From Acidobacteriota bacterium (GTDB lineage: Bacteria > Acidobacteriota > Terriglobia > Versatilivoradales > Versatilivoraceae): DNA of 64,000 nt. Below the pieces are notes generated by a model, which was given only the letters and a program-made list of their open reading frames with translations, was not told the origin of the DNA and did not search any database. The stretch is taken from the NCBI GenBank assembly GCA_022826755.1, contig JAJDUG010000008.1, forward strand, positions 1 through 64,000, read 5' to 3'. Positions 1 to 64,000 of this stretch are shown here, piece by piece. Every line of letters starts with the position of its first letter. Positions within the stretch are counted from its first letter, which is position 1. The position numbers and the translations under genes were made by a program.

Positions 1-1466
1 ATTGTGGGAGCCCACAGGGCGCTTGAGACTCCATCAACGCCTAAGCGGCTCCCAAGCACTCCCTGCAACAGATCTTCGGCACTGTCCTCTCGCTCTTGAA
101 CCTTTCGAGAATGTCCTGCGGCGCAGACTCCTAGCGGCAGATAGAGGCGAGCTTCGCAACCTTGGCCGGTTTTTCGGTTTTCCAATGAGAGCCGTCCGCC
201 GTGGGCTTCGGCGATCTGGCGACTCAGGACCAATCCGATCCCCAATCCATTAGGTTTCGTCGTATAGAAGGGCACAAACAGGTTGGCGGTGTCCGAAAGC
301 CCTGGACCATCGTCTTCTACCCAGACTTCCAGCCGATTCTTGTTCTTGATCCATCCCGTTCTTACCGTCCCCTGTGTTTGCAAAGCGGCATCAACGGCAT
401 TTTTCACCAGGTTGATCAGCAGTTGTTCCAACTGATCCCCGTCGGCCTGGATGGTGAAATCCGGGCCCGCCTCCAGCACAACCGGAAGGCGGGTTTCCAG
501 ACTCATGACGCGATGGATCAAGCCCCCCAGTTCTACCGAGCCGATCTTTGGCCGTGGCAGCCGTGCCAGCCTCGTATAAGCCTGCATGAAACGGTTGAGC
601 GAATCACAGCGAGACCGAATAACTTCCAAACCCCGATGAAGGTCTTCCTCCCAGTCTGTTGGCCGAGGCTTCCGGGACATCACGCTTTCGAGGCTTCCGG
701 TTATGGACTTGATGGGTGCGAGAGAATTATTGAGCTCGTGGCCCAAGACCCTTACCAGACGCTGCCAGGCAAAGCGTTCCTCCTCTCTCAGGGTGCGACT
801 TAGATCTGATAGAACCAGCAGCTGGTGCGGCAACCCCTGGGATCGAAAGCTGCTGCGCCGTACACCCCATCTACCTGACTGTCCTGCAAAGGTCTCATCC
901 AGGATCGCCACGGGCCCACCGCTCAGACAATTGGCCAAGCCAAGTTCCTCGGCTCGACTCCCCAGAATCCTCTCTGAAGTCTTCCCTATCAACCTTTCTC
1001 CTGCTCTATTCACGAGCTGCAACCGCTCTCCATCATCGAAAGCAAAGATGGCCACATCGATTTCCGCCATCACACGATGGAGCAGATTGGTGGCATCCAG
1101 TGTTTCCAGACGCTGCTCTCGGAGAGTCTCGCCAAGAGTATTGACTTCCAACATCACCTCACCCAACGGATCATTCCTCCTCGCGTCTCTTGCCCGAAAT
1201 GAATAGTCTCCTTCCCGCAGTGCCGCAAGAAGATTGGACAGCGTCTGGAGCCGGGAAAGCACCCACCCGCGCACAGCAAAGGAAAATCCCCACCAGAGCA
1301 GGAAGAGAAACAGCGTCAAGGTCCACTGTGTCCTGGAGCTGAAATCTCCGGTCCAGAGCAGGATCAAGGCCACAGCCGTTGCCGGCACTCCCGCACCAAC
1401 CGCCAGAAGCGTGATCCGCCCCTCATGAGTGAGTCTTCGTTCCATGATGGGTGTTCGCTCGGCCAC
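1..1466 (-). CDS. Sensor histidine kinase, NtrY/NtrB-like (C-terminus beyond window edge)
   Basis: Membrane kinase that should phosphorylate the NtrC-type regulator encoded just upstream in the same direction. The frame is open to base 1, so the end is missing from the window. Visible parts in order: two membrane segments within about the first 65 residues, a HAMP-like linker with GDYSFRAR, a PAS-like region (VAIFAFDDGERLQLVNRAGE), a phosphoacceptor box LGHELNNSLAP near residue 240, an N box INLVKNAVDAA, a G1 box EDDGPGL, an F box FYTTKPNG and a G2 box GLGIGL. I chose the GTG at 1466 because AAAGGG sits 7 nt before it; an ATG at 1445 is the alternative. It starts about 65 nt after the regulator's stop, consistent with one operon. 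The kinase family is certain; the signal sensed is not visible. Confidence 0.9.
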   Translation of the reverse strand, partial: MAERTPIMERRLTHEGRITLLAVGAGVPATAVALILLWTGDFSSRTQWTLTLFLFLLWWGFSFAVRGWVLSRLQTLSNLLAALREGDYSFRARDARRNDPLGEVMLEVNTLGETLREQRLETLDATNLLHRVMAEIDVAIFAFDDGERLQLVNRAGERLIGKTSERILGSRAEELGLANCLSGGPVAILDETFAGQSGRWGVRRSSFRSQGLPHQLLVLSDLSRTLREEERFAWQRLVRVLGHELNNSLAPIKSITGSLESVMSRKPRPTDWEEDLHRGLEVIRSRCDSLNRFMQAYTRLARLPRPKIGSVELGGLIHRVMSLETRLPVVLEAGPDFTIQADGDQLEQLLINLVKNAVDAALQTQGTVRTGWIKNKNRLEVWVEDDGPGLSDTANLFVPFYTTKPNGLGIGLVLSRQIAEAHGGRLSLENRKTGQGCEARLYLPLGVCAAGHSRKVQEREDSAEDLLQGVLGSRLGVDGVSSALWAPT

Positions 1467-1531
1467 AAATCGACCCTTTGGTCAATATCGTCCAGTCAAT
1501 CTGTCGCCCTGTCTTGCCATCTGGATAGGGC

Positions 1532-2902
1532 TCACAGACCGTGTCGCTGCAGCCTCCTGTAGAGGGCGCTCCGGCTCAACCCCAAGACCTCTGCCGCTTT
1601 GCGGACATTGCCTTTACACCGAACCAGTGCCTTCTGGATTAACAGTCGCTCGACTTCCTCCAGATTGAGGTCTTCCAGAGCAATGGCTCCGCTGCGGGAA
1701 AGACCGAGGCCAAGGTCGGCAACGTGCACCCTCGTACCCTTTGCCATAAGGACTGCTCTTTCTACGGCATGGTCGAGCTCGCGGACGTTTCCCGGCCAAA
1801 GATGGTCACGCATGGCCCGTGAGGCGGCGTCATCGAATCCGACCAACTCCTTGCCGTAGCGCCGCACATGCCGCTGGAGAAAGTACTCCGCAAGCAGCGG
1901 TATGTCTTTCTGTCGCTGGTTCAAGGGCGGCAGGTGGATCTCGATTGTATTCAGCCGGAAATACAGATCCTGCCTGAACCGGCCTTCGGCTACAGCTTTC
2001 TTGAGATCAGCGTTGGTGGCGGAGAAGACTCTGACATCGACGATGCGAGTCTTCGAAGAACCTACAGGTTCGAACTCTCCACTCTCCAGGACCCGCAAGA
2101 GTTTGGCTTGCTCATTGAGGGAAATGTTGGATATCTCGTCAAGAAAGAGGGTGCCCCCATCGGCCATCTCAAAGCGTCCGATACGATTGGCTTTCGCATC
2201 GGTATAAGCGCCCTTGACGTGGCCGAACACCTCGCTTTCGAATACGCCCTTTGGGAGCCCGCCTGTATTGACTGTCACGAGCGGCTTTCGAGCCCTACGC
2301 GAAACCGCGTGCAGATGATGCGCCACCACCCCTTTGCCCGTGCCGTTGTCTCCGGAAATCAGGATATTCGCATCCGACGGACCCACACGTTCAATCATCT
2401 CCAGGACCGGCTCCATGGCTTCGGAGTCCGCGATCAGCCTGGGAAGCTTCTGATCCCGTAGTACTTGATTCTCGGCCTCGAGACGGCGGCTCTGACGGAG
2501 TGCGCGACCCAGCTCGATTTGGGTTCGCAATATCGCTTCCAGACGCTGATTTTCCCAGGGCTTCTGAATGAAATCTCGGGCGCCTCGTCTCATGGCCTCT
2601 ACCGCGAGCTCAATGCTTCCCCATGCTGTCATCACCACCACTGGAAGTGTCGCGTCAAGCTCGCGAATTTCTGTGAGCAGATCCAGTCCCTCCTGACCGG
2701 ATGTGGTGTCCCGCGTGTAGTTCAGGTCGATGAGCAGGACATCGAACTCCCGAGCCCTCAGAAGACCAAGGACTTGCCGTGGGCTCCGGGCGGTCTCTAC
2801 CTGAAAGGCTTCTCGCTTGAGCAACAATCGAACCGCTTCCAACACAGCCGATTGATCGTCAGCGACCAGGATTCTCGCTGATGGATTCCCTTTTTCACTC
2901 AC
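1532..2902 (-). CDS. NtrC-family sigma-54-dependent response regulator
   Basis: Cytoplasmic transcription activator of 456 residues with the classic three-part layout. The receiver domain (about 1-125) has acidic residues ADD near 14-16 and phosphoacceptor D59 in VLLIDLNY. The AAA+ domain has Walker A SGDNGTGKG (about 183-191) and Walker B TLFLDE (about 251-256). A Fis-type helix-turn-helix ends the protein (GNVRKAAEVLGLSRSALYRRL). The sigma-54 contact loop reads GAYTDA (231-236) instead of the usual GAFTGA. A GTG start at 2902 is preceded by AGGAG 8 nt away; an upstream TTG would add 33 unconvincing residues. It lies between the ABC transporter genes and the sensor kinase, all in one direction, so it probably activates the sigma-54 promoter found before the ABC ATPase gene. 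Confidence 0.93.
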   Translation of the reverse strand: MSEKGNPSARILVADDQSAVLEAVRLLLKREAFQVETARSPRQVLGLLRAREFDVLLIDLNYTRDTTSGQEGLDLLTEIRELDATLPVVVMTAWGSIELAVEAMRRGARDFIQKPWENQRLEAILRTQIELGRALRQSRRLEAENQVLRDQKLPRLIADSEAMEPVLEMIERVGPSDANILISGDNGTGKGVVAHHLHAVSRRARKPLVTVNTGGLPKGVFESEVFGHVKGAYTDAKANRIGRFEMADGGTLFLDEISNISLNEQAKLLRVLESGEFEPVGSSKTRIVDVRVFSATNADLKKAVAEGRFRQDLYFRLNTIEIHLPPLNQRQKDIPLLAEYFLQRHVRRYGKELVGFDDAASRAMRDHLWPGNVRELDHAVERAVLMAKGTRVHVADLGLGLSRSGAIALEDLNLEEVERLLIQKALVRCKGNVRKAAEVLGLSRSALYRRLQRHGL

Positions 2903-3033
2903 TGTGGATTCTCCTATCCCTCCTCCACACCTATTCCTGAGCACTTGGATCACCTCTATGACCTGAAAGTGGCACCTCTCCGTGTTCTCGATTCGAATCA
3001 ACGGTGAGACACTGGTCGCCGGGCCTCTGTGGG

Positions 3034-4833
3034 CTATCCACTCAGTTTCAGAGTTCTGACGGCTGGTTCGGCAGTTTCAAGATAAACAATGGCCGGATTG
3101 CTGTTCCATAGGTCGTTCCTGTACATCACGGCTGCAATCAATGCAGGAATTGCGAAGGCATTGAACAGTATGAAATAGAGCGGGTTGTCGAACAGCCACG
3201 CCTCGAGCTTTGCCATGGCATAGGCGTAAGTCACAAAGAAGAGAAAATAGGGGAACCATAAACCCTTGAGGTTCGCTCTGCCGGGCAGGTAGGAACAGGT
3301 GAACGGGATCTTCGGAAACTTGAAAAGGAGGATCTCGATGAGAATCAGTGCAAGGGTAAACCCATAAGTAAGGTGAAGTAGTGCAGTCATCGCGTCCCAC
3401 ACCATCAAGTAGGAAGGGAACAACATCATGAATAGAGGCATGATGCCCAAAACCAGCATGGCTTTATGGACCCCTGAAATCGCGCTGGCGTTCCCCTTGT
3501 TTTCAGCCAACCTGAAGATCCAGTTGGCTTCCAGTTCTGACGGAACGGTGAAGGCGTATCGCATTCCAGCCAGGACAAAAAAGGACAGGATCAGCGGCAC
3601 GGATAGCAGCGGAATGCTCTGCGGATTCCAATCTTCGGGTCCACTCCTCGAGAGTGCATCCATCAGCACAACAAGTACCAATGCCATTCCCACACTGAAA
3701 TACCCACCCAGAAAAATACGGTGCTTCTGGCTTCTCAGGAGCGTTCTTGCGACAAAGTAAAATGTGGCGCGCTCTGTTTCGTTCCTCAACACCAAGCGAT
3801 CAAGGGTGGCGGCCAGGAAACGAATACCCTTCGCGGGCCGGCGCACTGTCTCCGTGGACTCCCACGACTCCTGAACCTGCCGCTTGTAGGCAATCAGGTA
3901 TGTCAGGAGACAGCAAAGGGCCGTCATCGTCAGTGCTGTCAGACCCATTCGGTATTCAAGCCGAAAGTCTCCACTGCCAAGAAGCCATTGATAGAGACCG
4001 AGGTACCACATGGGGGGGGAAAGGGTCCGAAAGAGTTCGTTATGCTGCAGACTCTCAAAATTGAAGATCAATTGGGGGAAAACGAAGAGCACTGAAAGCA
4101 GACTCATCATCATCATCAGCTGTACGGCACGAGAAACAAAGCGAAGCATCTCGCTTCTGAACAGATTGATCAGAATTCCCTGGATCGAAACCACTGAGAA
4201 GAAAGCAAACGCACTTCCGGCCATAACGCTCAAAGCGTGCGTCAAAACAAACCCCCCCGCAAAGACCAACGTGGCTTGCTCCTGAATCTGTTCACGCTCA
4301 CCGGACTCCAGAAGGAACCGTCCTTCATGAAGCAGTGAACCCATGTTGGCATTGACAACCAGAGGAAACAGCACTGTCGGAATGGCGTTGACTGTAAGTG
4401 TGAACAGGAGAAGCAAGAGAACGAGAGCCAGCCCCTTGCATGCGAACAACGTTCTCATCCGGACGGGGAGTGGAGTGAGAATATTGTAGTCTTTGCGAGT
4501 GGGGAACAAAGTATCCCAATTGAGCACCGCCACAAACGCGACCACAAGCATGGAGAATGAGAGAAAGAAAAACTTGTCCTCCAAGGTAGCTTCCTGATGA
4601 ACAGACAGAGGGAAATGGGCCAGGAGAAACGCATACTTGCGAGCCAGGCTAACCGAGATGAAGATCCCTGGAACCATCAGGAGAGCCAGGACATGCGTCA
4701 GGGTTACTTCCGTCCCGGTTTGTGGGGTTGGCAGGTCACTGTGAAAAAACTGTCTGAAGAAGTGGCGGGTGAGTAGAAAAACGGGACCCCGTCTTTCCGG
4801 ACCCAGGAAGTTTCCAGAAAAGCCCATGATCAC
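3034..4833 (-). CDS. ABC transporter large membrane (permease) protein
   Basis: Polytopic inner-membrane protein of about 599 residues with roughly a dozen hydrophobic segments spread along its length. No soluble domain is recognisable beyond loops of charged residues. It begins 1 nt after the stop of the ABC ATPase gene, so the two are surely translated from one mRNA and form one transporter. The GTG at 4833 or the ATG at 4827 could be the start; neither has a clear ribosome site, which fits translational coupling. It resembles ABC-2-type exporter permeases only in general architecture. The substrate cannot be read from the sequence. Control by the adjacent NtrC-type regulator through the upstream sigma-54 promoter is inferred. 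Confidence 0.75.
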   Translation of the reverse strand: MIMGFSGNFLGPERRGPVFLLTRHFFRQFFHSDLPTPQTGTEVTLTHVLALLMVPGIFISVSLARKYAFLLAHFPLSVHQEATLEDKFFFLSFSMLVVAFVAVLNWDTLFPTRKDYNILTPLPVRMRTLFACKGLALVLLLLLFTLTVNAIPTVLFPLVVNANMGSLLHEGRFLLESGEREQIQEQATLVFAGGFVLTHALSVMAGSAFAFFSVVSIQGILINLFRSEMLRFVSRAVQLMMMMSLLSVLFVFPQLIFNFESLQHNELFRTLSPPMWYLGLYQWLLGSGDFRLEYRMGLTALTMTALCCLLTYLIAYKRQVQESWESTETVRRPAKGIRFLAATLDRLVLRNETERATFYFVARTLLRSQKHRIFLGGYFSVGMALVLVVLMDALSRSGPEDWNPQSIPLLSVPLILSFFVLAGMRYAFTVPSELEANWIFRLAENKGNASAISGVHKAMLVLGIMPLFMMLFPSYLMVWDAMTALLHLTYGFTLALILIEILLFKFPKIPFTCSYLPGRANLKGLWFPYFLFFVTYAYAMAKLEAWLFDNPLYFILFNAFAIPALIAAVMYRNDLWNSNPAIVYLETAEPAVRTLKLSG

Positions 4834-4834
4834 A

Positions 4835-5599
4835 TCAGTATTTCATGACGTCCACGATGTCGCGCGCCACATGGTTTGCGTCCTCTTGGTGCACCAGCTC
4901 GGTGAACACCTCCTCTAGTGAGGGTCTTCGCATCAAGGTTCTCAAGTGGTCGATCGAGTCATTCGCAACAACCCTTCCCCGGTAGAGAATCACGACTGTC
5001 GAGCAAAGCTTCTCGACGACATCGAGGAGATGAGAACAGTAAAGGACGATCTTGCTCTCCTCAGCCAACGTCTGGACAAGGCTCCTCAGAACCAGGCCCG
5101 ACCCAATGTCCAGCCCGGAATCTGGCTCATCGAATATGACAACGTCAGGGTTGTGGAGCAAAGCAGCAGAGATCAAGATCTTTCGTCGCATTCCATTGGA
5201 GTAAGCTGAAATAGCAGAGTGGCGGTAGGGGTGGAGCGAAAACAACCGCAGAAACGCATCGATTTTCTCGTTCAGCAACCTTTCCGGAATAGAGCGCAGT
5301 CGACCGACCAACTGCAAGTATTCAGTTCCCGTCAGATAGGGATAGAGATGGGACTCCTCGGGAACATAGCCCAAGCGCTTTTTGTATCCGTTAAGGTCAA
5401 CTTGGATGGGCTGGCCGTTGAAAAGGATCTGTCCGTGAGACGGTTCCAGAAGAGTGGTCAGCATCTTCACTGTTGTGCTTTTGCCCGAGCCGTTCGGTCC
5501 CAAATACCCAACGACTTCTCCGGGCTTAACCTCAAATGTGACCTGGTCAACTACCGGAATGCCGCGGTACCGCTTGGTGAGTCTCTCGGCTCTTAGCAC
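4835..5599 (-). CDS. ABC transporter ATP-binding protein
   Basis: Energises the membrane protein encoded directly downstream. It contains Walker A GPNGSGKST, a Q-loop region, an unusual signature YSNGMRRK in place of LSGGQ, Walker B VVIFDEP followed by the D-loop SGLD, and the switch histidine in YCSH. This set is typical of the CcmA/NatA-like exporter branch. I start it at the GTG at 5599 (giving LRAERLTKRY): AAGGG lies 8 nt before it, and the longer frame back to 5665 would overlap the sigma-54 promoter and begin before its expected transcription start. About 254 residues, normal for the family. Substrate unknown; antibiotic, lipid or peptide export are all possible. Confidence 0.9.
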   Translation of the reverse strand: MLRAERLTKRYRGIPVVDQVTFEVKPGEVVGYLGPNGSGKSTTVKMLTTLLEPSHGQILFNGQPIQVDLNGYKKRLGYVPEESHLYPYLTGTEYLQLVGRLRSIPERLLNEKIDAFLRLFSLHPYRHSAISAYSNGMRRKILISAALLHNPDVVIFDEPDSGLDIGSGLVLRSLVQTLAEESKIVLYCSHLLDVVEKLCSTVVILYRGRVVANDSIDHLRTLMRRPSLEEVFTELVHQEDANHVARDIVDVMKY

Positions 5600-5656
5600 G
5601 GTCACTTCCCTTGAGGTTACGGAGTCAGGCTCTGCGGTTCGGCTCAGATGACTTAC

Positions 5657-5672
5657 TGCAATCACCTTGCCA
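5657..5672 (-). promoter_or_regulatory. Sigma-54 (-24/-12) promoter for the ABC transporter operon
   Basis: Read on the minus strand the site is TGGCAAGGTGATTGCA. It matches the sigma-54 consensus TGGCACG-N4-TTGCW at every position but one (A for C), with the correct spacing between the GG and GC doublets. Transcription would start near 5645, ahead of the preferred ABC ATPase start at 5599. The same gene cluster encodes an NtrC-type activator and its kinase, which makes the site functionally coherent. Confidence 0.75.
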
Positions 5673-5755
5673 TCAGTTCCAGAGCATTAACTCTTTGTGA
5701 AACAGAGGGATACGGGATTCAGGTCCAACCGCCTGGTCCCACCCCCGTCCGCATC

Positions 5756-5773
5756 TGGGACTCACACGTCCCA
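5756..5773. promoter_or_regulatory. Palindromic upstream activator site, probable NtrC-type binding site
   Basis: The sequence TGGGACTCACACGTCCCA is a perfect inverted repeat (TGGGAC-N6-GTCCCA). Overlapping it is a second GTCC-N7-GGAC arrangement reaching to 5782, and further GTCC/GGAC half-sites lie at about 5722-5761. It sits roughly 85-100 bp upstream of the sigma-54 promoter, a usual distance for enhancer sites of NtrC-type activators. The protein that binds is inferred to be the regulator at 1532-2902. Confidence 0.55.
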
Positions 5774-5904
5774 ATTCCGGACACACTTCAAGAGTTTACT
5801 TTCAGAGGAAAGCGAGTTGACCAGGAGGGAACAGCATCCAGTTCGTTTTTGCTGCTCAAAGATTCCTGGATGTCGGACGGCCCCGGCGTCCCAAACAGAA
5901 CGCG

Positions 5905-6154
5905 CAACGAAACATCCCGTGCGCTCACGTCGTTCAGAATCGTATAGCCGGCGATGTGGTCATAGGCGTTTTCCGCCGGGATGTTCTTTCATCTGCGTCG
6001 GCAGAGGACGCGACATGTGCCGTGCGCGGATCGGGTACCGGCTGTTCCGCATCAGTTTTCGATGGGCGCGGCTCAGGTCGATGATCAGATCGCCCGATTT
6101 GCCGAGCGCGCCGAGCCGGGTCTCTTCCGATAGGAGGTAGCTGACGAGTTTCAT
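5905..6154 (-). pseudogene. Fumarylacetoacetate-hydrolase family remnant, internally deleted
   Basis: From an ATG at 6154 the minus strand encodes a typical family N-terminus: MKLVSYLLSEETRLGAL, then DLIIDLSRAH and PLPTQMKEH. At about 5960-5980 the frame breaks. In another frame the core of the same family follows directly: PAENAYDHIAGYTILNDVS and then ARDVS. In intact members these blocks are separated by roughly a hundred residues holding metal-binding parts, so both a deletion and a frameshift are indicated. After ARDVS the family match fades and the frame soon stops. The family normally hydrolyses or isomerises ring-cleavage products of aromatic catabolism. The divergent neighbour is a remnant of a ring-cleavage dioxygenase family, so a lost aromatic pathway is plausible. 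Confidence 0.75.
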
Positions 6155-6156
6155 GA

Positions 6157-6879
6157 GTGCGTGAATTGCTTGGGATTGAAGTTGCCGCCACGGCAGGTTG
6201 TTTATGCCGTGAGCCTGTCCCATGTTTGTCCGGCGGAACCGACGCTTACCTGTCGTGGGCTGTGTTCGGCGCGGTCGCCATCCAGCGGGTATCCTGGCGC
6301 CGGCCGCGCGCGGTGGACTACCGTGCGGTGGAAGGTGCAGTGGCCGCGGACGGCATCGGCAAGCTGCTGTCCCCGGCGATCGCGCCCCACACCATGTTCT
6401 ACCTTGAGGGCTGGGGACTCCAATCGGCCGGAGAAGACCGGCACGCACGATATTTCCGAGGGTCGTCGACCGAGCACCACATTCTCAGCCTGCATCCGGC
6501 GGTCCGGTGCGGGCTTCACCACCTGGCCTTCAGCGTTGACGGACGCGAGGACGTCGACGTGGCGGCACTCGATCTCGAACGGAAGGGAACTCCCCTCGTA
6601 GCGCCGCCGGATGACCTGGACGAACCCGGCGGCGGATACGGGCTGCGCTTTCTAGACCCGGAAAACCGCTGCATCGAGCTATCGGCCGGCGTGGCCGAAT
6701 TCTACAGCGACATGGAGGACATCGAAGACGAAACAACCCACGAACCCGCGGTGTGGAGACGGGTGCCGGAACAGACGGACCTATGGGGCACGGCCGGGGT
6801 GCCCAGCGCCGAGGTCCGGAAGGCAATGGCCGGCGACCCTGATCCGGGCTGGACTGGGAAGGACATCATCGCGAATTGA
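6157..6879 (+). pseudogene. VOC/extradiol dioxygenase-family protein, probably truncated
   Basis: The convincing part begins near an ATG at 6394: FYLEGWGLQSAG, YFRGSSTEHHILSLHP, GLHHLAFSVD, GGGYGLRFLDPENRCIELSAG. This is most of one vicinal-oxygen-chelate domain, with metal-ligand-like HH and E positions. Two-domain extradiol enzymes carry a second such domain; here it is missing, and a tail resembling the end of such proteins follows (DLWGTAGVP, GDPDPGWTG). The residues before 6394 look like no protein family. I read it as a gene with its front and its second domain deleted, although a short expressed protein from 6394 cannot be ruled out. It is divergent from the fumarylacetoacetate-hydrolase remnant. 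Confidence 0.5.
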
Positions 6880-7007
6880 TTGATGACTGGGCCGGCTACC
6901 TGTCCGGCGGGAGTCGAGGGCCGGACCGGTCGGTTGATCGACTCTAACCTCGGCAGCGCTCGATGGCCTTGCGCAAGCCGCCCCGCAGACCCTATCGCCC
7001 GCGGTTT

Positions 7008-7985
7008 TCAATCGTCCAGATAGTAGCCCGAGCCGATGAGGATCGGCAGGCCGTAAGTGACCACCCGCTTGACGAAGACGACCTTCCGCTGCTCCATTCC
7101 GGTGGCTGGATTTCGGCTCATGGTGTAGAGGAAGGTTTCACCGAAGGCTTGGGCCACGCTCAAGTCGTCCCGGTCGGCCAGGGAGGTCAACTCGCTACCC
7201 TGCCCGCCCAAGGTCCATCCGCCCCGGCGGTAGGGATCCCCGCTGAACAGCGTGTTGCCGTTTCCGTCCACGCCAAACACATAGATCGAGCCATGCCTCC
7301 ACCGGGGGTCGGCGGACAGGCTGAAGGAGGCGACGTACCCCGTCGCCGCCATTTCCATGGCGGCGCAACGGACGAACTCCTGCAGCCTCTCGTTGGACGG
7401 ATCCATGCTGAGCACGGTGGCGTTGACCTCTCCTCGCCGGCAGGTCCCCGGGAGGTCGCGGCGGTAGATGCCGGAGCCGATGGCGGCCGGGATCCCGTCC
7501 CAGTCGATGCTCTTGACGTAGGAGGCCTTGGGCTCGTCCATGCCGGTCGCCGGGTTCGTGAACGCGTAATGGATCCAGCCCTCGCCGACGAGGCTCAGGA
7601 TACGATGCCGATCCCTGTAGTAGTTGTTGCCGAAGGCGTCGTCCAGCAGCCGCGTGATCGTCTGTCCTTCCCTGGACGGGTCGGGCGGAAACACGAGGCT
7701 CCGAGTCTGTTCACTCACCGGCGTATCCTCGGAGACGAAAATATAGTTGGCTCCCTTTCTCCACCGTTCGTCTTCGTGGAAGGCCCTGTGCGCCTCCTCG
7801 ATACCCACTTCCTGGACGAACTCGTAGGCGCATTTGACGAACGCCTCCACGTCCTCGTAGGTCCGCACCGCCCCGGCGGAAATCGAGTGATCGGCGCAAG
7901 CCGAGGTTTGCGCCAGAGCGAATCCCTGCCCGGTCACCGCGAGAATCGGAATGATCAACAGATAGGACAATCGGTTTCCAGCCAT
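7008..7985 (-). CDS. Exported protein with two tandem Cache-type domains
   Basis: 325 residues starting at the ATG at 7985, with AGGA about 10 nt upstream. A signal peptide (LLIIPILAVTGQGFALAQ) leads into two related units of about 140 residues. Shared landmarks are W+GxxYxF, an RHGSIYVFG-like block, a TNPATGMDEP or SRNPATGMEQ motif, then YVK or FVK, and IGSGIY or IGSGYY. These features fit single-Cache sensor domains, which bind small ligands in the periplasm. No membrane anchor and no kinase, chemotaxis or cyclase output domain is attached, so it may be a soluble binding protein. No partner gene is adjacent; both flanks are gene remnants. Ligand unknown. Confidence 0.75.
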   Translation of the reverse strand: MAGNRLSYLLIIPILAVTGQGFALAQTSACADHSISAGAVRTYEDVEAFVKCAYEFVQEVGIEEAHRAFHEDERWRKGANYIFVSEDTPVSEQTRSLVFPPDPSREGQTITRLLDDAFGNNYYRDRHRILSLVGEGWIHYAFTNPATGMDEPKASYVKSIDWDGIPAAIGSGIYRRDLPGTCRRGEVNATVLSMDPSNERLQEFVRCAAMEMAATGYVASFSLSADPRWRHGSIYVFGVDGNGNTLFSGDPYRRGGWTLGGQGSELTSLADRDDLSVAQAFGETFLYTMSRNPATGMEQRKVVFVKRVVTYGLPILIGSGYYLDD

Positions 7986-8157
7986 GGTGAAAGTCCTCCG
8001 CAGCCGCCACGGCATCGATGAGCGCGGTGGCGATTCATGGTTCATGGGTGATTTGGGGAACGTGCGCTCGGGAATGGGTCTGGAAGACGACGCTATCTTC
8101 TCTGGGCCCTTCCCATGTTTCATGCAACCGTTAGTCGGCACTTGCAGATGAAAGTCT

Positions 8158-8418
8158 TTATCCCAGGTTGCTGAAACGGCGAATCCGCTCCGCCAACCCC
8201 TCGTCATCATCCCCGGGCCCGATCCCCATGGCCGCCAGGGCGGCGTGCATGGTGGCGGTGCCGTTGACAAATCCGATGGCGAAGCGCACGCCGATGGTTT
8301 CCGAGAAAACCTGCTCCAGGCGGGTGCTGGCCGCGCTGTCCGACTTCCGGAACTGGCCCTCGAGAACCTCCAGGACGTACTTCCTTTCCCTGTCACCGAT
8401 GCGCTGCTGCAAACTCAT
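8158..8418 (-). pseudogene. DegT/DnrJ/EryC1/StrS aminotransferase remnant, internally deleted
   Basis: The N-terminal part is a clear family match: LGDRE-like IGDRERKYVLEVLEGQF, then TRLEQVFSETIGVRFAI and FVNGTATMHAALAAMGIGPGD. Family members run to about 370-430 residues and continue with the PLP lysine region. Here the frame jumps after GPGDDD to EGLAERIRRFSNLG, which resembles a segment from the far half of such proteins, and then stops with TAA. The PLP-lysine and most of the fold are absent, so it cannot be an active PLP enzyme. In intact relatives these proteins aminate or dehydrate nucleotide sugars. Confidence 0.75.
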
Positions 8419-8540
8419 TCAGACTGCCCCTTCTCGCCTTTCCCTCTGTCCCTTCGCTCCCGGCGCGGCCAACCACCGATCCTCGGCTCCGGCCGGCGCG
8501 CCGCCCCAAGGCGACTCGGCCCCGCCTGACCTGCCGGCCG

Positions 8541-9587
8541 TTACGACAGGTACTTCCCAAGCGTCTCCCGGACCCGCCGCCACATTGTCTCGGACAAGAC
8601 GTGGCCGGCTCCGGGCTCGATGAACCAGGTGAAGCGGCCGGCGGCCCCGGCCCGGGCGTAGGCCTGGCCGATGCGCTCCATTCCCCGTCGCACCTCCCCG
8701 ATGGGCGAACTGGCGTCCTTTTCGCCAAAGTTCAGATGCAGCGCCCTGGGAGCAATCAAGCCGGCGATATCGGGCGTGTCCCCATATCGGTGAAACCCCG
8801 GGATGAAGTTGGGGAAGCAGTGGAGCAGCTTGTGGCGGTGAATCGCCCGGTAGGTGGGCAGGCAACAGTTGCCCACCAGGCATCTCAAGCGGGGCTCCCA
8901 GGGCCCGACCAGCCAGGTGTGGGTCGACCCCATGGAGTGGCCGTAACATCCCAGGCGCCTGGCGTCGACCTCCGGGCGGACGCTCAGGTAGTCGACGGCC
9001 CGCCGCATATCCAGAATGTTCTTCCAGGCCATGCAGCGCCCCTGCACGACCTGCCGCAGGAACTCGTACCGCTCATAGGCGCCGCCCTTCAACCTGCCCT
9101 CGGGGTCCCGGCGATCCTCGAAGCAAAGGGCGTCGGGACAGAGCACCACGTATCCCAGTCGCGCCAGGGCCACGCCGGTATGGTGCATCCCATCGCCGGC
9201 CAGGCCGGCGGGCTCGGTCTTGCCCAGGTGCCACTTTCCCGCGTGCTGGTGCCAGAGGGCCACCCCGGCCGCCGGCGAGGCGGAAGTGACTCCGTCCGGG
9301 ACCAACAGGATGGCCGGCACCCGATCCCCGGGTTCCACCGCGTAATCGACCCAAAGCAGGCGGTAACCCTCGCGCTGCTCCTCCCGCGCGACCCTGGGCT
9401 CGAGCTCGCAGGGGTCGGGCCAGCCGCCACCCAGGCATTCCAGCAGCCGGGCTCTCAGCTCGGCCGCGGCGGCAGGCTCGACAGGGGATTCCAGGGACAT
9501 GGCCATCGGGCTGGAGGCAACCGCCGAAGCCCCCGCAATCAGGGCCGAGGACTTCAGAAAGTCGCGGCGATCGGTCGGCAGTGTCAT
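8541..9587 (-). CDS. Exported alpha/beta-hydrolase, dienelactone hydrolase/acetyl-xylan-esterase-like
   Basis: 348 residues. The N-terminus has a Tat-type motif DRRDFLKS followed by a hydrophobic, alanine-rich stretch, so folded export is likely. The hydrolase core shows ILLVPDG, a conserved HQHAGKWHLGK stretch, LGYVVLCPDALCFEDR, the nucleophile elbow CYGHSMGS (Ser in GHSMG), an acid region (LHLNFGEKDA) and a catalytic histidine near the end (EPGAGHVLS). Probably hydrolyses an ester or lactone in the periplasm. It is the last gene of a minus-strand run containing a GH42-like protein, a sialidase-like protein and an aldolase, so a carbohydrate ester is a reasonable guess. Substrate unproven. 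Confidence 0.85.
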   Translation of the reverse strand: MTLPTDRRDFLKSSALIAGASAVASSPMAMSLESPVEPAAAAELRARLLECLGGGWPDPCELEPRVAREEQREGYRLLWVDYAVEPGDRVPAILLVPDGVTSASPAAGVALWHQHAGKWHLGKTEPAGLAGDGMHHTGVALARLGYVVLCPDALCFEDRRDPEGRLKGGAYERYEFLRQVVQGRCMAWKNILDMRRAVDYLSVRPEVDARRLGCYGHSMGSTHTWLVGPWEPRLRCLVGNCCLPTYRAIHRHKLLHCFPNFIPGFHRYGDTPDIAGLIAPRALHLNFGEKDASSPIGEVRRGMERIGQAYARAGAAGRFTWFIEPGAGHVLSETMWRRVRETLGKYLS

Positions 9588-9671
9588 GACTGGCGCCGGT
9601 GTTTTCGGGATCTGGCGGACGATACCGGCCGCGCCTCAATCATAATCTCGATGGCCGGCCGGACGCAATTG

Positions 9672-9874
9672 AACAGCGAACCACGAACGAACACCAACGG
9701 CTCTTGAAAAAGAAGCGCTTCGAGTCGCAAGTTCCGCGACGGGAGTGCTGAATACGCCAGGGTATGGCTTGCTGGAAAAGCCGCAATCATTCCCTTCGTG
9801 GCCCTTGGTAGTCCTTGGTGGTCCTTCGTGGATATCTTTTTTCCTGCCTGTGGGTCTGAGGCACTGCCTCGCTA
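9672..9874. repeat. Intergenic CACGAAGG-type repeat with GTGCCTCAGACC module
   Basis: The gap between the aldolase gene stop and the hydrolase gene holds two repeat pieces. At 9679-9700 there is GAACCACGAACGAACACCAA. At 9789-9840, in the sense of the minus-strand mRNA, is ATATCCACGAAGGACCACC followed by AAGGACTACCAAGGGCCACG and AAGGG. Between this and the TAG stop (9872-9874) lies GTGCCTCAGACC. The same arrangement recurs at 46529-46620. No gene is seen. Confidence 0.7.
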
Positions 9875-10891
9875 GAGGAGGCCCTTGTCGGCCAGGAACT
9901 GCCGCAACTGTTTTTTGGGCTCGGGTCCGTGGGAGGGGACGGGCGGCCGCCACAGATTGGTGTGGAAGAGTCCCTTGATCTGCAGAATGCTCTTGATGGA
10001 CTGGCCCCAGCCCAGGCCCCCGGCAACTTTCATGAGCGGGTCCTCGTATTCGAACATCACCCGCCGGGCTTCATCCAGGTCGTTGCGTTTCAGAGCGCCA
10101 TAGAAGCGGAAGGCGATTGCCGGGGCGAAGGGAGCATAGGCGCAGAGATAGCCCTGGGAGCCGATCAGGTATCCATAGAGGAAATTGCGCATCTGCCCCC
10201 CGCCGACGATCACGAACTTCTTGCCCTCCACCGCCCGAATGAAGTCGTGGTAGCGGTAGAGGGCGTCATGGCTCTTCAATCCACAGACTCCGGGGATGGT
10301 GGACAGGCGGGCCACCAGGTCCGCCGAATAATTCTCGTCGTAACCCAGCAGGGGCAGCCGGGTCCGGCCGGCGACTTCGGCGAAGGCGGCGTAGACCTCC
10401 TCCGGCTTGGTGGTGAACAGGTGCAGGTTGATGCCGTCCACTCCCGAGTCTTCCAGGCGCCGGATGAAGTCGATGCTCTGGCCGGTCCACCACTTCCCGG
10501 TGCCCCCGATCACCAGGGCCCGGCCGCGAGCCTGCTCGGCCGCGGTCCGGCACAGTTTTTCGATCTCGGCCTCGCTCATGCTCTTGAACTCGCTGCTGCC
10601 ATGGGTAAAGAAGATGACCGGCGCCTGGTTCTCGCAGAGAAAGTCCACGTAGGCCCTGAGATTGCCGTAGTCCACCGAATAGTCCTTGGCCAGGGGGATG
10701 TTGATGGGCACCACCGGACCCCGGAGCCTGCGATAGATCCGCTCGGCCGCGGTCTCGGAGTCGGGTCCCGGGAGGACCGGGCCGGCCGCAACACCGTGCC
10801 GACCCTGAAGGGCCAGCACCGTGGCCGCTACCGTCCCGGCCAAAAAACCGCGCCGGCTCAAAGTGGTGGAGGGAAATCGTGTGGATTCCAT
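9872..10891 (-). CDS. Tat-exported DapA/NanA-superfamily aldolase/synthase
   Basis: 339 residues; ATG at 10891 preceded by AGGAG 7 nt away. A Tat signal (LSRRGFLAGTVAATVLAL) precedes a TIM-barrel of the dihydrodipicolinate synthase/N-acetylneuraminate lyase superfamily. Landmarks are VPINIPLAKDYSVDY, the ligand loop FFTHGSSEF, VIGGTGKW, a tyrosine in LLGYDENYS and the Schiff-base lysine in CGLKSHDA. Catalytic Lys and Tyr are present, so it should be an active pyruvate-type or 2-oxoacid lyase. Members are normally cytoplasmic; export is unusual. A sialidase-like gene lies 174 bp upstream on the same strand, which makes sialic-acid or related sugar-acid cleavage a tempting but unproven role. 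Confidence 0.85.
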   Translation of the reverse strand: MESTRFPSTTLSRRGFLAGTVAATVLALQGRHGVAAGPVLPGPDSETAAERIYRRLRGPVVPINIPLAKDYSVDYGNLRAYVDFLCENQAPVIFFTHGSSEFKSMSEAEIEKLCRTAAEQARGRALVIGGTGKWWTGQSIDFIRRLEDSGVDGINLHLFTTKPEEVYAAFAEVAGRTRLPLLGYDENYSADLVARLSTIPGVCGLKSHDALYRYHDFIRAVEGKKFVIVGGGQMRNFLYGYLIGSQGYLCAYAPFAPAIAFRFYGALKRNDLDEARRVMFEYEDPLMKVAGGLGWGQSIKSILQIKGLFHTNLWRPPVPSHGPEPKKQLRQFLADKGLL

Positions 10892-11065
10892 CGTATGACT
10901 CCTGTAGTCGATGTCAGCATTGACGGACGAGAAAGTATTGTGGATTTTGGATTGCAGATTTTTGATTGGATTCGGATCTAATGCAACGTCGGTTGTAATG
11001 CCCCCCAATCAACAATCCGAAATCAACAATCAACAATTCCTTCGTCGGCCTGAGGCGCAGCCTGG

Positions 11066-12451
11066 CTACGCCCTGGGGACGGTCATGTCGGCCAGCATCT
11101 CGTCGGTGATATAGCGCCCCAGCACGAATATCTTTCGGTCGGCGTACCAGAGGATGCGCTTGCCCCGGTGCTCGGTAAAGCTGGCGTACATGGACAACCA
11201 CTTCCAGTACTTGGGAAACACGCCCGTGGCGTGGGTGTCGAAGATCATCTTGGGCCGGCTGAACCAGACGGGCTGATGGGCCTGGGGACGAAATTCGCCC
11301 ACCACGAAAAACTGGGGGCGGCGGGCATTGAGGTCCAGCGGCCCCTTGCCTCCGTAACCGGTGCCGTCGTGGTTCTGCATGAAGAGAATGAAGCGTCCGT
11401 CGGAAAGCCGGAACATGGGGGTGGGCGAAACCGGGTTCTCCACCGGTTTGCCGCCGTCCCGGTACCTCAACATCTCGGCCTTTCGCCAGGTCCGGGCTTC
11501 GGCGTCGTCCGACACCGTATACCAGATCTGCCCGTTGGCGGTTCGCATGGCCCCGAACAGGCGTCCGTCCGGCAGGAGCACGGTTCCCGGTTCCTGACAG
11601 AAGGTATATCCCTGGGATTTTTCCGGCTCGAAGGTGCAGGGGACCCAGATCAGGTCCTCATCCTCAGGAAGATAGGTCAGCTTGAGATCCCTGGGATGGG
11701 GCCCCTCGTCGATATTCTCGTAACGGATGAACTCACAGCGGCATTCGCCCAGGTTCTTGTCCTTGGAGAATGGTTTGACGTAGGCCGCCGTGGACCGGGT
11801 CAGGGGAACCACCGGGCGGTCCTTGGCATCCCGGATCGGCTTCTGCCAGACGATGCAGCGGCTCAACACATCCGGACCGGGGTGGTCGTACTTCGGGTTT
11901 CTCTTGTAGGGCATGTCGATTCCGGCGTCCTGCCAGGTATAGCCGTCGTCGTCGGAAAACCTGCACCGCATGAGGGCGTTGATGAACCCCTCGCCGATCC
12001 CCGGGGCAAAGTTGTAGAAGACGTAGATGCGGCCCGACTTGCTGACCACCGGCCAGCCGAAGTTGCAGTAGGTCCCCAGTCTCTCGGGGGCCGCGATGGT
12101 CTGGGGCGGGGTCCAGGTCAACCCGTTGTCCTTGCTGCGCGCGTACACCACCCTGTAGTCGTGGGCCCCTTCCTTGGTGGCCAAGGTCCAGATGGCCAGC
12201 AGGTCACCCCCGGGAGTGACCTCGACCAGCACGTGGTCGCTGGCCTCGGACGCGTAGGGGGGCTCCTTGGGCAGGTAGAGCACCAGGTCCGGCCGGGTGC
12301 GCTTCCAGTCGGAGGTGTAACAGACCGGTTCGCCGGAACCGGCCTCGTCCGCCGATCCTGCAGGCCCTCCCGGCTGGTTCCGGCAGGCCGCCACGCCGGC
12401 CGTCAACCCCGAAGCCACGGTAAGGCTTTGCAGAAGCTGTCGTCGATTCAT
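11066..12451 (-). CDS. Sialidase-like BNR-repeat exported protein (copy 1)
   Basis: 461 residues from the ATG at 12451, with GAGGG about 8 nt upstream. The N-terminus MNRRQLLQSL plus a lipobox-like TAGVAAC suggests a Tat-exported lipoprotein. Asp-box repeats of a six-bladed propeller are visible: SKDNGLTW, SDDDGYTW and a degenerate SDDAEARTW. FRIP-like and catalytic sialidase residues cannot be assigned with confidence, so true neuraminidase activity is not established. The protein could cleave another glycoside or bind glycans. It is paralogous to 36314-37702: both end with a WYxDRKxFxLGxxIT block. The upstream neighbour is a cupin gene, and between them is a 22-nt inverted repeat. Confidence 0.82.
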   Translation of the reverse strand: MNRRQLLQSLTVASGLTAGVAACRNQPGGPAGSADEAGSGEPVCYTSDWKRTRPDLVLYLPKEPPYASEASDHVLVEVTPGGDLLAIWTLATKEGAHDYRVVYARSKDNGLTWTPPQTIAAPERLGTYCNFGWPVVSKSGRIYVFYNFAPGIGEGFINALMRCRFSDDDGYTWQDAGIDMPYKRNPKYDHPGPDVLSRCIVWQKPIRDAKDRPVVPLTRSTAAYVKPFSKDKNLGECRCEFIRYENIDEGPHPRDLKLTYLPEDEDLIWVPCTFEPEKSQGYTFCQEPGTVLLPDGRLFGAMRTANGQIWYTVSDDAEARTWRKAEMLRYRDGGKPVENPVSPTPMFRLSDGRFILFMQNHDGTGYGGKGPLDLNARRPQFFVVGEFRPQAHQPVWFSRPKMIFDTHATGVFPKYWKWLSMYASFTEHRGKRILWYADRKIFVLGRYITDEMLADMTVPRA

Positions 12452-12470
12452 GGGACACCCTCGGTTTAGT

Positions 12471-12642
12471 GGAGAGTGAAGAGTGGAGAGTGAAGAGTTT
12501 TCACCGGAGGGTTCCCGAAATTCGTGGATAACTCTATTTTTCTGTTGTTTCAGGTAACCCGGGCCGAAACCGACAAGACGCTTCACGCATCGATTCAATC
12601 ACTCTCCACTCTCCACTCTCCACTCTTCACTCTCCACTCTCC
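12471..12642. repeat. Inverted heptamer repeats enclosing an AGAGTTATCCACGAA-type element
   Basis: The left arm (12471-12497) is GGAGAGTGAAGAGTGGAGAGTG plus AAGAG. The right arm (12601-12642) is six copies of ACTCTCC, one reading ACTCTTC. Bases 12471-12492 and 12614-12635 are a perfect 22-nt inverted repeat separated by 121 nt. On the minus strand the enclosed DNA contains TGAAACAACAGAAAAATAGA followed by GTTATCCACGAA, the core of a repeat seen elsewhere in the window. The right arm abuts the cupin stop codon. Confidence 0.85.
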
Positions 12643-12643
12643 A

Positions 12644-12994
12644 CTACTCCACCGGATCCCGGCTCACGTCCACGTCGGGATAGAAATAGGCGATCACCAT
12701 GGGCTCCCGGCTCTCGTTGCGGAAGCAGTGAGGCACCAGCGGCGGCACAATGGTGGCGTCATACTTGCCGAGCTGAAAGATCTTGCCGTCGACCTCAGCC
12801 GTTGCCCGGCCCTCCAGAATGATGACCGTCTCCTCGCAGGGGTGGGTGTGCAGGAAAACCGCCGAGCCTGGAGAGAAAGTGGCTACGCCCGCGGTCATAT
12901 GCCGGGCCCCTTTCCCGCTGTTGACCAGCCTCAGGGACTCCAGTCCGGGGTCGCTGCGATCGACGGGTTCTTCCTTGGAGTAGACGATTCTCAT
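12644..12994 (-). CDS. Single-domain cupin protein
   Basis: 116 residues, the usual size for a small cupin. Motif 1 is seen as FLHTHPCEETVIILEG and motif 2 as PPLVPHCFRNES, giving metal-ligand candidates His, His, Glu and His. No signal peptide, so it is cytoplasmic. The start ATG overlaps the stop of the upstream gene (ATGA), so the two are translationally coupled. Such proteins act as dioxygenases, isomerases or sugar-binding folds; the substrate cannot be decided. Confidence 0.85.
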   Translation of the reverse strand: MRIVYSKEEPVDRSDPGLESLRLVNSGKGARHMTAGVATFSPGSAVFLHTHPCEETVIILEGRATAEVDGKIFQLGKYDATIVPPLVPHCFRNESREPMVIAYFYPDVDVSRDPVE

Positions 12995-13476
12995 GCCGGA
13001 CCCTGCCCGAGCAGTTCCTGCCAGCTCACTTCACTGATGGATTGCGACTTGATCTCGCCCAGCTTTGCCAGATCCTTCAGCAACTGCTCGGCGTTGGCAC
13101 GCTCGAAGCAGCCAACCTTCCATTTCTCGAGGCCCCCCTGCTGGATCTCCATGCCGATGCGGAAGCCGTTGTTCCTGGCGACCACCTCCGAGCAGTACCC
13201 CTCTCCCGGGCTGGCCGAGGTCAGGATGCGAACGAAGGCCTTGTCGCCCGATCGTTCCAGCAGACTGCTCTCGGCGATACCGGAAGCCTGCTCCAGGTGG
13301 TCCATCACGGCCTCGAACTCCTGGTCGCTGGGATTGTCCAGAACCAGGATCTCTTCGGCCGAGGTGGGCCCCAGGATGAACCCGCCCGGGCAGATGAATC
13401 GCACGCTGGGAACCGCCCGAGACAACTGGTTCACCAGGCACCCGCGGTGCACAACCCCGAACTCTACTTTGAACAT
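12991..13476 (-). CDS. Conserved-looking cytoplasmic protein of unknown function
   Basis: 161 residues with a strong AGGAGG ribosome site 8 nt before the ATG at 13476. No signal peptide or membrane segment. The beginning (VVHRGCLVNQLSRAVPSVRF) loosely resembles the N-terminal sensor part of some HTH regulators, but no helix-turn-helix follows. A middle block reads AFVRILTSASPGEGYCSEVV. Coupled to the cupin by a 4-nt overlap and placed 54 nt after the GH42-like gene, so probably part of the same operon. I do not recognise the family firmly. Confidence 0.7.
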   Translation of the reverse strand: MFKVEFGVVHRGCLVNQLSRAVPSVRFICPGGFILGPTSAEEILVLDNPSDQEFEAVMDHLEQASGIAESSLLERSGDKAFVRILTSASPGEGYCSEVVARNNGFRIGMEIQQGGLEKWKVGCFERANAEQLLKDLAKLGEIKSQSISEVSWQELLGQGPA

Positions 13477-13530
13477 GGACGAATCCTCCTGATGGATTTC
13501 TGGTAAGAACGATGGGGACCGCCGGCCGGG

Positions 13531-15756
13531 TCAAGCCTGGCAATGCACCACCTTCAAGCTGCGCGGCGGGATCTGAAGCGAGAAAGCGCCGTCGGCCACA
13601 TTCAATCGGCTCTTTTGGATCAGGTCCCGGGCCCGGCCCGGCTTTTCGGCCAGGGCCAAGCGCACATCGGCACCCGAATTCTCCAGGTTGAGGACGAACA
13701 CCAGGTTGCCGCCGGCCGGCGACTCCCGGGTCAGGGCAATCACCTTGCTCCCCCGGGTCGACAGGGACCGGCGCACCCCGGCCGCCTGCAGAAACGGTTC
13801 CAGCAAGGCCATGGGGGCAACGCCGTCCAGGGCATGCCCGGCAGGCAGGTCGGTGAGAACGGGTTCGGGCAGCCCCCCGAAGGCGGCTCCGATGGGAACC
13901 GTCAGATAGGTGAAGCCCCCGTCGGCGGTCTGCACCCCCACCACTTCCTCGCCGAAGGTGGCAATGGCGCGGGTGTTGCCCTGAGGCTCCAGGCTGGCGT
14001 AATTGCAAGCCTGCTTGACGGTGAATTCCCCGAAATCGGTGCGAATCCGGTCCCGCCCTTCACGCAGATCCAGCGCGTCGATGCGGGAGTAGTCCAGCAC
14101 CTGGACCCCCAGCAATTCCGTCAGCCCTTCGGGAGGATCGTAGCTGAACCTTCCGGTGGGCGCATTGGTGCCCAGAATCCCGTCGGCAAACAGGTGGATC
14201 TCCGGGTGGTCCCGCCGAACCCGGCGGATCTTGTCGATCGTCGACTCGGTCAGCAGCATCAGGCTGGGCAGAAACACCAGCTTGTAGCCGGACCAGTCCA
14301 TCCGGGTGGTCACCAGGTCCACCGGAATGTTGTTCTCCCACAGGCTGCGGTGAATGCCGCGGATGAAGCGCAACTGCTGCCCCTTGGCATTCTCCATCTC
14401 CATGATGATGGCGTTGTCGCTGTCGTAGGCTATGGCTACCTCGGCCCGCGGGATCTTCAGCGGCAGGTGGGACTCGATGGATCGAATGGACCCGATGGCC
14501 TCTTCAATGGCCTTGAGCTGCGGCAGGGGCTTGCCGCTCATGGTCACCAGGTTGAGACCCGGCGCCTCATGGGTTCCGTATTCGGGACGGTACTGCCAGA
14601 AGATGGCTCCCTTGGCGCCATAGATCAGACCCATCCACAGGCACATGGCCAGGTCCTCGGGCAGTGTCTGCTTCCGATAGGTCATGCCGCCGTGGTAGAA
14701 CCCCGAATAGATCTCGGTGTACCACCACTGGTGGTTCTTCCCCACCGCCCGGGACCACTGGCTGGCATAGGCGATATTGCTGTACTGATAGGGGTCCTCG
14801 CTGGCGAACAGGTTGGTGCTGTGGGACGCAAAGCCCCAACTGTCGCACTCCTGGGCGCATCTCTCGTCCAGGGGGTTGTTGTAGCGGAATCCGTGGCTGT
14901 GAAGCTCATGCTTGGGATCCAGGCTGCGCACGATCTCCACCTGCCATTTCAGGACCTGGGCCACGTTCTCATAGAGGAACTGCCGGAACAGCAGCATGGC
15001 CATGAGCAGGTTCTTGGACTGCGGAGCCGCCACATCCTCCCAGGTGCGGTATCGCATCCCCAGGCGCTCGCTCAACTGCTCCAGGGTGAAGCGCTGTTTC
15101 AGCCACTGCTGATACTTGGCTCGGGTGTGGCCGCAGTAGCAACTCCAGCCGGGGCGGTTCACGTCGCTGCCCATCCCCTGTAGCCCGGGACCGTCCCAGA
15201 CCACCCACATTCCCATGGCGGGCGAATCCTTGTAGCGGTTGACCACCGCCCGCAGCACCTCTTCGGCGTAAACCTTCCACATGGGGTGGTCGAAGCAGTG
15301 TCGATTGCCTCCCTGCACGCCGGCGGAGTTGGCGAAGGGCTCGGCCACCTCCCCGGTGTGGTAGACCACCCGCATGTCGGGGTGCTTGCGCATCATCCAG
15401 TCGGGACAGGCCATGTGGGTCGACAGCGTGAAGTCGAAGATGACCTTCAAGCCGTGCTTGGCCGCCAGCTCGAACATGCGGTCGAAGTCGCCGAACTCGA
15501 TCTTGCCCGGTTCGGGAGCCATCCAGTTCCAGGAGGTGAAGGTTCGAACCGAGTCGAAGCCGGCCTTTTTGATAGTGGCGAAATCTTCGTCCCACATCTC
15601 CATGGGCGGCATGGGGGCGCGGTAGTACTCCACGCCCACATGGTATTTGGAGGCCTTGCCCGATTTCACGGGGGCGACGGCTGCCGGCGAAGCCCAGGCC
15701 AGTCCGCCCGAGGCGGTCACGGCCCCGGAGACCTCCAGGAACTTTCTACGGTTCAC
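13531..15756 (-). CDS. Exported GH42-like glycosidase family protein with altered active-site motif
   Basis: 741 residues; GTG start at 15756 with GGAGG 6 nt upstream, giving MNRRKFLEVSG, a Tat-type leader. A TIM-barrel of the beta-galactosidase type follows: FATIKKAGFDSVRTFTSWNW, GLKVIFDFTLSTHMACPDWM, and a cysteine-containing WSCYCGHTRAKYQQWL block. The C-terminal half has a glutamine-amidotransferase-like trimerisation fold (VAIAYDSDNA, YKLVFLPSLMLLTE) as in GH42. In GH42 enzymes the acid/base glutamate lies in a WQxxNE motif; here the aligned site reads MWVVWDGPG, with no NE. A nucleophile candidate survives in WWYTEIYSG. It may use another residue or be a binding protein. Two small genes follow on the same strand. 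Confidence 0.8.
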   Translation of the reverse strand: MNRRKFLEVSGAVTASGGLAWASPAAVAPVKSGKASKYHVGVEYYRAPMPPMEMWDEDFATIKKAGFDSVRTFTSWNWMAPEPGKIEFGDFDRMFELAAKHGLKVIFDFTLSTHMACPDWMMRKHPDMRVVYHTGEVAEPFANSAGVQGGNRHCFDHPMWKVYAEEVLRAVVNRYKDSPAMGMWVVWDGPGLQGMGSDVNRPGWSCYCGHTRAKYQQWLKQRFTLEQLSERLGMRYRTWEDVAAPQSKNLLMAMLLFRQFLYENVAQVLKWQVEIVRSLDPKHELHSHGFRYNNPLDERCAQECDSWGFASHSTNLFASEDPYQYSNIAYASQWSRAVGKNHQWWYTEIYSGFYHGGMTYRKQTLPEDLAMCLWMGLIYGAKGAIFWQYRPEYGTHEAPGLNLVTMSGKPLPQLKAIEEAIGSIRSIESHLPLKIPRAEVAIAYDSDNAIIMEMENAKGQQLRFIRGIHRSLWENNIPVDLVTTRMDWSGYKLVFLPSLMLLTESTIDKIRRVRRDHPEIHLFADGILGTNAPTGRFSYDPPEGLTELLGVQVLDYSRIDALDLREGRDRIRTDFGEFTVKQACNYASLEPQGNTRAIATFGEEVVGVQTADGGFTYLTVPIGAAFGGLPEPVLTDLPAGHALDGVAPMALLEPFLQAAGVRRSLSTRGSKVIALTRESPAGGNLVFVLNLENSGADVRLALAEKPGRARDLIQKSRLNVADGAFSLQIPPRSLKVVHCQA

Positions 15757-15937
15757 CGGTAACCTCCCGAGAGTCCGAATCAGTCAAAGGCATCCATGCT
15801 ATGGGCACCGGTTGAGAATGTCAATGCTCGGGCGCCACGGCCCCGCCCGGCCATTTTGGGGCTGCTCCCGAAGGATTTTGGTTGTAGAATGAGCGGGTTC
15901 AGTTAAACCGATCTCACCCTGTTTCCCGGAGCATTGC

Positions 15938-16687
15938 ATGAAAATGTGCCAAAGATTCTGGTTCCTCCTTCTCGGCCTCGGCCTGGTCCTTCTCCCTACC
16001 GCGGCGTTCGACCCGCTCTCCGCTTCCTCCCAAGGCTGGCGGACGCTGGTTGACGGCCAGAGCCTGGAGGGCTGGCAGGCCCAGGACCCCTCCAAGCCCC
16101 ACGAGTGGCGCACGGCCAAGGCGGTTCACCTCACGGGGAAGGAAAACCGCTTCTTCCTGGCCGAGCCCGGCAAGGGGATCTTCGTCAACGGCAAGACCGG
16201 CAGAACCCAGAACCTGGTCACGCTGGAAAAATTCGGCGACGTGGAAGTCCACGTCGAGTTCAACGTGTCCTACAAGTCCAACTCGGGAGTCTTCCTGATG
16301 GGACTCTATGAGGTGCAGGTGCAGGACGACTACGGCAGGCCCGACATCGTCTTCTCCATGTCGGGAGGCTTCTACGCGCGAAAAATCAACGACGAGTGGA
16401 TCGGGGGCACCCCTCCCCGCATGAACGCCTGCAAGCCCCCCGGGGAGTGGCAGGCCTTCGACATCAAGTTCCGCGCGCCCCGCTTCGATGCCGGCGGGAA
16501 GAAGATCGAAAACGCCAGGTTCCTGGAAGTCCGCTACAACGGGCACCTCATCCACGAGAACGTCGAGATGGAAGGCCCCAACAGCGCCCACATGCCCATC
16601 CCGGAGGCCGCAAAGGGGCCGCTGATGCTGCAGGGCGACCATGGGCCGGTGGCCTATCGCAACGTGCGCATCCGTCCCCTGAAGTAA
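15938..16687 (+). CDS. DUF1080 (3-keto-disaccharide hydrolase-like) exported protein
   Basis: 249 residues, ATG at 15938 with GGAG 7 nt upstream and a hydrophobic signal sequence (WFLLLGLGLVLLPTAAF). The jelly-roll domain shows LVDGQSLEGWQ at the front, FGDVEVHVEFNVSYKSNSGV in the middle, and GPLMLQGDHGPVAYRNVRIRP at the end; these are the hallmark blocks of DUF1080 (PF06439). Relatives include concanavalin-like 3-keto-glycoside hydrolases acting outside the cytoplasm. It is immediately followed by the first cytochrome-DUF1553/DUF1501 pair on the same strand, a neighbourhood typical of planctomycete-style polymer degradation loci. Confidence 0.9.
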   Translation: MKMCQRFWFLLLGLGLVLLPTAAFDPLSASSQGWRTLVDGQSLEGWQAQDPSKPHEWRTAKAVHLTGKENRFFLAEPGKGIFVNGKTGRTQNLVTLEKFGDVEVHVEFNVSYKSNSGVFLMGLYEVQVQDDYGRPDIVFSMSGGFYARKINDEWIGGTPPRMNACKPPGEWQAFDIKFRAPRFDAGGKKIENARFLEVRYNGHLIHENVEMEGPNSAHMPIPEAAKGPLMLQGDHGPVAYRNVRIRPLK

Positions 16688-16789
16688 CCTTCCGCCCCTC
16701 CAGGGGACGAGTCGGGGGCCAACACCCACTCTCCGCGGATTGCAGCAAGTGACCCCGGCCCGGTCTCGGAAGCGGAAGGTCGGGTCGCG

Positions 16790-19700
16790 ATGGAAATGAA
16801 ACGAATCCCGATCAGAAAAGGCTGGAAACAAAATGACAACCGCCGGCTCTTCACTGCTTTCGTCGTGCGGCTGGCCGCCGGCCCAGCCGCGCTACTGCTG
16901 ATCTCGCTCGGCCTGACTCCGTTCGAAGCTTCCGCCACCGAAACTTCCCAACAGCTTTCCCCTACCCCTCATCCCCAGTTTCAGACCGACCTGCTTCCCA
17001 TCCTCCGCACCCATTGCCTGCGCTGCCACAACTCCGAAGCCCGTATGGCCGGACTCGACCTGAGCACCAAAGCTTCCCTTTTCCGGGGCAGCGCCTCGGG
17101 CAGCGTCCTGGTTCCCGGCCGCCCCCAGGAGAGTCCGCTCTACCGGATGGTCCACCAGGGACTGATGCCGCCCGACCAACAGACGGAGCCGTCCCCTTCG
17201 GAGATGGACATCCTCCGGGACTGGATCGCCTCGCTGCCTGTCCCCGGCTCGCCGGAGCACTCGCATGCCTCCCAAGCCCAACTTCCAAAGGTCAGCCAGC
17301 GGGACGTCATTCCCCTGATGCTGCTGCACTGCACCGCCTGTCACGGGCAGCGCATCCAGGAGGCGGGCCTGGACCTGCGCAGCAAGGCCTCCATGCTGAA
17401 GGGTGGGAAATCGGGACCGGCGATCGTGCCCGGCAAGCCCGACGAGAGCCTGATCGTTCAACGGATCCGGGCCCGGGAAATGCCTCCCAGTGAACGGGAG
17501 GTGGAGGCCAGCCTGCGGCCCATGAGTTCCCGGGGGCTGGGCCAACTGGTCCAATGGATCGCCCTGGGAGCCCCGGAAGTGAACGGGGACGACCGGCATG
17601 AGGGAAACGGGTCCGATCCGCTGGTGAGCGACGAAGACCGCCGGTTCTGGTCCTTCCGGCCGCCGAGAGCGGCCGTGCCGCCCCTGCCGGACTCGTCCGA
17701 ACCATCCCGTCTGCGCAACCCGGTGGATGCCTTCATTGCCGCGAAGCTCCAGGAAAAAGGACTCCGCCTCTCACCCGAGGCCGACCGCCTCACGCTGATC
17801 CGGCGCGCCAGCTTCGACCTGACCGGACTGCCGCCGGAACCGGAAGCGGTTCGGCGGTTCCTGGCCGACCCCGATCCCGCGGCCTATGAGGCCCTCATCG
17901 AGCGGCTGCTGGATTCTCCCCGCTACGGCGAGCGCTGGGGCCGGCATTGGCTGGACCTGGTGGGCTATTCCGACCGCCGCCACGCCTGGCGCTACCGGGA
18001 CTACGTCATTCGCTCCTTCAATGCCGGCAAACCTTACGACCGCTTCCTGCTGGAGCAACTGGCCGGCGACGAGCTGGCTGACCTGTCCAGCCAGGCCGTC
18101 CTGACTCGGGAAGCCATGGACAACCTGATCGCCACCGGTTTCCTGAGAATGGTGAACGATGTGACCGGAAACCGGTTGACCAATTTCGTGTCCCATCGCA
18201 TACAGGTCATCAGCGAGCAGATCCAGATCTTCAGCTCCAGCCTGATGGGTTTGACCATGGGCTGCGCCCGTTGCCACAACCACAAGTTCGACCCCATCCC
18301 GCAGCGGGACTACTATCGGCTGGCCGCCCTCTTCAAAGGGGCCTTCGACGAACACGACTGGCTGCCCCCGGCCATTACCGACGATCCCAACCGTCCCATG
18401 CTGGCCAAGGAGACACGGGTGCTGCCCTTCTTCACCCCCATGGCCAACCCCTTCCGGCTCCATGATGAGAGTGCCCGGCGCGAATCCCACAACGGCAGGA
18501 TCAACGGCGAAATCGAATCCCTGCAAGCCGCGCTCAAGCAGAAGGCCAAGCCCGTGGAGGAACGGTTCATCAACCTGAGGCTGGCCGAGTTGCCCGAGGA
18601 GCTTCGGCCCGACCTGCGCGAGATGCTGGATACCCCACCGGAGGATCGAACCCCGGCTCAGAAGGAGTTGGCTGCCAAGTATGAGCAGGGGTTGAAGATT
18701 CGATTCAGCGACCTGGAAGACATCGATCCGGACTACCGCAAGGCATCGGAGGAGACTGCCGGAAAGGTCAAGCTTCTCAGGGCCAGGCTCAGACCCGAAC
18801 CCCTGATTCGGGCCCTGTGGGATCGCGGCAGCCCTTCGCCCACCTACATCCTGAGGCGGGGGGATCCCATGAGTCCCGGCCGCTGGGTGGAACCGGGAGT
18901 GCCGGCGGTTCTGACCCGGGGACATTCCCCGCTGGCGATCACGCCCCCCTGGGAGGGAGCGCAAAAGACCGGCCGCCGCCTGGCCCTGGCCCGCTGGCTG
19001 GTGGGCCCCGACCATCCCCTTACGGCCCGGGTCATGGTCAACCGCATCTGGAAGCACCACTTCGGGCGGGGAATCGTCAGCACACTGGGAAATTTCGGCC
19101 GAACCGGCGCCCGGCCGACCCATCCCGAACTGCTGGATTGGCTGGCTCTGGAGTTCATCCGGCAGGACTGGAGTCCCAAGGCGCTGCACCGTCTGATCAT
19201 GACCTCCGCTACCTACCGGCAGAGCTCGAGAGTGACGCCGCTCAATGAGCGCCTGGATCCCGAGAATCTCCGGCTCTCGCGCATGCCCTTGCGCCGTATG
19301 GACGCCGAGGTCCTGCGGGACACCCTTTTCCTGATCTCGGGGCGCCTGGACGGGACGCCGGGCGGCCTGCCCGACCCGGTCCTGCAGCGGAAGGACGGCC
19401 TGGCCACCGCGGTACCGAACTCCGGGGGATGGCGGCGGAGCATCTACGTCGCCCAGCAGACCAGCCACCGCATGGGTAGCAGCAACCCCACTATCCTGGA
19501 CGCCTTCGACTTTCCCGAGATGACACCCAACTGCCTGGAGCGGGTCGAATCCACGGTGGTGCCCCAGGCCCTGCACCTGCTGAACGACCCGACGGTGCGC
19601 CAATTGGCCGGCTCCCTGGCCGAGAGGGTGCGAAGAGAGGCCGGCAGCGACCCGGCCCGACGGATCGAACAAGCCTACTGGATGGTGCTCAACCGGCCCC

Positions 19701-19852
19701 CGACATCCGAGGAGCAGGCCGTCAGCCGGCAAGCGTTGGAAGCGTTGGAAAAAAGCGCGGAGAACACCGGAGGGAAGAAAGCAGGTGAACAGGCGCTTGC
19801 CAAGTTCTGCCACACTCTCTTAAACTCGGCTGGGTTTCTCTATATCGATTGA
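16790..19852 (+). CDS. Cytochrome-c-domain DUF1549/DUF1553 protein (pair 1)
   Basis: 1020 residues. A hydrophobic leader (about 22-48) is followed by two planctomycete-type cytochrome-c modules with haem motifs CLRCH (76-80) and CTACH (181-185), each trailed by LDLSTKASL or LDLRSKASM and a VPGRP or VPGKP block. Then come DUF1549 (LTLIRRASFDLTGLPPEP, RYGERWGRHWLDL), a third motif CARCHNHKFDPIPQRDYY near 490, a charged, coiled-coil-like stretch and DUF1553 at the end (HHFGRGIVSTLGNFGRTG, THPELLDWLA, RLSRMPLRRMDAE). Probably a periplasmic redox or hydrolytic partner of the DUF1501 protein encoded next. The biochemical role of the family is not settled. Confidence 0.93.
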   Translation: MEMKRIPIRKGWKQNDNRRLFTAFVVRLAAGPAALLLISLGLTPFEASATETSQQLSPTPHPQFQTDLLPILRTHCLRCHNSEARMAGLDLSTKASLFRGSASGSVLVPGRPQESPLYRMVHQGLMPPDQQTEPSPSEMDILRDWIASLPVPGSPEHSHASQAQLPKVSQRDVIPLMLLHCTACHGQRIQEAGLDLRSKASMLKGGKSGPAIVPGKPDESLIVQRIRAREMPPSEREVEASLRPMSSRGLGQLVQWIALGAPEVNGDDRHEGNGSDPLVSDEDRRFWSFRPPRAAVPPLPDSSEPSRLRNPVDAFIAAKLQEKGLRLSPEADRLTLIRRASFDLTGLPPEPEAVRRFLADPDPAAYEALIERLLDSPRYGERWGRHWLDLVGYSDRRHAWRYRDYVIRSFNAGKPYDRFLLEQLAGDELADLSSQAVLTREAMDNLIATGFLRMVNDVTGNRLTNFVSHRIQVISEQIQIFSSSLMGLTMGCARCHNHKFDPIPQRDYYRLAALFKGAFDEHDWLPPAITDDPNRPMLAKETRVLPFFTPMANPFRLHDESARRESHNGRINGEIESLQAALKQKAKPVEERFINLRLAELPEELRPDLREMLDTPPEDRTPAQKELAAKYEQGLKIRFSDLEDIDPDYRKASEETAGKVKLLRARLRPEPLIRALWDRGSPSPTYILRRGDPMSPGRWVEPGVPAVLTRGHSPLAITPPWEGAQKTGRRLALARWLVGPDHPLTARVMVNRIWKHHFGRGIVSTLGNFGRTGARPTHPELLDWLALEFIRQDWSPKALHRLIMTSATYRQSSRVTPLNERLDPENLRLSRMPLRRMDAEVLRDTLFLISGRLDGTPGGLPDPVLQRKDGLATAVPNSGGWRRSIYVAQQTSHRMGSSNPTILDAFDFPEMTPNCLERVESTVVPQALHLLNDPTVRQLAGSLAERVRREAGSDPARRIEQAYWMVLNRPPTSEEQAVSRQALEALEKSAENTGGKKAGEQALAKFCHTLLNSAGFLYID

Positions 19853-19912
19853 CCCGACCGAGCCTCGGAGGTGCGGCCTCCGGCAGCACCGGACCCCAAC
19901 ACGGTAAACCCC

Positions 19913-21430
19913 ATGGATCCTCATTCCCCCAGGAAATCGCCGATGGGACAGCGGCTTTCCCGCCGCGGCTTCTTCTCCAATATGACCGACGGAATCGCGG
20001 GTGCGGCCCTGGCCTGGCTGTTCAACCGGGAGCTCTTCGCGGACGCCTCTCCGCCCGACGGCCCGATAACGCCCTCCGCCGGCCGGGTGTTCGACCTCAA
20101 GCCCCGCCGCCCCCATTTCGAGCCCAAGGCCAAGGCCGTCATTCACTTCTTCATGAACGGCGGCCCCAGCCAGATGGACCTGTTCGACCCCAAGCCCATG
20201 CTGGACAAGCATCACGGACAGCCCTACCTGGACAAGATGGCCGCCGCCGACGTGCAGGACCTGGAAGACGCCGGGGCCCTGATGCGCAGTCCCTTCAAGT
20301 TCGCCCGCCACGGACAGTCGGGCATCTGGCTGTCGGAAGTCCTGCCCCACCTGGCCGGCCAGGTGGACGAACTGGCCTTTATCCGCTCCATGGTCACCAC
20401 CACGCCCGATCATGGGGGCGCCTGCTTCATGGCCAACTCGGGTCAGATGTTCCCGGGCCACCCCAGCCTGGGCTCCTGGGTGACCTACGGACTGGGGAGC
20501 GAAAGTCGGAACCTCCCCGCCTACGTGGTGCTGGAAGATCCCATGGGGGAGCCGGTGAACGGCTCACAGGGCTGGCAGGCCGGATTTCTGCCTCCGCTCT
20601 ACCAGGGGACTCCGGTGCGTTCCGTCGGATCTCCCCTGCTGAATCTGCGTTCCGAGGTCGAGGAGCCCCGCCCCTTCGTCAAGGCCAGCCAGGATCTGTT
20701 GCGTCGGCTGGACCGCATCCACAAGCGCGGCCGCCCGGGCCAGCCTCGGCTGGATGCCCGCATCGCCAGCTACGAGCTGGCGGCCCGCATGCAGTTGGCG
20801 GCCACCGATGCGCTGGACCTCTCCCGGGAAAGCCGGCAGACCCTGGACATGTACGGCGTGGGGGTCAAGTCCAGGTACCGGGGGCGGACCCACCCCATCG
20901 GCGGACCCGACTCCTATGCCCGGCGCTGCATCATGGCCCGCCGCCTGGTGGAGCGGGGAGTGCGCTTCGTGCAGATCTATATCAACAACCAGATCTGGGA
21001 CATGCACAATCACATCGAGAACGACATCAAGGCGGCCTGCAAGAAGACCGACCAACCCGTGGCCGCCCTGATCCACGACCTCAAGCAGCGCGGCCTGCTG
21101 GACAGCACCCTGCTGATCTGGAACGGCGAGTTCGGACGCCTGCCCATCGCCCAGAATGCCGAAGGCAAGGACGCCGGCCGCGATCACAATCCCTACGCCT
21201 TCACGGTCTGGATGGCCGGCGGAGGAGTCAAGAGAGGAACGGTCTACGGCGCCACCGACGACTTCGGCTACCGGGTCGCCGAAAACCCCGTCAGCGTGGC
21301 CGACTGGCACGCCACCATCCTTCACCTGCTGGGCCTCCACCACGAAGAGCTCTTCTTCGAGCGCAGTGGCCTGACCGAAAAGCTCACCTCCACCCACGAA
21401 CCCCGGATCGTCAAGGAAATCTTGGCTTGA
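19913..21430 (+). CDS. DUF1501 exported protein (pair 1)
   Basis: About 505 residues from the ATG at 19913; an ATG at 19943 with AGGA 8 nt upstream is an equally good start. Tat-type leader (LSRRGFFSNMTDGIAGAALAWL). The body is a sulfatase/alkaline-phosphatase-like fold assigned as DUF1501: VIHFFMNGGPSQMDLFDPKP, FKFARHGQSGIWLSE, IRSMVTTTPDHGG, WNGEFGRLPIAQ, GRDHNPYAFTVWMAGGGVK and YGATDDFGYR. It starts shortly after the stop of the DUF1553 gene, the standard pairing. Substrate unknown; members are often found beside sulfatases and glycosidases. Confidence 0.9.
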   Translation: MDPHSPRKSPMGQRLSRRGFFSNMTDGIAGAALAWLFNRELFADASPPDGPITPSAGRVFDLKPRRPHFEPKAKAVIHFFMNGGPSQMDLFDPKPMLDKHHGQPYLDKMAAADVQDLEDAGALMRSPFKFARHGQSGIWLSEVLPHLAGQVDELAFIRSMVTTTPDHGGACFMANSGQMFPGHPSLGSWVTYGLGSESRNLPAYVVLEDPMGEPVNGSQGWQAGFLPPLYQGTPVRSVGSPLLNLRSEVEEPRPFVKASQDLLRRLDRIHKRGRPGQPRLDARIASYELAARMQLAATDALDLSRESRQTLDMYGVGVKSRYRGRTHPIGGPDSYARRCIMARRLVERGVRFVQIYINNQIWDMHNHIENDIKAACKKTDQPVAALIHDLKQRGLLDSTLLIWNGEFGRLPIAQNAEGKDAGRDHNPYAFTVWMAGGGVKRGTVYGATDDFGYRVAENPVSVADWHATILHLLGLHHEELFFERSGLTEKLTSTHEPRIVKEILA

Positions 21431-21494
21431 GGGGGTTGCGAAGCCCGCAGAGACGGGGCGACCCGCGTGCCCCCCTCGGGCTCGACCGCGGGCG

Positions 21495-22090
21495 GAGCCC
21501 CACCCGGGAACGCGGGCGTCCCGCCCGCAACCTTTTTCCTCGCTGGAGGTGGCGGAGCGTCAGCCCAACGTTGCCGGCAGGCAGCCACCCTGCCCGCGTA
21601 AACCGCGATGGCCAGTCCGAATCAAAGGCAAGGCGCCACATGCAAGCCGGCAAATCACTCCCCCCCGTGAGGGGGAGTGGACAAGGGCGAAGCCCCACCC
21701 GGGAACGCGGGCGTCCCGCCCGCATCCTTATTTCTGGCTGGAGGAGATGGAGCGTCAGCGCGACGTTGCCGGCAGGCAGCCACCCTGCCCGCGTGTACGG
21801 CATTGGCCAGTCCGAATCAAAGGCAAGGCCCCGTTGCCGTTCCATCCCAGCGGCGCAGTCGGCCAAGGCTGTGCCGGGTAAATGTGCGGGCGGGACGCCC
21901 GCGTTCCCGGGGGGGCATCATCCACCCAACAGACCGGGAACATGATTTACACCCTGCCCGCGTGTACGGCATTGGCCAGTCCGAATGAAGGGCAAGGCCC
22001 CGTTACCGTTCCATCCCTGCGGCGCAGTCGGCCATGGCTGCGCCGGGTAAATGTGCGGGCGGGACGCCCGCGTTCCCGGGGGTCCCCCAT
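21495..22090. repeat. Cluster of GGGACGCCCGCGTTCCCGGG hairpin repeats
   Basis: The 835-nt space between two convergent DUF1501 genes is mostly repeats. The core appears inverted at about 21508-21533 and 21702-21725 and direct at about 21888-21912 and 22055-22082. Each core can fold as GGGCG-GGA-CGCCC. Two copies are followed by a longer shared stretch: GCGTCAGC, ACGTTGCCGGCAGGCAGCCA, CCCTGCCCGCG, GGCCAGTCCGAATCAAAGGC. The related array at 41828-41990 has the opposite orientation. The remaining bases to 22265 show no gene. Confidence 0.9.
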
Positions 22091-22265
22091 TGAGGGGGAG
22101 TCGCAGAAGTCGAGCCGAATGGCGAAGGCTGATGCGGTGGGGGGTCAAGGCGGCGCCCTGCAAGTGGCTATACAAGGGTAGGGGCAGCGGCGGGAGGCGA
22201 GGCCGGACGCGAGCAACGACAGGGCAATGCCGAAGGAGTGTTTCGCCGCGGGAATGAAGGGCGCC

Positions 22266-23780
22266 TCACGCCAGGATTTCCCGGACGACCCTGGGTTCGA
22301 AGTTGAAGGTGATCTTTTCCCTGAGCCCGCTGCGCTCGAAGAAGAGCTCTTCGTGGTGGAGGCCCAGCAGGTGAAGGATGGTGGCGTGCAGATCCTCGAT
22401 GCTGACCGGGTTCTCCACGGCCCGGTAGCCGAAGTCGTCGGTCGAGCCGTAGACCGTCCCTGCCTTGACTCCTCCGCCGGCCATCCAGAGGCTGAAGCCC
22501 CGGGGGTTGTGGTCCCGGCCGGCCACGCCCTGCTTGGGCATGATCTGGGCGATGGGGTGGCGCCCGAACTCGCCGGCCCAGACCACCAGGGTGCTTTCCA
22601 GCAGTCCCCGCTCCTTCAGATCGGCCAGCAGGGCCGCCACCGGCTGATCGGTGCGGTCGCAGCAGGACCTGAGGTCGGCCTCCAGGTGGGAGTGGGAGTC
22701 CCAGATCTGGCCGTTGACGCACACCTGCACGTAGCGGACGCCGCGCTCCACCAGCCGCCGGGCCATGATGCAGCGGCGGCCGTAGTTGTCGGGACCGGGA
22801 TTGACGTGGGTCTTCCCCACCACCGCCGGCTTTCTGCCCACGCCGTACATCTCCAGGGTCCGGGGACTCTCCCGGGACAGGTCCAGGGCGTCGGTGGCTT
22901 CCAACTGCAGGCGGGCGGCCAGCTCGTAGCTGGCGATGCGGGCGTCCAGCTCGGGGAGGCCGGGACGGTCTCTCCTGTGGATGCGGTCGAGCTGCTGGCG
23001 GAGACGGGTCCCCATCCGAACCAGCGCGCTCGGCTCCTCAGTCTCGGGACGGAGGTTCAGCAAGGGATCTCCCACCGAGCGCAAGCGCGTCCCCTGGTAG
23101 ATGGGCGGCAGAAAGCCCGACTGCCAGTTGGCGATGCCGTTGATGGGCAGGCCCTGGGGATCGTCCAGCACCACGAAGGCCGGCAGGTTCCGGTTCTCGG
23201 TTCCCAATCCGTAGACCACCCAGGACCCCAGGGTGGGCAGGCCCGGCAGCATGCGCCCCCCCTGAAACTTGTAGAGCGCCGCCGGATGGGCCGGACTGGT
23301 GGTGTGCATGGAGCGGATGACGGCGATGTCGTCCACCCGCCGGGCAACATGGGGCATGACCTCGGAGACCCAGGTTCCCGACTGGCCATGCCGGGCGAAC
23401 TTGAAGGGACTTCGCAGCAACCCGCCGGCCTGCTGAGGCGAGGGCACGTCCACCGCCACCTGGTCGAAGTAGGGCTCCCCGTGGTGCTTGTCCAGCATCG
23501 GCTTGGGATCCAGCAGGTCCATGGGGCTGGGGCCGCCATTCATGAACAGCAGGATGACCGACTTGGCCTTGGCCTCGAAGTGGGACTTCCTGGAAGCGAC
23601 ATCATAGACGCCGCCACGGCCGGGACCCGGGGGGCCGGATTCGTCCGCCAGGCCGGACACACCGAAAAGGTCCCCCGTCAGCAGGTGGGTCAGCGCCACC
23701 CCGTAGATGCCGTCGGAGATCCGCCCGAAGAAATGGCGGCGGGTAATGGGCCGGGATGATGGGTTGCCCGCTGGCTTCAT
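22266..23780 (-). CDS. DUF1501 exported protein (pair 2)
   Basis: 504 residues from the ATG at 23780; a TTG at 23795 that overlaps the upstream stop is an alternative start. Tat-type leader (ITRRHFFGRISDGIYGVAL). It shares all landmark blocks with the pair 1 copy: LLFMNGGPSPMDLLDPKP, FKFARHGQSGTWVSE, RSMHTTSPAHPAALYKFQGG, WAGEFGRHPIAQ, GRDHNPRGFSLWMAGGGVK, YGSTDDFGYR, and the closing HHEELFFERSGL. The pair 1 and pair 2 copies are clearly close paralogues, closer to each other than to pair 3. Probably co-translated with the DUF1553 gene just upstream. Confidence 0.92.
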   Translation of the reverse strand: MKPAGNPSSRPITRRHFFGRISDGIYGVALTHLLTGDLFGVSGLADESGPPGPGRGGVYDVASRKSHFEAKAKSVILLFMNGGPSPMDLLDPKPMLDKHHGEPYFDQVAVDVPSPQQAGGLLRSPFKFARHGQSGTWVSEVMPHVARRVDDIAVIRSMHTTSPAHPAALYKFQGGRMLPGLPTLGSWVVYGLGTENRNLPAFVVLDDPQGLPINGIANWQSGFLPPIYQGTRLRSVGDPLLNLRPETEEPSALVRMGTRLRQQLDRIHRRDRPGLPELDARIASYELAARLQLEATDALDLSRESPRTLEMYGVGRKPAVVGKTHVNPGPDNYGRRCIMARRLVERGVRYVQVCVNGQIWDSHSHLEADLRSCCDRTDQPVAALLADLKERGLLESTLVVWAGEFGRHPIAQIMPKQGVAGRDHNPRGFSLWMAGGGVKAGTVYGSTDDFGYRAVENPVSIEDLHATILHLLGLHHEELFFERSGLREKITFNFEPRVVREILA

Positions 23781-23791
23781 GGCTGGGTGGC

Positions 23792-26791
23792 TCAATCGAT
23801 ATAGACGAAAGCTGCCGAATTATAGAGGGTGTGGGCCAACTTGGCCAACACCCGTTGCCGGTCGCGGTCGCGACTTCCCAGTTCCTTCCAGGCGCTCCGG
23901 AAAGACTCCAGGCTCAACCGCCGCTCTTCAGCGGTGGGCGGCCGGCTCAATACGGTCCAGTAGAGCTGCTCCACCTGGGCTTCCAGGCTGTTCCCCGCCT
24001 CCTTTTCCACCCGCTGCGCCAGGGCGGCCGCCAGCCGGCGGATGGTGGTGTCGTTGAGCAGGTGAAGCGCCTGAGGGGCGACGGTAGACTGGGCTCTCTC
24101 GGTGCAATTCGGATTCATGGGGGGGTAATCGAACAGGTCCAGGGTGGTTGGCGTGTTCATGCGCAGTTGCCGGAGGTAGATGCTCCGCCGCCACCCCCTC
24201 TCGCCTTCATAGGCGGTGGAGAGCCCGTCCGCCCGGACCGAAACCGGATCGGGGGGCCCGTAGCGGGTCTCGTCCAGGCGGCCGCTGACCCGGAGCAGGC
24301 TGTCGCGGAGGGACTCGCCGTCCATTCGCTTCAGTGGCCAGCGGGACAGGAGCCGGTTTTCGGGGTCCAGCCGTTCCTGCTCGGGACCGACCCTGGAGGA
24401 CTGGCGGTAGGTCCTGGAGGTCATCATCAACCGGTGGAGAGACTTCATGCTCCAGCCCCGATTCATGAACTCAACTGCCAGCCAGTCCAGCAGCTCCGGA
24501 TGGCTGGGCCGGGCGCCCGAGCGGCCGAAATTCCCCAGGGTCTCGACGATTCCCCGGCCGAAGTGGTGGCGCCAGATCCGATTGACCATCACCCGGGCGG
24601 TCAAGGGATGGTTCCGGTCCACCAGCCACCTGGCCAGGGCCAGGCGCCTTCCGGTCTTGCTGGATCCCGGCCAGGGGGGCTCCACCCGGAAAGGGGTTCT
24701 GCCGTCGGTCAACACCGAGGGCACCCCCGGGCCGACCAGCCGGCCCGGGCTCAAATAGTCTCCCCGCTGCAGCAGATAGGTGGGCGAGGGAGCCCCGCGG
24801 TCCCAGAGGGCCCGAATTCGCGGCTCGGGCTCCTGCCTGTACTGCAGCCAGGCGATCTCCCGTTCCAGCTTCTCCACCTCCCGCCGGTAGACGGCATCCC
24901 TTTCCTTCAACTCGTTGGCGGTGACGGTCAGGAGTTGCTCGTACTCCTTGGCCAGTGACTTTTGCCCGCTGTCCCGATCCTCCTCCAGAGTCTTCAGCAG
25001 GTGCCTCAGATCCCGTGCCAGGGCGGGGGCAAGCTGACCCAACCGCTCCTCCAGGACGCTGTCCTTCAAGGCCTTGCCCTTCGCCTCCAACCTCTGCTGC
25101 AGTTCCTTGACCTGCTCTTCCAGGGCCTCGTTTCGAGACTTGCGCTCCTTCTCCTGCTCCAACAGGCGCAGGGGGTTGGTCATCGGAGGCACGTAGGGCA
25201 GAACCCGCTGCTCGAACTTCACCACCTCGCTGATGGGAGTCCCCGCCAACCAGTCGAACTCGTCCAGAGCCCCCTTGAGCAGATCGGCCAGCCGGAAGTA
25301 GTCCCGCTGGGGAATGGGATCGAACTTGTGGCTGTGACAGCGCGCGCACTGGAGCGTCATCCCCAGTATGCCGGTCCCCAGGATCTCGATTTCATCGGCG
25401 ATGACGTCGAAGCGGTCCTCCACGAAGCTGAGCTCGAAGCCGGTGCTGTCGGGTCCCATGCGCAGGAAGCCGGTGGCGATCAGGTTGTCGACCATCTCGC
25501 GGGTAATCACCGGAGCCGCCTCGTAATCCACCAGCTCGTCTCCGGCGATCTGCTCCATGAGAAAACGGTCATAGGGTTTGTCGGCGTTCAGGGATCGGAT
25601 CACATAGTCCCGGTAGCGCCAGGCATGTTTCCTGGCGGGTCCGTTGGCGTTGACCTTCCCTCCCTCGTGGTCGGAATAGCCGGCCACGTCCAGCCAGTAC
25701 CTTCCCCAGCGCTCCCCGTAGCGCGGAGACTCCAGCAAGCGGTCGATGAGCCTGTGGTAGGCCTGCGGATCCCGATCCTCCAGGAATTGCCGGACCTCGG
25801 CCGGTTCCGGCGGCAGGCCGGTCAGGTCGAAGGTCGCTCGCCGGATCAGGGTCAGGCGATCGGCTTCCGCCGAAAGCGCCAACCCCCGTTCCTCCAGCCG
25901 CCGCAATACCCAGGCGTCGATGGGATTGCTTACCTGTTCCTCGTGCTCCACCGGAGGGGGCTCGACCTGCCGGGGCGGCCGGAAGGCCCAGAACCGTCGG
26001 TCCTGGTCGCTCACCAGAGGATCGGGCTCGCTGCCGGCGACATCGGGTTGGACCTCCTCTTCCGGAGCGCCCTGCCGGATCCACTGACTGAGCGTCTCCA
26101 GGTCGGAATCGGAAACCGGGGTGACCCCCACCTCGAAGAGCCGCTTCTTGGGAGGCATCTTCCCGGAACGGATCATCTCCACCATCAGGCTCTGCTCCGG
26201 CTTTCCGGGAACCAGCGCCGGCCCCGATTTCCCGCCCCGCATCATGGCGGCCCGGCTCCTGAGATCGAGGTCGTTGCCCTGGCGGCGCAGCCCGTGACAG
26301 GTGGTGCAGTGGCGCAGCAGGATCGGGATCACGTCGTGCTGATTGAGGGTTCGAGCTTCGGCTGCCTCGTCCCCTCCGCCTGCCAAATCGGTTTCGATCC
26401 AGCCCTTTATGACTTCTCTTTCCGCCTTCGGAAGCCCCCCTTCCAGGTCGGGCGGCATCGAGCCGCTTTCGATCAACTGGTAGAGCTTGCTCTCTGCCGG
26501 CCGCCCGGGCGCCACCACCGGACCCGACTCGCTCCCTTTCAGAACGCTGGAGAGCTTGCTGAGGTCCAGCTCCTTCATCATCAGTTCCTGCCCATGACAG
26601 CGCAGGCAGTGTTCCTTGAAGAGGGGGAGGACCTCCTCCCGGAAGGACGTCTCCCGGGCCGACAGTTCCCCGCCGCCGGTCCGGGCGGAAGCAGCTCCGG
26701 GCAGGAAGGCGCAGCAGAATAGAACCAGGCCCAGGAGCAGGCCCGCGGCCCTTGTCGGAAACCAGTCGAGGGGGTTATCCAGCAGTGACAT
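23792..26791 (-). CDS. Cytochrome-c-domain DUF1549/DUF1553 protein (pair 2)
   Basis: 999 residues starting at the ATG at 26791, which gives a proper signal peptide (RAAGLLLGLVLFCCAFLPGAASA); longer frames run into intergenic repeat DNA. Haem motifs CLRCH (62-66) and CTTCH (162-166) sit in two cytochrome modules. DUF1549 follows (LTLIRRATFDLTGLPPEP, RYGERWGRYWLDVAGYSDHEGG), then CARCHSHKFDPIPQRDYF. A strongly charged coiled-coil stretch (EKERKSRNEALEEQVKELQQ and onward) precedes DUF1553 (HHFGRGIVETLGNFGRSG). Paralogue of the pair 1 protein. Likely periplasmic, acting with the DUF1501 protein encoded downstream. Confidence 0.93.
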   Translation of the reverse strand: MSLLDNPLDWFPTRAAGLLLGLVLFCCAFLPGAASARTGGGELSARETSFREEVLPLFKEHCLRCHGQELMMKELDLSKLSSVLKGSESGPVVAPGRPAESKLYQLIESGSMPPDLEGGLPKAEREVIKGWIETDLAGGGDEAAEARTLNQHDVIPILLRHCTTCHGLRRQGNDLDLRSRAAMMRGGKSGPALVPGKPEQSLMVEMIRSGKMPPKKRLFEVGVTPVSDSDLETLSQWIRQGAPEEEVQPDVAGSEPDPLVSDQDRRFWAFRPPRQVEPPPVEHEEQVSNPIDAWVLRRLEERGLALSAEADRLTLIRRATFDLTGLPPEPAEVRQFLEDRDPQAYHRLIDRLLESPRYGERWGRYWLDVAGYSDHEGGKVNANGPARKHAWRYRDYVIRSLNADKPYDRFLMEQIAGDELVDYEAAPVITREMVDNLIATGFLRMGPDSTGFELSFVEDRFDVIADEIEILGTGILGMTLQCARCHSHKFDPIPQRDYFRLADLLKGALDEFDWLAGTPISEVVKFEQRVLPYVPPMTNPLRLLEQEKERKSRNEALEEQVKELQQRLEAKGKALKDSVLEERLGQLAPALARDLRHLLKTLEEDRDSGQKSLAKEYEQLLTVTANELKERDAVYRREVEKLEREIAWLQYRQEPEPRIRALWDRGAPSPTYLLQRGDYLSPGRLVGPGVPSVLTDGRTPFRVEPPWPGSSKTGRRLALARWLVDRNHPLTARVMVNRIWRHHFGRGIVETLGNFGRSGARPSHPELLDWLAVEFMNRGWSMKSLHRLMMTSRTYRQSSRVGPEQERLDPENRLLSRWPLKRMDGESLRDSLLRVSGRLDETRYGPPDPVSVRADGLSTAYEGERGWRRSIYLRQLRMNTPTTLDLFDYPPMNPNCTERAQSTVAPQALHLLNDTTIRRLAAALAQRVEKEAGNSLEAQVEQLYWTVLSRPPTAEERRLSLESFRSAWKELGSRDRDRQRVLAKLAHTLYNSAAFVYID

Positions 26792-26837
26792 CCACGACGG
26801 GCTGGAAGGACGGATAAGAGTTCTCAGCAAAGGAAAA

Positions 26838-27062
26838 CGGCGAACCACGAATGGACACGAATGAACACCAATAGACGGATTGATGAGGTGTCGATTGGCA
26901 GGTGTGACCATCGATATCGAGGGGTTGTCCTCGAAGGACACGACGTCATAGCCAGATAGCAACGTTGCAGAAGCGTTTTGGTGCCGCTTCTCGTTCGAGC
27001 GAGTCCACCTGTATTCGTGTAAATTCGTGTTCATTCGTGGTTCGTCTTTATGGACGATTGGG
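26838..27062. repeat. Intergenic repeats of the CACGAA type upstream of pair 2
   Basis: The 360-nt space 26792-27151 contains GAACCACGAATGGACACGAA and TGAACACCAATAGACGG at 26842-26880. The inverted counterpart, ATTCGTGTAAATTCGTGTTC then ATTCGTGGTTCGTC, lies at 27012-27047. The two pieces could pair, and they closely match 31515-31562. No gene was recognised here. Confidence 0.65.
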
Positions 27063-27151
27063 CGTTTTTCCTCGGATGATCCGCCCCGTCTTGGGGCGCG
27101 AACCCTGGCTTGATTGTAAGGAACTCCACCAGACTCCGCCAGAATACCACG

Positions 27152-28456
27152 TCAATCGGCCGCGTCTTCGCCGCGGGCATGGGCCCGCTCGCGGGCGCTC
27201 GGGTTGACGGATGGACGGAAAGGGACCTCGCACACCCTGGCGGGGTCCGGCCGTCCCGGTTCACTGGCGTATTGGTCGGGCAGCCAGACCCGCAGCTCGG
27301 TCCCCACGGCGGATTTGCCGAGCGGCACGTAGCCGAGGGCGATGTTGCAGCCGATCTCGGGGGCGTGCCAGGGCGAAGTCAGGTACCCGATCGGGTCGCC
27401 GCCGGCGGCGTCAGAAACCAGCCAGAAGTCGGGCGCATAGTCGTCGATCGGCTTGCCCCCCAGCCTCATGCCCACCAGGACCATCTTGAACGGCGGTCTG
27501 CCGACCTCGATCTCGGCGCGCATCCGTTCGAGGGCCGCCCGCCCGATGTAGTCGCCCCTTTTCCTGCGCGGCACCTGGTAGGCCAGGTTGCACTGGAACG
27601 GCACCGTCTCATGGTCCATGTCCTGGCCCCAGGTCAGGATGCCGGCCTGGATGCGCCGCTGATGGCCGGGGGCGATGACCATCAGTTGGTGGGGTTCCCC
27701 CGCCTCGAGCACCGCGTTCCACAGCCTTTCGGCGTGCAGGGTCGCGTCCCGCAGATAGATTTCGTAACCCTTCTCGCCCGAGAAGCCGGACTGGGAGACG
27801 ACCACCGAACAGCCCCCGATCTCCGCTTCGAGGAGACCGTAGTAGGGGAGTTCCCGGATCGCGCCGCCGACCAGATCGACCATCAGGGCGAGCGACTTCG
27901 GCCCCTGTATCTGCACCGGGCAAACATCGACCTCGTCGATCTCCACGTCCATGCGCAGCCCCACGTTGACGCCCTGCAGCCAGTACAGCAAATCGGAGTC
28001 GGCCAGCGAAAACCAGAACTCGCCGGGCGAGAGGCGCAGCAGCACCGGGTCGTTCAGGATGCCGCCCTTATGGTTGCAGAGGATGACGTAGCGCGCGCCC
28101 ATCGGCTCGATGCGGGTCGCGTCGCGGGTGATGACGTAGTCGACGAACCGCTCGGCGTCCCTGCCGGCGACCCGGATCTGCCGTTCCACCGCGACGTTCC
28201 ATAGCGTGACGTGCCGCGTCAGGGCCGTGTGCTCGGCCGCGGCGCCGCCATCCTCGGGCCGGACGTAGCCGCGCGGATGGTACACCCGATTGTAGACGGT
28301 GGCCCGCCAGCAGCCCGCGGCATGGGACAGATGCCAGTAGGGGGACTTCCGCACGCGAGTGGAGATGAGCAGTTCAGTGGGGGTGAGGCCACTCTGGCGC
28401 AGGTTGATGGGTACGATGCGGTCGGATTGGTCGACGCCGCGCGGCTGACCGCTCAT
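27152..28456 (-). CDS. Folate-dependent aminomethyltransferase/demethylase (GcvT-like)
   Basis: 434 residues; ATG at 28456 behind a perfect AGGAGG spaced 5 nt. It is a stand-alone T-protein-type fold: LWNVAVERQIRVAGRDAERF, YVILCNHKGGILNDPVLLRL, DVCPVQIQGPKSLALM, the folate-site-like SGFSGEKGYEIYL, APGHQRRIQAG and a C-terminal barrel (GDPIGYLTSPWHAPEIGCNIALGY). The family transfers one-carbon units from methylamine, O-methyl or S-methyl donors to tetrahydrofolate; the conserved folate-binding GEKGYE is present. It is divergent from a dimethylglycine/sarcosine dehydrogenase-like gene across 163 bp, so co-regulation in methylated-amine catabolism is likely. Substrate could also be an O-methyl or DMSP-like compound. 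Confidence 0.85.
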   Translation of the reverse strand: MSGQPRGVDQSDRIVPINLRQSGLTPTELLISTRVRKSPYWHLSHAAGCWRATVYNRVYHPRGYVRPEDGGAAAEHTALTRHVTLWNVAVERQIRVAGRDAERFVDYVITRDATRIEPMGARYVILCNHKGGILNDPVLLRLSPGEFWFSLADSDLLYWLQGVNVGLRMDVEIDEVDVCPVQIQGPKSLALMVDLVGGAIRELPYYGLLEAEIGGCSVVVSQSGFSGEKGYEIYLRDATLHAERLWNAVLEAGEPHQLMVIAPGHQRRIQAGILTWGQDMDHETVPFQCNLAYQVPRRKRGDYIGRAALERMRAEIEVGRPPFKMVLVGMRLGGKPIDDYAPDFWLVSDAAGGDPIGYLTSPWHAPEIGCNIALGYVPLGKSAVGTELRVWLPDQYASEPGRPDPARVCEVPFRPSVNPSARERAHARGEDAAD

Positions 28457-28500
28457 GGCTCCTCCTGTCGCGTCCTTGCCAACCGGCATCCGGTGGGCGT

Positions 28501-28530
28501 TTGCAGGAGTGGGACAGACTGCATTATCAT
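28501..28530 (+). promoter_or_regulatory. Possible sigma-70-type promoter between divergent genes
   Basis: TTGCAG and TATCAT are separated by 18 nt in the 163-nt gap between the divergent aminomethyltransferase and flavoprotein genes. The -10 matches consensus at five of six positions, the -35 only at three. It would start the flavoprotein mRNA about 80 nt before its start codon. A weak call by eye. Confidence 0.3.
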
Positions 28531-28619
28531 GCACGATTCCGGCTGCGGTCAACCGTTCAGGACCGCTGTCGAGGGAGGGCGCGCGGTCCGGTATCGTCGT
28601 GCGCAACCGGGAGATGAGA

Positions 28620-31166
28620 ATGAAGGGACTCGACGAGAACGGCACGGTCCGGGTCGCTGTGCCGACACGGGCAAGCATCGCCGTGATCGGCGCCGGCATC
28701 GTCGGCAACTGCCTGGTCGCTCATCTGGCCGAGCTCGGTTGGCGCGACCTGCTGCTCATCGACAAGGGGCCTCTGCCCAAGCCCGGGGGCTCGACCTGCC
28801 ACGCCTCCAACTTCATCTTTCCGACCGACCACAACCGCGAGATCGCGATGCTGACCCTGGACAGCCAGCGCCAGTACGAAGCGCTCGGCGTCAACACCAC
28901 CTGCGGCGGCATCGAGGTGGCGCGCACCGAGGCCCGCATGGAGGAATTGCGCCGGCGCATGACCTCGGCGCGGGCCTGGGGCATCGAGGCCGAGCTGCTG
29001 TCGCCGGGCGAGATCGTCGCCAAGGCCCCGTTCGTGAACGGCGACGCCATCCGGGGCGGCTTCCACACGCCCAGCGCGTCGGTGGTCGACTCGGTCCGGG
29101 CGGGCACGATCATGCGCGAGCGGGCGCAGGCCAAGGGCGCGCTCACGGTGCTGGACAACACCGAGGTCACCGGGCTCCAGGTGACCCGCCCGTCCATCGG
29201 CCGCCCGCGCATCCGCGCCGTGGTTACCGCCGGCGGGGCGATCGAGGTCGAGCAGGTGGTGATCGCCTGCGGGGTCTGGAGCCCACGCCTCGCCGCCATG
29301 GCCGGCGCCACCATTCCCCTTTCGCCGGCGGTGCACCAGATGGCCAACTTCGGCCCGATCGACCTTCTGCACCGGACCGGCAACGAGATCGGCTTCCCCA
29401 TCGTGCGCGACATGGACACGTTCATGTATGAGCGGCAGAGCCAGGACGTCATGCAGGTCGGCTCCTACGCCCATCGGCCCATTCTGGTGCATCCCGACGA
29501 CATTCCGTCGCTGGCCGAGGCCGAGCGTTCGCCCACCGAGATGCCGTTCACCTCCGGCGACTTCGCACCCCAGCTCGAACACGCCCGTGAGATCATGGGC
29601 GCGCTGCTGGCCGGGTCCGAGATTCGATACGCGGTCAACGGCCTGCTGTCCCTGACCCCCGACGCCCAGCAGGTGCTGGGGGAGTCGGCCGAGGTGGAGA
29701 AGCTCTGGTCGGCCGCGGCCGTCTGGGTCAAGGAAGGCCCGGGAACGGCGCGGCTGGTGGCGGAGTGGATCACCTACGGCTACCCGCGCCTGTGCGATCC
29801 GCACGGATCCGACGTCACCCGCTTCTATCCCCACGAGCGGACGTTGCAGCACATTGGCCAGCGCTGTCGCGAGCACTTCAACAAGACCTACGGGATCGTG
29901 CATCCGCGCGAGCAGTGGGCGTCGGGGCGCGGCCTGAAACGAGCGCCCTTCCATGACCGGACCGCTGCCCTGGGCGCCGAGTTCCACGAGGCGCGCGGCT
30001 GGGAACGCCCCCAGTGGTACGCCAGCAACGCCGACCTGGTTTCGCGCTACGCGGTCGCGGACCGGCCCCATGAGTGGGACCGCCGCTGGTGGTCGCCCAT
30101 CATCGACGCGGAACACCTCCACCTGCGGGAGAAGGTGGGCATCGTCGATCTGAGTGGGTTCCAGATCTTCGACCTGTCCGGACCCGGTGTTACGCCCTAC
30201 CTCGAAGGGCTGACGGTGAACCGCTGCGACCGTCCGGTGGGCCGCTGCATCTACACGCCCCTGCTCACGCCGGAGGGCGGCATCCGAGCCGATCTCACCA
30301 TCCAGCGGCTCGCCCAAGACCGCTTCCGCATCGTTACCGGCGCCTTCGACGGCGCGCGCGACGAGGTCTGGTTCCGCCGGCATCTGCCCACTGACGGCTC
30401 CGTCCAATTCGAGAACCTTTCGTCCGCGCTCTGCACACTCGGCGTCTGGGGTCCGGACTCCGCCGCACTGCTCTCCACCATCACCGGCACGCCGCTCTCC
30501 CAGGCGGCCTTCCCATACGGCACGCTGCAGCAGGCGATCGTCGGCGGCGTGCCGGTAACGATGCTGCGCATCTCGTACGTGGGCGAGAACGGTTGGGAGA
30601 TCTATGCCGACATGCCGCACGGGGTGCACCTGTGGGACGCGGTGCTGGAGGCCGGCCGCGCCTTCGACGCCCGGCCGGTGGGCATGGGGGTGTACGGCGG
30701 CACCGGAAGGCTGGAGAAGGGCTACGCGTTCATGGGCGCGGATCTCGACTCGGAACACTCACCGGTCGAGGCCGGTCTGGGCCTGCCCCGCGTGAAGGAC
30801 GCGGACTTCATTGGCAAGAGCGCCTATCTGCAGGCGCGCTCGGCGCGACCCGTGGCCAAGCTGTGCACGCTGACCATGGACACCCACGCCGACGCGTCGG
30901 GGCCGAGGCGCTTTCCCACCGGGGGCAACGAGCCGATCCTCACCGCGGACGGCGCGCGCATCGTCGATGCCCGCGACCGGGAGTCGCGGGTAACTTCCGC
31001 CGGCATGGGACCTTCCGTGGGCAAGTACCTCCTGCTCTCCTATCTGCCGATCGAGCACACGGCGCCCGGCACCGGGCTGCAGGTGCTGTACATGAACAGA
31101 GCCTATCCGGTTACGGTGGCGGCCGCGCCCGTATTCGATCCCCGGAACACCCGGATGAAGGGGTAG
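28620..31166 (+). CDS. Dimethylglycine/sarcosine dehydrogenase-like flavoprotein with C-terminal GcvT domain
   Basis: 848 residues from the ATG at 28620 (GGGAG 6 nt upstream; an ATG at 28614 is also possible). The front half is a DAO-type FAD domain: dinucleotide motif VIGAGIVGNCLVAHL, and GGSTCHASNF whose His matches the covalent-FAD position of mammalian-type enzymes. The middle FAO_M-like part (ERTLQHIGQRCREHFNKTYG) links to a GCV_T and barrel C-terminus (LREKVGIVDLSGFQIFDLSG, SYVGENGWEIYADMPHG, ADFIGKSAYLQARSA). Oxidatively demethylates an N-methyl amino acid and passes the carbon to folate. The divergent neighbour supplies a second folate-type transferase. Exact substrate unproven. Confidence 0.9.
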   Translation: MKGLDENGTVRVAVPTRASIAVIGAGIVGNCLVAHLAELGWRDLLLIDKGPLPKPGGSTCHASNFIFPTDHNREIAMLTLDSQRQYEALGVNTTCGGIEVARTEARMEELRRRMTSARAWGIEAELLSPGEIVAKAPFVNGDAIRGGFHTPSASVVDSVRAGTIMRERAQAKGALTVLDNTEVTGLQVTRPSIGRPRIRAVVTAGGAIEVEQVVIACGVWSPRLAAMAGATIPLSPAVHQMANFGPIDLLHRTGNEIGFPIVRDMDTFMYERQSQDVMQVGSYAHRPILVHPDDIPSLAEAERSPTEMPFTSGDFAPQLEHAREIMGALLAGSEIRYAVNGLLSLTPDAQQVLGESAEVEKLWSAAAVWVKEGPGTARLVAEWITYGYPRLCDPHGSDVTRFYPHERTLQHIGQRCREHFNKTYGIVHPREQWASGRGLKRAPFHDRTAALGAEFHEARGWERPQWYASNADLVSRYAVADRPHEWDRRWWSPIIDAEHLHLREKVGIVDLSGFQIFDLSGPGVTPYLEGLTVNRCDRPVGRCIYTPLLTPEGGIRADLTIQRLAQDRFRIVTGAFDGARDEVWFRRHLPTDGSVQFENLSSALCTLGVWGPDSAALLSTITGTPLSQAAFPYGTLQQAIVGGVPVTMLRISYVGENGWEIYADMPHGVHLWDAVLEAGRAFDARPVGMGVYGGTGRLEKGYAFMGADLDSEHSPVEAGLGLPRVKDADFIGKSAYLQARSARPVAKLCTLTMDTHADASGPRRFPTGGNEPILTADGARIVDARDRESRVTSAGMGPSVGKYLLLSYLPIEHTAPGTGLQVLYMNRAYPVTVAAAPVFDPRNTRMKG

Positions 31167-31234
31167 CACCCCCGCGCCAGGAGTCCGGCACCGCGCAACG
31201 CAATCCCCCTGAATACCTTGTAGCCCCCACTTCC

Positions 31235-31710
31235 AATAAGAGCCTTACCTGAAACAACAGAAAAAAGAGTTATCCACGAAGACACACGAAGGACGACCAA
31301 GACACACGAAGAAAGACTAATGTTCTTGACCCAGTCAAAGAGAACGCCCCTTGGGTTCGGGTGAGGAAAAACGCAGCCAGTCAGCTTCCCGTGCCACAGC
31401 CTCTCGTCCTGTTAATCCTGTGCATCCCGTGCATCCATGTTCAATAGGTAGATATCCGGATCAACGGGACCGGGTCCTTGTTGCCGATAGGCCACGAAGA
31501 GAAACGGAAAGAGATCCATTCGTATTCTTGTCTATTCGTGTTCATTCGTGGTTCGTCTTTATCAACGCCCCCCTGTTTCACTCTCGGATGATCCGCCCGT
31601 CGGGGGGGCGGGGGCGCGGCTTGTCTTGTCTGAAACAACAGAAAAAAAGAGTTATCCACTAAGACACACGAAGGACGACGAAGGGCCACGAAGAAAACAG
31701 GATGGGGAAA
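31235..31710. repeat. Dense array of dispersed repeat copies
   Basis: This 668-nt gene-free span (31167-31834) carries four repeat pieces: TGAAACAACAGAAAAAAGAG followed by TTATCCACGAAGACACACGA at 31242-31282, TCCTGTTAATCCTGTGCATC plus CCGTGCATCC at 31408-31436, an ATTCGTGTTCATTCGTGGTT stretch at about 31532-31552, and a second TGAAACAACAGA copy with TTATCCACTAAGACACACGA at 31629-31672. No coding signal seen. Confidence 0.8.
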
Positions 31711-31834
31711 AAGGAAATCCACCGAGGACACGAATTGACGCCCTTCAGGTTCCGGCGTTTGGTTTCGGCCCCGAGCGCAAAAAGAGTTGTTTACATGGAT
31801 GGACAGTTGGGAGGGCTGTAGGGGGAGGCAGTGA

Positions 31835-33355
31835 TCAGGACGATGCGCTGGAACCAGTCGGCAAGGGGGAACTTGGAACCGGGGCCGAGGGTCGGTCCAG
31901 CAACTCCCGCACCACGTCGGCTCCGGTCACGGGATAGTCGGTGGGGGTCTCGTCCCGGCCGTGGTGGAGATAGCTCAGCTTGCGGTGGTCCACTCCCAGT
32001 TGGTGCAGCACGGTGGCCTGCAGGTCGGGCACGCTCACTCGATCCTTGACGGCCTTGTAGCCGAACTCGTCGGTGGCCCCGTGGGCGTAGCCGGCCTTGA
32101 ATCCCCCACCGGCCAGCCAGAGCGTGAAGGCGTTTCGATTGTGGTCGCGCCCCCTTCCGTTCTGAGAGACCGGCAGTCGTCCGAATTCCCCGCACCACAT
32201 CACAACGACGCTGTCCAGCAATCCCCGGCCTTTGAGATCTCTCACCAGGCCCTCGACCGGCAGCTCCGTCCTGGCGGCAATGGCCTCGATCTCGTCTCGG
32301 GTGTTGGTATGGCTGTCCCAGGGCTGGGTGGAGGGCTTGGCCGGCGGGAAGACCTGAACGAAGCGCACTCCGGCCTCCACCAGGCGCCGGGCCATCAGCA
32401 GGCGGGTCCCGTAGCTGGAGATCTCCGGGATATCCAGTCCGTAGAGCTGCTGGGTGGCCGCCGACTCTCCGGAGTAGTCGAGGACCTCACCGGCCGCCAA
32501 CTGCATCCGGGCCGCCAGCTCATAGTTGCGAATGCGGGTTTCCAGGTCCGAGTTGTGGGGATAGCCGGTTCGGTGCCGCTGGTTGAGCTTCGCCAGAAAG
32601 TCCAACTGGTCCCTTCGCGTGTGGCTGGACACCGGACGGGCGGGATGCAGATCCAGGACGGCGGAGCCCCGGGAGCTGAATTCGGTTCCACGATAGAGGG
32701 AGGGCAGCCAGCCATTCTCCCACAACAGGGCGGCGCTGGTGCCGTAGCCCTCGGGGTCGCGCAAGACGATGTAGGAGGGGAGGTTCTGGTTCTCGGTGCC
32801 GAGGGCATAGCTGATCCAGGCCCCCAGGGTGGGCCTGCCCGGAAAGATCTTGCAGGTCTGAAGCATCACCAGGGCTTCGGTGTGGTTGTTGTGCTCGGTG
32901 TGCATGGAGCGGACGAAGCAGAGGTCGTCCACCATGGAAGCCGTGTGAGGGATGGCGCTGGAAAGCTCGATCCCGGACTGCCCGCGGGGAGCAAACTCAA
33001 AGGGGCTGCCCAGCAGCAGGTTGGCCTCGCTGCCCGGCTGAAAGGTCTCGACCTTTTGGGCATGCCGCTTTCCCGACCGCTTCTGCAGTTCCGGCTTGGG
33101 ATCGAACAGGTCCATCTGGCTGGGCCCGCCGTTCTGCATGAGCTGAATCACGGCGCGGGCCTGCGGCCGGATATGGGGCTGCCTGGGCAGAAGATTGGGG
33201 CCGCCGGAGGAAGAGGAGCTGCCGGCGGCCGGCTCCGATTGCAGCAGATGGGCCAGGGCCATGCCACCGAATCCCAGCCCCGACCGGTGCAGGAATTTCC
33301 GCCGCGACCAGGATTCTTCCTGCCAATGAGACGTGTCTGTTTTCTTATCCCACAT
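31835..33355 (-). CDS. DUF1501 exported protein (pair 3)
   Basis: 506 residues; ATG at 33355 overlaps the end of the upstream gene by 11 nt. Tat-type leader WSRRKFLHRSGLGFGGMAL. The DUF1501 blocks are present: VIQLMQNGGPSQMDLFDPKP, FEFAPRGQSGIELSS, VRSMHTEHNNHTEAL, WCGEFGRLPVSQN, GRDHNRNAFTLWLAGGGFK, HGATDEFGYK. It is more divergent than the pair 1 and 2 copies and ends with a serine/proline-rich tail. Co-translated with the DUF1553 gene upstream. Confidence 0.92.
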   Translation of the reverse strand: MWDKKTDTSHWQEESWSRRKFLHRSGLGFGGMALAHLLQSEPAAGSSSSSGGPNLLPRQPHIRPQARAVIQLMQNGGPSQMDLFDPKPELQKRSGKRHAQKVETFQPGSEANLLLGSPFEFAPRGQSGIELSSAIPHTASMVDDLCFVRSMHTEHNNHTEALVMLQTCKIFPGRPTLGAWISYALGTENQNLPSYIVLRDPEGYGTSAALLWENGWLPSLYRGTEFSSRGSAVLDLHPARPVSSHTRRDQLDFLAKLNQRHRTGYPHNSDLETRIRNYELAARMQLAAGEVLDYSGESAATQQLYGLDIPEISSYGTRLLMARRLVEAGVRFVQVFPPAKPSTQPWDSHTNTRDEIEAIAARTELPVEGLVRDLKGRGLLDSVVVMWCGEFGRLPVSQNGRGRDHNRNAFTLWLAGGGFKAGYAHGATDEFGYKAVKDRVSVPDLQATVLHQLGVDHRKLSYLHHGRDETPTDYPVTGADVVRELLDRPSAPVPSSPLPTGSSASS

Positions 33356-36026
33356 GGAGAAACTCGTTGCTGTTCAGGATCATCTGGCACAAGCTGGCCA
33401 ATGCTTCCAGATCGGCAGCCTCACGGCCTGCTGCTGTCGCCAGGCGGCGCTCGACCTCCCGCTCCAGCAGCTCCCGGCTCCAATCAAGCTCTTTCCGACT
33501 GGGTTTTCGGGCCAGAGCCAACCGAAAGGCCAGCTCGATTCTCTTGTCCGGATCCGGGGCTAATCGGGCCACGCGACCTGCAAACGACTGGGCCTGTTCC
33601 AGGAGGAAAGCGTCGTTCAACAGGACCAGGGTCTGCAGCACGGCGGAGGACGTATCCCGGCGGGTACAGTTTATCGACAACTTGGGCTGGTCGAAGACGC
33701 TCAACAAGGTCAGGTTGTAGTTCCTGCGGCCCACCAGGTAGAGACTCCTCCTCCAGCGGTCGCCCGGATGGGCCAGGTCCGGTTCCGACACCGTCACCAT
33801 GCCGTCGGCTCGCCCGTCCAGGCGGATGGGAGGCCCCCCCATGGTGCGGCTCAGCTTGCCGCTGACGGTCATGATGGAGTCGCGGATGACCTCCGATTCC
33901 AGTCGGCGCAGGGGCATCCTCCACAGCAGGTCGTTGCCGGGATCGACACCCATGGCCACTCGGACCTGTTCCCTCTGAACCGCGGCGTCCCCGGGGCCGG
34001 GCAAGCGTGACCGCTGGCGGTAGGCGGTCGAGGCCACCAGCAGACGCACCAGGGGCTTGACCTGCCAGCCGTTGCTCACAAAGCCGTCCGCCAGCCATTC
34101 CAGCAGCTCGGGATGGGTGGGAGGGTCCCCGTTGCGGCCCAGATTATCGGAAGTGGCCACAATGCCGTCTCCGAACAAGCGCTGCCAGACCCGATTGACC
34201 CGGACCCGAGCCACCAGGGCGGCCGCCCTGGAACCGGGCTCCGTCAAGCGCCGAGCCAGAGCCAACCGCCGGCCGCTGCTCTGGCCGGGCGCCCCGTTTT
34301 CCGCCAGCAAGGGCTCCCTGTCGGGATCGGTGAGCACTGCCGGCATCCCGGGCTCCACCTCCGGTCCCGGAGTCAGGTAGTTCCCCCGGATCAGAAAATA
34401 GGTGGGCGGCACCGGTCCGGTATCCAGCGTAACCTGCAGGGTGTCATAGGCCCGGCGGTGACGTTCCAGGGCGGCAATCCGGCTCTTGAACCGCGCGGCC
34501 CTCGCCAGTTCCTCCGTGTTCAAGAGGGCCTGGATCTGTTCTTCGGAGGGCATGACCAACGGCTCGAACTTCTCCTTGAGGTAGCGCTGGGCCGGCCGCA
34601 ACTCGTTTTCGAAGGACTTCAGCGCGATCCTCAGATCCTCCCGAATCACCTCGGGAATCTGAGCCAGCCGTTGTTCCATCAGGCGTTGCCTGTAGGGATG
34701 ATAGAGGGCATTGAGCCTGCGTCGGAAAGGCTTGATCCGAAGATCCAACCGGTGATTGGCCCGATCGATCGACTCCTTCTCCCGCGGCGAGGCCTCCGGC
34801 AAAGCCCGCTCATCGGGTTGCAGCCACTGCTGAGGGTTGTAGGCCGGGGTGAAGACAGCCGTCAACCGGTAGTAGTCCAACTGGGAAATGGGATCGTACT
34901 TGTGGTCGTGGCACTGGGCGCAACCCACGGTGAGCCCCATCACGTTGCTGGCAACAGTCTGAACGGTGCGCTGCAGGACCCCGTAACGAATATCGGGGGT
35001 GTTGAGCACGTCCTGATTGGTGTCGTCGGCGGCGACTCTGAGAAAGCCGGTGGCCTGCAGCAAGCGGCTCATCGCGGAACTGAGCTCCGGTGCCGCGCGC
35101 CAGTCCACCAGCTCGTCTCCGGCCAACTGCTCGGTGAGAAAACGGTCGTAGGCCTTGTCCCGGTTGATGGCGTCGATAACGTAGTCCCGGTACTTCCACT
35201 TTCCGGGAACTCCCAGCGGCTGCTTGCCCGTCACAAAGTCGTTGTCCCCGCCCAGGGTGTCGGTGTAGCCGGCCTCATCCAGCCAATGGCGGCCCCAGCG
35301 CTCCCCGAAATGAGGAGAAGCCAGCAGCCGTTCCACCAACTGCTCATAGGCCACCGGGGAATCGTCGGCCAGAAAGGCATCCACCTCCTCCGGCGTCGGG
35401 GGCAAGCCGATCAGGTCCAGGTAGAGGCGCCGCATCAGGAAAAGGCGGTCGGCATCGGCTGAAAAGCCGATTCCCTTTTCCTCCAGCTTCTGCAGCAGAA
35501 AGGCATCCACCGGGGTGCGCACCCGCTCGGCCTGGCGAACCCCCGGCGGTCCCGAGGCGTCCAGCTTGCGAAAGGCCCAGAACTCACGGTCCGCCCGGGA
35601 AAGGGGCGGGGGCTGGATCTTCGCCTGGCGCCGCCGCTCGGCCGCCCGGTCGGGAGCCTGGTAGAACTTGAGGGTGGGGGCTCCGGCGCCGATCCAGCGG
35701 CGAATGATGTCGATGTCGTCAGCCGAGGGCTTCTTCTGTCCGGCCGGGGGCATGGACCCGTCCACCAGGCGCTTGTAGATCAGGCTGGCGTCGGGGGAAT
35801 GCCGCACCAACCCGGCTCCACCGGCTCCGCCCTTCTCGATCAGCAGCGGGTTGGTCAGATCCAGTCCGCCCATGGGCTCCAGCGACCCGTGGCAGTGGGC
35901 GCAGTAACGGGACAGGATCGGCAGGACTTCCGATTCGAACTGAGGGATGGATTGAGCCGGAGCCGCCCCGGGAATCGACAGCAGAAGGACCGCCAGCCAC
36001 AGCCATGAACGCATGGAGGAACCCAT
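33345..36026 (-). CDS. Cytochrome-c-domain DUF1549/DUF1553 protein (pair 3)
   Basis: 893 residues from the ATG at 36026 (a second ATG at 36014 is possible); a signal peptide (SWLWLAVLLLSIPGAAPAQ) follows. Only one front cytochrome module is present, with haem motif CAHCH (42-46), against two in pairs 1 and 2. DUF1549 (RLFLMRRLYLDLIGLPPTP, HFGERWGRHWLDEAGYTD), then CAQCHDHKYDPISQLDYY, a charged middle (LDLRIKPFRRRLNALY) and DUF1553 (RLFGDGIVATSDNLGRNG, THPELLEWLADG) complete it. This matches the shorter, commoner form of the family. Likely periplasmic with the DUF1501 partner overlapping its 3' end. Confidence 0.93.
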   Translation of the reverse strand: MGSSMRSWLWLAVLLLSIPGAAPAQSIPQFESEVLPILSRYCAHCHGSLEPMGGLDLTNPLLIEKGGAGGAGLVRHSPDASLIYKRLVDGSMPPAGQKKPSADDIDIIRRWIGAGAPTLKFYQAPDRAAERRRQAKIQPPPLSRADREFWAFRKLDASGPPGVRQAERVRTPVDAFLLQKLEEKGIGFSADADRLFLMRRLYLDLIGLPPTPEEVDAFLADDSPVAYEQLVERLLASPHFGERWGRHWLDEAGYTDTLGGDNDFVTGKQPLGVPGKWKYRDYVIDAINRDKAYDRFLTEQLAGDELVDWRAAPELSSAMSRLLQATGFLRVAADDTNQDVLNTPDIRYGVLQRTVQTVASNVMGLTVGCAQCHDHKYDPISQLDYYRLTAVFTPAYNPQQWLQPDERALPEASPREKESIDRANHRLDLRIKPFRRRLNALYHPYRQRLMEQRLAQIPEVIREDLRIALKSFENELRPAQRYLKEKFEPLVMPSEEQIQALLNTEELARAARFKSRIAALERHRRAYDTLQVTLDTGPVPPTYFLIRGNYLTPGPEVEPGMPAVLTDPDREPLLAENGAPGQSSGRRLALARRLTEPGSRAAALVARVRVNRVWQRLFGDGIVATSDNLGRNGDPPTHPELLEWLADGFVSNGWQVKPLVRLLVASTAYRQRSRLPGPGDAAVQREQVRVAMGVDPGNDLLWRMPLRRLESEVIRDSIMTVSGKLSRTMGGPPIRLDGRADGMVTVSEPDLAHPGDRWRRSLYLVGRRNYNLTLLSVFDQPKLSINCTRRDTSSAVLQTLVLLNDAFLLEQAQSFAGRVARLAPDPDKRIELAFRLALARKPSRKELDWSRELLEREVERRLATAAGREAADLEALASLCQMILNSNEFLHVG

Positions 36027-36129
36027 ATAATCGTTGTCGTCAGAGACCTTATTATCCGAAGGATTCAGCCACCGGTCAAGAGCCCGTATCGGGGCCCGAC
36101 CGGGAATCGCTTGTTGGAAACAATTGGGG

Positions 36130-36205
36130 GTTGTCAACAAAGGCAAAAAGAGAAATCCACGAAGGGGCACGAAGGATTACGAATGGCCACCAAGGCGTTG
36201 AGGTT
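36130..36205. repeat. CACGAAGG-type repeat in gap 36027-36313
   Basis: The plus strand reads AAAAAGAGAAATCCACGAAG, then GGGCACGAAGGATTACGAAT, then GGCCACCAAGG: three or four imperfect units of the CACGAAGGR pattern. It follows the start of the pair 3 gene and precedes the stop of the second sialidase-like gene. Nothing else recognisable in this gap. Confidence 0.7.
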
Positions 36206-36313
36206 AACCGCGACGGCACATCAAGGTCACGTGGGCATGGTCGAGGTTGACTTCAGGGCACTCCCGGGGGATGCCGTCCGGCTGTCGATCTCCCAAGAAT
36301 CCGACCGGCCCGG

Positions 36314-37702
36314 TTATCCCAGCATCTGTGCCGTGATCTCCTTGCCCAGCAGGAAATGTTTACGGTCCGGATACCACAGGATCTGCTTGCCCCCGGCGTA
36401 GCTCATGGCACCGTAAAAGGACAGCCAGGTTCTGCCGCCCTCGGGTCCCCCGTTTCCAGGGCCCACCGCCACGTTTTCGGCGTCGCAGAACACCTTGGGC
36501 TGGCTGAACCAGATGGGCTGATGGGCCTTGGGTTGAAACTCCCCGACAGCATAGAACATGGGCGCCCGCCGGGACCCCATGTCGCCCGGTCCCTTGGCGC
36601 CGTAGCCGGTCCCGTCATGGTTCTGGAAGAAGAGGATGTAACGGCCGTCCAGGAGCCGGTACAGCGGGGCCGTGTTCTTGGGATGGTGCATGAAGCGGCC
36701 GTGGTCGCGGAGGCGCAGCGCTTCCGACTTCCTCCAGACCCGGCCGTCGGGGTCTTCCGATACGGAATACCAGACGTTGCCGGTGATGGTCCGCATGGCG
36801 GCAAACAGCCGCCCGTCGGGCAGAAGCACCACCGCCGGCTCTTCGCCCAGGCTGTAGCCGCGGCTCCTGTGAGGCTCGAAGGGACAGGGCACTGAAACGG
36901 AATCCCCCTCCGGGAGCCAGGTGAGCTTGAGGTCCCTGGGGTGGGGACCCTCGTCGAGGTTGTCGAATCGAACGAACTCCGAACGGGAGTCGGGATACCA
37001 TCCGGCGGGTCCGTTTGCCATGGGAAAGCGGCTCAGGCTGCTCCAGCGGGTAAACCCGAGCAGCGTGCGGTCCTTGGAATCCCGAATGGATTGCTGCCAG
37101 AAGATCAGGTTCTTCTGCATCTTGGGGTCGGGGTGGTCGTACCTGGGACGCCGACGGACCTCCAGATCAGTCCCCTCCTGCCAGGTGTGGCCGTCATCGT
37201 CCGAGTAGATGCAGCGCTGCAGCGCCGTGACGGTGAAGGACATGTCGGTGACGCCCGTGTGCTTGTTGAAAAGCAGGTAGATGCGCCCGCTGCGGCTCAC
37301 CAGCGGAACGGCAAAGGCCGCCGTGAATCCCGGGTGGTCGGTAGGGCCGACAATGGTTTCCGGTGCAGTCCAGGTCACCCCGCCGTCCCGGCTCCGGGAG
37401 GCCACGGTGCGATAGTCGCGGGACATCTCCCAGGCTCCCTGGCTCCAGGTCGCCAGCAAGTCGCCCTTGGGGGTCTCCACCACGATCAGGTGCTCGTTGT
37501 CCCCGTCGTCTCCCAGCGGTTCGGGAGGCAGGTAGAGCACATGGTCAGGCTCGGTGCGCTTCCACTCGTCGGTGTAGCAGCGATGCGGCGCGTCCGCGGA
37601 CCCCGAGCCGGACTCCTTGCTCCAGGACGCCCCTGGACTTGCGGCCCCTCCGGCCATCACCGGCACCGCGGCCAAAGACTTGATGAGTTCTCGTCGATTC
37701 AT
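36314..37702 (-). CDS. Sialidase-like BNR-repeat exported protein (copy 2)
   Basis: 462 residues from the ATG at 37702, preceded by GGAGGAAGAGG. N-terminus MNRRELIKSLAAVPVMAGGAA is a Tat-type leader without a lipobox cysteine. Asp boxes are SRDGGVTW and SDDDGHTW, with a third degenerate SEDPDGRVW. Paralogue of the protein at 11066-12451: shared blocks include CYTxxWKRT, LRYRDGGKP versus LRLRDHGRF, FxQNHDGTGYGxKGP and the closing WYxDRKxFxLG. Copy 2 has alanine where copy 1 has the lipobox Cys, so one may be anchored and the other free. Substrate not established. Confidence 0.82.
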   Translation of the reverse strand: MNRRELIKSLAAVPVMAGGAASPGASWSKESGSGSADAPHRCYTDEWKRTEPDHVLYLPPEPLGDDGDNEHLIVVETPKGDLLATWSQGAWEMSRDYRTVASRSRDGGVTWTAPETIVGPTDHPGFTAAFAVPLVSRSGRIYLLFNKHTGVTDMSFTVTALQRCIYSDDDGHTWQEGTDLEVRRRPRYDHPDPKMQKNLIFWQQSIRDSKDRTLLGFTRWSSLSRFPMANGPAGWYPDSRSEFVRFDNLDEGPHPRDLKLTWLPEGDSVSVPCPFEPHRSRGYSLGEEPAVVLLPDGRLFAAMRTITGNVWYSVSEDPDGRVWRKSEALRLRDHGRFMHHPKNTAPLYRLLDGRYILFFQNHDGTGYGAKGPGDMGSRRAPMFYAVGEFQPKAHQPIWFSQPKVFCDAENVAVGPGNGGPEGGRTWLSFYGAMSYAGGKQILWYPDRKHFLLGKEITAQMLG

Positions 37703-37938
37703 CCTCTTCCTCCAGGTGGTTCCCCAAGCGCTCTCACGGGCATCATCGCTTCCTCCACCGCCTCGGTCGGCCGTTCCAGCCGGCGGTCTCGAGGAAGTAT
37801 AGTCCAGTCCTCCCGTTCCCTGCACTGGTTTGATTCACATTGCAATCGGCCGTCAGCAAACGGTCGCCCGTCCCTGCCGTTGGGAAATCTGTTGAGACTC
37901 CTGCAACACTCAGACCAATAGATCGATGGCGGGAAAAG

Positions 37939-38208
37939 TCACCGGCACAACCTCTGCTCTTGCGCCAGCCATCTTTCTGTCTCAAGCTCGTCGACCAGTT
38001 GGTTGAGCTTCACCGGCTCGAAATCTGGACGCATGCCGAGTTTGTAGGTTCCGGTGCGATACTTCTTCGCCCGCGGCCGACTTTCCAGGCTGTGCAGTCC
38101 CTCCCGCAACAGGGAATTGATGATCCGCTTCAGAGAGTGCCCATGGCGGCGGCGGAGCTCTTGGATCTGGTCGGCAAGGTCGTCGTCTATGGTGAGCGTT
38201 GTGCGCAT
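37939..38208 (-). CDS. Type II antitoxin-like protein (VapB/RHH type), apparently orphan
   Basis: 89 residues from the ATG at 38208. The start MRTTLTIDDDLADQIQEL plus RHGHSLKRIINSLLREGL is the ribbon-helix-helix pattern of VapB-like antitoxins, with an extended C-tail (TYKLGMRPDFEPVKLNQLVDELETE) of the type that usually wraps a PIN toxin. No PIN-domain gene follows in the next 236 nt before the sialidase-like gene, nor upstream, so the toxin seems lost. It may now act only as a DNA-binding protein. Confidence 0.75.
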   Translation of the reverse strand: MRTTLTIDDDLADQIQELRRRHGHSLKRIINSLLREGLHSLESRPRAKKYRTGTYKLGMRPDFEPVKLNQLVDELETERWLAQEQRLCR

Positions 38209-38447
38209 CACCCCATGATATACAAGGTCAGATCGGATGTCATGGGAGGACAACTTGCTCTGCAGGTCCGTCACGGGCTCACCTGTTTATCCGTCTGAAA
38301 TCCATGGCCCACCCAACCGCCCAAAAGCCGGTTGAGCCCCGTAGATCGAGGCGATACACTATCAACCTCTGACGCAACTGGGGAATGCCGCCCCGAGACC
38401 CTGGGAACGCAGCCCTGGCCGCCATGCCTCACTGAAAGGAACTGGAC

Positions 38448-39416
38448 ATGCCCTCACGATTTCTGTTGGCTCTCTCCGCGTGCCTGCTCCTGGCTGCCGC
38501 TCCCGCCTGCCGAAGCCCGGAGCCTCCTTCCGAATGGTCCTTCGGCATCATCGGAGACCTGCCCTACGCGCCGGTCGAGGAACCGCAGTTCGAAAACCTC
38601 ATCGATGCCATGAACCGGGAGGACCTGGCCTTTGTGGTCCACGTGGGCGACTTCAAGGGCCAGAACGATCCCTGCGTGGACGACATTTACCGGCGCCGCC
38701 TGGAGCAGTTCAACCGCTTCAGCCATCCCTTCATCTTCGTGCCCGGCGACAACGAATGGACCGACTGCCACAAGCCGGAGGAGTCTTCCGATCCCCTGGA
38801 GCGACTGGCCTTCCTCCGAAAGGTGCTCTATCCCGATGACCGGACTCTGGGACAGACCACCTTCGAGCTGGATCGTCAGAGCAGCTCGCCCGCCTTCTCC
38901 GACTTCAGGGAGAACAGTCGCTGGAGCCGATCGGAGATCCTGTTCGCCACACTGCACGTGGTGGGAAGCAACGATGGATTCGCCCGATGGCCGGAGGGCG
39001 ACCGGGAGCATGCCCAGCGCCTGAAAGCCAACCTGGCCTGGATGGAAGCCGCCTTCCGGCTGGCCGCCCAGGACGGCTACCGGGCGCTGGTGCTGGTCAT
39101 CCACGGCAACCCCCGTTTCGAACTGCCCCCGGGAGATTCCGGGCGCTCCGGCTTCGAGGAATTTCTCGGCTCCCTGGAGGCCCAAATGCTGGCTTTTCCC
39201 AAGCCGGTGGTCCTGGTGCATGGAGACACCCACTACTTCAGGATCGACAAACCCCTGCGGAACTCCGAGACCCGGAGCCGAATCGTCCACCTCACCCGGG
39301 TGGAATCCTTCGGGGTCCCCGATGTCCACTGGGTGCGAGCCACGGTTCAGCAAGCCAACCCCAACGTCTTCGTCTTCGATCCGGTGCTGTTGTCGACCGA
39401 TCGGGAGGAGCCGTGA
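38448..39416 (+). CDS. Metallophosphoesterase-family lipoprotein
   Basis: 322 residues; ATG at 38448 with AAGGA 8 nt upstream. Signal peptide ends in a lipobox-like LAAAPAC, suggesting an anchored lipoprotein. Metal-ligand motifs of calcineurin-like phosphoesterases are seen in order: FGIIGDLPYA, VVHVGDFKG, VPGDNEWTDC (GDNE variant of GNHE), VLVIHGNPRF and VHGDTHYFRID. Probably hydrolyses a phosphoester outside the cytoplasm. Its TGA stop overlaps the GTG start of the following amidase, so these are co-translated. Substrate unknown. Confidence 0.8.
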   Translation: MPSRFLLALSACLLLAAAPACRSPEPPSEWSFGIIGDLPYAPVEEPQFENLIDAMNREDLAFVVHVGDFKGQNDPCVDDIYRRRLEQFNRFSHPFIFVPGDNEWTDCHKPEESSDPLERLAFLRKVLYPDDRTLGQTTFELDRQSSSPAFSDFRENSRWSRSEILFATLHVVGSNDGFARWPEGDREHAQRLKANLAWMEAAFRLAAQDGYRALVLVIHGNPRFELPPGDSGRSGFEEFLGSLEAQMLAFPKPVVLVHGDTHYFRIDKPLRNSETRSRIVHLTRVESFGVPDVHWVRATVQQANPNVFVFDPVLLSTDREEP

Positions 39417-40822
39417 CCCAGGCCGACATCGTCTACGCCAGTCTGACGCAACAGGCGGAGTGGATCCGCGGCAAGGTGCTTTCGCCGGTGGAGATCCTGG
39501 AGGCCCACCTGCAACGCATCCAATCCCTCAATCCCTCGCTGAAAGCCGTCGTCACCCTGGCGGACGGAAGCCGGGCTCGTGCCCGCGAGGCGGAGGCCGC
39601 CCTGATGAGGGGCGAGCTCTGGGGCTCCCTGCATGGAGTCCCCTTCACCGCCAAGGACTGTTTCGACACTGCCGGAGTCCGGACCACCCGCGGATCCAAG
39701 CTGTTCGAGAACCGCATCCCCTCCCGGGACGCCACCGCGGTTGGCCGCCTCAAGCAGGCCGGAGCCATCCTGCTGGGCAAGACCAACCTCCCCGAATTCG
39801 CGCTGTGGTCCGAGACCTCCAACGAGGTGTTCGGCCAGACCGTGAATCCGTGGAACGCGGACAGGACGGCCGGAGGCTCCAGCGGCGGAGAGGCCGCCGC
39901 GGTTGCCGCCGGACTGTCGCCGCTCGGCATCGGCACCGACCTGGGAGGCTCCAACCGGCTGCCCTCCCACTACTGCGGCATCGTGGGCTTCAAGCCCACC
40001 CAGGGCCGCATTCCCATCACCGGCCAGTTCCCGGAGGTGATGGCACGCCACCTGCACGTGGGACCGCTGACCCGCACAGTCCGGGATGCCGCCCTGGCTC
40101 TGTCGGTGCTGGCGGGACCCGATGGTCGAGACCCCTACGCCGTTCCGGTTCCGGCGCCCGACCGGGTGGCTTGGGATGCGCCGCTGCCGCCGCTGAAGAT
40201 CGGGTTCTTTCCCGAGGGACCCTTCGCGCCGGTGGCCCGGACCATTCAAGAGACCCTCGCCAGGGCCGCCGCCAGCCTGGAGGAGCTGGGCTGCCGGGTG
40301 CAGCCGGTGGCACTGGAAAGCTGGAAGCGGTCCAAGCCCATCGAAATGGTGATGAAACTGCTGGTGGCCGAGGCTGCTCACTATTTCGAGCCGATTGTGG
40401 CCGGAAGGAAGGACCAATTGGCTCCCTCGGTGCAACGACTGCTGGATACGCCCGCGCCCGCCATTGCCGAATACGTGGCGGCCCTGGCCGGTTGCGAGCA
40501 GCTTCGGGTCGACCTGATGCAACACTTTTCCACCCATGACCTGCTGCTGCTGCCCACCGGTCCGGTCACGGCCCACCCTCACGACGCCGTCAGCCTGGAT
40601 GTGGACGGCCAGGCGGTTCCGGCCGTCCACGCGGCGGGAATGACCCCGGCCTTCGGAATGACCGGCTCCCCGGCAATCTCCGTACCCCTTGGACTGAGCC
40701 CGGACGGCATGCCGATCGGGGTCCAACTGGTGGCCCGCCATTTCGAGGAAGGGACCCTGCTGAGGGCCGCGGCTGCCTTGGAATCAACCGCTTCCCTGAA
40801 GACCCGCCGCCCGCCACTCTGA
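39413..40822 (+). CDS. Amidase-signature family enzyme
   Basis: 469 residues; GTG at 39413, preceded by GGAGGAG and overlapping the previous stop (GTGA). The amidase signature triad is complete: catalytic Lys in FTAKDCFDTAG, cis-Ser in TAGGSSGGEAAAVAAG, and nucleophile Ser in GTDLGGSNRLPS. No signal peptide, so cytoplasmic. Hydrolyses a C-N amide bond; could also be an aryl-amidase or a GatA-like enzyme, but no GatB or GatC genes lie nearby. A PfkB kinase follows 12 nt later, so the three genes form an operon. Confidence 0.9.
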   Translation: MTQADIVYASLTQQAEWIRGKVLSPVEILEAHLQRIQSLNPSLKAVVTLADGSRARAREAEAALMRGELWGSLHGVPFTAKDCFDTAGVRTTRGSKLFENRIPSRDATAVGRLKQAGAILLGKTNLPEFALWSETSNEVFGQTVNPWNADRTAGGSSGGEAAAVAAGLSPLGIGTDLGGSNRLPSHYCGIVGFKPTQGRIPITGQFPEVMARHLHVGPLTRTVRDAALALSVLAGPDGRDPYAVPVPAPDRVAWDAPLPPLKIGFFPEGPFAPVARTIQETLARAAASLEELGCRVQPVALESWKRSKPIEMVMKLLVAEAAHYFEPIVAGRKDQLAPSVQRLLDTPAPAIAEYVAALAGCEQLRVDLMQHFSTHDLLLLPTGPVTAHPHDAVSLDVDGQAVPAVHAAGMTPAFGMTGSPAISVPLGLSPDGMPIGVQLVARHFEEGTLLRAAAALESTASLKTRRPPL

Positions 40823-40834
40823 CGAGACAACCCG

Positions 40835-41761
40835 ATGAAGCCCATCCTGGTGATCGGAAGTCTGAACATGGACTTTGTGGTCCAGACCGACAAGCTTCCC
40901 CTGCCCGGAGAAACCATCAAGGGAAGGGACTTCAGCACCATCCCCGGCGGCAAGGGGGCCAACCAGGCCGTGGCCGCCGCCAGGCTGGGCGGACGGGTCC
41001 GCATGGCCGGTCGGGTGGGACAGGACGGGTTCGGCCGCAACCTGACCGAGGGGCTCGCCTCCGCCGGGGTCGACGCCGGCCAGGTGCTGCCCACTGCCGG
41101 GGTGGCCACCGGAGTGGCTCTCATTCTGGTGGAGCGGGAGGGACAGAACCAGATCACCATTGCCGCCGGCGCCAACGACCGGCTGGAAGCCTCGGACCTG
41201 GAGCCGTCCTTCCAGGACTTCAAACAGGGAATCGTTCTGCTGCAACTGGAATCGCCGCTGCCGACGGTGGAGGCCGCCGCCCGCCTGGCTCGCCGGCAGG
41301 AGGCGACCACCATACTGGATCCCGCCCCCGCAGCCGCCCTGTCCAAGACCCTGTTGCGCAACCTGGACTACCTGACTCCCAACGAGACCGAGGCGTTGCT
41401 GCTGCTGGGAGAGCCTCCCGGGGAGATTCGCCTGGACGAGGCCCCTGACCTGGGCCGCCGACTGCTGGAGCTGGGGCCGGACACGGTGATCCTCAAGCTG
41501 GGAGACAAGGGCGCCTGGGTGGTCAACCGCCGTTTGAGCCGCCATTTTCCGACCTATCCCGTCAAGCCGGTCGATGCCACCGCCGCCGGAGACACCTTCA
41601 ACGGCGCCCTGGCCGCCGGCCTGGCCGCGGGAGGTTCCCTGCCCCAGGCCATCGACTTCGCCAACGCCGCCGCCGCCCTTTCGGTGACCCAACCGGGAGC
41701 GCAATCTTCCATTCCCACTCGCACCCAGGTCGACCGCTTCCTGGGCGAGCATCGAGGCTGA
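40835..41761 (+). CDS. Ribokinase-like PfkB carbohydrate kinase
   Basis: 308 residues, the usual length for ribokinase. N-terminal signature GSLNMDFVVQTDKLPLPGET then FSTIPGGKGANQAVAAARLG (substrate GGKG), and the C-terminal anion-hole and catalytic-base block VDATAAGDTFNGALAAG. These match ribokinase itself better than generic PfkB, so D-ribose phosphorylation is the best guess; other furanosides are possible. Cytoplasmic, third in the operon with metallophosphoesterase and amidase, which hints at nucleoside salvage. Confidence 0.87.
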   Translation: MKPILVIGSLNMDFVVQTDKLPLPGETIKGRDFSTIPGGKGANQAVAAARLGGRVRMAGRVGQDGFGRNLTEGLASAGVDAGQVLPTAGVATGVALILVEREGQNQITIAAGANDRLEASDLEPSFQDFKQGIVLLQLESPLPTVEAAARLARRQEATTILDPAPAAALSKTLLRNLDYLTPNETEALLLLGEPPGEIRLDEAPDLGRRLLELGPDTVILKLGDKGAWVVNRRLSRHFPTYPVKPVDATAAGDTFNGALAAGLAAGGSLPQAIDFANAAAALSVTQPGAQSSIPTRTQVDRFLGEHRG

Positions 41762-41827
41762 GGGCTTCTCAACGGTCGGCTTCGTGGATGTGGAAATGGG
41801 TGTGGAGGACTCCACGCCGTTCATTCG

Positions 41828-41990
41828 GACTGGCCATCGCAGTTCACGCCGGCTGGGTGGCTGCCTGCCTGCAACGTTGCGCCGACGCTCCACCACCTCC
41901 AGCGAGAAATAAGGTTGCGGGCGAGACGCCCGCGTTCCCGGGTGGCGGGACGCCCGCGTTCCCGGGTGGGGCTCCGCCCGCAGGCGATCC
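41828..41990. repeat. GGGACGCCCGCGTTCCCGGG hairpin repeat, tandem copies
   Basis: The core occurs twice in tandem (about 41920-41968), linked by TGG, inside the 357-nt gap before the TPR gene. The flank (CGGACTGGCC, GGCTGGGTGGCTGCCTGCC, CAACGTTG) is the reverse complement of the flank in the 21.5-22.1 kb cluster, so this is the same family in the opposite orientation. A frame that reads into it (41915 on) is not taken as coding. Confidence 0.88.
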
Positions 41991-42118
41991 GGTGGGGGGC
42001 CAACGCGGCGTCGGGAGAGGGCACAACTCGCAGTCGTGCCAAGCATCTACGACGCCCGGGGCTGCTATACTATCGCTACTGGACATTTGATACGCGGTGC
42101 CAGAAGAACCGCCCCGTC

Positions 42119-44002
42119 ATGAGCCATCATCGTCGCCTTTTATTCCCAGCCGTTGCCGGACTGATGCTGGTGCTGGGTGGAATTCCGTCTATAGCCCAGA
42201 CCGTCCCGGAGTACGAGCAGCAAGCAGAGCAACTGCGCCGGTACCACCAGGTGGAGGAGGCCATCGAGCTGCTCCAGGCCGGTCTGGAGCGGCACCCCGG
42301 CGAGCCCCGGCTGCTGCTTCCCCTGAGCCTGCTCCTGGTCGAGTCCGGAAGAGCGAACGAAGCCGAAGAGCACCTGCAACGGGTCTTGTCGCTACAGCCG
42401 CTGGACCCCGAAGCCCACCGCAGCCTGGGGGAGGCCTATCTGCGGCAGGGAAGGCTCCCCGGCGCAATCCGCCACTTTCAACAATCCATCCGGCTCAGAG
42501 ACGGCGACGAGAGAGTCCACTACCGGCTGGCCTTCCTCTACCTGATCCAGGAGCGTCTGGATCTGGCGGTGGAGCACACCCGTCGCGCTATCGAGATCGA
42601 CCCCGGCGAGCCCCGGTTTCGCCTGCTCTATTCCATGCTGCTGGGAATCCAGGGACGCGAGAACGACTCCTATGAGCAACTCAGGATCGCCCGCCGGCTG
42701 GCCCCCGCCGACGCCTCCATCCTCTTCCGGCTGAGTGAGAAGGAACGCGCCGCCGGCCGCACCTCCACGGCCCTGGAATCGCTGAAGCTGGCCTCCGGGG
42801 CGGACCCCGAGAACCCCCTCTACCACTCCGAGCTGGCCCAACTCTACAGCCAACTGGGGCAGGAGCGCGAGGCGGCCGAATCGGCCGTCAAGGCGCGGCA
42901 GCTCTACCAGGCCTTCCAGGACTACATCGAAGCCCTGAGCCTGGTGGGCCAGGGGAGAACTCTGCAGGCTCTGCCACTACTGGAGCCGGCCGTGCAACGC
43001 CACCCGGAGTTCATCAGCGGCAGGCTGCTGCTGGCCGACGCCTATCAGCGGCTGGAACGGCCCCAACCGGCCCTGCGGCTCTACCTCCAGACCCTGGAAA
43101 GAGATCCCTCCAATTCCAAGGCCATGCAGGAGGCCACCTGGATCCTGGCCGGGCGGTCCGACTTCGGCTCGGCCCTGCGCATCCTGTCCGAGGTGCCCCA
43201 GGCTCACCTCGACCAGTCGCTGATCGAGGCCTACTGGAAGCAGGATCAGCAACAGCCCCAGGCCGCCCTGGAGCGGTTTCGCCGGGTGGAAAGCAGGAAT
43301 CCCTTGAACCCGGGTTTGTTGCAATGGATCAGCTACTGTCTCTACACCCAGGGCCGGAAAGAGGAAGCCTTGAGGGTTCTGAAGAAGGTTGCCGGCCTTC
43401 GACCGGAAGACGCAGGCGTCCAGAGGAGAATCGGGGAGATCGAGCTGGAAGGACGCCGCCAGGCGGCTTTCCGCCACATGGAGGCCAAGAACTGGGAGGC
43501 GGCCCGGGCGGCCTTCAGCGAACTGGCCGGGGGCAGCGAACCCGGAGACCGCAGGGCCTCCTATCAGCTCCACCTTGCCTACTGCCATCAACAACTGGGC
43601 CAACTGCGCCAGGCGGCCCGGACCTACGCCAACGGGCTGCAGTCCCACCCGGGAGCGCATTGGGCCCGACTGAACCTGGCCTCGACGCTCTACCGGCTCT
43701 CCCGCTTCCGGGAGGCCGTGGAACAGTGGGAACGACTTCCCGGCCCCTCCAAAACCGCCCCGATCTATTTCCAGTTGGGAGTCTGCTACCTCCACCTGGA
43801 CCGCTACGACCGGGCCGAGGCGGCGTTCCGCCAGTCGCTGGAGAAAGGCAACCGCTCTCCCCAACTGCTCTACAACCTGGGAACCACCCTGCTGAGACAG
43901 TTCAAGACTGCCGAGGCCTGGGCCCTGATACGGCGTTCAGCGGCCGCCAACTATCCGCCGGCCCTCGTCCTTCTCAAGCGGGCCGGCTTGACCGGGCGCT
44001 AG
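42119..44002 (+). CDS. Exported tetratricopeptide-repeat protein
   Basis: 627 residues from the ATG at 42119, giving a clean signal peptide (LLFPAVAGLMLVLGGIPSIAQ). The whole mature part is alpha-helical repeats of about 34 residues with the TPR pattern: YRRYHQVEEAIELLQAGLERH-like, EAHRSLGEAYLRQGRLPGAI, YQLHLAYCHQQLGQLRQAAR, YFQLGVCYLHLDRYDRAEAAF, LYNLGTTLLRQFKTAEAW. Roughly a dozen or more units. TPR arrays mediate protein-protein contacts in the periplasm. A repeat cluster lies just upstream; no partner gene is evident. Specific role unknown. Confidence 0.88.
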   Translation: MSHHRRLLFPAVAGLMLVLGGIPSIAQTVPEYEQQAEQLRRYHQVEEAIELLQAGLERHPGEPRLLLPLSLLLVESGRANEAEEHLQRVLSLQPLDPEAHRSLGEAYLRQGRLPGAIRHFQQSIRLRDGDERVHYRLAFLYLIQERLDLAVEHTRRAIEIDPGEPRFRLLYSMLLGIQGRENDSYEQLRIARRLAPADASILFRLSEKERAAGRTSTALESLKLASGADPENPLYHSELAQLYSQLGQEREAAESAVKARQLYQAFQDYIEALSLVGQGRTLQALPLLEPAVQRHPEFISGRLLLADAYQRLERPQPALRLYLQTLERDPSNSKAMQEATWILAGRSDFGSALRILSEVPQAHLDQSLIEAYWKQDQQQPQAALERFRRVESRNPLNPGLLQWISYCLYTQGRKEEALRVLKKVAGLRPEDAGVQRRIGEIELEGRRQAAFRHMEAKNWEAARAAFSELAGGSEPGDRRASYQLHLAYCHQQLGQLRQAARTYANGLQSHPGAHWARLNLASTLYRLSRFREAVEQWERLPGPSKTAPIYFQLGVCYLHLDRYDRAEAAFRQSLEKGNRSPQLLYNLGTTLLRQFKTAEAWALIRRSAAANYPPALVLLKRAGLTGR

Positions 44003-44180
44003 CGAGTCCTTGACTCAAACCGACAAGCAAGGAAGGAATAAGGATATTCGTGCAGATCGAACGCGGTCTGCCGGACCCAAACTCACAACGTCCGGATGCT
44101 CTGCTCGTTTCTCATGGTATTGCTCTTTTTGTGTTTTTGTGCCTTTTGTGGCCATTGAAAGCCCTCAGGAGACCACAGCC

Positions 44181-44945
44181 ATGCTGCCGGTGGAAATTCG
44201 CACCACCCAAACCATTCTGTCTCTGGATGCCGACGGCCGAGACCGAGCTGCCCTCTGGTTTCCGGAGCTGGTCGAGATCGGGGCCACCTCGGAGCGACCG
44301 GTATTCTTTGACGGTCCATCCCCCTGCCCCGTCTGGCAACGCCGGGACGACTCGACCCTGGGCTACAGGGTCGAGATCCCGGGGAGTCTCGCCATTGACG
44401 CCGGCATCCGGTCAGACCCGCTCGGATTCGATCTCAGCCTCGAGCTCACCAACGGGAGTCGGCGGGACTGGAAGCAGGTGATTTCGGCCGTTTGCCTGCA
44501 ACTGACGCCGGCAGCCTCCTTTCTGGACCTGACCCGGGAACGGACGGGCTGCGTTTGCGGAGGACGCGTACGGTCCTTCGCCGAAATGAAGACCATCGGA
44601 GGGCGCCCCGTATACCTGTTTGCTTTCGTCCGGGACCACACTCCCCAGAAGCTGCACGGGGACCCCACCCGACCCGGAGCCAAGTGGAGCCACACGGTCG
44701 AGCGTCCCGACGACGGGTTCCTCTGGGTAAGCGCCGCCGGTTCCAACCGGACTCTCTGGATGGGATGGGACGACAGCCAGTTCCTCCAGAGCAACACCAC
44801 CCCGGCCTACGGATGCGTCCACTCCAATCCCTTCTTCGGGGATATGGCCTCCGGGGAATCCGTTCGCAGGCGGGGCCGCATCGCCGTGCAGGACGGCGGC
44901 CCCGAGCAGGCTCACAGGGCCTTCTTGAGCGAGTTCGGCGGCTAG
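44181..44945 (+). CDS. Protein of unknown function
   Basis: 254 residues from the ATG at 44181, with AGGAG 9 nt upstream; the longer frame from 44010 runs through a repeat-like TTTTGTGTTTTTGTGCC stretch. No signal peptide. Visible features: an N-terminal beta-rich region, a CVCGGRVRSFAEMKTIGGRP block, FAFVRDHTPQKLHGD, MGWDDSQFLQSNTTP and CVHSNPFFGDMASGESV near the end. No family recognised. Base composition and codon use resemble its neighbours. Confidence 0.7.
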   Translation: MLPVEIRTTQTILSLDADGRDRAALWFPELVEIGATSERPVFFDGPSPCPVWQRRDDSTLGYRVEIPGSLAIDAGIRSDPLGFDLSLELTNGSRRDWKQVISAVCLQLTPAASFLDLTRERTGCVCGGRVRSFAEMKTIGGRPVYLFAFVRDHTPQKLHGDPTRPGAKWSHTVERPDDGFLWVSAAGSNRTLWMGWDDSQFLQSNTTPAYGCVHSNPFFGDMASGESVRRRGRIAVQDGGPEQAHRAFLSEFGG

Positions 44946-45000
44946 TTTTGGTGTGGAAATCGGCAGTTGGGTGTAATTGCAGGCACGGTTGAGGGGAACA

Positions 45001-45510
45001 TTATCCTTCTTGCCTTACCGATTCGATAGCGGTGTTTCTCGTATCTCGAATATGTCTGCCGAGGCGTTGAAAGTAGACGACCCCCCCGAGAATGGAAAGG
45101 ACATATTGAGGGTAATACTGGATTCTGTCCTCGCACCCGTTGCCAAAAACCTGGGCGCTTACAAAGATAGTTGCCAGCGACAAGGGGAGAAAAACTACCA
45201 GAAATCGAATGCTTACGACCCAACCTAGAACAAAGTATTTCTGAATCAAGTCGAAGCCGGTTTTCCCTCCATTCGCAACATAGACGTAATAGATACCTGC
45301 AATCGGAATGCAGGAAAACACAAGCGAAAACACCTCATCGTCCCAAGCCGCCAAGTCCGCGTCGCTGCATTCGTCCGTGGTCCCTGTTAGAAATGCGAAA
45401 GCCAGTCCAAGTAGAAAACTGTAAACGACCAGGTAGACAACTGCCTCCCGGTCACTGAGAGTCCTTTTCTTGAGCTTCCGTTTGAGTGGCTGGTACTTGA
45501 CAAAATACAT
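45001..45510 (-). CDS. Small polytopic membrane protein, unknown
   Basis: 169 residues with a basic N-terminus (KYQPLKRKLKKRTLSDRE) and four hydrophobic segments: VVYLVVYSFLLGLAFAFL, VFSLVFSCIPIAGIYYVYV, FLVVFLPLSLATIFVSA, and YVLSILGGVVYF. No family recognised. The region is visibly richer in A and T than the genes around it, and the gene lies alone on its strand, which fits recent acquisition. Its start ATG at 45510 has GAGGAGGAAAACGAG just upstream on the minus strand, a good ribosome site. Confidence 0.65.
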   Translation of the reverse strand: MYFVKYQPLKRKLKKRTLSDREAVVYLVVYSFLLGLAFAFLTGTTDECSDADLAAWDDEVFSLVFSCIPIAGIYYVYVANGGKTGFDLIQKYFVLGWVVSIRFLVVFLPLSLATIFVSAQVFGNGCEDRIQYYPQYVLSILGGVVYFQRLGRHIRDTRNTAIESVRQEG

Positions 45511-45686
45511 TCTCGTTTTCCTCCTCCGTCCATCAATTGTGAGCCAAAGTCCCCCTTGCCGCCCAGTGCTCTATGAGGCTAAAATGTCGCGTCGATCCTC
45601 GCGGTTCGGAGGGTCTTTTGCAGGCTCTGAGCCAGGCCCTATCCCGGATGCCGGCCGGCCATAATTTTGCAATTCAAGGAGAAATC

Positions 45687-46490
45687 GTGCACTTCACCCA
45701 GGAACAAATCGAATTCTTCCACGCCAACGGATACCTGCTGGGGCCCCGGGTGCTGTCGGACGCCACCATCGCCGAGTTGAAGCAGCGCATCCAGGGCATC
45801 CTGGACGGCAGCGTCTCCTTTCCCCAGCTCTACAAGGGGGAAACGGTGGAAAGGTCCGACGCCAAGGGCCAGTTGCCCTCGGTGAAGGTCGTCAACCTTT
45901 CCCGCCACGACTCGATTTTTCGCAAGGTGCTGAGCAACGATGTAGTCAGCACGCTAGCCAACGACCTCATGGAAGGGCCGGTGCGGCTGTGGGAAGACCA
46001 GATGATCTACAAGCCTGCCTTCGACCAGAAGACCACCCTGGGATGGCACCAGGACTATACCTACTGGGACCACGTCTCCCCTCCGGACCTGGCCACCTGC
46101 TGGATCGCCATCGACGACGCCACCGTAGACAACGGCTGCATGTACGTGGTTCCGGGAAGCCATCGCTGGGAGCTGGACTATTCCCGCGAGGACGTGGACG
46201 TGACCGATCCGGAGTGGCTGCTGAAACGCGCCGATCTGCCCGCCACGGTGGAGCCGGTGGCCTGCGAGGTGCCGGCCGGCCACTGCCACTTCCACCACTG
46301 CAGGACCTTTCACGGCTCCTACGGCAACAAGACCGACAACCCCCGGCGGAGCTACGTCATGCACCTGATGCCGGGACATATCCGCCGCCGCGGCGATGAC
46401 TGGAACGACCGCATGGCCTCGGTGGAGGGAGTGGCCGTTGGAGAGATCGTAAAGGGACCCAGCTACCCGGAGCTGCCGGTTTCCGCCTAG
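45687..46490 (+). CDS. Phytanoyl-CoA dioxygenase family protein (copy 1)
   Basis: 267 residues; GTG start at 45687 chosen for the AAGGAG 5-6 nt upstream. An Fe(II)/2-oxoglutarate-type oxygenase: FTQEQIEFFHANGYLLGPRVL at the front, iron ligands His and Asp in WHQDYTYWDH, a CMYVVPGSHRWE block, the distal His in FHHCRTFHGSYGNK and a 2-oxoglutarate Arg in PRRSYVMHLMPG. Hydroxylates an unknown, possibly non-CoA, substrate. The second copy on the minus strand (47987-48838) is only distantly similar in sequence. Confidence 0.88.
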   Translation: MHFTQEQIEFFHANGYLLGPRVLSDATIAELKQRIQGILDGSVSFPQLYKGETVERSDAKGQLPSVKVVNLSRHDSIFRKVLSNDVVSTLANDLMEGPVRLWEDQMIYKPAFDQKTTLGWHQDYTYWDHVSPPDLATCWIAIDDATVDNGCMYVVPGSHRWELDYSREDVDVTDPEWLLKRADLPATVEPVACEVPAGHCHFHHCRTFHGSYGNKTDNPRRSYVMHLMPGHIRRRGDDWNDRMASVEGVAVGEIVKGPSYPELPVSA

Positions 46491-46496
46491 CCGCGC

Positions 46497-46620
46497 GGGC
46501 GCCGCTTGGCGCCCGGGAAACCTCTATCGGCATTTTTTCTTCGTGTGTCTTCGTAGTCCTTCGTGGTCCTTCGTGGATATCTTGTTCCCCGGCTGGTCGG
46601 TCTGAGGCACGGCCGGCCTA
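46497..46620. repeat. Hairpin, CACGAAGG repeat and GTGCCTCAGACC module between convergent genes
   Basis: At 46497-46514 there is a perfect hairpin GGGCGCC-GCTT-GGCGCCC just past the dioxygenase stop. Then comes the repeat, which on the minus strand reads GATATCCACGAAGGACCACG then AAGGACTACGAAGACACACG. GTGCCTCAGACC lies 7 nt after the TAG of the cupin-fusion gene (46618-46620). No gene. Confidence 0.7.
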
Positions 46621-47901
46621 ATCCTCGATATTCCTCCACTCCAACTGCAGGAACTTGAAGGGCTTGTCCCCCAGCACCTTGTATCCGTGCTTGACGAAGC
46701 GAGGCGTGAAGATGACGTCCCCGGGGCCGACTTCGCGCTCGAACTCGCCCACCTCCCACAGGGCCTTTCCCTCCAGCACAATTTCGATCTGCTCCATGTT
46801 CGCATGGTAATGGACCGGCGTGTTGCCCCCGGGGCCGTACTCGACCAGGGCGATGATCGCCGATTCCGAGTTGATCTCGGGTGCGAGAAAGGTCACCTGT
46901 GAAATACCGAAGTGCCCTCCGGCCGCTTCCGCGCTCAGTTGCCGGATAGGATGGGTCTTCTCGGAGATCACGTAGCCCACCGGCTCCGCCACCGCCACAT
47001 CCAGGGCTCCGCTCCCGTCGAGATCCAACCCCTTCCTTGCCCGCGGCCACCAACGGGTGAAGCCGCTCAGATTGAACTTGAGTCGGGATACGGCGTGAGG
47101 ACTGGCCGTGCCGTTGGCAACGAACAGTTCCCCGGAAGCGGTGAAATCGAGACCGCCGGGAGATTTCAGGGTCGGGTCCTTGACGGGGTTTTCCGCCACC
47201 AGCTCCCCCTCTCGCAGAAAAACACGGTGAAGCTGATCGGTGGCTGCATCGGCAATGAAAGCCTCCCCCCAGGGGCTTTCGGCGGCGCCTGTCAGTTCAC
47301 CCCCCGGCAGAACCAGGGCGGTTCGGGAACCGCCCGTCAAGGACTCTCCCGACTTGTCGGTGAGCTGGTAGACGTGGTCCCCGGAAATCCCGAAGACCCG
47401 GCCCTGCAACACGAAAACATCCCGGTAGGTGCTTCCCGTCATCTTCCCGAACTTGTCCTTCAAGGGATCTCGGCGGGGCCCGCTGTTCCAGTCCTTGAAG
47501 TACATGTGACTCCGCTGGCGGAAAATCTCGTCGAGATTCGGGTCTTCCAGGAGTCGCCCACTCAGACCGGCGCGATCCCCCGGATTGCCGTCGTAGAGCT
47601 TGAGCCGGTCGGCGTCCGGGTCATAGACCAGCCGGCCGGTCAGATGCCGCTGGCGGTCGTAGACCGAGAGGATGTTGCCCCGCTGCATGGCGATCGAGGC
47701 GGCCGGGAAAACACCCGGGAAATCCTGGGCGCCGTAGGAAGCCACCTGCTTGACCTCGTCCTGTTTGTCTCTGATCTTGTACTGGACGATCTCCCCCTCG
47801 TTCTTGAGGACAAAGATCCGTTCCGTGGCCAGGCAGGGCAACAGGGTCAACAACATCAGTGGCAACCCCAAGAGCAGGATCCTCAGGTAGCGCGTCGGCA
47901 T
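46618..47901 (-). CDS. Exported propeller-like protein with C-terminal cupin domain
   Basis: 427 residues from the ATG at 47901 with GGAGG 6 nt upstream. Signal peptide (LRILLLGLPLMLLTLLPCLA). About residues 30-300 form repeated beta-strand units with propeller-like turns (GVFPAASIAMQRGNILSVYD, RDVFVLQGRVFGISGDHVYQ, SPWGEAFIADAATDQLHRVF, SPGGLDFTASGELFVANG). The last 120 residues are a cupin: HYHANMEQIEIVLEGKALWE then PGDVIFTPRFVKHGYKVLG with metal-ligand His and Glu. This combination in one exported chain is uncommon. It lies downstream of the second phytanoyl-CoA dioxygenase-type gene. Confidence 0.75.
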   Translation of the reverse strand: MPTRYLRILLLGLPLMLLTLLPCLATERIFVLKNEGEIVQYKIRDKQDEVKQVASYGAQDFPGVFPAASIAMQRGNILSVYDRQRHLTGRLVYDPDADRLKLYDGNPGDRAGLSGRLLEDPNLDEIFRQRSHMYFKDWNSGPRRDPLKDKFGKMTGSTYRDVFVLQGRVFGISGDHVYQLTDKSGESLTGGSRTALVLPGGELTGAAESPWGEAFIADAATDQLHRVFLREGELVAENPVKDPTLKSPGGLDFTASGELFVANGTASPHAVSRLKFNLSGFTRWWPRARKGLDLDGSGALDVAVAEPVGYVISEKTHPIRQLSAEAAGGHFGISQVTFLAPEINSESAIIALVEYGPGGNTPVHYHANMEQIEIVLEGKALWEVGEFEREVGPGDVIFTPRFVKHGYKVLGDKPFKFLQLEWRNIED

Positions 47902-47986
47902 CGGTTTCCTCCATTTCTTTGGTTGTTCCGGAGACAGGGCCAGCACCTCGGGATTCCATGGCATCCGGGGCCGGCCGGTCAAAAGA

Positions 47987-48838
47987 TTAGCGAAATTGCA
48001 GTCGGGCCCACTCCTCGGCGCTCCGCACGGCGCGCTCCGGCAGGCTCCGGCTGCGGGCGATGTGTCCCTGGTCCCGGCGCAGGGTGGGCTGGCGGGCATC
48101 CTGATAGCGCCAGTCCAGGTTCCAGCGAACCGTCCGGCCGCGATTGGGCAGACCCTGGTGAAACAGCAGATTGCTGAACAGCACCACGTCACCCGGGTCC
48201 AGCTCGATGGATACGGCCTTCTCGAACAGGGGCGTATACCTGGGATCGACGATCTCCAGGTAATAGCGGCGGCTGATGTGGGGCACCACCCCCAGCTTGT
48301 GGCTGCCGGGGACGAACTGCATGCAGCCGTTCTCCTCCCGCGCCGGCACCAGCGGCGACCAGACGTTGAGCATTCGCAGCTCCTCCACGTCATCCTCCTG
48401 CACAGCCTCATCGGTGTGCACGAAGTGGGTGTAGCCCCCGTCCTGGTGCCACCAGATGCGAGTGCCCTCCCAGTCGGGGAGCTTGGGACGCACAGTGTAG
48501 TTGGGATAGAGGCGAATCTCGCCGCCCAGGACCGACTCGACCAGGTCGAGCAGCTCCGGATGAAAGAAATAGCCGAAGATGCCGGGCAGGTGCAGTTCGT
48601 GGCGGAAGCTCTGGGGGCACCGGCCCATGCAGTCCCGATAGAGCCGGAAGATCCGGGTCTCGAAGGGCTCGTCCGAAAGGGTGGACTCCACCTGTCGGTC
48701 CCGAATCAAGCCGGCGGCCAGTTCGTCCACCAGTGTGTCGATATCGGCCCGGGCCGCGGCCACCACCTGCGGTTCCACCAGCCCCCGCAGAATGACGTAG
48801 CCCTCCTCGTCCAACTGCTTTCTCGAATCAGATTGCAT
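47987..48838 (-). CDS. Phytanoyl-CoA dioxygenase family protein (copy 2)
   Basis: 283 residues with start ATG at 48838. Iron-ligand pair in IWWHQDGGYTHF, the distal His in LLFHQGLPNRG and a 2-oxoglutarate Arg in GRTVRWNLDWRYQDARQP. Also GCMQFVPGSHKLGVVPH and a long LRLYPNYTVRPKLPDW-type insert. Soluble, cytoplasmic. The cupin-propeller gene follows 85 nt later on the same strand, so an operon is plausible. Shares only the family core with copy 1. Confidence 0.88.
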   Translation of the reverse strand: MQSDSRKQLDEEGYVILRGLVEPQVVAAARADIDTLVDELAAGLIRDRQVESTLSDEPFETRIFRLYRDCMGRCPQSFRHELHLPGIFGYFFHPELLDLVESVLGGEIRLYPNYTVRPKLPDWEGTRIWWHQDGGYTHFVHTDEAVQEDDVEELRMLNVWSPLVPAREENGCMQFVPGSHKLGVVPHISRRYYLEIVDPRYTPLFEKAVSIELDPGDVVLFSNLLFHQGLPNRGRTVRWNLDWRYQDARQPTLRRDQGHIARSRSLPERAVRSAEEWARLQFR

Positions 48839-49012
48839 GAAGTGATCGGCGCAGACTCGATCCCCGGATCAGGGGCCCCGGAAGCAATCCAGGGATCATA
48901 GAGTAAACCGGTGGATAAATAAAGGACGCCGGGGAGGGTCGACGCAACCGGAAGCGGCGACAGGATGGAGACATGGAGGTACAGGATCGACAGGTGGAAG
49001 AACCAAGCGCAA

Positions 49013-49082
49013 ATCGTTCCCTTCGTGGCCCTTGGTCGTCCTTCGTGGCCCTTCGTGGACAACTCTTTTTGTTTCTTGACTG
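49013..49082. repeat. CACGAAGG-type repeat in gap 48839-49209
   Basis: On the minus strand: AAACAAAAAGAGTTGTCCAC then GAAGGGCCACGAAGGACGAC then CAAGGGCCACGAAGGGAAC. It sits upstream of both divergent genes, the dioxygenase copy 2 (minus) and the HpcH/HpaI aldolase (plus). The remainder of the 371-nt gap shows no gene. Confidence 0.75.
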
Positions 49083-49209
49083 AACCTGCACCGGTGCGGT
49101 CACACCCGATGCCATCGTGATATGGTAGGAGCGGACGGGGTCCGCCGACCATCAACTCCACCATCGCCTCCAGCCAGCCAAACCCAAAAGAACCCCAGGA
49201 GCCACGCCA

Positions 49210-49995
49210 GTGAGAAAGAGCAAAGTCTTGAAAAAGTTCCGCAGTGGAAAATTCGCCCGGATCTGCGGGATGGGGCACTTCCTCCCCTTCTTCATCCGCC
49301 ACGCCGCCCATTCTCGATACGACGGGATCTGGTTCGACCTGGAACACCGGGCCATGGACGACAGGGAGGTGCAGTCCATTCTGGCCCTGTGTCAGCTCCA
49401 CGATATCGATTGCATGATCCGTCCCTCCACCCGGGAACCCGCCCGCTTGTACCGGTACCTGGAAGAGGGAGCCGCCGGCTTCATGTTTCCCTTTGTCAAC
49501 AACGCCCAGACCGCCAGGCAACTGGTCCGGGCGGTCAAATTTCCACCTCTGGGCGACCGTGGAGTCGACGGGGCGGGAATGGATGCGGATTACACCCTGG
49601 CTGCCTGGACGCCGGGGAGCGACTACTGCGGGGAAGCCAACCGCGAGACCTTCATCCTGGCCCAGATCGAGACCCCCGAGGCGCTGGAAAACGTGGAAGA
49701 AATCGCTGCCGTGGAGGGGATCGACTGTCTCTTCGTAGGCCCCGCCGATCTAACCCGCCGCATGTCCAGCTTGCCCGGGGCCAAGCCCTTCGTTCTGGAC
49801 GACGCCGTCCGGAGGGTGGCCGACGCCGCCGGCCAGGCCGGCAAAGCCTGGGGGGTCACGGTGCCCTCCCTGGAGGCCCTGGCAAAATACCGCGGGATGG
49901 GAGGCCAGGTGATGCCCTGGGGAGGAGACTATTTCCTGGTGGGGGTCCTGGACCAATGCCGCCGGGAGCTGGACGGAGTCCTGAACCAGGAATGA
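49210..49995 (+). CDS. HpcH/HpaI-family class II aldolase/citrate-lyase-like protein
   Basis: 261 residues; GTG start with AGGAG 9 nt upstream. Fold landmarks are YDGIWFDLEHRAMDD (the DLEH metal-site region), MIRPSTREPARLYRYLEEGAAG, FMFPFVNNAQTARQLV, FILAQIETPEALEN (metal-ligand Glu) and LFVGPADLTRRM (metal-ligand Asp). Cleaves or forms a C-C bond to a pyruvate-like or glyoxylate-like fragment with Mg or Mn. No signal peptide. Physiological substrate unclear; one of several carbonyl-handling genes here. Confidence 0.88.
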   Translation: MRKSKVLKKFRSGKFARICGMGHFLPFFIRHAAHSRYDGIWFDLEHRAMDDREVQSILALCQLHDIDCMIRPSTREPARLYRYLEEGAAGFMFPFVNNAQTARQLVRAVKFPPLGDRGVDGAGMDADYTLAAWTPGSDYCGEANRETFILAQIETPEALENVEEIAAVEGIDCLFVGPADLTRRMSSLPGAKPFVLDDAVRRVADAAGQAGKAWGVTVPSLEALAKYRGMGGQVMPWGGDYFLVGVLDQCRRELDGVLNQE

Positions 49996-50005
49996 AGCGC
50001 CCCGC

Positions 50006-50950
50006 TCAGCGCACGAACCAGCGGACCGCGCAGCGGACCTGGCTCTTTTGAAACTGGAGCGTGTAGGGATCGACCAGCCAGCGGGCCAGGTAGCCGTCGG
50101 TGCGGGCCAACAGCCAGCCGAAATCCCATCCCTTGCTCTGGTATCGGATCGGAATGGAAGGCTTGACCCGAACCACGGGCTGGGTTCCCGCCCACAGCCG
50201 CTTCTGCTCGGTATAGTAGTAGTTGGGCCCCACGTGAACGAACACCTCGTGGTCCATGGCCTTTGCCGGGTCATCGGCCAGGTCGGCGCACAGGCCGCGT
50301 AGCGCCACCTTGACGTCCCGGCCAAGGGCACACTGCCTGGCCAGTTCCTCGACCGAACCGGACACCACCGTGCCGTCCCCGGTGTGAGAGAGGACCTCTT
50401 CCCAGACGTCCAGCACGTGGAAACCATAGGACTCGAAGTCATAGATAAAGTTCTGGCTGGGGGCGTTGGTGCCGGCATCCCAGTCATCCAGGCGATGCGT
50501 GTTGGGGTCGGAACCCCGATCGTAGGGAGGTGAGGACCCCGGCAGCCCTTCGTCCGGCTTGCCGTCCAGGTAGGGCCGGGCGATGGCCTGCCGGCCGTTC
50601 TGGTTGTACATGAAGAAGGACATCGAGGCCCGGGGTCCAAAACCGTCCCCCACCAGTCCCACCGGCTGCCTGAGATTCATGATTCCGGCCGTCCAGCGAT
50701 CTTCCAGCAGATAGGTCACCCGAAAATCCGAGACTTCCTGAACCAGCTCGGGATTGTCGGAGTCGCGGTCCACGTGCTCGTTGTGGCGGAACTCGGTATA
50801 GATTCTGAGATCGGCGCCCCGCCGGATGGCGTCCGCCAGGGCTTCCTGGCTGCCCCCCACCGGCTGGCGCTGCTTGTCCAGGGAGAGAGCCAGCCGCCAG
50901 CGATTGCCTTCAGACGGCGCCTCTTCGATTGGACGGGTTTTCTCTACCAT
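50006..50950 (-). CDS. Protein of unknown function
   Basis: 314 residues, convergent with the HpcH/HpaI gene only 10 nt away. No signal peptide. Visible blocks: LRIYTEFRHNEHVDRDSDNPELVQEV, IMNLRQPVGLVGDGFGPRASMSFFMYNQNG, SYGFHVLDVWEEVLSHTG and YQSKGWDFGWLLARTDGYLARWLVDPYTL. The distribution of strands looks all-beta at the ends. I do not recognise the family. Start ATG at 50950 follows AGGAAAGGTCACATTCC (weak site). Confidence 0.7.
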   Translation of the reverse strand: MVEKTRPIEEAPSEGNRWRLALSLDKQRQPVGGSQEALADAIRRGADLRIYTEFRHNEHVDRDSDNPELVQEVSDFRVTYLLEDRWTAGIMNLRQPVGLVGDGFGPRASMSFFMYNQNGRQAIARPYLDGKPDEGLPGSSPPYDRGSDPNTHRLDDWDAGTNAPSQNFIYDFESYGFHVLDVWEEVLSHTGDGTVVSGSVEELARQCALGRDVKVALRGLCADLADDPAKAMDHEVFVHVGPNYYYTEQKRLWAGTQPVVRVKPSIPIRYQSKGWDFGWLLARTDGYLARWLVDPYTLQFQKSQVRCAVRWFVR

Positions 50951-51028
50951 GGAATGTGACCTTTCCTGTAAGTAGAACTATGGACGCAGGCAATAGCCCC
51001 CGTTGCGGGACGAGGTCCCGCCCTCAAT

Positions 51029-52606
51029 TCATCCCCGATGCTTCAAGGGACGACCGGGAAACCGGTCCAGCAGCTTTCCCTCCCGCAGCGCCCACTCACC
51101 GTTCACCAACAGGTGGTGAATGCCCCGTGGGGCATGGCGAGGCTCCAGGTAGCTGGCCCCGGTGCCGATCCGCTCGGCGTCGAATACCGTCAGGTCGGCC
51201 CAGAATCCCGGCGCCAGCAGACCTCGCCGTTCCAGCTTGAATCGGCGGGCCGGCAGCGCCGTCGCCTTGTGCACCGCCTCTTCAACCGTGAACCAGCCCT
51301 TCTCTCGAACATATTCCCCAAACAGCGTCGGGTAGGTTCCGAAGGTCCGAGGATGGGGAATCCCCTCGGTGTAAACCCCGTCGGTGATGATGGAGGTGAG
51401 CGGGTGGCTCAACACCTTGCGTAGATTTTCTTCCGACTGGTTGAAGGAAACGATCATCAGACTGGCCCGGGTCTCCTGCAGCAGATCCAGGGCCGTTTCC
51501 ACTCCGGAACGGATGCGCTCCTCGGCCACCTGTTGAATGGTCCTGCCGACCAGGGCCTGGTGGGTCCTCGCCCGCGCCGATGCGATCCATTGGTGGCCGC
51601 TCTCTCGCACCGATGCGATCAACAGGTTCTCCCAGCCGTTGCCCAGGTTGGCCTCGGTCTCGTCCGCGATCCTGGCCCGAGTGTCCCTGTCGGACAACCG
51701 CTCCAGCAAGCGCTCCGTTCCACCCTCCAGGGCCCAGCTCGGCAGGACCTGGGTCAAATGGCACGATCCCGCCAGGTAGGGATAGGCATCGATCCCCGCG
51801 TCCACCCCGTCCCGCTCAGCCTGATCCACCAGGTCCAACACCGCGTCCATCTTTTCCCAATTCTTTCGGCCCACCGTCTGCAGGTGGGAAAGCTGAACCG
51901 AGACCCCGGTCTCCCGCCCCAGGTCGAGGGCCTCCTCCACCGCCTCGAGGATGTGAAACTTGTAGTCCCTCAGGTGGGTGGTGTAGACGGCACCGTGTCG
52001 GTGGACGATCCGGCAGAGCCGGGCCAGCTCCGCGAAATCCCCGTAGCTGCTGGGAGCTTCGTTCAAGCCGGTGGAGAACCCGATCGATCCCTGTTCCAGG
52101 CAGGTGGACAACCTCCGTTCCATCCGACTCCACTCCGCGGCATCCAGCCGGGCCGCCTTGATCCCACAGACGTTGGCCCTGAGCGTGGCGTGGCCGGTGA
52201 GGGCCGCCACGTTGGTGCGGCTGCCCAGCCTCTGAAGGTCGTCGAAGTAGGCAGACGCATCGGTCCAGGCCCGCGAGCCCCGCCTGTCGAACAGGTCGAA
52301 ACTGGGAACCAGCTTCTCCGAAGGCAACCTTGGAAACAGGGAAAACCCGCAGTTGCCGACGACTTCGGTGCTGACCCCTTGCAGAATCTTCTCGGGGCGG
52401 TGTTCCAGCACCTCCAGGTCGCTGTGGCTGTGCACGTCGATGAACCCGGGCGCCACCGTGAGCCCGGAGCAGTCCACCACCTCCATGTCCGGGGAGGCGG
52501 CAACCGCGCCCACCTCCCGGATTCGGCCGTCATGGATCAGGACCGAGGCCTCCCTGCCAGGGCTGCCGCTGCCATCCACCACCCGTCCGTCGGACAAGAG
52601 AATCAC
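51029..52606 (-). CDS. N-acyl-D-amino-acid deacylase/D-aminoacylase-like amidohydrolase
   Basis: 525 residues, GTG start. An amidohydrolase barrel with small beta-sandwich: FIDVHSHSDL (metal His-x-His), EVVGNCGFS, YTTHLRDYKFH, VSVQLSHLQTVGRKNW, AGIDAYPYLAGSCHLTQVLP, TDGVYTEGIPHPRTFGTYP and a C-terminal PGFWADLTVFD. These match the D-aminoacylase subfamily, including the cysteine of the NCG motif and the terminal TVFD. Cytoplasmic. Directly followed by another amidohydrolase on the same strand (52620 stop, 13 nt away), so an operon. Confidence 0.9.
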   Translation of the reverse strand: MILLSDGRVVDGSGSPGREASVLIHDGRIREVGAVAASPDMEVVDCSGLTVAPGFIDVHSHSDLEVLEHRPEKILQGVSTEVVGNCGFSLFPRLPSEKLVPSFDLFDRRGSRAWTDASAYFDDLQRLGSRTNVAALTGHATLRANVCGIKAARLDAAEWSRMERRLSTCLEQGSIGFSTGLNEAPSSYGDFAELARLCRIVHRHGAVYTTHLRDYKFHILEAVEEALDLGRETGVSVQLSHLQTVGRKNWEKMDAVLDLVDQAERDGVDAGIDAYPYLAGSCHLTQVLPSWALEGGTERLLERLSDRDTRARIADETEANLGNGWENLLIASVRESGHQWIASARARTHQALVGRTIQQVAEERIRSGVETALDLLQETRASLMIVSFNQSEENLRKVLSHPLTSIITDGVYTEGIPHPRTFGTYPTLFGEYVREKGWFTVEEAVHKATALPARRFKLERRGLLAPGFWADLTVFDAERIGTGASYLEPRHAPRGIHHLLVNGEWALREGKLLDRFPGRPLKHRG

Positions 52607-52619
52607 CGGGGGCTACTCC

Positions 52620-53588
52620 TCAGCGCTTGAAGAAGAAATTCTCGGCCGTCTTCACCAGGATCTGGTCCTTGTCGCTTTCGCTCAGGAAGTCGGCGTGATC
52701 CTGAATCAAGGCCACGGCGGCCTCAAAGGTGTTCGGGGGATCGAGGGCCTGAAGGGGACAGTCGCTTTCCCACATGCAGCGTTCGGGACCAAAGGCCTCC
52801 ACCACCCGGCGGATGAGGGGAAGCTGTTCCAGGTACGGCGGCTCCTTGGCGCCCAGCGCATAGAAGGCCCCAATCTTGACCATCACGGCGGGGTGTTTGG
52901 CCATGGCGCACAGGGCCTCGATCTCCTCTTCCGGGAAGGTCCCCCGTCTTCCGATCAAACAGAGGTGGTCGATGATGACCGGGGTCTGGGGATGGCGCCG
53001 GCACATGCGGTCCAACTCGGGCAGGTCGGGCGGCGACATCAGGAAGCTGAGGGCCAGCCGGTGGTCGGCGGCCGCCTGGAACATCCTCTCGTACCCTTCA
53101 TGGTCGAGCCAGCGGGGGCCGTCGCCCAGGCGCGGCCGGGTGCTCTTGCCCCGAATGCGGAACGCCAGGATGCCTCCTCGAGCCAGGTCCACCATGGTCC
53201 TGTCGGGGCGGGCCAGGCTGACGTCGGTCACCGCCGGGACGATTCCCGTCCCCACGTAGTTGTCGGGCTGGGCGGCGATGATGTCCAGGATGTAGCTGTG
53301 GTCGAGGCCGTACCAGGTCATCTGGATCAGGTTGGTGCGTCGGACCCCCTGGGGCCGGCTGTGACGGGCCAGGTCCTCGGGAGTAAAGCTGGGAAACCAG
53401 AAGTCCTTTTTGCTGAACCCCGGCGCCAGGGGATACTTCTCGGTATCCGGAGTCCACACGTGCACGTGGGCGTCCACGATACCGGTTCGCTTGCCTGGAG
53501 CAGGAGCCGCCGGCGCCGGCTTGGCGGCCGCCAGCAAGCCCAGGCCCGCGCCGGATACGAGCAATTCTCTGCGGGTGAGTTCTTTCAT
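52620..53588 (-). CDS. Tat-exported amidohydrolase_2 family protein
   Basis: 322 residues from the ATG at 53588 with GAGGT 5 nt upstream. Tat-type leader LTRRELLVSGAGLGLLAAAK precedes a metal-dependent hydrolase of the PF04909 type: VDAHVHVWTPDTEKYPLAPG, MTWYGLDHSYILDIIAAQPD, IIDHLCLIGRRG and CMWESDCPLQALDPP. The His-x-His and the late Asp (SDCP) are present. The gene sits between the D-aminoacylase-like gene and the aldo/keto reductase, all on the minus strand. Substrate unknown; lactonase or decarboxylase activities occur in this family. Confidence 0.87.
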   Translation of the reverse strand: MKELTRRELLVSGAGLGLLAAAKPAPAAPAPGKRTGIVDAHVHVWTPDTEKYPLAPGFSKKDFWFPSFTPEDLARHSRPQGVRRTNLIQMTWYGLDHSYILDIIAAQPDNYVGTGIVPAVTDVSLARPDRTMVDLARGGILAFRIRGKSTRPRLGDGPRWLDHEGYERMFQAAADHRLALSFLMSPPDLPELDRMCRRHPQTPVIIDHLCLIGRRGTFPEEEIEALCAMAKHPAVMVKIGAFYALGAKEPPYLEQLPLIRRVVEAFGPERCMWESDCPLQALDPPNTFEAAVALIQDHADFLSESDKDQILVKTAENFFFKR

Positions 53589-53666
53589 GGTTACCTCGAT
53601 GCAAAAGGCTCCGTGGAATGAATAGGCTGTTTCGATCTGTGCCCGGAGGCCAGGCGACCGTCCCAA

Positions 53667-54806
53667 CTAACCCGTTTTTGCCGCTTTGGCCACGGCCTCG
53701 GTGTAGGCAGCGGAGGCTGCATTCAGGCGCTGCACGGCTTCTTCCGGCAGCTTGATCCGGGTCCCGGCGAAATTGTCGGAAACGTGCTCCGGCTTCTCGG
53801 CTCCGGCCAGCACGCTGGTCACCTCGGGATGGCTCAGGACCCAGGCCACGCACACCTGGGGCCGGGTTACTCCCAACTCGCCGGCAACCGCGTCCAGCGC
53901 CTCGACGGGGCCTTTCAGCGGCGACCCTTCCGGGACTTCCCGTCCCGGCGCCAGGCGCCCCTCTCCCAGGGGGCTGAACGCCAGCAAGCCCAGGTTTCCC
54001 TGGCGGATCAGGGGGAACAGTTCCTCAACCATGAAGTCCTTGCGTTCGGCGGCCACCAGGTTGTAATAGTCCTCCAGCCCGGCGATGGGGCTCTTGCCCT
54101 CTCGCTTCCCCAGCTCCACCAACTCTCCCACCTGGCGGCCCAGGTGGTTGGAAACCCCCCAATAGCGGATCTTGCCCGCCTTGACCAGGTCGTCCAGGCT
54201 GTCGGCCAACCGCTCCATGTGCTCATGCGTCGGGACATCGGGCGGCGGCGTATCCGCATCCTCCCTCGGGGTTCTTTCATCGGGAGAGTGCAGCAGGTAG
54301 AGATCGATATAGTCTGTCCCCAGGCGCTTGAGGCTCCCTTCCGCTTTTCGGAACAAATTCTCGCGAGTAAAGACCAGCCTCTCCGATTCCGGGCCGTCCA
54401 CGGGTGCCGCCTTGGTGCAAACCACCACCTGGTCTCGACGTCCCGCCATGGCCTTGCCCAGGACCGTTTCGGAACCGCCCCAACCGTAGGCCTCCGAAGA
54501 GTCGAAGAAGTTGACGCCGATGTCGATGCAATGGCTCAGGATGCGCAGCCCTTCCGGATCGTCGCCCTTGCGGCTCACCTTGCGAAAAGCCGTCCCCTGG
54601 CACAGCCTGGAGACGTAGAGATCGGTGTGCCCGAACCTCACCAGGTGAGAGGGCCGCTCAACCGCCGGCTGTTGGGGCGGCGCCGACTCGCACCCGGACA
54701 GATTGCTCAGCAACACCCCTCCGGCGGCCGTTCCGCAGGTCTTCAGAAAGTCTCGGCGATCCGGGAAAGAGGGAGCAGATGGCGAGAACCGGGAGATGAC
54801 CGGCAT
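53667..54806 (-). CDS. Tat-exported aldo/keto reductase, lipoprotein-like
   Basis: 379 residues from the ATG at 54806 (AAGGG 8 nt upstream). The leader has DRRDFLKTCG and then a second hydrophobic run ending LSNLSGC, so Tat export with lipidation is likely. The reductase barrel carries the catalytic tetrad: Asp and Tyr in NFFDSSEAYGWGGSE, Lys in VVVCTKA and His in LYLLHSPD. Late blocks YWGVSNH, GLLAFSPLGEGRLAPG and VTSVLAGAEKPEHVSDN complete it. Export of an NADPH enzyme is unusual, and the cofactor would have to be bound before translocation. Last gene of the set with the two amidohydrolases. Confidence 0.87.
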   Translation of the reverse strand: MPVISRFSPSAPSFPDRRDFLKTCGTAAGGVLLSNLSGCESAPPQQPAVERPSHLVRFGHTDLYVSRLCQGTAFRKVSRKGDDPEGLRILSHCIDIGVNFFDSSEAYGWGGSETVLGKAMAGRRDQVVVCTKAAPVDGPESERLVFTRENLFRKAEGSLKRLGTDYIDLYLLHSPDERTPREDADTPPPDVPTHEHMERLADSLDDLVKAGKIRYWGVSNHLGRQVGELVELGKREGKSPIAGLEDYYNLVAAERKDFMVEELFPLIRQGNLGLLAFSPLGEGRLAPGREVPEGSPLKGPVEALDAVAGELGVTRPQVCVAWVLSHPEVTSVLAGAEKPEHVSDNFAGTRIKLPEEAVQRLNAASAAYTEAVAKAAKTG

Positions 54807-54994
54807 GGCGAGACCCTTTCGTCGTCCGGCCCCTGTTGTCCGGGAAGGACGGCTTGCGGGCGGGACCGCGGTTAACTGTAAGTCGCTGCTTCTGAGACTA
54901 AGCGCCCCGGAGTGAGCGCTATTCTCTACCGGCGGCTCCGGGGGGTCAAGCGAGAAGCGACGGGGTGGAGTCAGGAATGGGGATAACGCTGCCA

Positions 54995-55280
54995 AACAAC
55001 AAAAGGCAAAAAGAGTTATCCACGAAGTTACACGAAGAACCAGGAAGGGCCACTAAGGGGTTGGAGAAGAATCGAGAGGGATCCGCCAAGGTTTGGGAAG
55101 GGTTAAGTCGGACTATTTACATCGATGCACAGGAGGCACAGGATTTTTTCTTAAACGGCCACCTTGTATTCCCCGGCATCGGCAAATCCGCAGCGAATCA
55201 TCGCCTGAGCCGGCTTCCGGTGCAGGAAGCTCTCGTCGTGTTAATCCTGTGCATCCTGTGCATCCTGTGCATCCATGTTC
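54995..55280. repeat. Repeat-rich gap before the TonB receptor terminator
   Basis: Three repeat pieces lie in the 542-nt gap 54807-55348: AAAGAGTTATCCACGAAGTT plus ACACGAAGAACCAGGAAGGG at 55007-55052, a GATGCACAGGAGGCACAGGA piece at 55124-55143, and GTTAATCCTGTGCATCCTGT then GCATCCTGTGCATCCATGTT at 55240-55279. The last is a near copy of 31408-31441, extended by one 9-bp unit. No gene found. Confidence 0.75.
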
Positions 55281-55322
55281 ATAAAACAAAAAAAGGCAGC
55301 CAGGGCGTTGGCCCTGACTGCC
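55281..55322 (-). terminator. Intrinsic terminator of the TonB-dependent receptor gene
   Basis: On the minus strand, GGCAGTCAGGGCCAACGCCC then TGGCTGCC folds into a stable stem (GGCAG/CTGCC and CAGGGC/GCCCTG parts, small loop), followed by TTTTTTTGTTTT. It lies 27 nt after the stop of the 55349-58777 gene. A textbook rho-independent terminator. Confidence 0.9.
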
Positions 55323-55348
55323 TTGGGTCCTGCGAAAACGGCTGGGAT

Positions 55349-58300
55349 CTAGAAGCCGATCCGAGCGCGTAAAGTGATCGAGCGGTTCCCTCCTCCGCTA
55401 CGAACGATGCCGAAGTTCGGATCGGCGACATTGGTACTGGCCCCGCCGGAATTGGCGTGGTTCAACAGGTTGTTGATGTAGGCTTCGAGCTTGAAGTAGG
55501 GGCTCTGCTCCAGGGCGGGAATGAGCTTCCACTCCTTGAAGATGTTGATGTTGAGATCCCACCGGTTGGGATGCCTGAGGGCGCCCCGGGGAGCGGTCCC
55601 GTAGCGGCTCTCGGGCGGCAGCGCAAAGCATCCCCGATTCCAGAGCTGCCCTCTCCCCTCGAAACCGGTGTCGTTGGGATTGCAGCCTCCCACCAGGTCG
55701 GGCCGGGCGCCGTCCCCGCGGAGCTTGAGGGCGGGATGGTTTCCGCCGCTAAAGACCGGAATGAACCTGCCGCGTCCACCGGTTCTGAATTGAGGGACCA
55801 GCGTCCAGTCACCGATCAGGTGATGGAGCCAGGTCGAGGCGCCGGAAGCGAATTGCTGTCCCTTCCCGAACGGCAGCGGCACCACCGCCAGCCAGCGAGA
55901 GGTAAGGTCGGGGACGCCCGCCTGCCACCCGTAGTCGTTGTGGCGCTGCCCGGCGCTGGACTGGAAGAAGCCGGAAGAGGAGCCGAACAGGCCGCCCTGG
56001 ACATCGTTCAGGCTCTTGGACCAGTTGAACCAGCCTCGGAAGTAGATCCCGCTGGAGAACTGCCGGGTCAACTCCAGTTGCAGGGCGTTGTACTTGGAGT
56101 TGCCTCCCAGTTGCAGGGCATGGACGTTGGCGAACTTGGACGGGTCGAAGGGCTGATAGCTGCTGCCCGGACGGATGGCCTGCAGGTCTTCGATGTAGGG
56201 CCAGGAGACTCCCCTGGACCCCACCCAGGAGGCCCGCCCCGACCAGCCGAGGCCGAACTCCTTCTCCAGGGTGATGTTCCACTGCTGGTCATAGGGCCAG
56301 TTGTTCTTGCGCAGGTCGACGTCGGCGGATGTCAGGCTGGTGGGCCCCACCTGCCCCGCCGGGAAGGGGCGCTCCCAGGTAAAGCTGGGAACCCCGTTGA
56401 CGATCTCGTTGTCCTGGAACAACTCGCTGAACTGATAGGGCCCCCAGACGTGACCGGCCAGGATTCCGGCGCGGTCGAACTCCCCGAAGACGTTGGCGAT
56501 GGCCCAGGCCGTGGACTTCACGAAGGGCACGTGGAAGACGCCGTAGCCGCCCCGGATGACAAGGCTGTCGGTGGCGCGGAAAGCCAAGCCCAGGCGAGGA
56601 TCGACCAGGACGCTCTTGAAGTTCCTCAAGCCGGAGGGATAGCCGGCATCCCCGGCCGTGACCACTTCAATGGGAAAGTTGGGAGCGATGGCCTGCATCG
56701 ACCGGTCGTTGGGCACCACCACTCTCGCCGTCTCGAGGTCGAAGTTGTAAATGGTATCGCCCAGGACCTCGCTGGGAACGCCGTAATGCTGGAAGCGGAT
56801 TCCCGGTGTGATGGTGAGCCGGGGCGTCACCTTCCAATCGTCCTGGAAGAAGAAGCCGAACTCGTTGTGGCGGGCTTCGGCCCTGGGACGGACACCGTCA
56901 ATCTGGGTCGTGAAGGGCAGTCCCAGCAGCAGATCTCCAAAATCGTAGCCGGTAAACCTTCCGTTGAAGTCGAAGATCCCGAACGGCGCCGGAATGCTGA
57001 TGGTGCTGAACATGTGTGGGGACTGGTGGCGAAACTCGATTCCGGTCTTGAAGAGGTGGGTTCCCCGGTTGACGGAGATATTGTTTCGCCACTGCTGGAC
57101 CTCGCCATCCTCGTAGTCGGTCTCACCCGAAAAGAGCGACCCGATGAGGGTGGAGGGCAAGGGATTGAAGGATCCCAGATGCGAGCTTAGTTGCCGCCCC
57201 AGGGTGCGCACCTTGATGTGGGGAGTTCCCACCCCTTCCCGCAGGACGCGGCCGCCCAACTCGGTGACTCCCAGGATCTGGGTCAGGTAATCTCTCCCCT
57301 GCACGTCTCCGACGGCCCAGACCGACTGCTGCCGGTTCCAGGCATACTGGAACTCGTTGACCACGTTGGCGCCAAAGGTGTGGCTGTTGGAGATGCTGAG
57401 GGCCCGGGTGTTCCCCCTCTCCACGAAGCCCGCGTTGGGAAAGGGGTCGCCGCGGCCTTCGGGAGAGACATTGTTGTAGCGATAGTGGGCGATGGTCAGC
57501 GTGTTGGTATCGGTGATGGCGTGGTCGAAGGTGTACTTCTGCCAGTTGTTGTCGGACGCATTGTAGGAAATGTAGCGGAAGTTATCGAACAACGCCCCCG
57601 GTGGTCCATAGTTGGGCAAAGGCAGAACGCCGGTGTTGTCCAAGACTCTTCGGGCAATGGGGCTGATCATGCTCTCCGGCACAATGTTTCCCGGGAAGGG
57701 CTGCTGAATCCCGTTGACCACGTCGTAGGGGTTGGTGGGACAGGGCACGGTGGGGTTGGGATTGGCGGCGCTGGGGAACACGCAGTTGGAGAAGGCAATG
57801 AACTCGTTGAGGTCACCTCTCCGCATCGCGGCCGTGGGAACCACGCGGCCCCGATTGAAGACCGGGTTCTCCCTGGAGGCCGGCTGATAGAGAAAGTGGA
57901 AGAAGGTCTTGTTGCGGCCGTCGTAGATCTTGGGGACCCAGACGGGGCCGCTGGCCTCGTAAGACCATCGCTTGGACGTCTTGGAAGGCGGCCTGGGACC
58001 TGAATTGCCGGAAGGCAGGGCATTGAGAGCCGGATTGCGAAACTCCCCGAAGATCTCGCCGTGAAACTGGTTGGTTCCCTGCTTGCCGATGCCGAAGACG
58101 TTGGTCGGCACCCGATACTCGGCGGCGGCGTTGAAGTCGACCTGGTGGACTTCCTGCAGGGTCTCCTGGGTCGCCCGGAAAGAGCCGTAGGCGTTGGTGG
58201 GGATTCCGTCCTGCTCCTCGCTCAGGTTGTTGGCGAAGCCGCCGTGCACCTGGGCGCGAGCCTCGGTTCCGGGATTCTGGTAGATGTTGTAAATGAGGGC

Positions 58301-58777
58301 GGCCCCGATGTTGGCGCCATAGACCTCCTGATTTCCGAGCCGGTGCTTGATGACCGAGGTGTCGGTGTCGATGGTGGCCCCCTCTTCCGAAACCGTGATC
58401 TCGGTGGCCTGCTCGCCGATTTCCAGCTCGACGTCCACCCGGCGGACGTCGCCGGCATAGACCACCACTCCGGTGTTGACGTACCGCTTGAAGCCCGGCA
58501 GCGTCACCGCAATGGTGTAGGTGCCGTTGTCGAGTCCTCTCAATTCGTAGTCTCCGACCTCGGTGGTCACCGTGGTGCGAGAGATGCCGCTGGCTTCGTT
58601 GGTGGCCGTGACTTCGGCGTTGACGATGGCGGCGCCGCTGGGATCGGTAACGGTCCCGCGGAATCCGGACAACTGGACCTGGGCTTCCAGCAGGGCCGCG
58701 TTGAACGACAGGCCCGCCACCAGAGCCGGAATCAAGGTCAGGATCAGAAAAGCCTTGTTGGAAAGTAGAGACCTCAT
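55349..58777 (-). CDS. Oar-like TonB-dependent outer-membrane receptor with carboxypeptidase-regulatory domain
   Basis: 1142 residues. Signal peptide (FLILTLIPALVAGLSFNAAL) then an N-terminal carboxypeptidase-regulatory-like fold (GFRGTVTDPSGAAIVNAEVT, GDYELRGLDNGTYTIAVTLPGFKRY), a plug region (VELEIGEQATEITVSEEGA) and a long beta-barrel with many aromatic, Gly/Asn-rich strands. It ends in a canonical barrel signal ITLRARIGF with terminal Phe. This is the acidobacterial Oar/TonB type, thought to take up large substrates such as oligosaccharides or peptides. It is followed by a strong terminator and preceded by a 443-nt gap, so it is a single transcription unit. Substrate unknown. Confidence 0.92.
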   Translation of the reverse strand: MRSLLSNKAFLILTLIPALVAGLSFNAALLEAQVQLSGFRGTVTDPSGAAIVNAEVTATNEASGISRTTVTTEVGDYELRGLDNGTYTIAVTLPGFKRYVNTGVVVYAGDVRRVDVELEIGEQATEITVSEEGATIDTDTSVIKHRLGNQEVYGANIGAALIYNIYQNPGTEARAQVHGGFANNLSEEQDGIPTNAYGSFRATQETLQEVHQVDFNAAAEYRVPTNVFGIGKQGTNQFHGEIFGEFRNPALNALPSGNSGPRPPSKTSKRWSYEASGPVWVPKIYDGRNKTFFHFLYQPASRENPVFNRGRVVPTAAMRRGDLNEFIAFSNCVFPSAANPNPTVPCPTNPYDVVNGIQQPFPGNIVPESMISPIARRVLDNTGVLPLPNYGPPGALFDNFRYISYNASDNNWQKYTFDHAITDTNTLTIAHYRYNNVSPEGRGDPFPNAGFVERGNTRALSISNSHTFGANVVNEFQYAWNRQQSVWAVGDVQGRDYLTQILGVTELGGRVLREGVGTPHIKVRTLGRQLSSHLGSFNPLPSTLIGSLFSGETDYEDGEVQQWRNNISVNRGTHLFKTGIEFRHQSPHMFSTISIPAPFGIFDFNGRFTGYDFGDLLLGLPFTTQIDGVRPRAEARHNEFGFFFQDDWKVTPRLTITPGIRFQHYGVPSEVLGDTIYNFDLETARVVVPNDRSMQAIAPNFPIEVVTAGDAGYPSGLRNFKSVLVDPRLGLAFRATDSLVIRGGYGVFHVPFVKSTAWAIANVFGEFDRAGILAGHVWGPYQFSELFQDNEIVNGVPSFTWERPFPAGQVGPTSLTSADVDLRKNNWPYDQQWNITLEKEFGLGWSGRASWVGSRGVSWPYIEDLQAIRPGSSYQPFDPSKFANVHALQLGGNSKYNALQLELTRQFSSGIYFRGWFNWSKSLNDVQGGLFGSSSGFFQSSAGQRHNDYGWQAGVPDLTSRWLAVVPLPFGKGQQFASGASTWLHHLIGDWTLVPQFRTGGRGRFIPVFSGGNHPALKLRGDGARPDLVGGCNPNDTGFEGRGQLWNRGCFALPPESRYGTAPRGALRHPNRWDLNINIFKEWKLIPALEQSPYFKLEAYINNLLNHANSGGASTNVADPNFGIVRSGGGNRSITLRARIGF

Positions 58778-59220
58778 GGGGTTTGCTTCCTCCGATTGGG
58801 GTGAGTCGGAAAACAGGTTTAAAAAGTTTCAGACCAGTGGTTGATTCGGGTCGGGATCGGGTTCGACACCGCTCAATCGCAACCATAAATAAAACTGCAA
58901 TTCGCCTGCCATAGAACAGCATGGGGAGAACTTTTTTATAAGTTATCACAAATGAAAGAGATAGGGCAAGGCCTTGAGCCGTTTTCCAACTGACAAGTCG
59001 GCCTCGGATTTCGCGAGAAATACGGGTTTGCGGATCACTCTACGCATTATCGTAGACCCCCTTTGAGCGAGGGCTGATGGGGGGAAGGTTGGCGCCGGGG
59101 AATCGATATTTTGTTGAACTGTCCCCATAAATCACGAGCCGGGGGAATCACGGCCGAGCCGCCAAGCGAAAGCTGACGCGGTGCTGGGTGGTGGTCCGAA
59201 AGTCAGCCCGCGGCCCCGGG
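58778..59220. other. Gene-free region between ASPIC/UnbV gene and TonB receptor
   Basis: 443 nt upstream of the receptor gene and downstream of the ASPIC/UnbV gene. It is AT-richer than the surroundings near 58921-58960, including CTTTTTTATAAGTTATCACA, which could hold the receptor promoter, but I cannot define -35 and -10 boxes. Short frames here show no family signature. At 59205-59222 an inverted AGCCCG/CGGGCT pair spans the ASPIC/UnbV stop codon. Confidence 0.4.
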
Positions 59221-60900
59221 CTAGGGTCCGGGGGCGGCCTTCCCCTCCACAACGTAGTGGTAGCGATTGGTTTCGAGTCCGGACAGGCGCTGCCGTTGGC
59301 CGCTGGGCCATTGGATGGTGGCTTCCACTTGTTCGGGTCCGGCTTCCCCCAACCCAAAGAGGAGGCGCTTGTCATGGGAAGCCAGGAAGCTTCCCCCCCC
59401 GCTCAGCCAGCGGACGCTCTTGCCTTTCCCCCAATCGATCTCCAGCCGGGCGCCGATGGCGTCGCGGTTGCTTCGGGTTCCCTCCAGCCGGAATCCGATC
59501 CAGGTCGCGTCCTGGCCACGGTTGTTGCGCAGCAGCAGCGGGCGCCGGTTGAGCCGGACCAGCAGCGCGTCGGAATCGCCGTCGTTGTCGAAATCGCCGC
59601 TGGCCAGGCCGCGAGCCGCATGACCGGTCCTGAAGACCGGACCCGCCCTATCTGCCAGATCCCGCAGCTTCCCCCGGCCGTCATTGTCCAGCAGCAGGGG
59701 GAGCTGAAGGTAGGTGATATCCCGGCGGGCCAGCTCGATGGTACGGGTGACGTGCCCGTTGACGATCATCAGGTCCTGGTCGCTGTCGTTGTCGTAGTCG
59801 ATGAAGCGAACCCCCCAACCCACGTAGGGAACGGTGAACCGGGTGAGTCCCGAACTCCGTGAAAGCTCCCGGAAGGGAAATTTTCCGCGGTTGCGATAGA
59901 GGGCGTGAAACTCGTCGTGAAAGTTGGTGACCACGAAATCGGGGTTTCCGTCTCCGTCGAAGTCTCCGGCGTCGATGCCCATGCCCGAGCGGGCCACCCC
60001 CTCCGAGTTGAAGGCCATGTCGGCCTCGAACCCCACCTCTTCGAAAGTTCCGTCCCGCTTGTTGCGCAACAGCAGGTTGGGGGTGGCGTCTCCGGCAACC
60101 AACAGGTCCTGCCAACCGTCGCCGTCGGCATCGATGCTCACCACTCCGAAGGCCCGGCTCTGGTGCCGGTCGATCCCCGAGGCTTTGCTGACCTCCTCAA
60201 AAGCGCCGTCGCCCCGGTTGCGGAACAGCCTGGACCGGCTGGGAGCATAGGACTTCTGGTCGCAATAGGCGGGAATCCCCTTGTGATCGCAGGTGATGGG
60301 GTTGGCGAATGAAAGCTCGGCGTAGTTGCACACGAACAGGTCCAGCAGGCCGTCGCGGTCGTAGTCGATCCAGGCAGCGCTGGCTCCCCAGCGTTCCGGG
60401 TTCTCCACGCCGGCGCTCTCCGAGACATTTTCGAACGCGCCGTCGCCGTTGTTGCGAAACAGCGCCGAGGAGGGAAACCCGGTGACGTAGAGATCCTGAT
60501 CGCCGTCGTTGTCATAGTCGGCCGCCGCCGCCCCCATGCCGTAGAAGCCGACCTGTCCCACGCCCGCGCGTTGCGACACCTCCTCGAACCTGCCCTGGCC
60601 CAGATTGCGATAGAGCGCATTGCGCACCGGCGTGGGGCTCTTGCCTCTGGGGGTCTCGCCTCCGTTCACCAGGTAGAGGTCCAGCAGTCCGTCCCCGTCG
60701 AAATCCAGGAAGGCGGCTCCCCCGCAGGAGGTTTCGATCAGAAAGCGGTCCGGGGATTCGCCGTTGAAGTGCTTCCAGGTAATGCCGGCCGGGCCGGTCA
60801 CATCGGTGAAGACGGGGGTCTCCCCGGCAGCCCCACCCTGGTCGGCCTGGCCCGGCGGAATCATGGAAAGGGATCCCAGCATCCCCAGCAACAGCCCCAT
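59221..60900 (-). CDS. FG-GAP/VCBS repeat protein with C-terminal ASPIC/UnbV domain (CRTAC1-like)
   Basis: 559 residues from the ATG at 60900, giving a short hydrophobic leader. Calcium-binding propeller repeats recur about every 50-60 residues: DFDGDGLLDLYLVNGG, DYDNDGDQDLYVTGF, DYDRDGLLDLFVCNY, DADGDGWQDLLVAGD, DFDGDGNPDFVVTNF, DYDNDSDQDLMIVNGH. The end is the ASPIC/UnbV domain (VRWLSGGGSFLASHDKRLLFGLG, then ATIQWPSGQRQRLSGL). Such proteins are exported and abundant in acidobacteria and planctomycetes; a carbohydrate- or protein-binding role at the cell surface is generally assumed. No clear ribosome site precedes the chosen start. Confidence 0.9.
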   Translation of the reverse strand: MGLLLGMLGSLSMIPPGQADQGGAAGETPVFTDVTGPAGITWKHFNGESPDRFLIETSCGGAAFLDFDGDGLLDLYLVNGGETPRGKSPTPVRNALYRNLGQGRFEEVSQRAGVGQVGFYGMGAAAADYDNDGDQDLYVTGFPSSALFRNNGDGAFENVSESAGVENPERWGASAAWIDYDRDGLLDLFVCNYAELSFANPITCDHKGIPAYCDQKSYAPSRSRLFRNRGDGAFEEVSKASGIDRHQSRAFGVVSIDADGDGWQDLLVAGDATPNLLLRNKRDGTFEEVGFEADMAFNSEGVARSGMGIDAGDFDGDGNPDFVVTNFHDEFHALYRNRGKFPFRELSRSSGLTRFTVPYVGWGVRFIDYDNDSDQDLMIVNGHVTRTIELARRDITYLQLPLLLDNDGRGKLRDLADRAGPVFRTGHAARGLASGDFDNDGDSDALLVRLNRRPLLLRNNRGQDATWIGFRLEGTRSNRDAIGARLEIDWGKGKSVRWLSGGGSFLASHDKRLLFGLGEAGPEQVEATIQWPSGQRQRLSGLETNRYHYVVEGKAAPGP

Positions 60901-61150
60901 CCAGGAAAGCCGGGACCCGATACCGGTGCAACCATGGCAGGAGAGGGTCAAGGGTGGATCGCCCCCAGGTGGGGCCCAGGGAGAAAGGCAGGCGAGCCCC
61001 CTTCGAAAAAAGCAGCGGTCGTTGAAAGGACAGGCAAGGGCATGACCTGGAAGACGCGCCTGGAGGCCGGCCACTAAGCGGCAGTGGCTCTCGAAAGGGA
61101 TTATAGCAGCAAGGGAGGGGACCCGAACCGGGGCAGGTCGGCCGCAATTC

Positions 61151-62509
61151 TCAAGAAGCCGGCAGGGGGGCCGGGCTCACGGGGACCGGATGCTGTTCCC
61201 GTTCCTGCCGGACCTCCGCCTCCAGCCAGGAAAGGACTCGGCTCAACTTCTCCATGCCCTCCCCAATCTGGTCGGCGGTGACAACCAGAGGCGGGGCGAT
61301 CATCAGCAGATTGGCGCGAGCCAGCAGGTGCAATCCCTCCGCCCAGGCGCGGCGGCGGATGCGAATGGGGAGCTGGGCATCCACAACCGGCGGTGCCAGC
61401 GGCTGCCGCGTCGCCCGGTCGGCCACCAGCTCGAGGCAGGTCAGCAGACCCTTGCCCCTCACGTCGCCGATAATGGAATGCTTTCGCTTGAGGCCCTGCA
61501 ATTCCTCCATCAGCAGTCGGCCCATCCTGCGGGCGTTCTCCACGCAGCCTTCCTCTCCATAGGCGACCAGGCAGGCGCGGGCCGCGGCCGTGGCCAGGGG
61601 ACTGGCCGCATAGGTGCTGCCGATGGGAAGCATCCGGCTCTCGAAATGGCGGCTGATGCGCGGACCCACCACCACGGCGCCCATGGGGACATAGCCGGAG
61701 GTGATCCCCTTGGCCATGACCATGATGTCGGGAACCACCGAGTCGTGGTTGACGCCGAACCAGGCGCCGGTGCGCCCAAAGCCGGTGATGACCTCGTCGG
61801 CAATCAGCAGGATCCCGTGGCGGTCGCAGAGGTCCCGCAGGCCGGCCAGGTAGCCCTCCGGAAGGGGGAAGCCTCCGGCGGCCCCGGTGAACGGCTCCAC
61901 GATCACGGCGGCCACGGTCGCAGGATTTTCCAGCTCGATCTGACTCTCCAGGGCCTTGAGGCAGTGAACACCGCATTCGGGGTTGCTGAGCCCGAAATCG
62001 CAGCGGTAACAGTAGGGGTCGAAAAAGCGAACGGACCCTGCCGGCCCGGGCTCCACCGCCATGCGCCGCGGATCCCCGGCCGTGCCCAGGGTGGCGAAGG
62101 TCGTCCCGTGGTAGCTGCGGTACTTGGCGAAGATCTTGGGCCGGCCGGTCACCATGCGGGCCATGATGAAGGCCAGCTCGTTGGCCTCGCTGCCGCTGTT
62201 GACGAACATGCACTTGTCGAGATCGCCAGGAACCAGGGCCGTCAGTTCATCCGACAGCAAGGACCTCTCGGCGGTCAGCAGTTGGGGGGAGATGCAGCAG
62301 GCCTGTTCGGCCTGCCTCTTGATGGCCTCGGTGACCCGGCGGTTTCCGTGGCCGAGGTTGCAGTTGAACAACTGGGAGAGGAAGTCGAGGTAGCGCCGGC
62401 CCTGCCGGTCCTGGAAGTAGACCCCCTCGGCCCCGGCGAACTCCAGCACCGGGTCCTCGCATTCCTGGACTGTCCAGGGAATAAAGATGTGCTGGCGGTC
62501 GGCTGTCAT
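61151..62509 (-). CDS. Class III pyridoxal-phosphate aminotransferase
   Basis: 452 residues from the ATG at 62509. Family landmarks: YLDFLSQLFNCNLGHGNRRV, FVNSGSEANELAFIMAR, KYRSYHGTTFATLGTAGDPR, VIVEPFTGAAGGFPLPEGYL, LLIADEVITGFGRTGAWFG (aspartate pairing the PLP nitrogen) and the PLP lysine in VMAKGITSGY. A CYRCDFGLSNPECGVHC insert with four cysteines is unusual and might bind metal. Omega-amino-acid:pyruvate or beta-alanine type is the nearest group. Alone on its strand between the ASPIC/UnbV gene and the MazEF pair. Donor unknown. Confidence 0.88.
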   Translation of the reverse strand: MTADRQHIFIPWTVQECEDPVLEFAGAEGVYFQDRQGRRYLDFLSQLFNCNLGHGNRRVTEAIKRQAEQACCISPQLLTAERSLLSDELTALVPGDLDKCMFVNSGSEANELAFIMARMVTGRPKIFAKYRSYHGTTFATLGTAGDPRRMAVEPGPAGSVRFFDPYCYRCDFGLSNPECGVHCLKALESQIELENPATVAAVIVEPFTGAAGGFPLPEGYLAGLRDLCDRHGILLIADEVITGFGRTGAWFGVNHDSVVPDIMVMAKGITSGYVPMGAVVVGPRISRHFESRMLPIGSTYAASPLATAAARACLVAYGEEGCVENARRMGRLLMEELQGLKRKHSIIGDVRGKGLLTCLELVADRATRQPLAPPVVDAQLPIRIRRRAWAEGLHLLARANLLMIAPPLVVTADQIGEGMEKLSRVLSWLEAEVRQEREQHPVPVSPAPLPAS

Positions 62510-62614
62510 CTTGAATCTCGCCAACACTCTACCCAAGATCCGGCCAAGGTGTCAAAAGATTCCTGGCACCCGAAGTGCGAACGAAAACGCCTGTTAATGT
62601 AATCTAACTGACCG

Positions 62615-62664
62615 GTGATAGGATATACTCAGGCTATACATACAGTCTATTCGGGAGACGTTTC
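62615..62664 (+). promoter_or_regulatory. Promoter/operator candidate of the mazEF-like pair
   Basis: An AT-rich stretch GGATATACTCAGGCTATACA precedes the ribosome site GGGAG, which lies 8 nt before the ATG at 62665. TATACT (62624-62629) and TATACA (62635-62640) are possible -10 boxes; no convincing -35 was found. The repeated TATAC could be a binding site for the autoregulatory MazE protein. Tentative. Confidence 0.35.
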
Positions 62665-62913
62665 ATGTTGACCAGGGTTCAGAAATGGGGGAACAGCCAG
62701 GGACTTCGATTCAGCAAGGCTATTTTGAACAAAGCCCGAATCGAGGTGGGCGACACGGTAAATGTCTCAGCCCGCAAGGGGCGCATCGTGGTTGAGCCTG
62801 CGACCCGAGTGCGAGGGAGATACGAATTGAAGGCGCTGCTAGCCAGAATGCCGAAAGACTATTTGGCGGAGGAGGCGGAGTGGGGACCGCCCCCTGGAAA
62901 GGAAGTCTGGTAG
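62665..62913 (+). CDS. mazE: MazE/AbrB-type antitoxin
   Basis: 82 residues. The swapped-hairpin DNA-binding pattern is clear: VQKWGNSQGLRFSKAILNKA, then IEVGDTVNVSARKGRIVVEP, as in MazE/PemI antitoxins. The acidic C-tail (LAEEAEWGPPPGKEVW) should bind and mask the toxin. Its stop is immediately followed by the toxin GTG start. Likely autoregulates from the AT-rich upstream region. Confidence 0.9.
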   Translation: MLTRVQKWGNSQGLRFSKAILNKARIEVGDTVNVSARKGRIVVEPATRVRGRYELKALLARMPKDYLAEEAEWGPPPGKEVW

Positions 62914-63258
62914 GTGCCGGGTTACGTGCCGAAAAAAGGGGATTTCGTGATCCTGACCTTTGATCCGCAGGCAGGGCACGAGCAAAAAGGCCGCCGCCCG
63001 GCTCTGGTCGTCAGCAATACGCTGTTCAACCTCCATACCGGGCTGGCCATGGTCTGCCCCATCACCAACACCTTCAGGAACATTCCCTTTCACGTTTCAG
63101 TGCCCGAAGAGTCGTCTCTCTCGGGGTATGTCATGGCCGAACAGATCAAGTCCGTTGACTACGCGAGCCGCAAGGTGAAGTTCGTCGAGAAGGCGCCGGG
63201 GCCGGTGCTCAATGAAGTCCTGAGCCTCTTGGATGCCTGCCTCTATGATCCGGGGTGA
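62914..63258 (+). CDS. mazF: MazF/PemK-type endoribonuclease toxin
   Basis: 114 residues; GTG start directly after the antitoxin stop. PemK/MazF fold: YVPKKGDFVILTFDPQAGHE, QKGRRPALVVSNTLFN, AMVCPITNTFRNIPFHV, SSLSGYVMAEQIKSVDY, and VEKAPGPVLNEVLSLLDACL at the end. The catalytic Arg (RRPALVVS) and Thr (PITN) positions match the family, so it should be an active mRNA interferase restrained by the antitoxin. It converges with the ammonium transporter gene. Confidence 0.92.
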   Translation: MPGYVPKKGDFVILTFDPQAGHEQKGRRPALVVSNTLFNLHTGLAMVCPITNTFRNIPFHVSVPEESSLSGYVMAEQIKSVDYASRKVKFVEKAPGPVLNEVLSLLDACLYDPG

Positions 63259-63348
63259 CTCCGTTGCCGGCCCCTCTCGGCCGATCTGTGCCGACCCGAT
63301 CCCGAAGTCGGAATTCAGTCCGCCGGTGGGTTCGGACTCCTTCCCTAA

Positions 63349-64000
63349 TCAGACCTCCAGGTTGTACCCCTGCTCCTCGTGGAGAGAGATATCCAGCCCC
63401 TCGGTCTCGTCCTCCTTGGAGGCTCGCAGGCCGATGATCCCATCCACCACCTTCAGGAGGATGAAGGAGACCACGCCGCTGTAGACCAGGGTGACCACCA
63501 CGCCGATGACCTGGACTCCGAACTGGGAGCCGATGGTCATGCCGTCGGCCAGACCCTGCCCGCCCAGACCCTCGGCGACGAAGACTCCGGTCAACAGGGC
63601 TCCCACGATTCCGCCGACGCCGTGGACACCGAAGACGTCCAGGGAGTCATCGTACCCCAGCTTGTACTTGAGGATGGTGGAGGCCCAGAAACAGCAGGCT
63701 CCGGACGCGATCCCGATGACGATGGCCCCGAGAGGCCCCACGCTGCCGCAGGCGGGCGTGATCGCCACCAAGCCGGCCACGGCGGCGGTGACGATTCCCA
63801 GCACGCTGGGCTTGCCGTTCCTGACCCACTCGATGAACATCCAGGTGAGGGCGGCGGATCCGGTGCACACCTGTGTGACCAGCATGGCCATGCCGGCGGC
63901 GCCGTCGGCGGCAAGGGCGCTTCCGGCATTGAAGCCGAACCAGCCCACCCACAGCATGGAGGCCCCCACCACCGTCAAGGTCATGCTGTGCGGCGGCATG
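63349..64000 (-). CDS. amt: Ammonium transporter (Amt), N-terminus beyond window edge
   Basis: At least 217 residues; the frame is open to the right edge. Amt landmarks: PHSMTLTVVGASMLWVGWFGFNAGS, MAMLVTQVCTGSAALTWMFIEW, GIVTAAVAGLVAITPACG, LKYKLGYDDSLDVFGVHGVGGIVGALLTG (second pore His in VHGVGG). Several membrane segments and a cytoplasmic tail (RASKEDETEGLDISLHEEQG) follow. Imports ammonium, usually regulated by PII. The P-II gene, if adjacent, is outside the window. Confidence 0.93.
   Translation of the reverse strand, partial: MPPHSMTLTVVGASMLWVGWFGFNAGSALAADGAAGMAMLVTQVCTGSAALTWMFIEWVRNGKPSVLGIVTAAVAGLVAITPACGSVGPLGAIVIGIASGACCFWASTILKYKLGYDDSLDVFGVHGVGGIVGALLTGVFVAEGLGGQGLADGMTIGSQFGVQVIGVVVTLVYSGVVSFILLKVVDGIIGLRASKEDETEGLDISLHEEQGYNLEV

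Follow-up and report, generated by a model that had tools for sequence, protein, structure and literature searches.

Upstream of an ABC transporter gene pair of an uncultured Acidobacteriota bacterium lies a -24/-12 element preceded by two GTCC-N7-GGAC dyads in tandem, an arrangement that, on comparative evidence, is very probably a sigma-54 promoter with an enhancer driven by the NtrC-type response regulator of the same gene cluster, serving both this pump and the operon of a second, HlyD/LolD-type pump. The window (the whole stretch of DNA analysed, 64,000 nucleotides) opens contig C79 of genome G000 (81 contigs, 4.6 Mb). Our computations establish the anatomy of the site, its conservation, its recurrence at the second operon and its association, across the phylum, with the regulator and with export-pump genes. 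Taken together, the comparisons make a strong and well-supported case for what would be a new regulon of a familiar kind.

Gene organization and start of the ATPase gene

The genes downstream of the promoter (Table 1) are indeed those named in an earlier, sequence-only reading of this DNA: an ABC ATPase, a membrane protein, an NtrC-type regulator and a sensor kinase. Since the ATPase and membrane protein genes nearly abut (4835 / 4833) and a search of 1400-6000 turned up no sigma-70-like site, read-through into the regulator and kinase genes, which lie beyond a 131-bp gap, is plausible. The pair does not show the combination of a MacB/LolD-type ATPase and an FtsX-type permease that marks MacAB/DarCD-type exporters. 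Distant homologues of the 599-aa membrane protein (37-43%) occur in G002 and G003, paired with the same ATPase. The GTG codon at 5599, proposed before as the corrected start of the ATPase, is supported on two grounds: the alternative GTG at 5665 would fall upstream of the predicted transcription start, and a 94% relative (G010) carries a 1-nt insertion between 5665 and 5599.

Table 1. Features of the transporter cluster and its control region (window coordinates).
Feature	Position	Strand	Remarks
Sensor histidine kinase	132..1466	-	C-terminal last residues swapped for inserted repeat element in G000
NtrC-type response regulator, predicted activator	1532..2902	-	receiver, sigma-54 activation domain with GAYTDA loop, Fis-type HTH
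Putative membrane partner of ATPase, 599 aa	3034..4833	-	no Pfam/NCBIfam match
ABC transporter ATPase	4835..5599	-	ABC_tran; nearest NCBIfam DrrA/GldA-like, under cut-off; start GTG 5599
-24/-12 (sigma-54) element TGGCAAG-GTGA-TTGCA, TGGCAAGGTGATTGCA	5657..5672	-	GG and GC invariant in four genus genomes, spacer varies
Conserved stretch between enhancer and promoter, TCACAAAGAGTTAA	5687..5700	-	
Proximal dyad of enhancer, GTCCCAGATGCGGAC	5747..5761	-	15 bp
Palindrome TGGGAC-N6-GTCCCA	5756..5773	-	junction of both dyads' inner half-sites
Distal dyad of enhancer, GTCCGGAATTGGGAC	5768..5782	-	15 bp

Anatomy of the promoter and enhancer

The -24/-12 element was found where it had been described, with one mismatch to TGGCAYG-N4-TTGCW and the right spacing; its GG and GC doublets and their distance are those of a sigma-54 promoter (close to TGGCAYR-N4-TTGCW), and the genome holds a single Sigma54_DBD (rpoN) gene (E 5.6e-53). 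Transcription is predicted to start at ~5646. The match alone is insignificant in the window (3 found vs 0.91 expected, with 3 reached in 5 of 100 shuffles); the case draws its strength from conservation and recurrence. The conserved stretch between enhancer and promoter weakly resembles an IHF/HU-type site and might serve as one; three HU/IHF-family genes are present in the genome.

The perfect palindrome TGGGAC-N6-GTCCCA, the only match without mismatch in the window, lies 84-101 bp upstream of the -24 T, in keeping with the earlier estimate of about 85-100 bp. That reading had also described a single GTCC-N7-GGAC overlapping it; the dyad is present, but there are two of them, one on either side, so that the palindrome is the place where their inner half-sites meet. 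The dyads are 21 bp apart from centre to centre, and the first begins 110 bp from the -24 T. Of the 36 bp of the tandem, 16 are fixed bases, and this pattern has exactly two perfect matches in the 4.6 Mb genome, both at one gene cluster, compared with ~0.001 expected by arithmetic. Most likely, the dimer-sized unit is the GTCC-N7-GGAC dyad, present twice. When spacing was left free, the proximal dyad had N7 in 29/40 cases, the distal dyad N7 in 23/40 and the junction N6 in 23/40, counts that favour the dyad reading without proving it and disfavour the central palindrome as the binding unit.

Two further ideas about the site were dropped. The palindrome alone is no genome-wide marker, showing no enrichment over a reversed control (with one mismatch allowed, it is again no commoner than in that control); the second perfect copy, at C14:10898, immediately follows a gene that seems unrelated, and the 3-kb locus around it contains no -24/-12 match. 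Nor do we claim helical phasing of enhancer and promoter, because the spacings of 100, 110, 210 and 220 bp fit whole turns inconsistently.

Conservation in the genus and a second pump operon

Conservation of the palindrome in relatives, one of the conditions that the sequence-only reading had set for its proposal, was borne out. All four genus genomes in which the promoter is assembled (G000, G007, G009 and G010) retain both the element, with its 16 fixed tandem bases intact, and the -24/-12 site, and the distance from tandem dyad to -24/-12 site is exactly 110 bp. Two other members of the genus, G006 and G011, yielded no pump membrane protein and no orthologue of the regulator; in G006, any operator match had at least two mismatches. 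The ~80 bp upstream of the enhancer (window 5783-5865) are also highly conserved in the genus, up to a synteny break.

In relatives the cluster continues beyond the kinase with genes for an HlyD-like adaptor and a LolD/DarD-like ATPase, and this operon, too, is preceded in four genomes by the tandem dyad, with 0-2 mismatches, here at 219-221 bp from a -24/-12 site that reads TGGCAAyCAmCTTGCA. In G000 the operon is on contig C36 and carries the second exact 36-bp element of the genome. Its products, an RND_mfp/DarC-like adaptor and a DarD/LolD-like ATPase, resemble those of MacAB/DarCD-type exporters, although their scores fall short of the cut-offs for DarC and DarD; the ATPase-membrane pair of the window is of another type, and FtsX/MacB-type permeases are found behind some operators elsewhere in the phylum.

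The response regulator

The regulator combines a receiver, a sigma-54 AAA+ domain and a Fis-type HTH (Pfam PF00072, PF00158 and PF02954), the domain set of an NtrC-type protein, and the phosphoacceptor Asp is present in 63/63 orthologues compared. Among the same 63, the sigma-54 loop reads GAFTDA in 57, GAYTDA in five and GSFTDA in one. The window's GAYTDA departs from GAFTGA by F3Y and G5D, each of which occurs in a proven activator, TouR and FlgR (PMC3162934); singly, both are thus working substitutions, and the pair is putatively so.

With these three domains the protein is like the group I, type Ia activators of the NtrC family (NtrC, ZraR, AtoC, FlgR; PMC3162934), with which the cluster also shares an adjacent kinase gene and a dyad enhancer upstream of a -24/-12 element; it differs in its loop, GA[FY]TDA. 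Scoring well under every NCBIfam equivalog cut-off shown, it is none of the named regulators. Its best NCBIfam match, over the full length, is PrsR (TIGR02915, PEP-CTERM response regulator), at 372.6 bits against a cut-off of 502.6 bits, and its neighbours are pumps.

Recurrence across the phylum

Orthologues of the regulator (56-70%) are encoded in 112 of 396 Acidobacteriota genomes, twice in each of G061 and G359. Most of them lie next to genes for HlyD, an ATPase and a kinase. De novo expectation maximization (EM) on 31 HlyD-upstream regions of other genera returned GTCCCAnAAgCGGACA (log-likelihood 138 vs 48 for shuffled sequences). A leave-one-out score for the tandem with a -24/-12 site at 105-115 bp gave p < 0.01 vs shuffles in 24/31; as the dyad and -24/-12 matrices were hand-set from these data and general knowledge, the p values of the composite element are guides. 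With the distance unconstrained, the best spacing from enhancer to -24/-12 site was mostly 107-113 bp.

R1, a DNA-only model made from 15 promoters outside the genus, placed the window promoter at 5782-5658 (E 5.9e-9, window search), and this was its top match in the whole genome (E 4.3e-7). That the palindrome is functionless and the -24/-12 site a look-alike could be argued from the insignificance of the promoter match in the window and from the unremarkable number of one-mismatch palindromes in the genome. Given the restriction of the exact tandem to two operons of one cluster, the composite scores, the independent R1 result and the conservation of the element across genera, chance is nevertheless a very unlikely explanation.

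At E <= 1e-4, R1 matched 46/396 genomes, 43 of which carry the regulator (Fisher p 2e-23, ignoring shared ancestry); with the training genomes removed the figures were 28 of 31 (p 2e-15, shared ancestry likewise uncorrected). Strong matches outside the training set lie ahead of HlyD adaptors (L190, L194, L198, L202, L203, L204, L207, L209 and L210) or of FtsX/MacB-type permeases (L200, L201, L205 and L206), pump identity being judged from the sequences without a family search; L211 is an exception. Conversely, R1 found nothing at E <= 1e-4 in 69 of the 112 regulator-positive genomes, a group that includes most of family f2, and three operator-positive genomes (G052, G080 and G224) have no orthologue at the threshold used. 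In f2 (L137, L143, L140, L142, L144 and L151) the sites upstream of HlyD look diverged, e.g. GTTTCGATTGCGGACG, which suggests a lineage-specific operator.

The dyads thus lie upstream of the promoter and are conserved together with the activator, as in an enhancer. The association bears on which protein would bind them. Since the genome has genes for three other strong sigma-54 activators, one of these might occupy the tandem dyads of a genuine sigma-54 promoter. We regard this as unlikely: their HTH sequences are unlike that of the cluster's regulator, whose HTH end, GLSRSALYRRL, is kept among orthologues and different in paralogues; the operator tracks the orthologues of this regulator through the phylum; and both exact operators of the genome are at its gene cluster. 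The pairing of the enhancer with the cluster's regulator, first proposed from neighbourhood, no longer has to rest on that alone and is now suggested by comparison as well.

The dyads might instead be the site of an unrelated repressor or activator at a promoter of another kind. In another genus (G003) the homologous ATPase-membrane pair does stand behind a PadR-type regulator gene instead, and the -12 element is poor at some dyad-bearing HlyD promoters (TTGAG, TTCCT, TTGGT). Yet the near-constant distance of operator and -24/-12 site in many genera, the lack of a sigma-70-like site in the region searched and the co-occurrence of the operator with an NtrC-type regulator make such a factor quite improbable.

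Proposed mechanism and relation to known systems

Activation of the sigma-54 promoter by the cluster's regulator would proceed as follows. The adjacent kinase would phosphorylate the response regulator, two phosphorylated dimers of which would bind next to each other on the dyads, at a distance of two helical turns. The regulator would then form its AAA+ ring and, with the DNA looping over ~110 bp, remodel sigma-54 RNA polymerase at the -24/-12 element, leading to opening at ~5646. The ATPase-membrane protein pair would thereby be switched on and, probably by read-through, the regulator and kinase as well, amounting to positive autoregulation; through the second copy of the enhancer, the same regulator would drive the neighbouring HlyD/LolD-type operon. 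The pumps may export toxic or antimicrobial compounds.

Enhancers of this type are usually expected to tolerate changes in distance, in contrast to the near-fixed ~110 bp seen here. A tentative explanation, which we put forward with considerable doubt, is that the regulon is ancient and phylum-wide, with one regulator acting on several pump classes and the ~110-bp distance under selection, and that this genus recruited an unrelated second ABC pump by means of the same operator. An ATPase-membrane pair in G328 (L132) was considered as a second case of such recruitment and rejected, having no strong operator ahead of it.

Sigma-54 has been tied broadly to the cell exterior (PMC3162934), and sigma-54 promoters have been predicted at FtsX-type and antimicrobial-peptide ABC transporters (COG0577, COG1136) in gamma-Proteobacteria, Opitutia and Bacteroidia (PMC12316311, 2025). 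These are targets of the same kind as here; the main text of that report names no Acidobacteriota, and we found in it neither a cognate activator nor an enhancer site proposed for the transporters. In the literature searched we found no description of the tandem GTCC-N7-GGAC operator or its regulon, nor of any such sigma-54 regulon in Acidobacteriota. In light of those predictions and of this search, the regulon appears to be new and of a familiar kind. It would give the export pumps of a large, little-cultivated phylum an operator, a promoter geometry and a likely cognate two-component regulator, and would provide a case, with both activator and operator, for the connection of sigma-54 to FtsX-type exporters predicted recently. 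A direct test is now possible in cultivable Acidobacteriota, and the operator model can list regulon members in genomes available only from metagenomes.

Genomic surroundings of the cluster

The final residues of the kinase are replaced (window 1-131) by a repeat element that has entered the last codons of its gene and is bounded by 16-bp inverted ends, GGAGTCTGCGCCGCAG. The element is found again at the ends of G000 contigs C14, C15, C63 and C36; it probably caused the contig break between the kinase and the HlyD operon. The G+C content is 53-57% in window 1-5900 vs ~64% over most of the window. Together with the absence of the cluster from two genus members, this low value suggests that window 1-5900 is possibly an acquired island.
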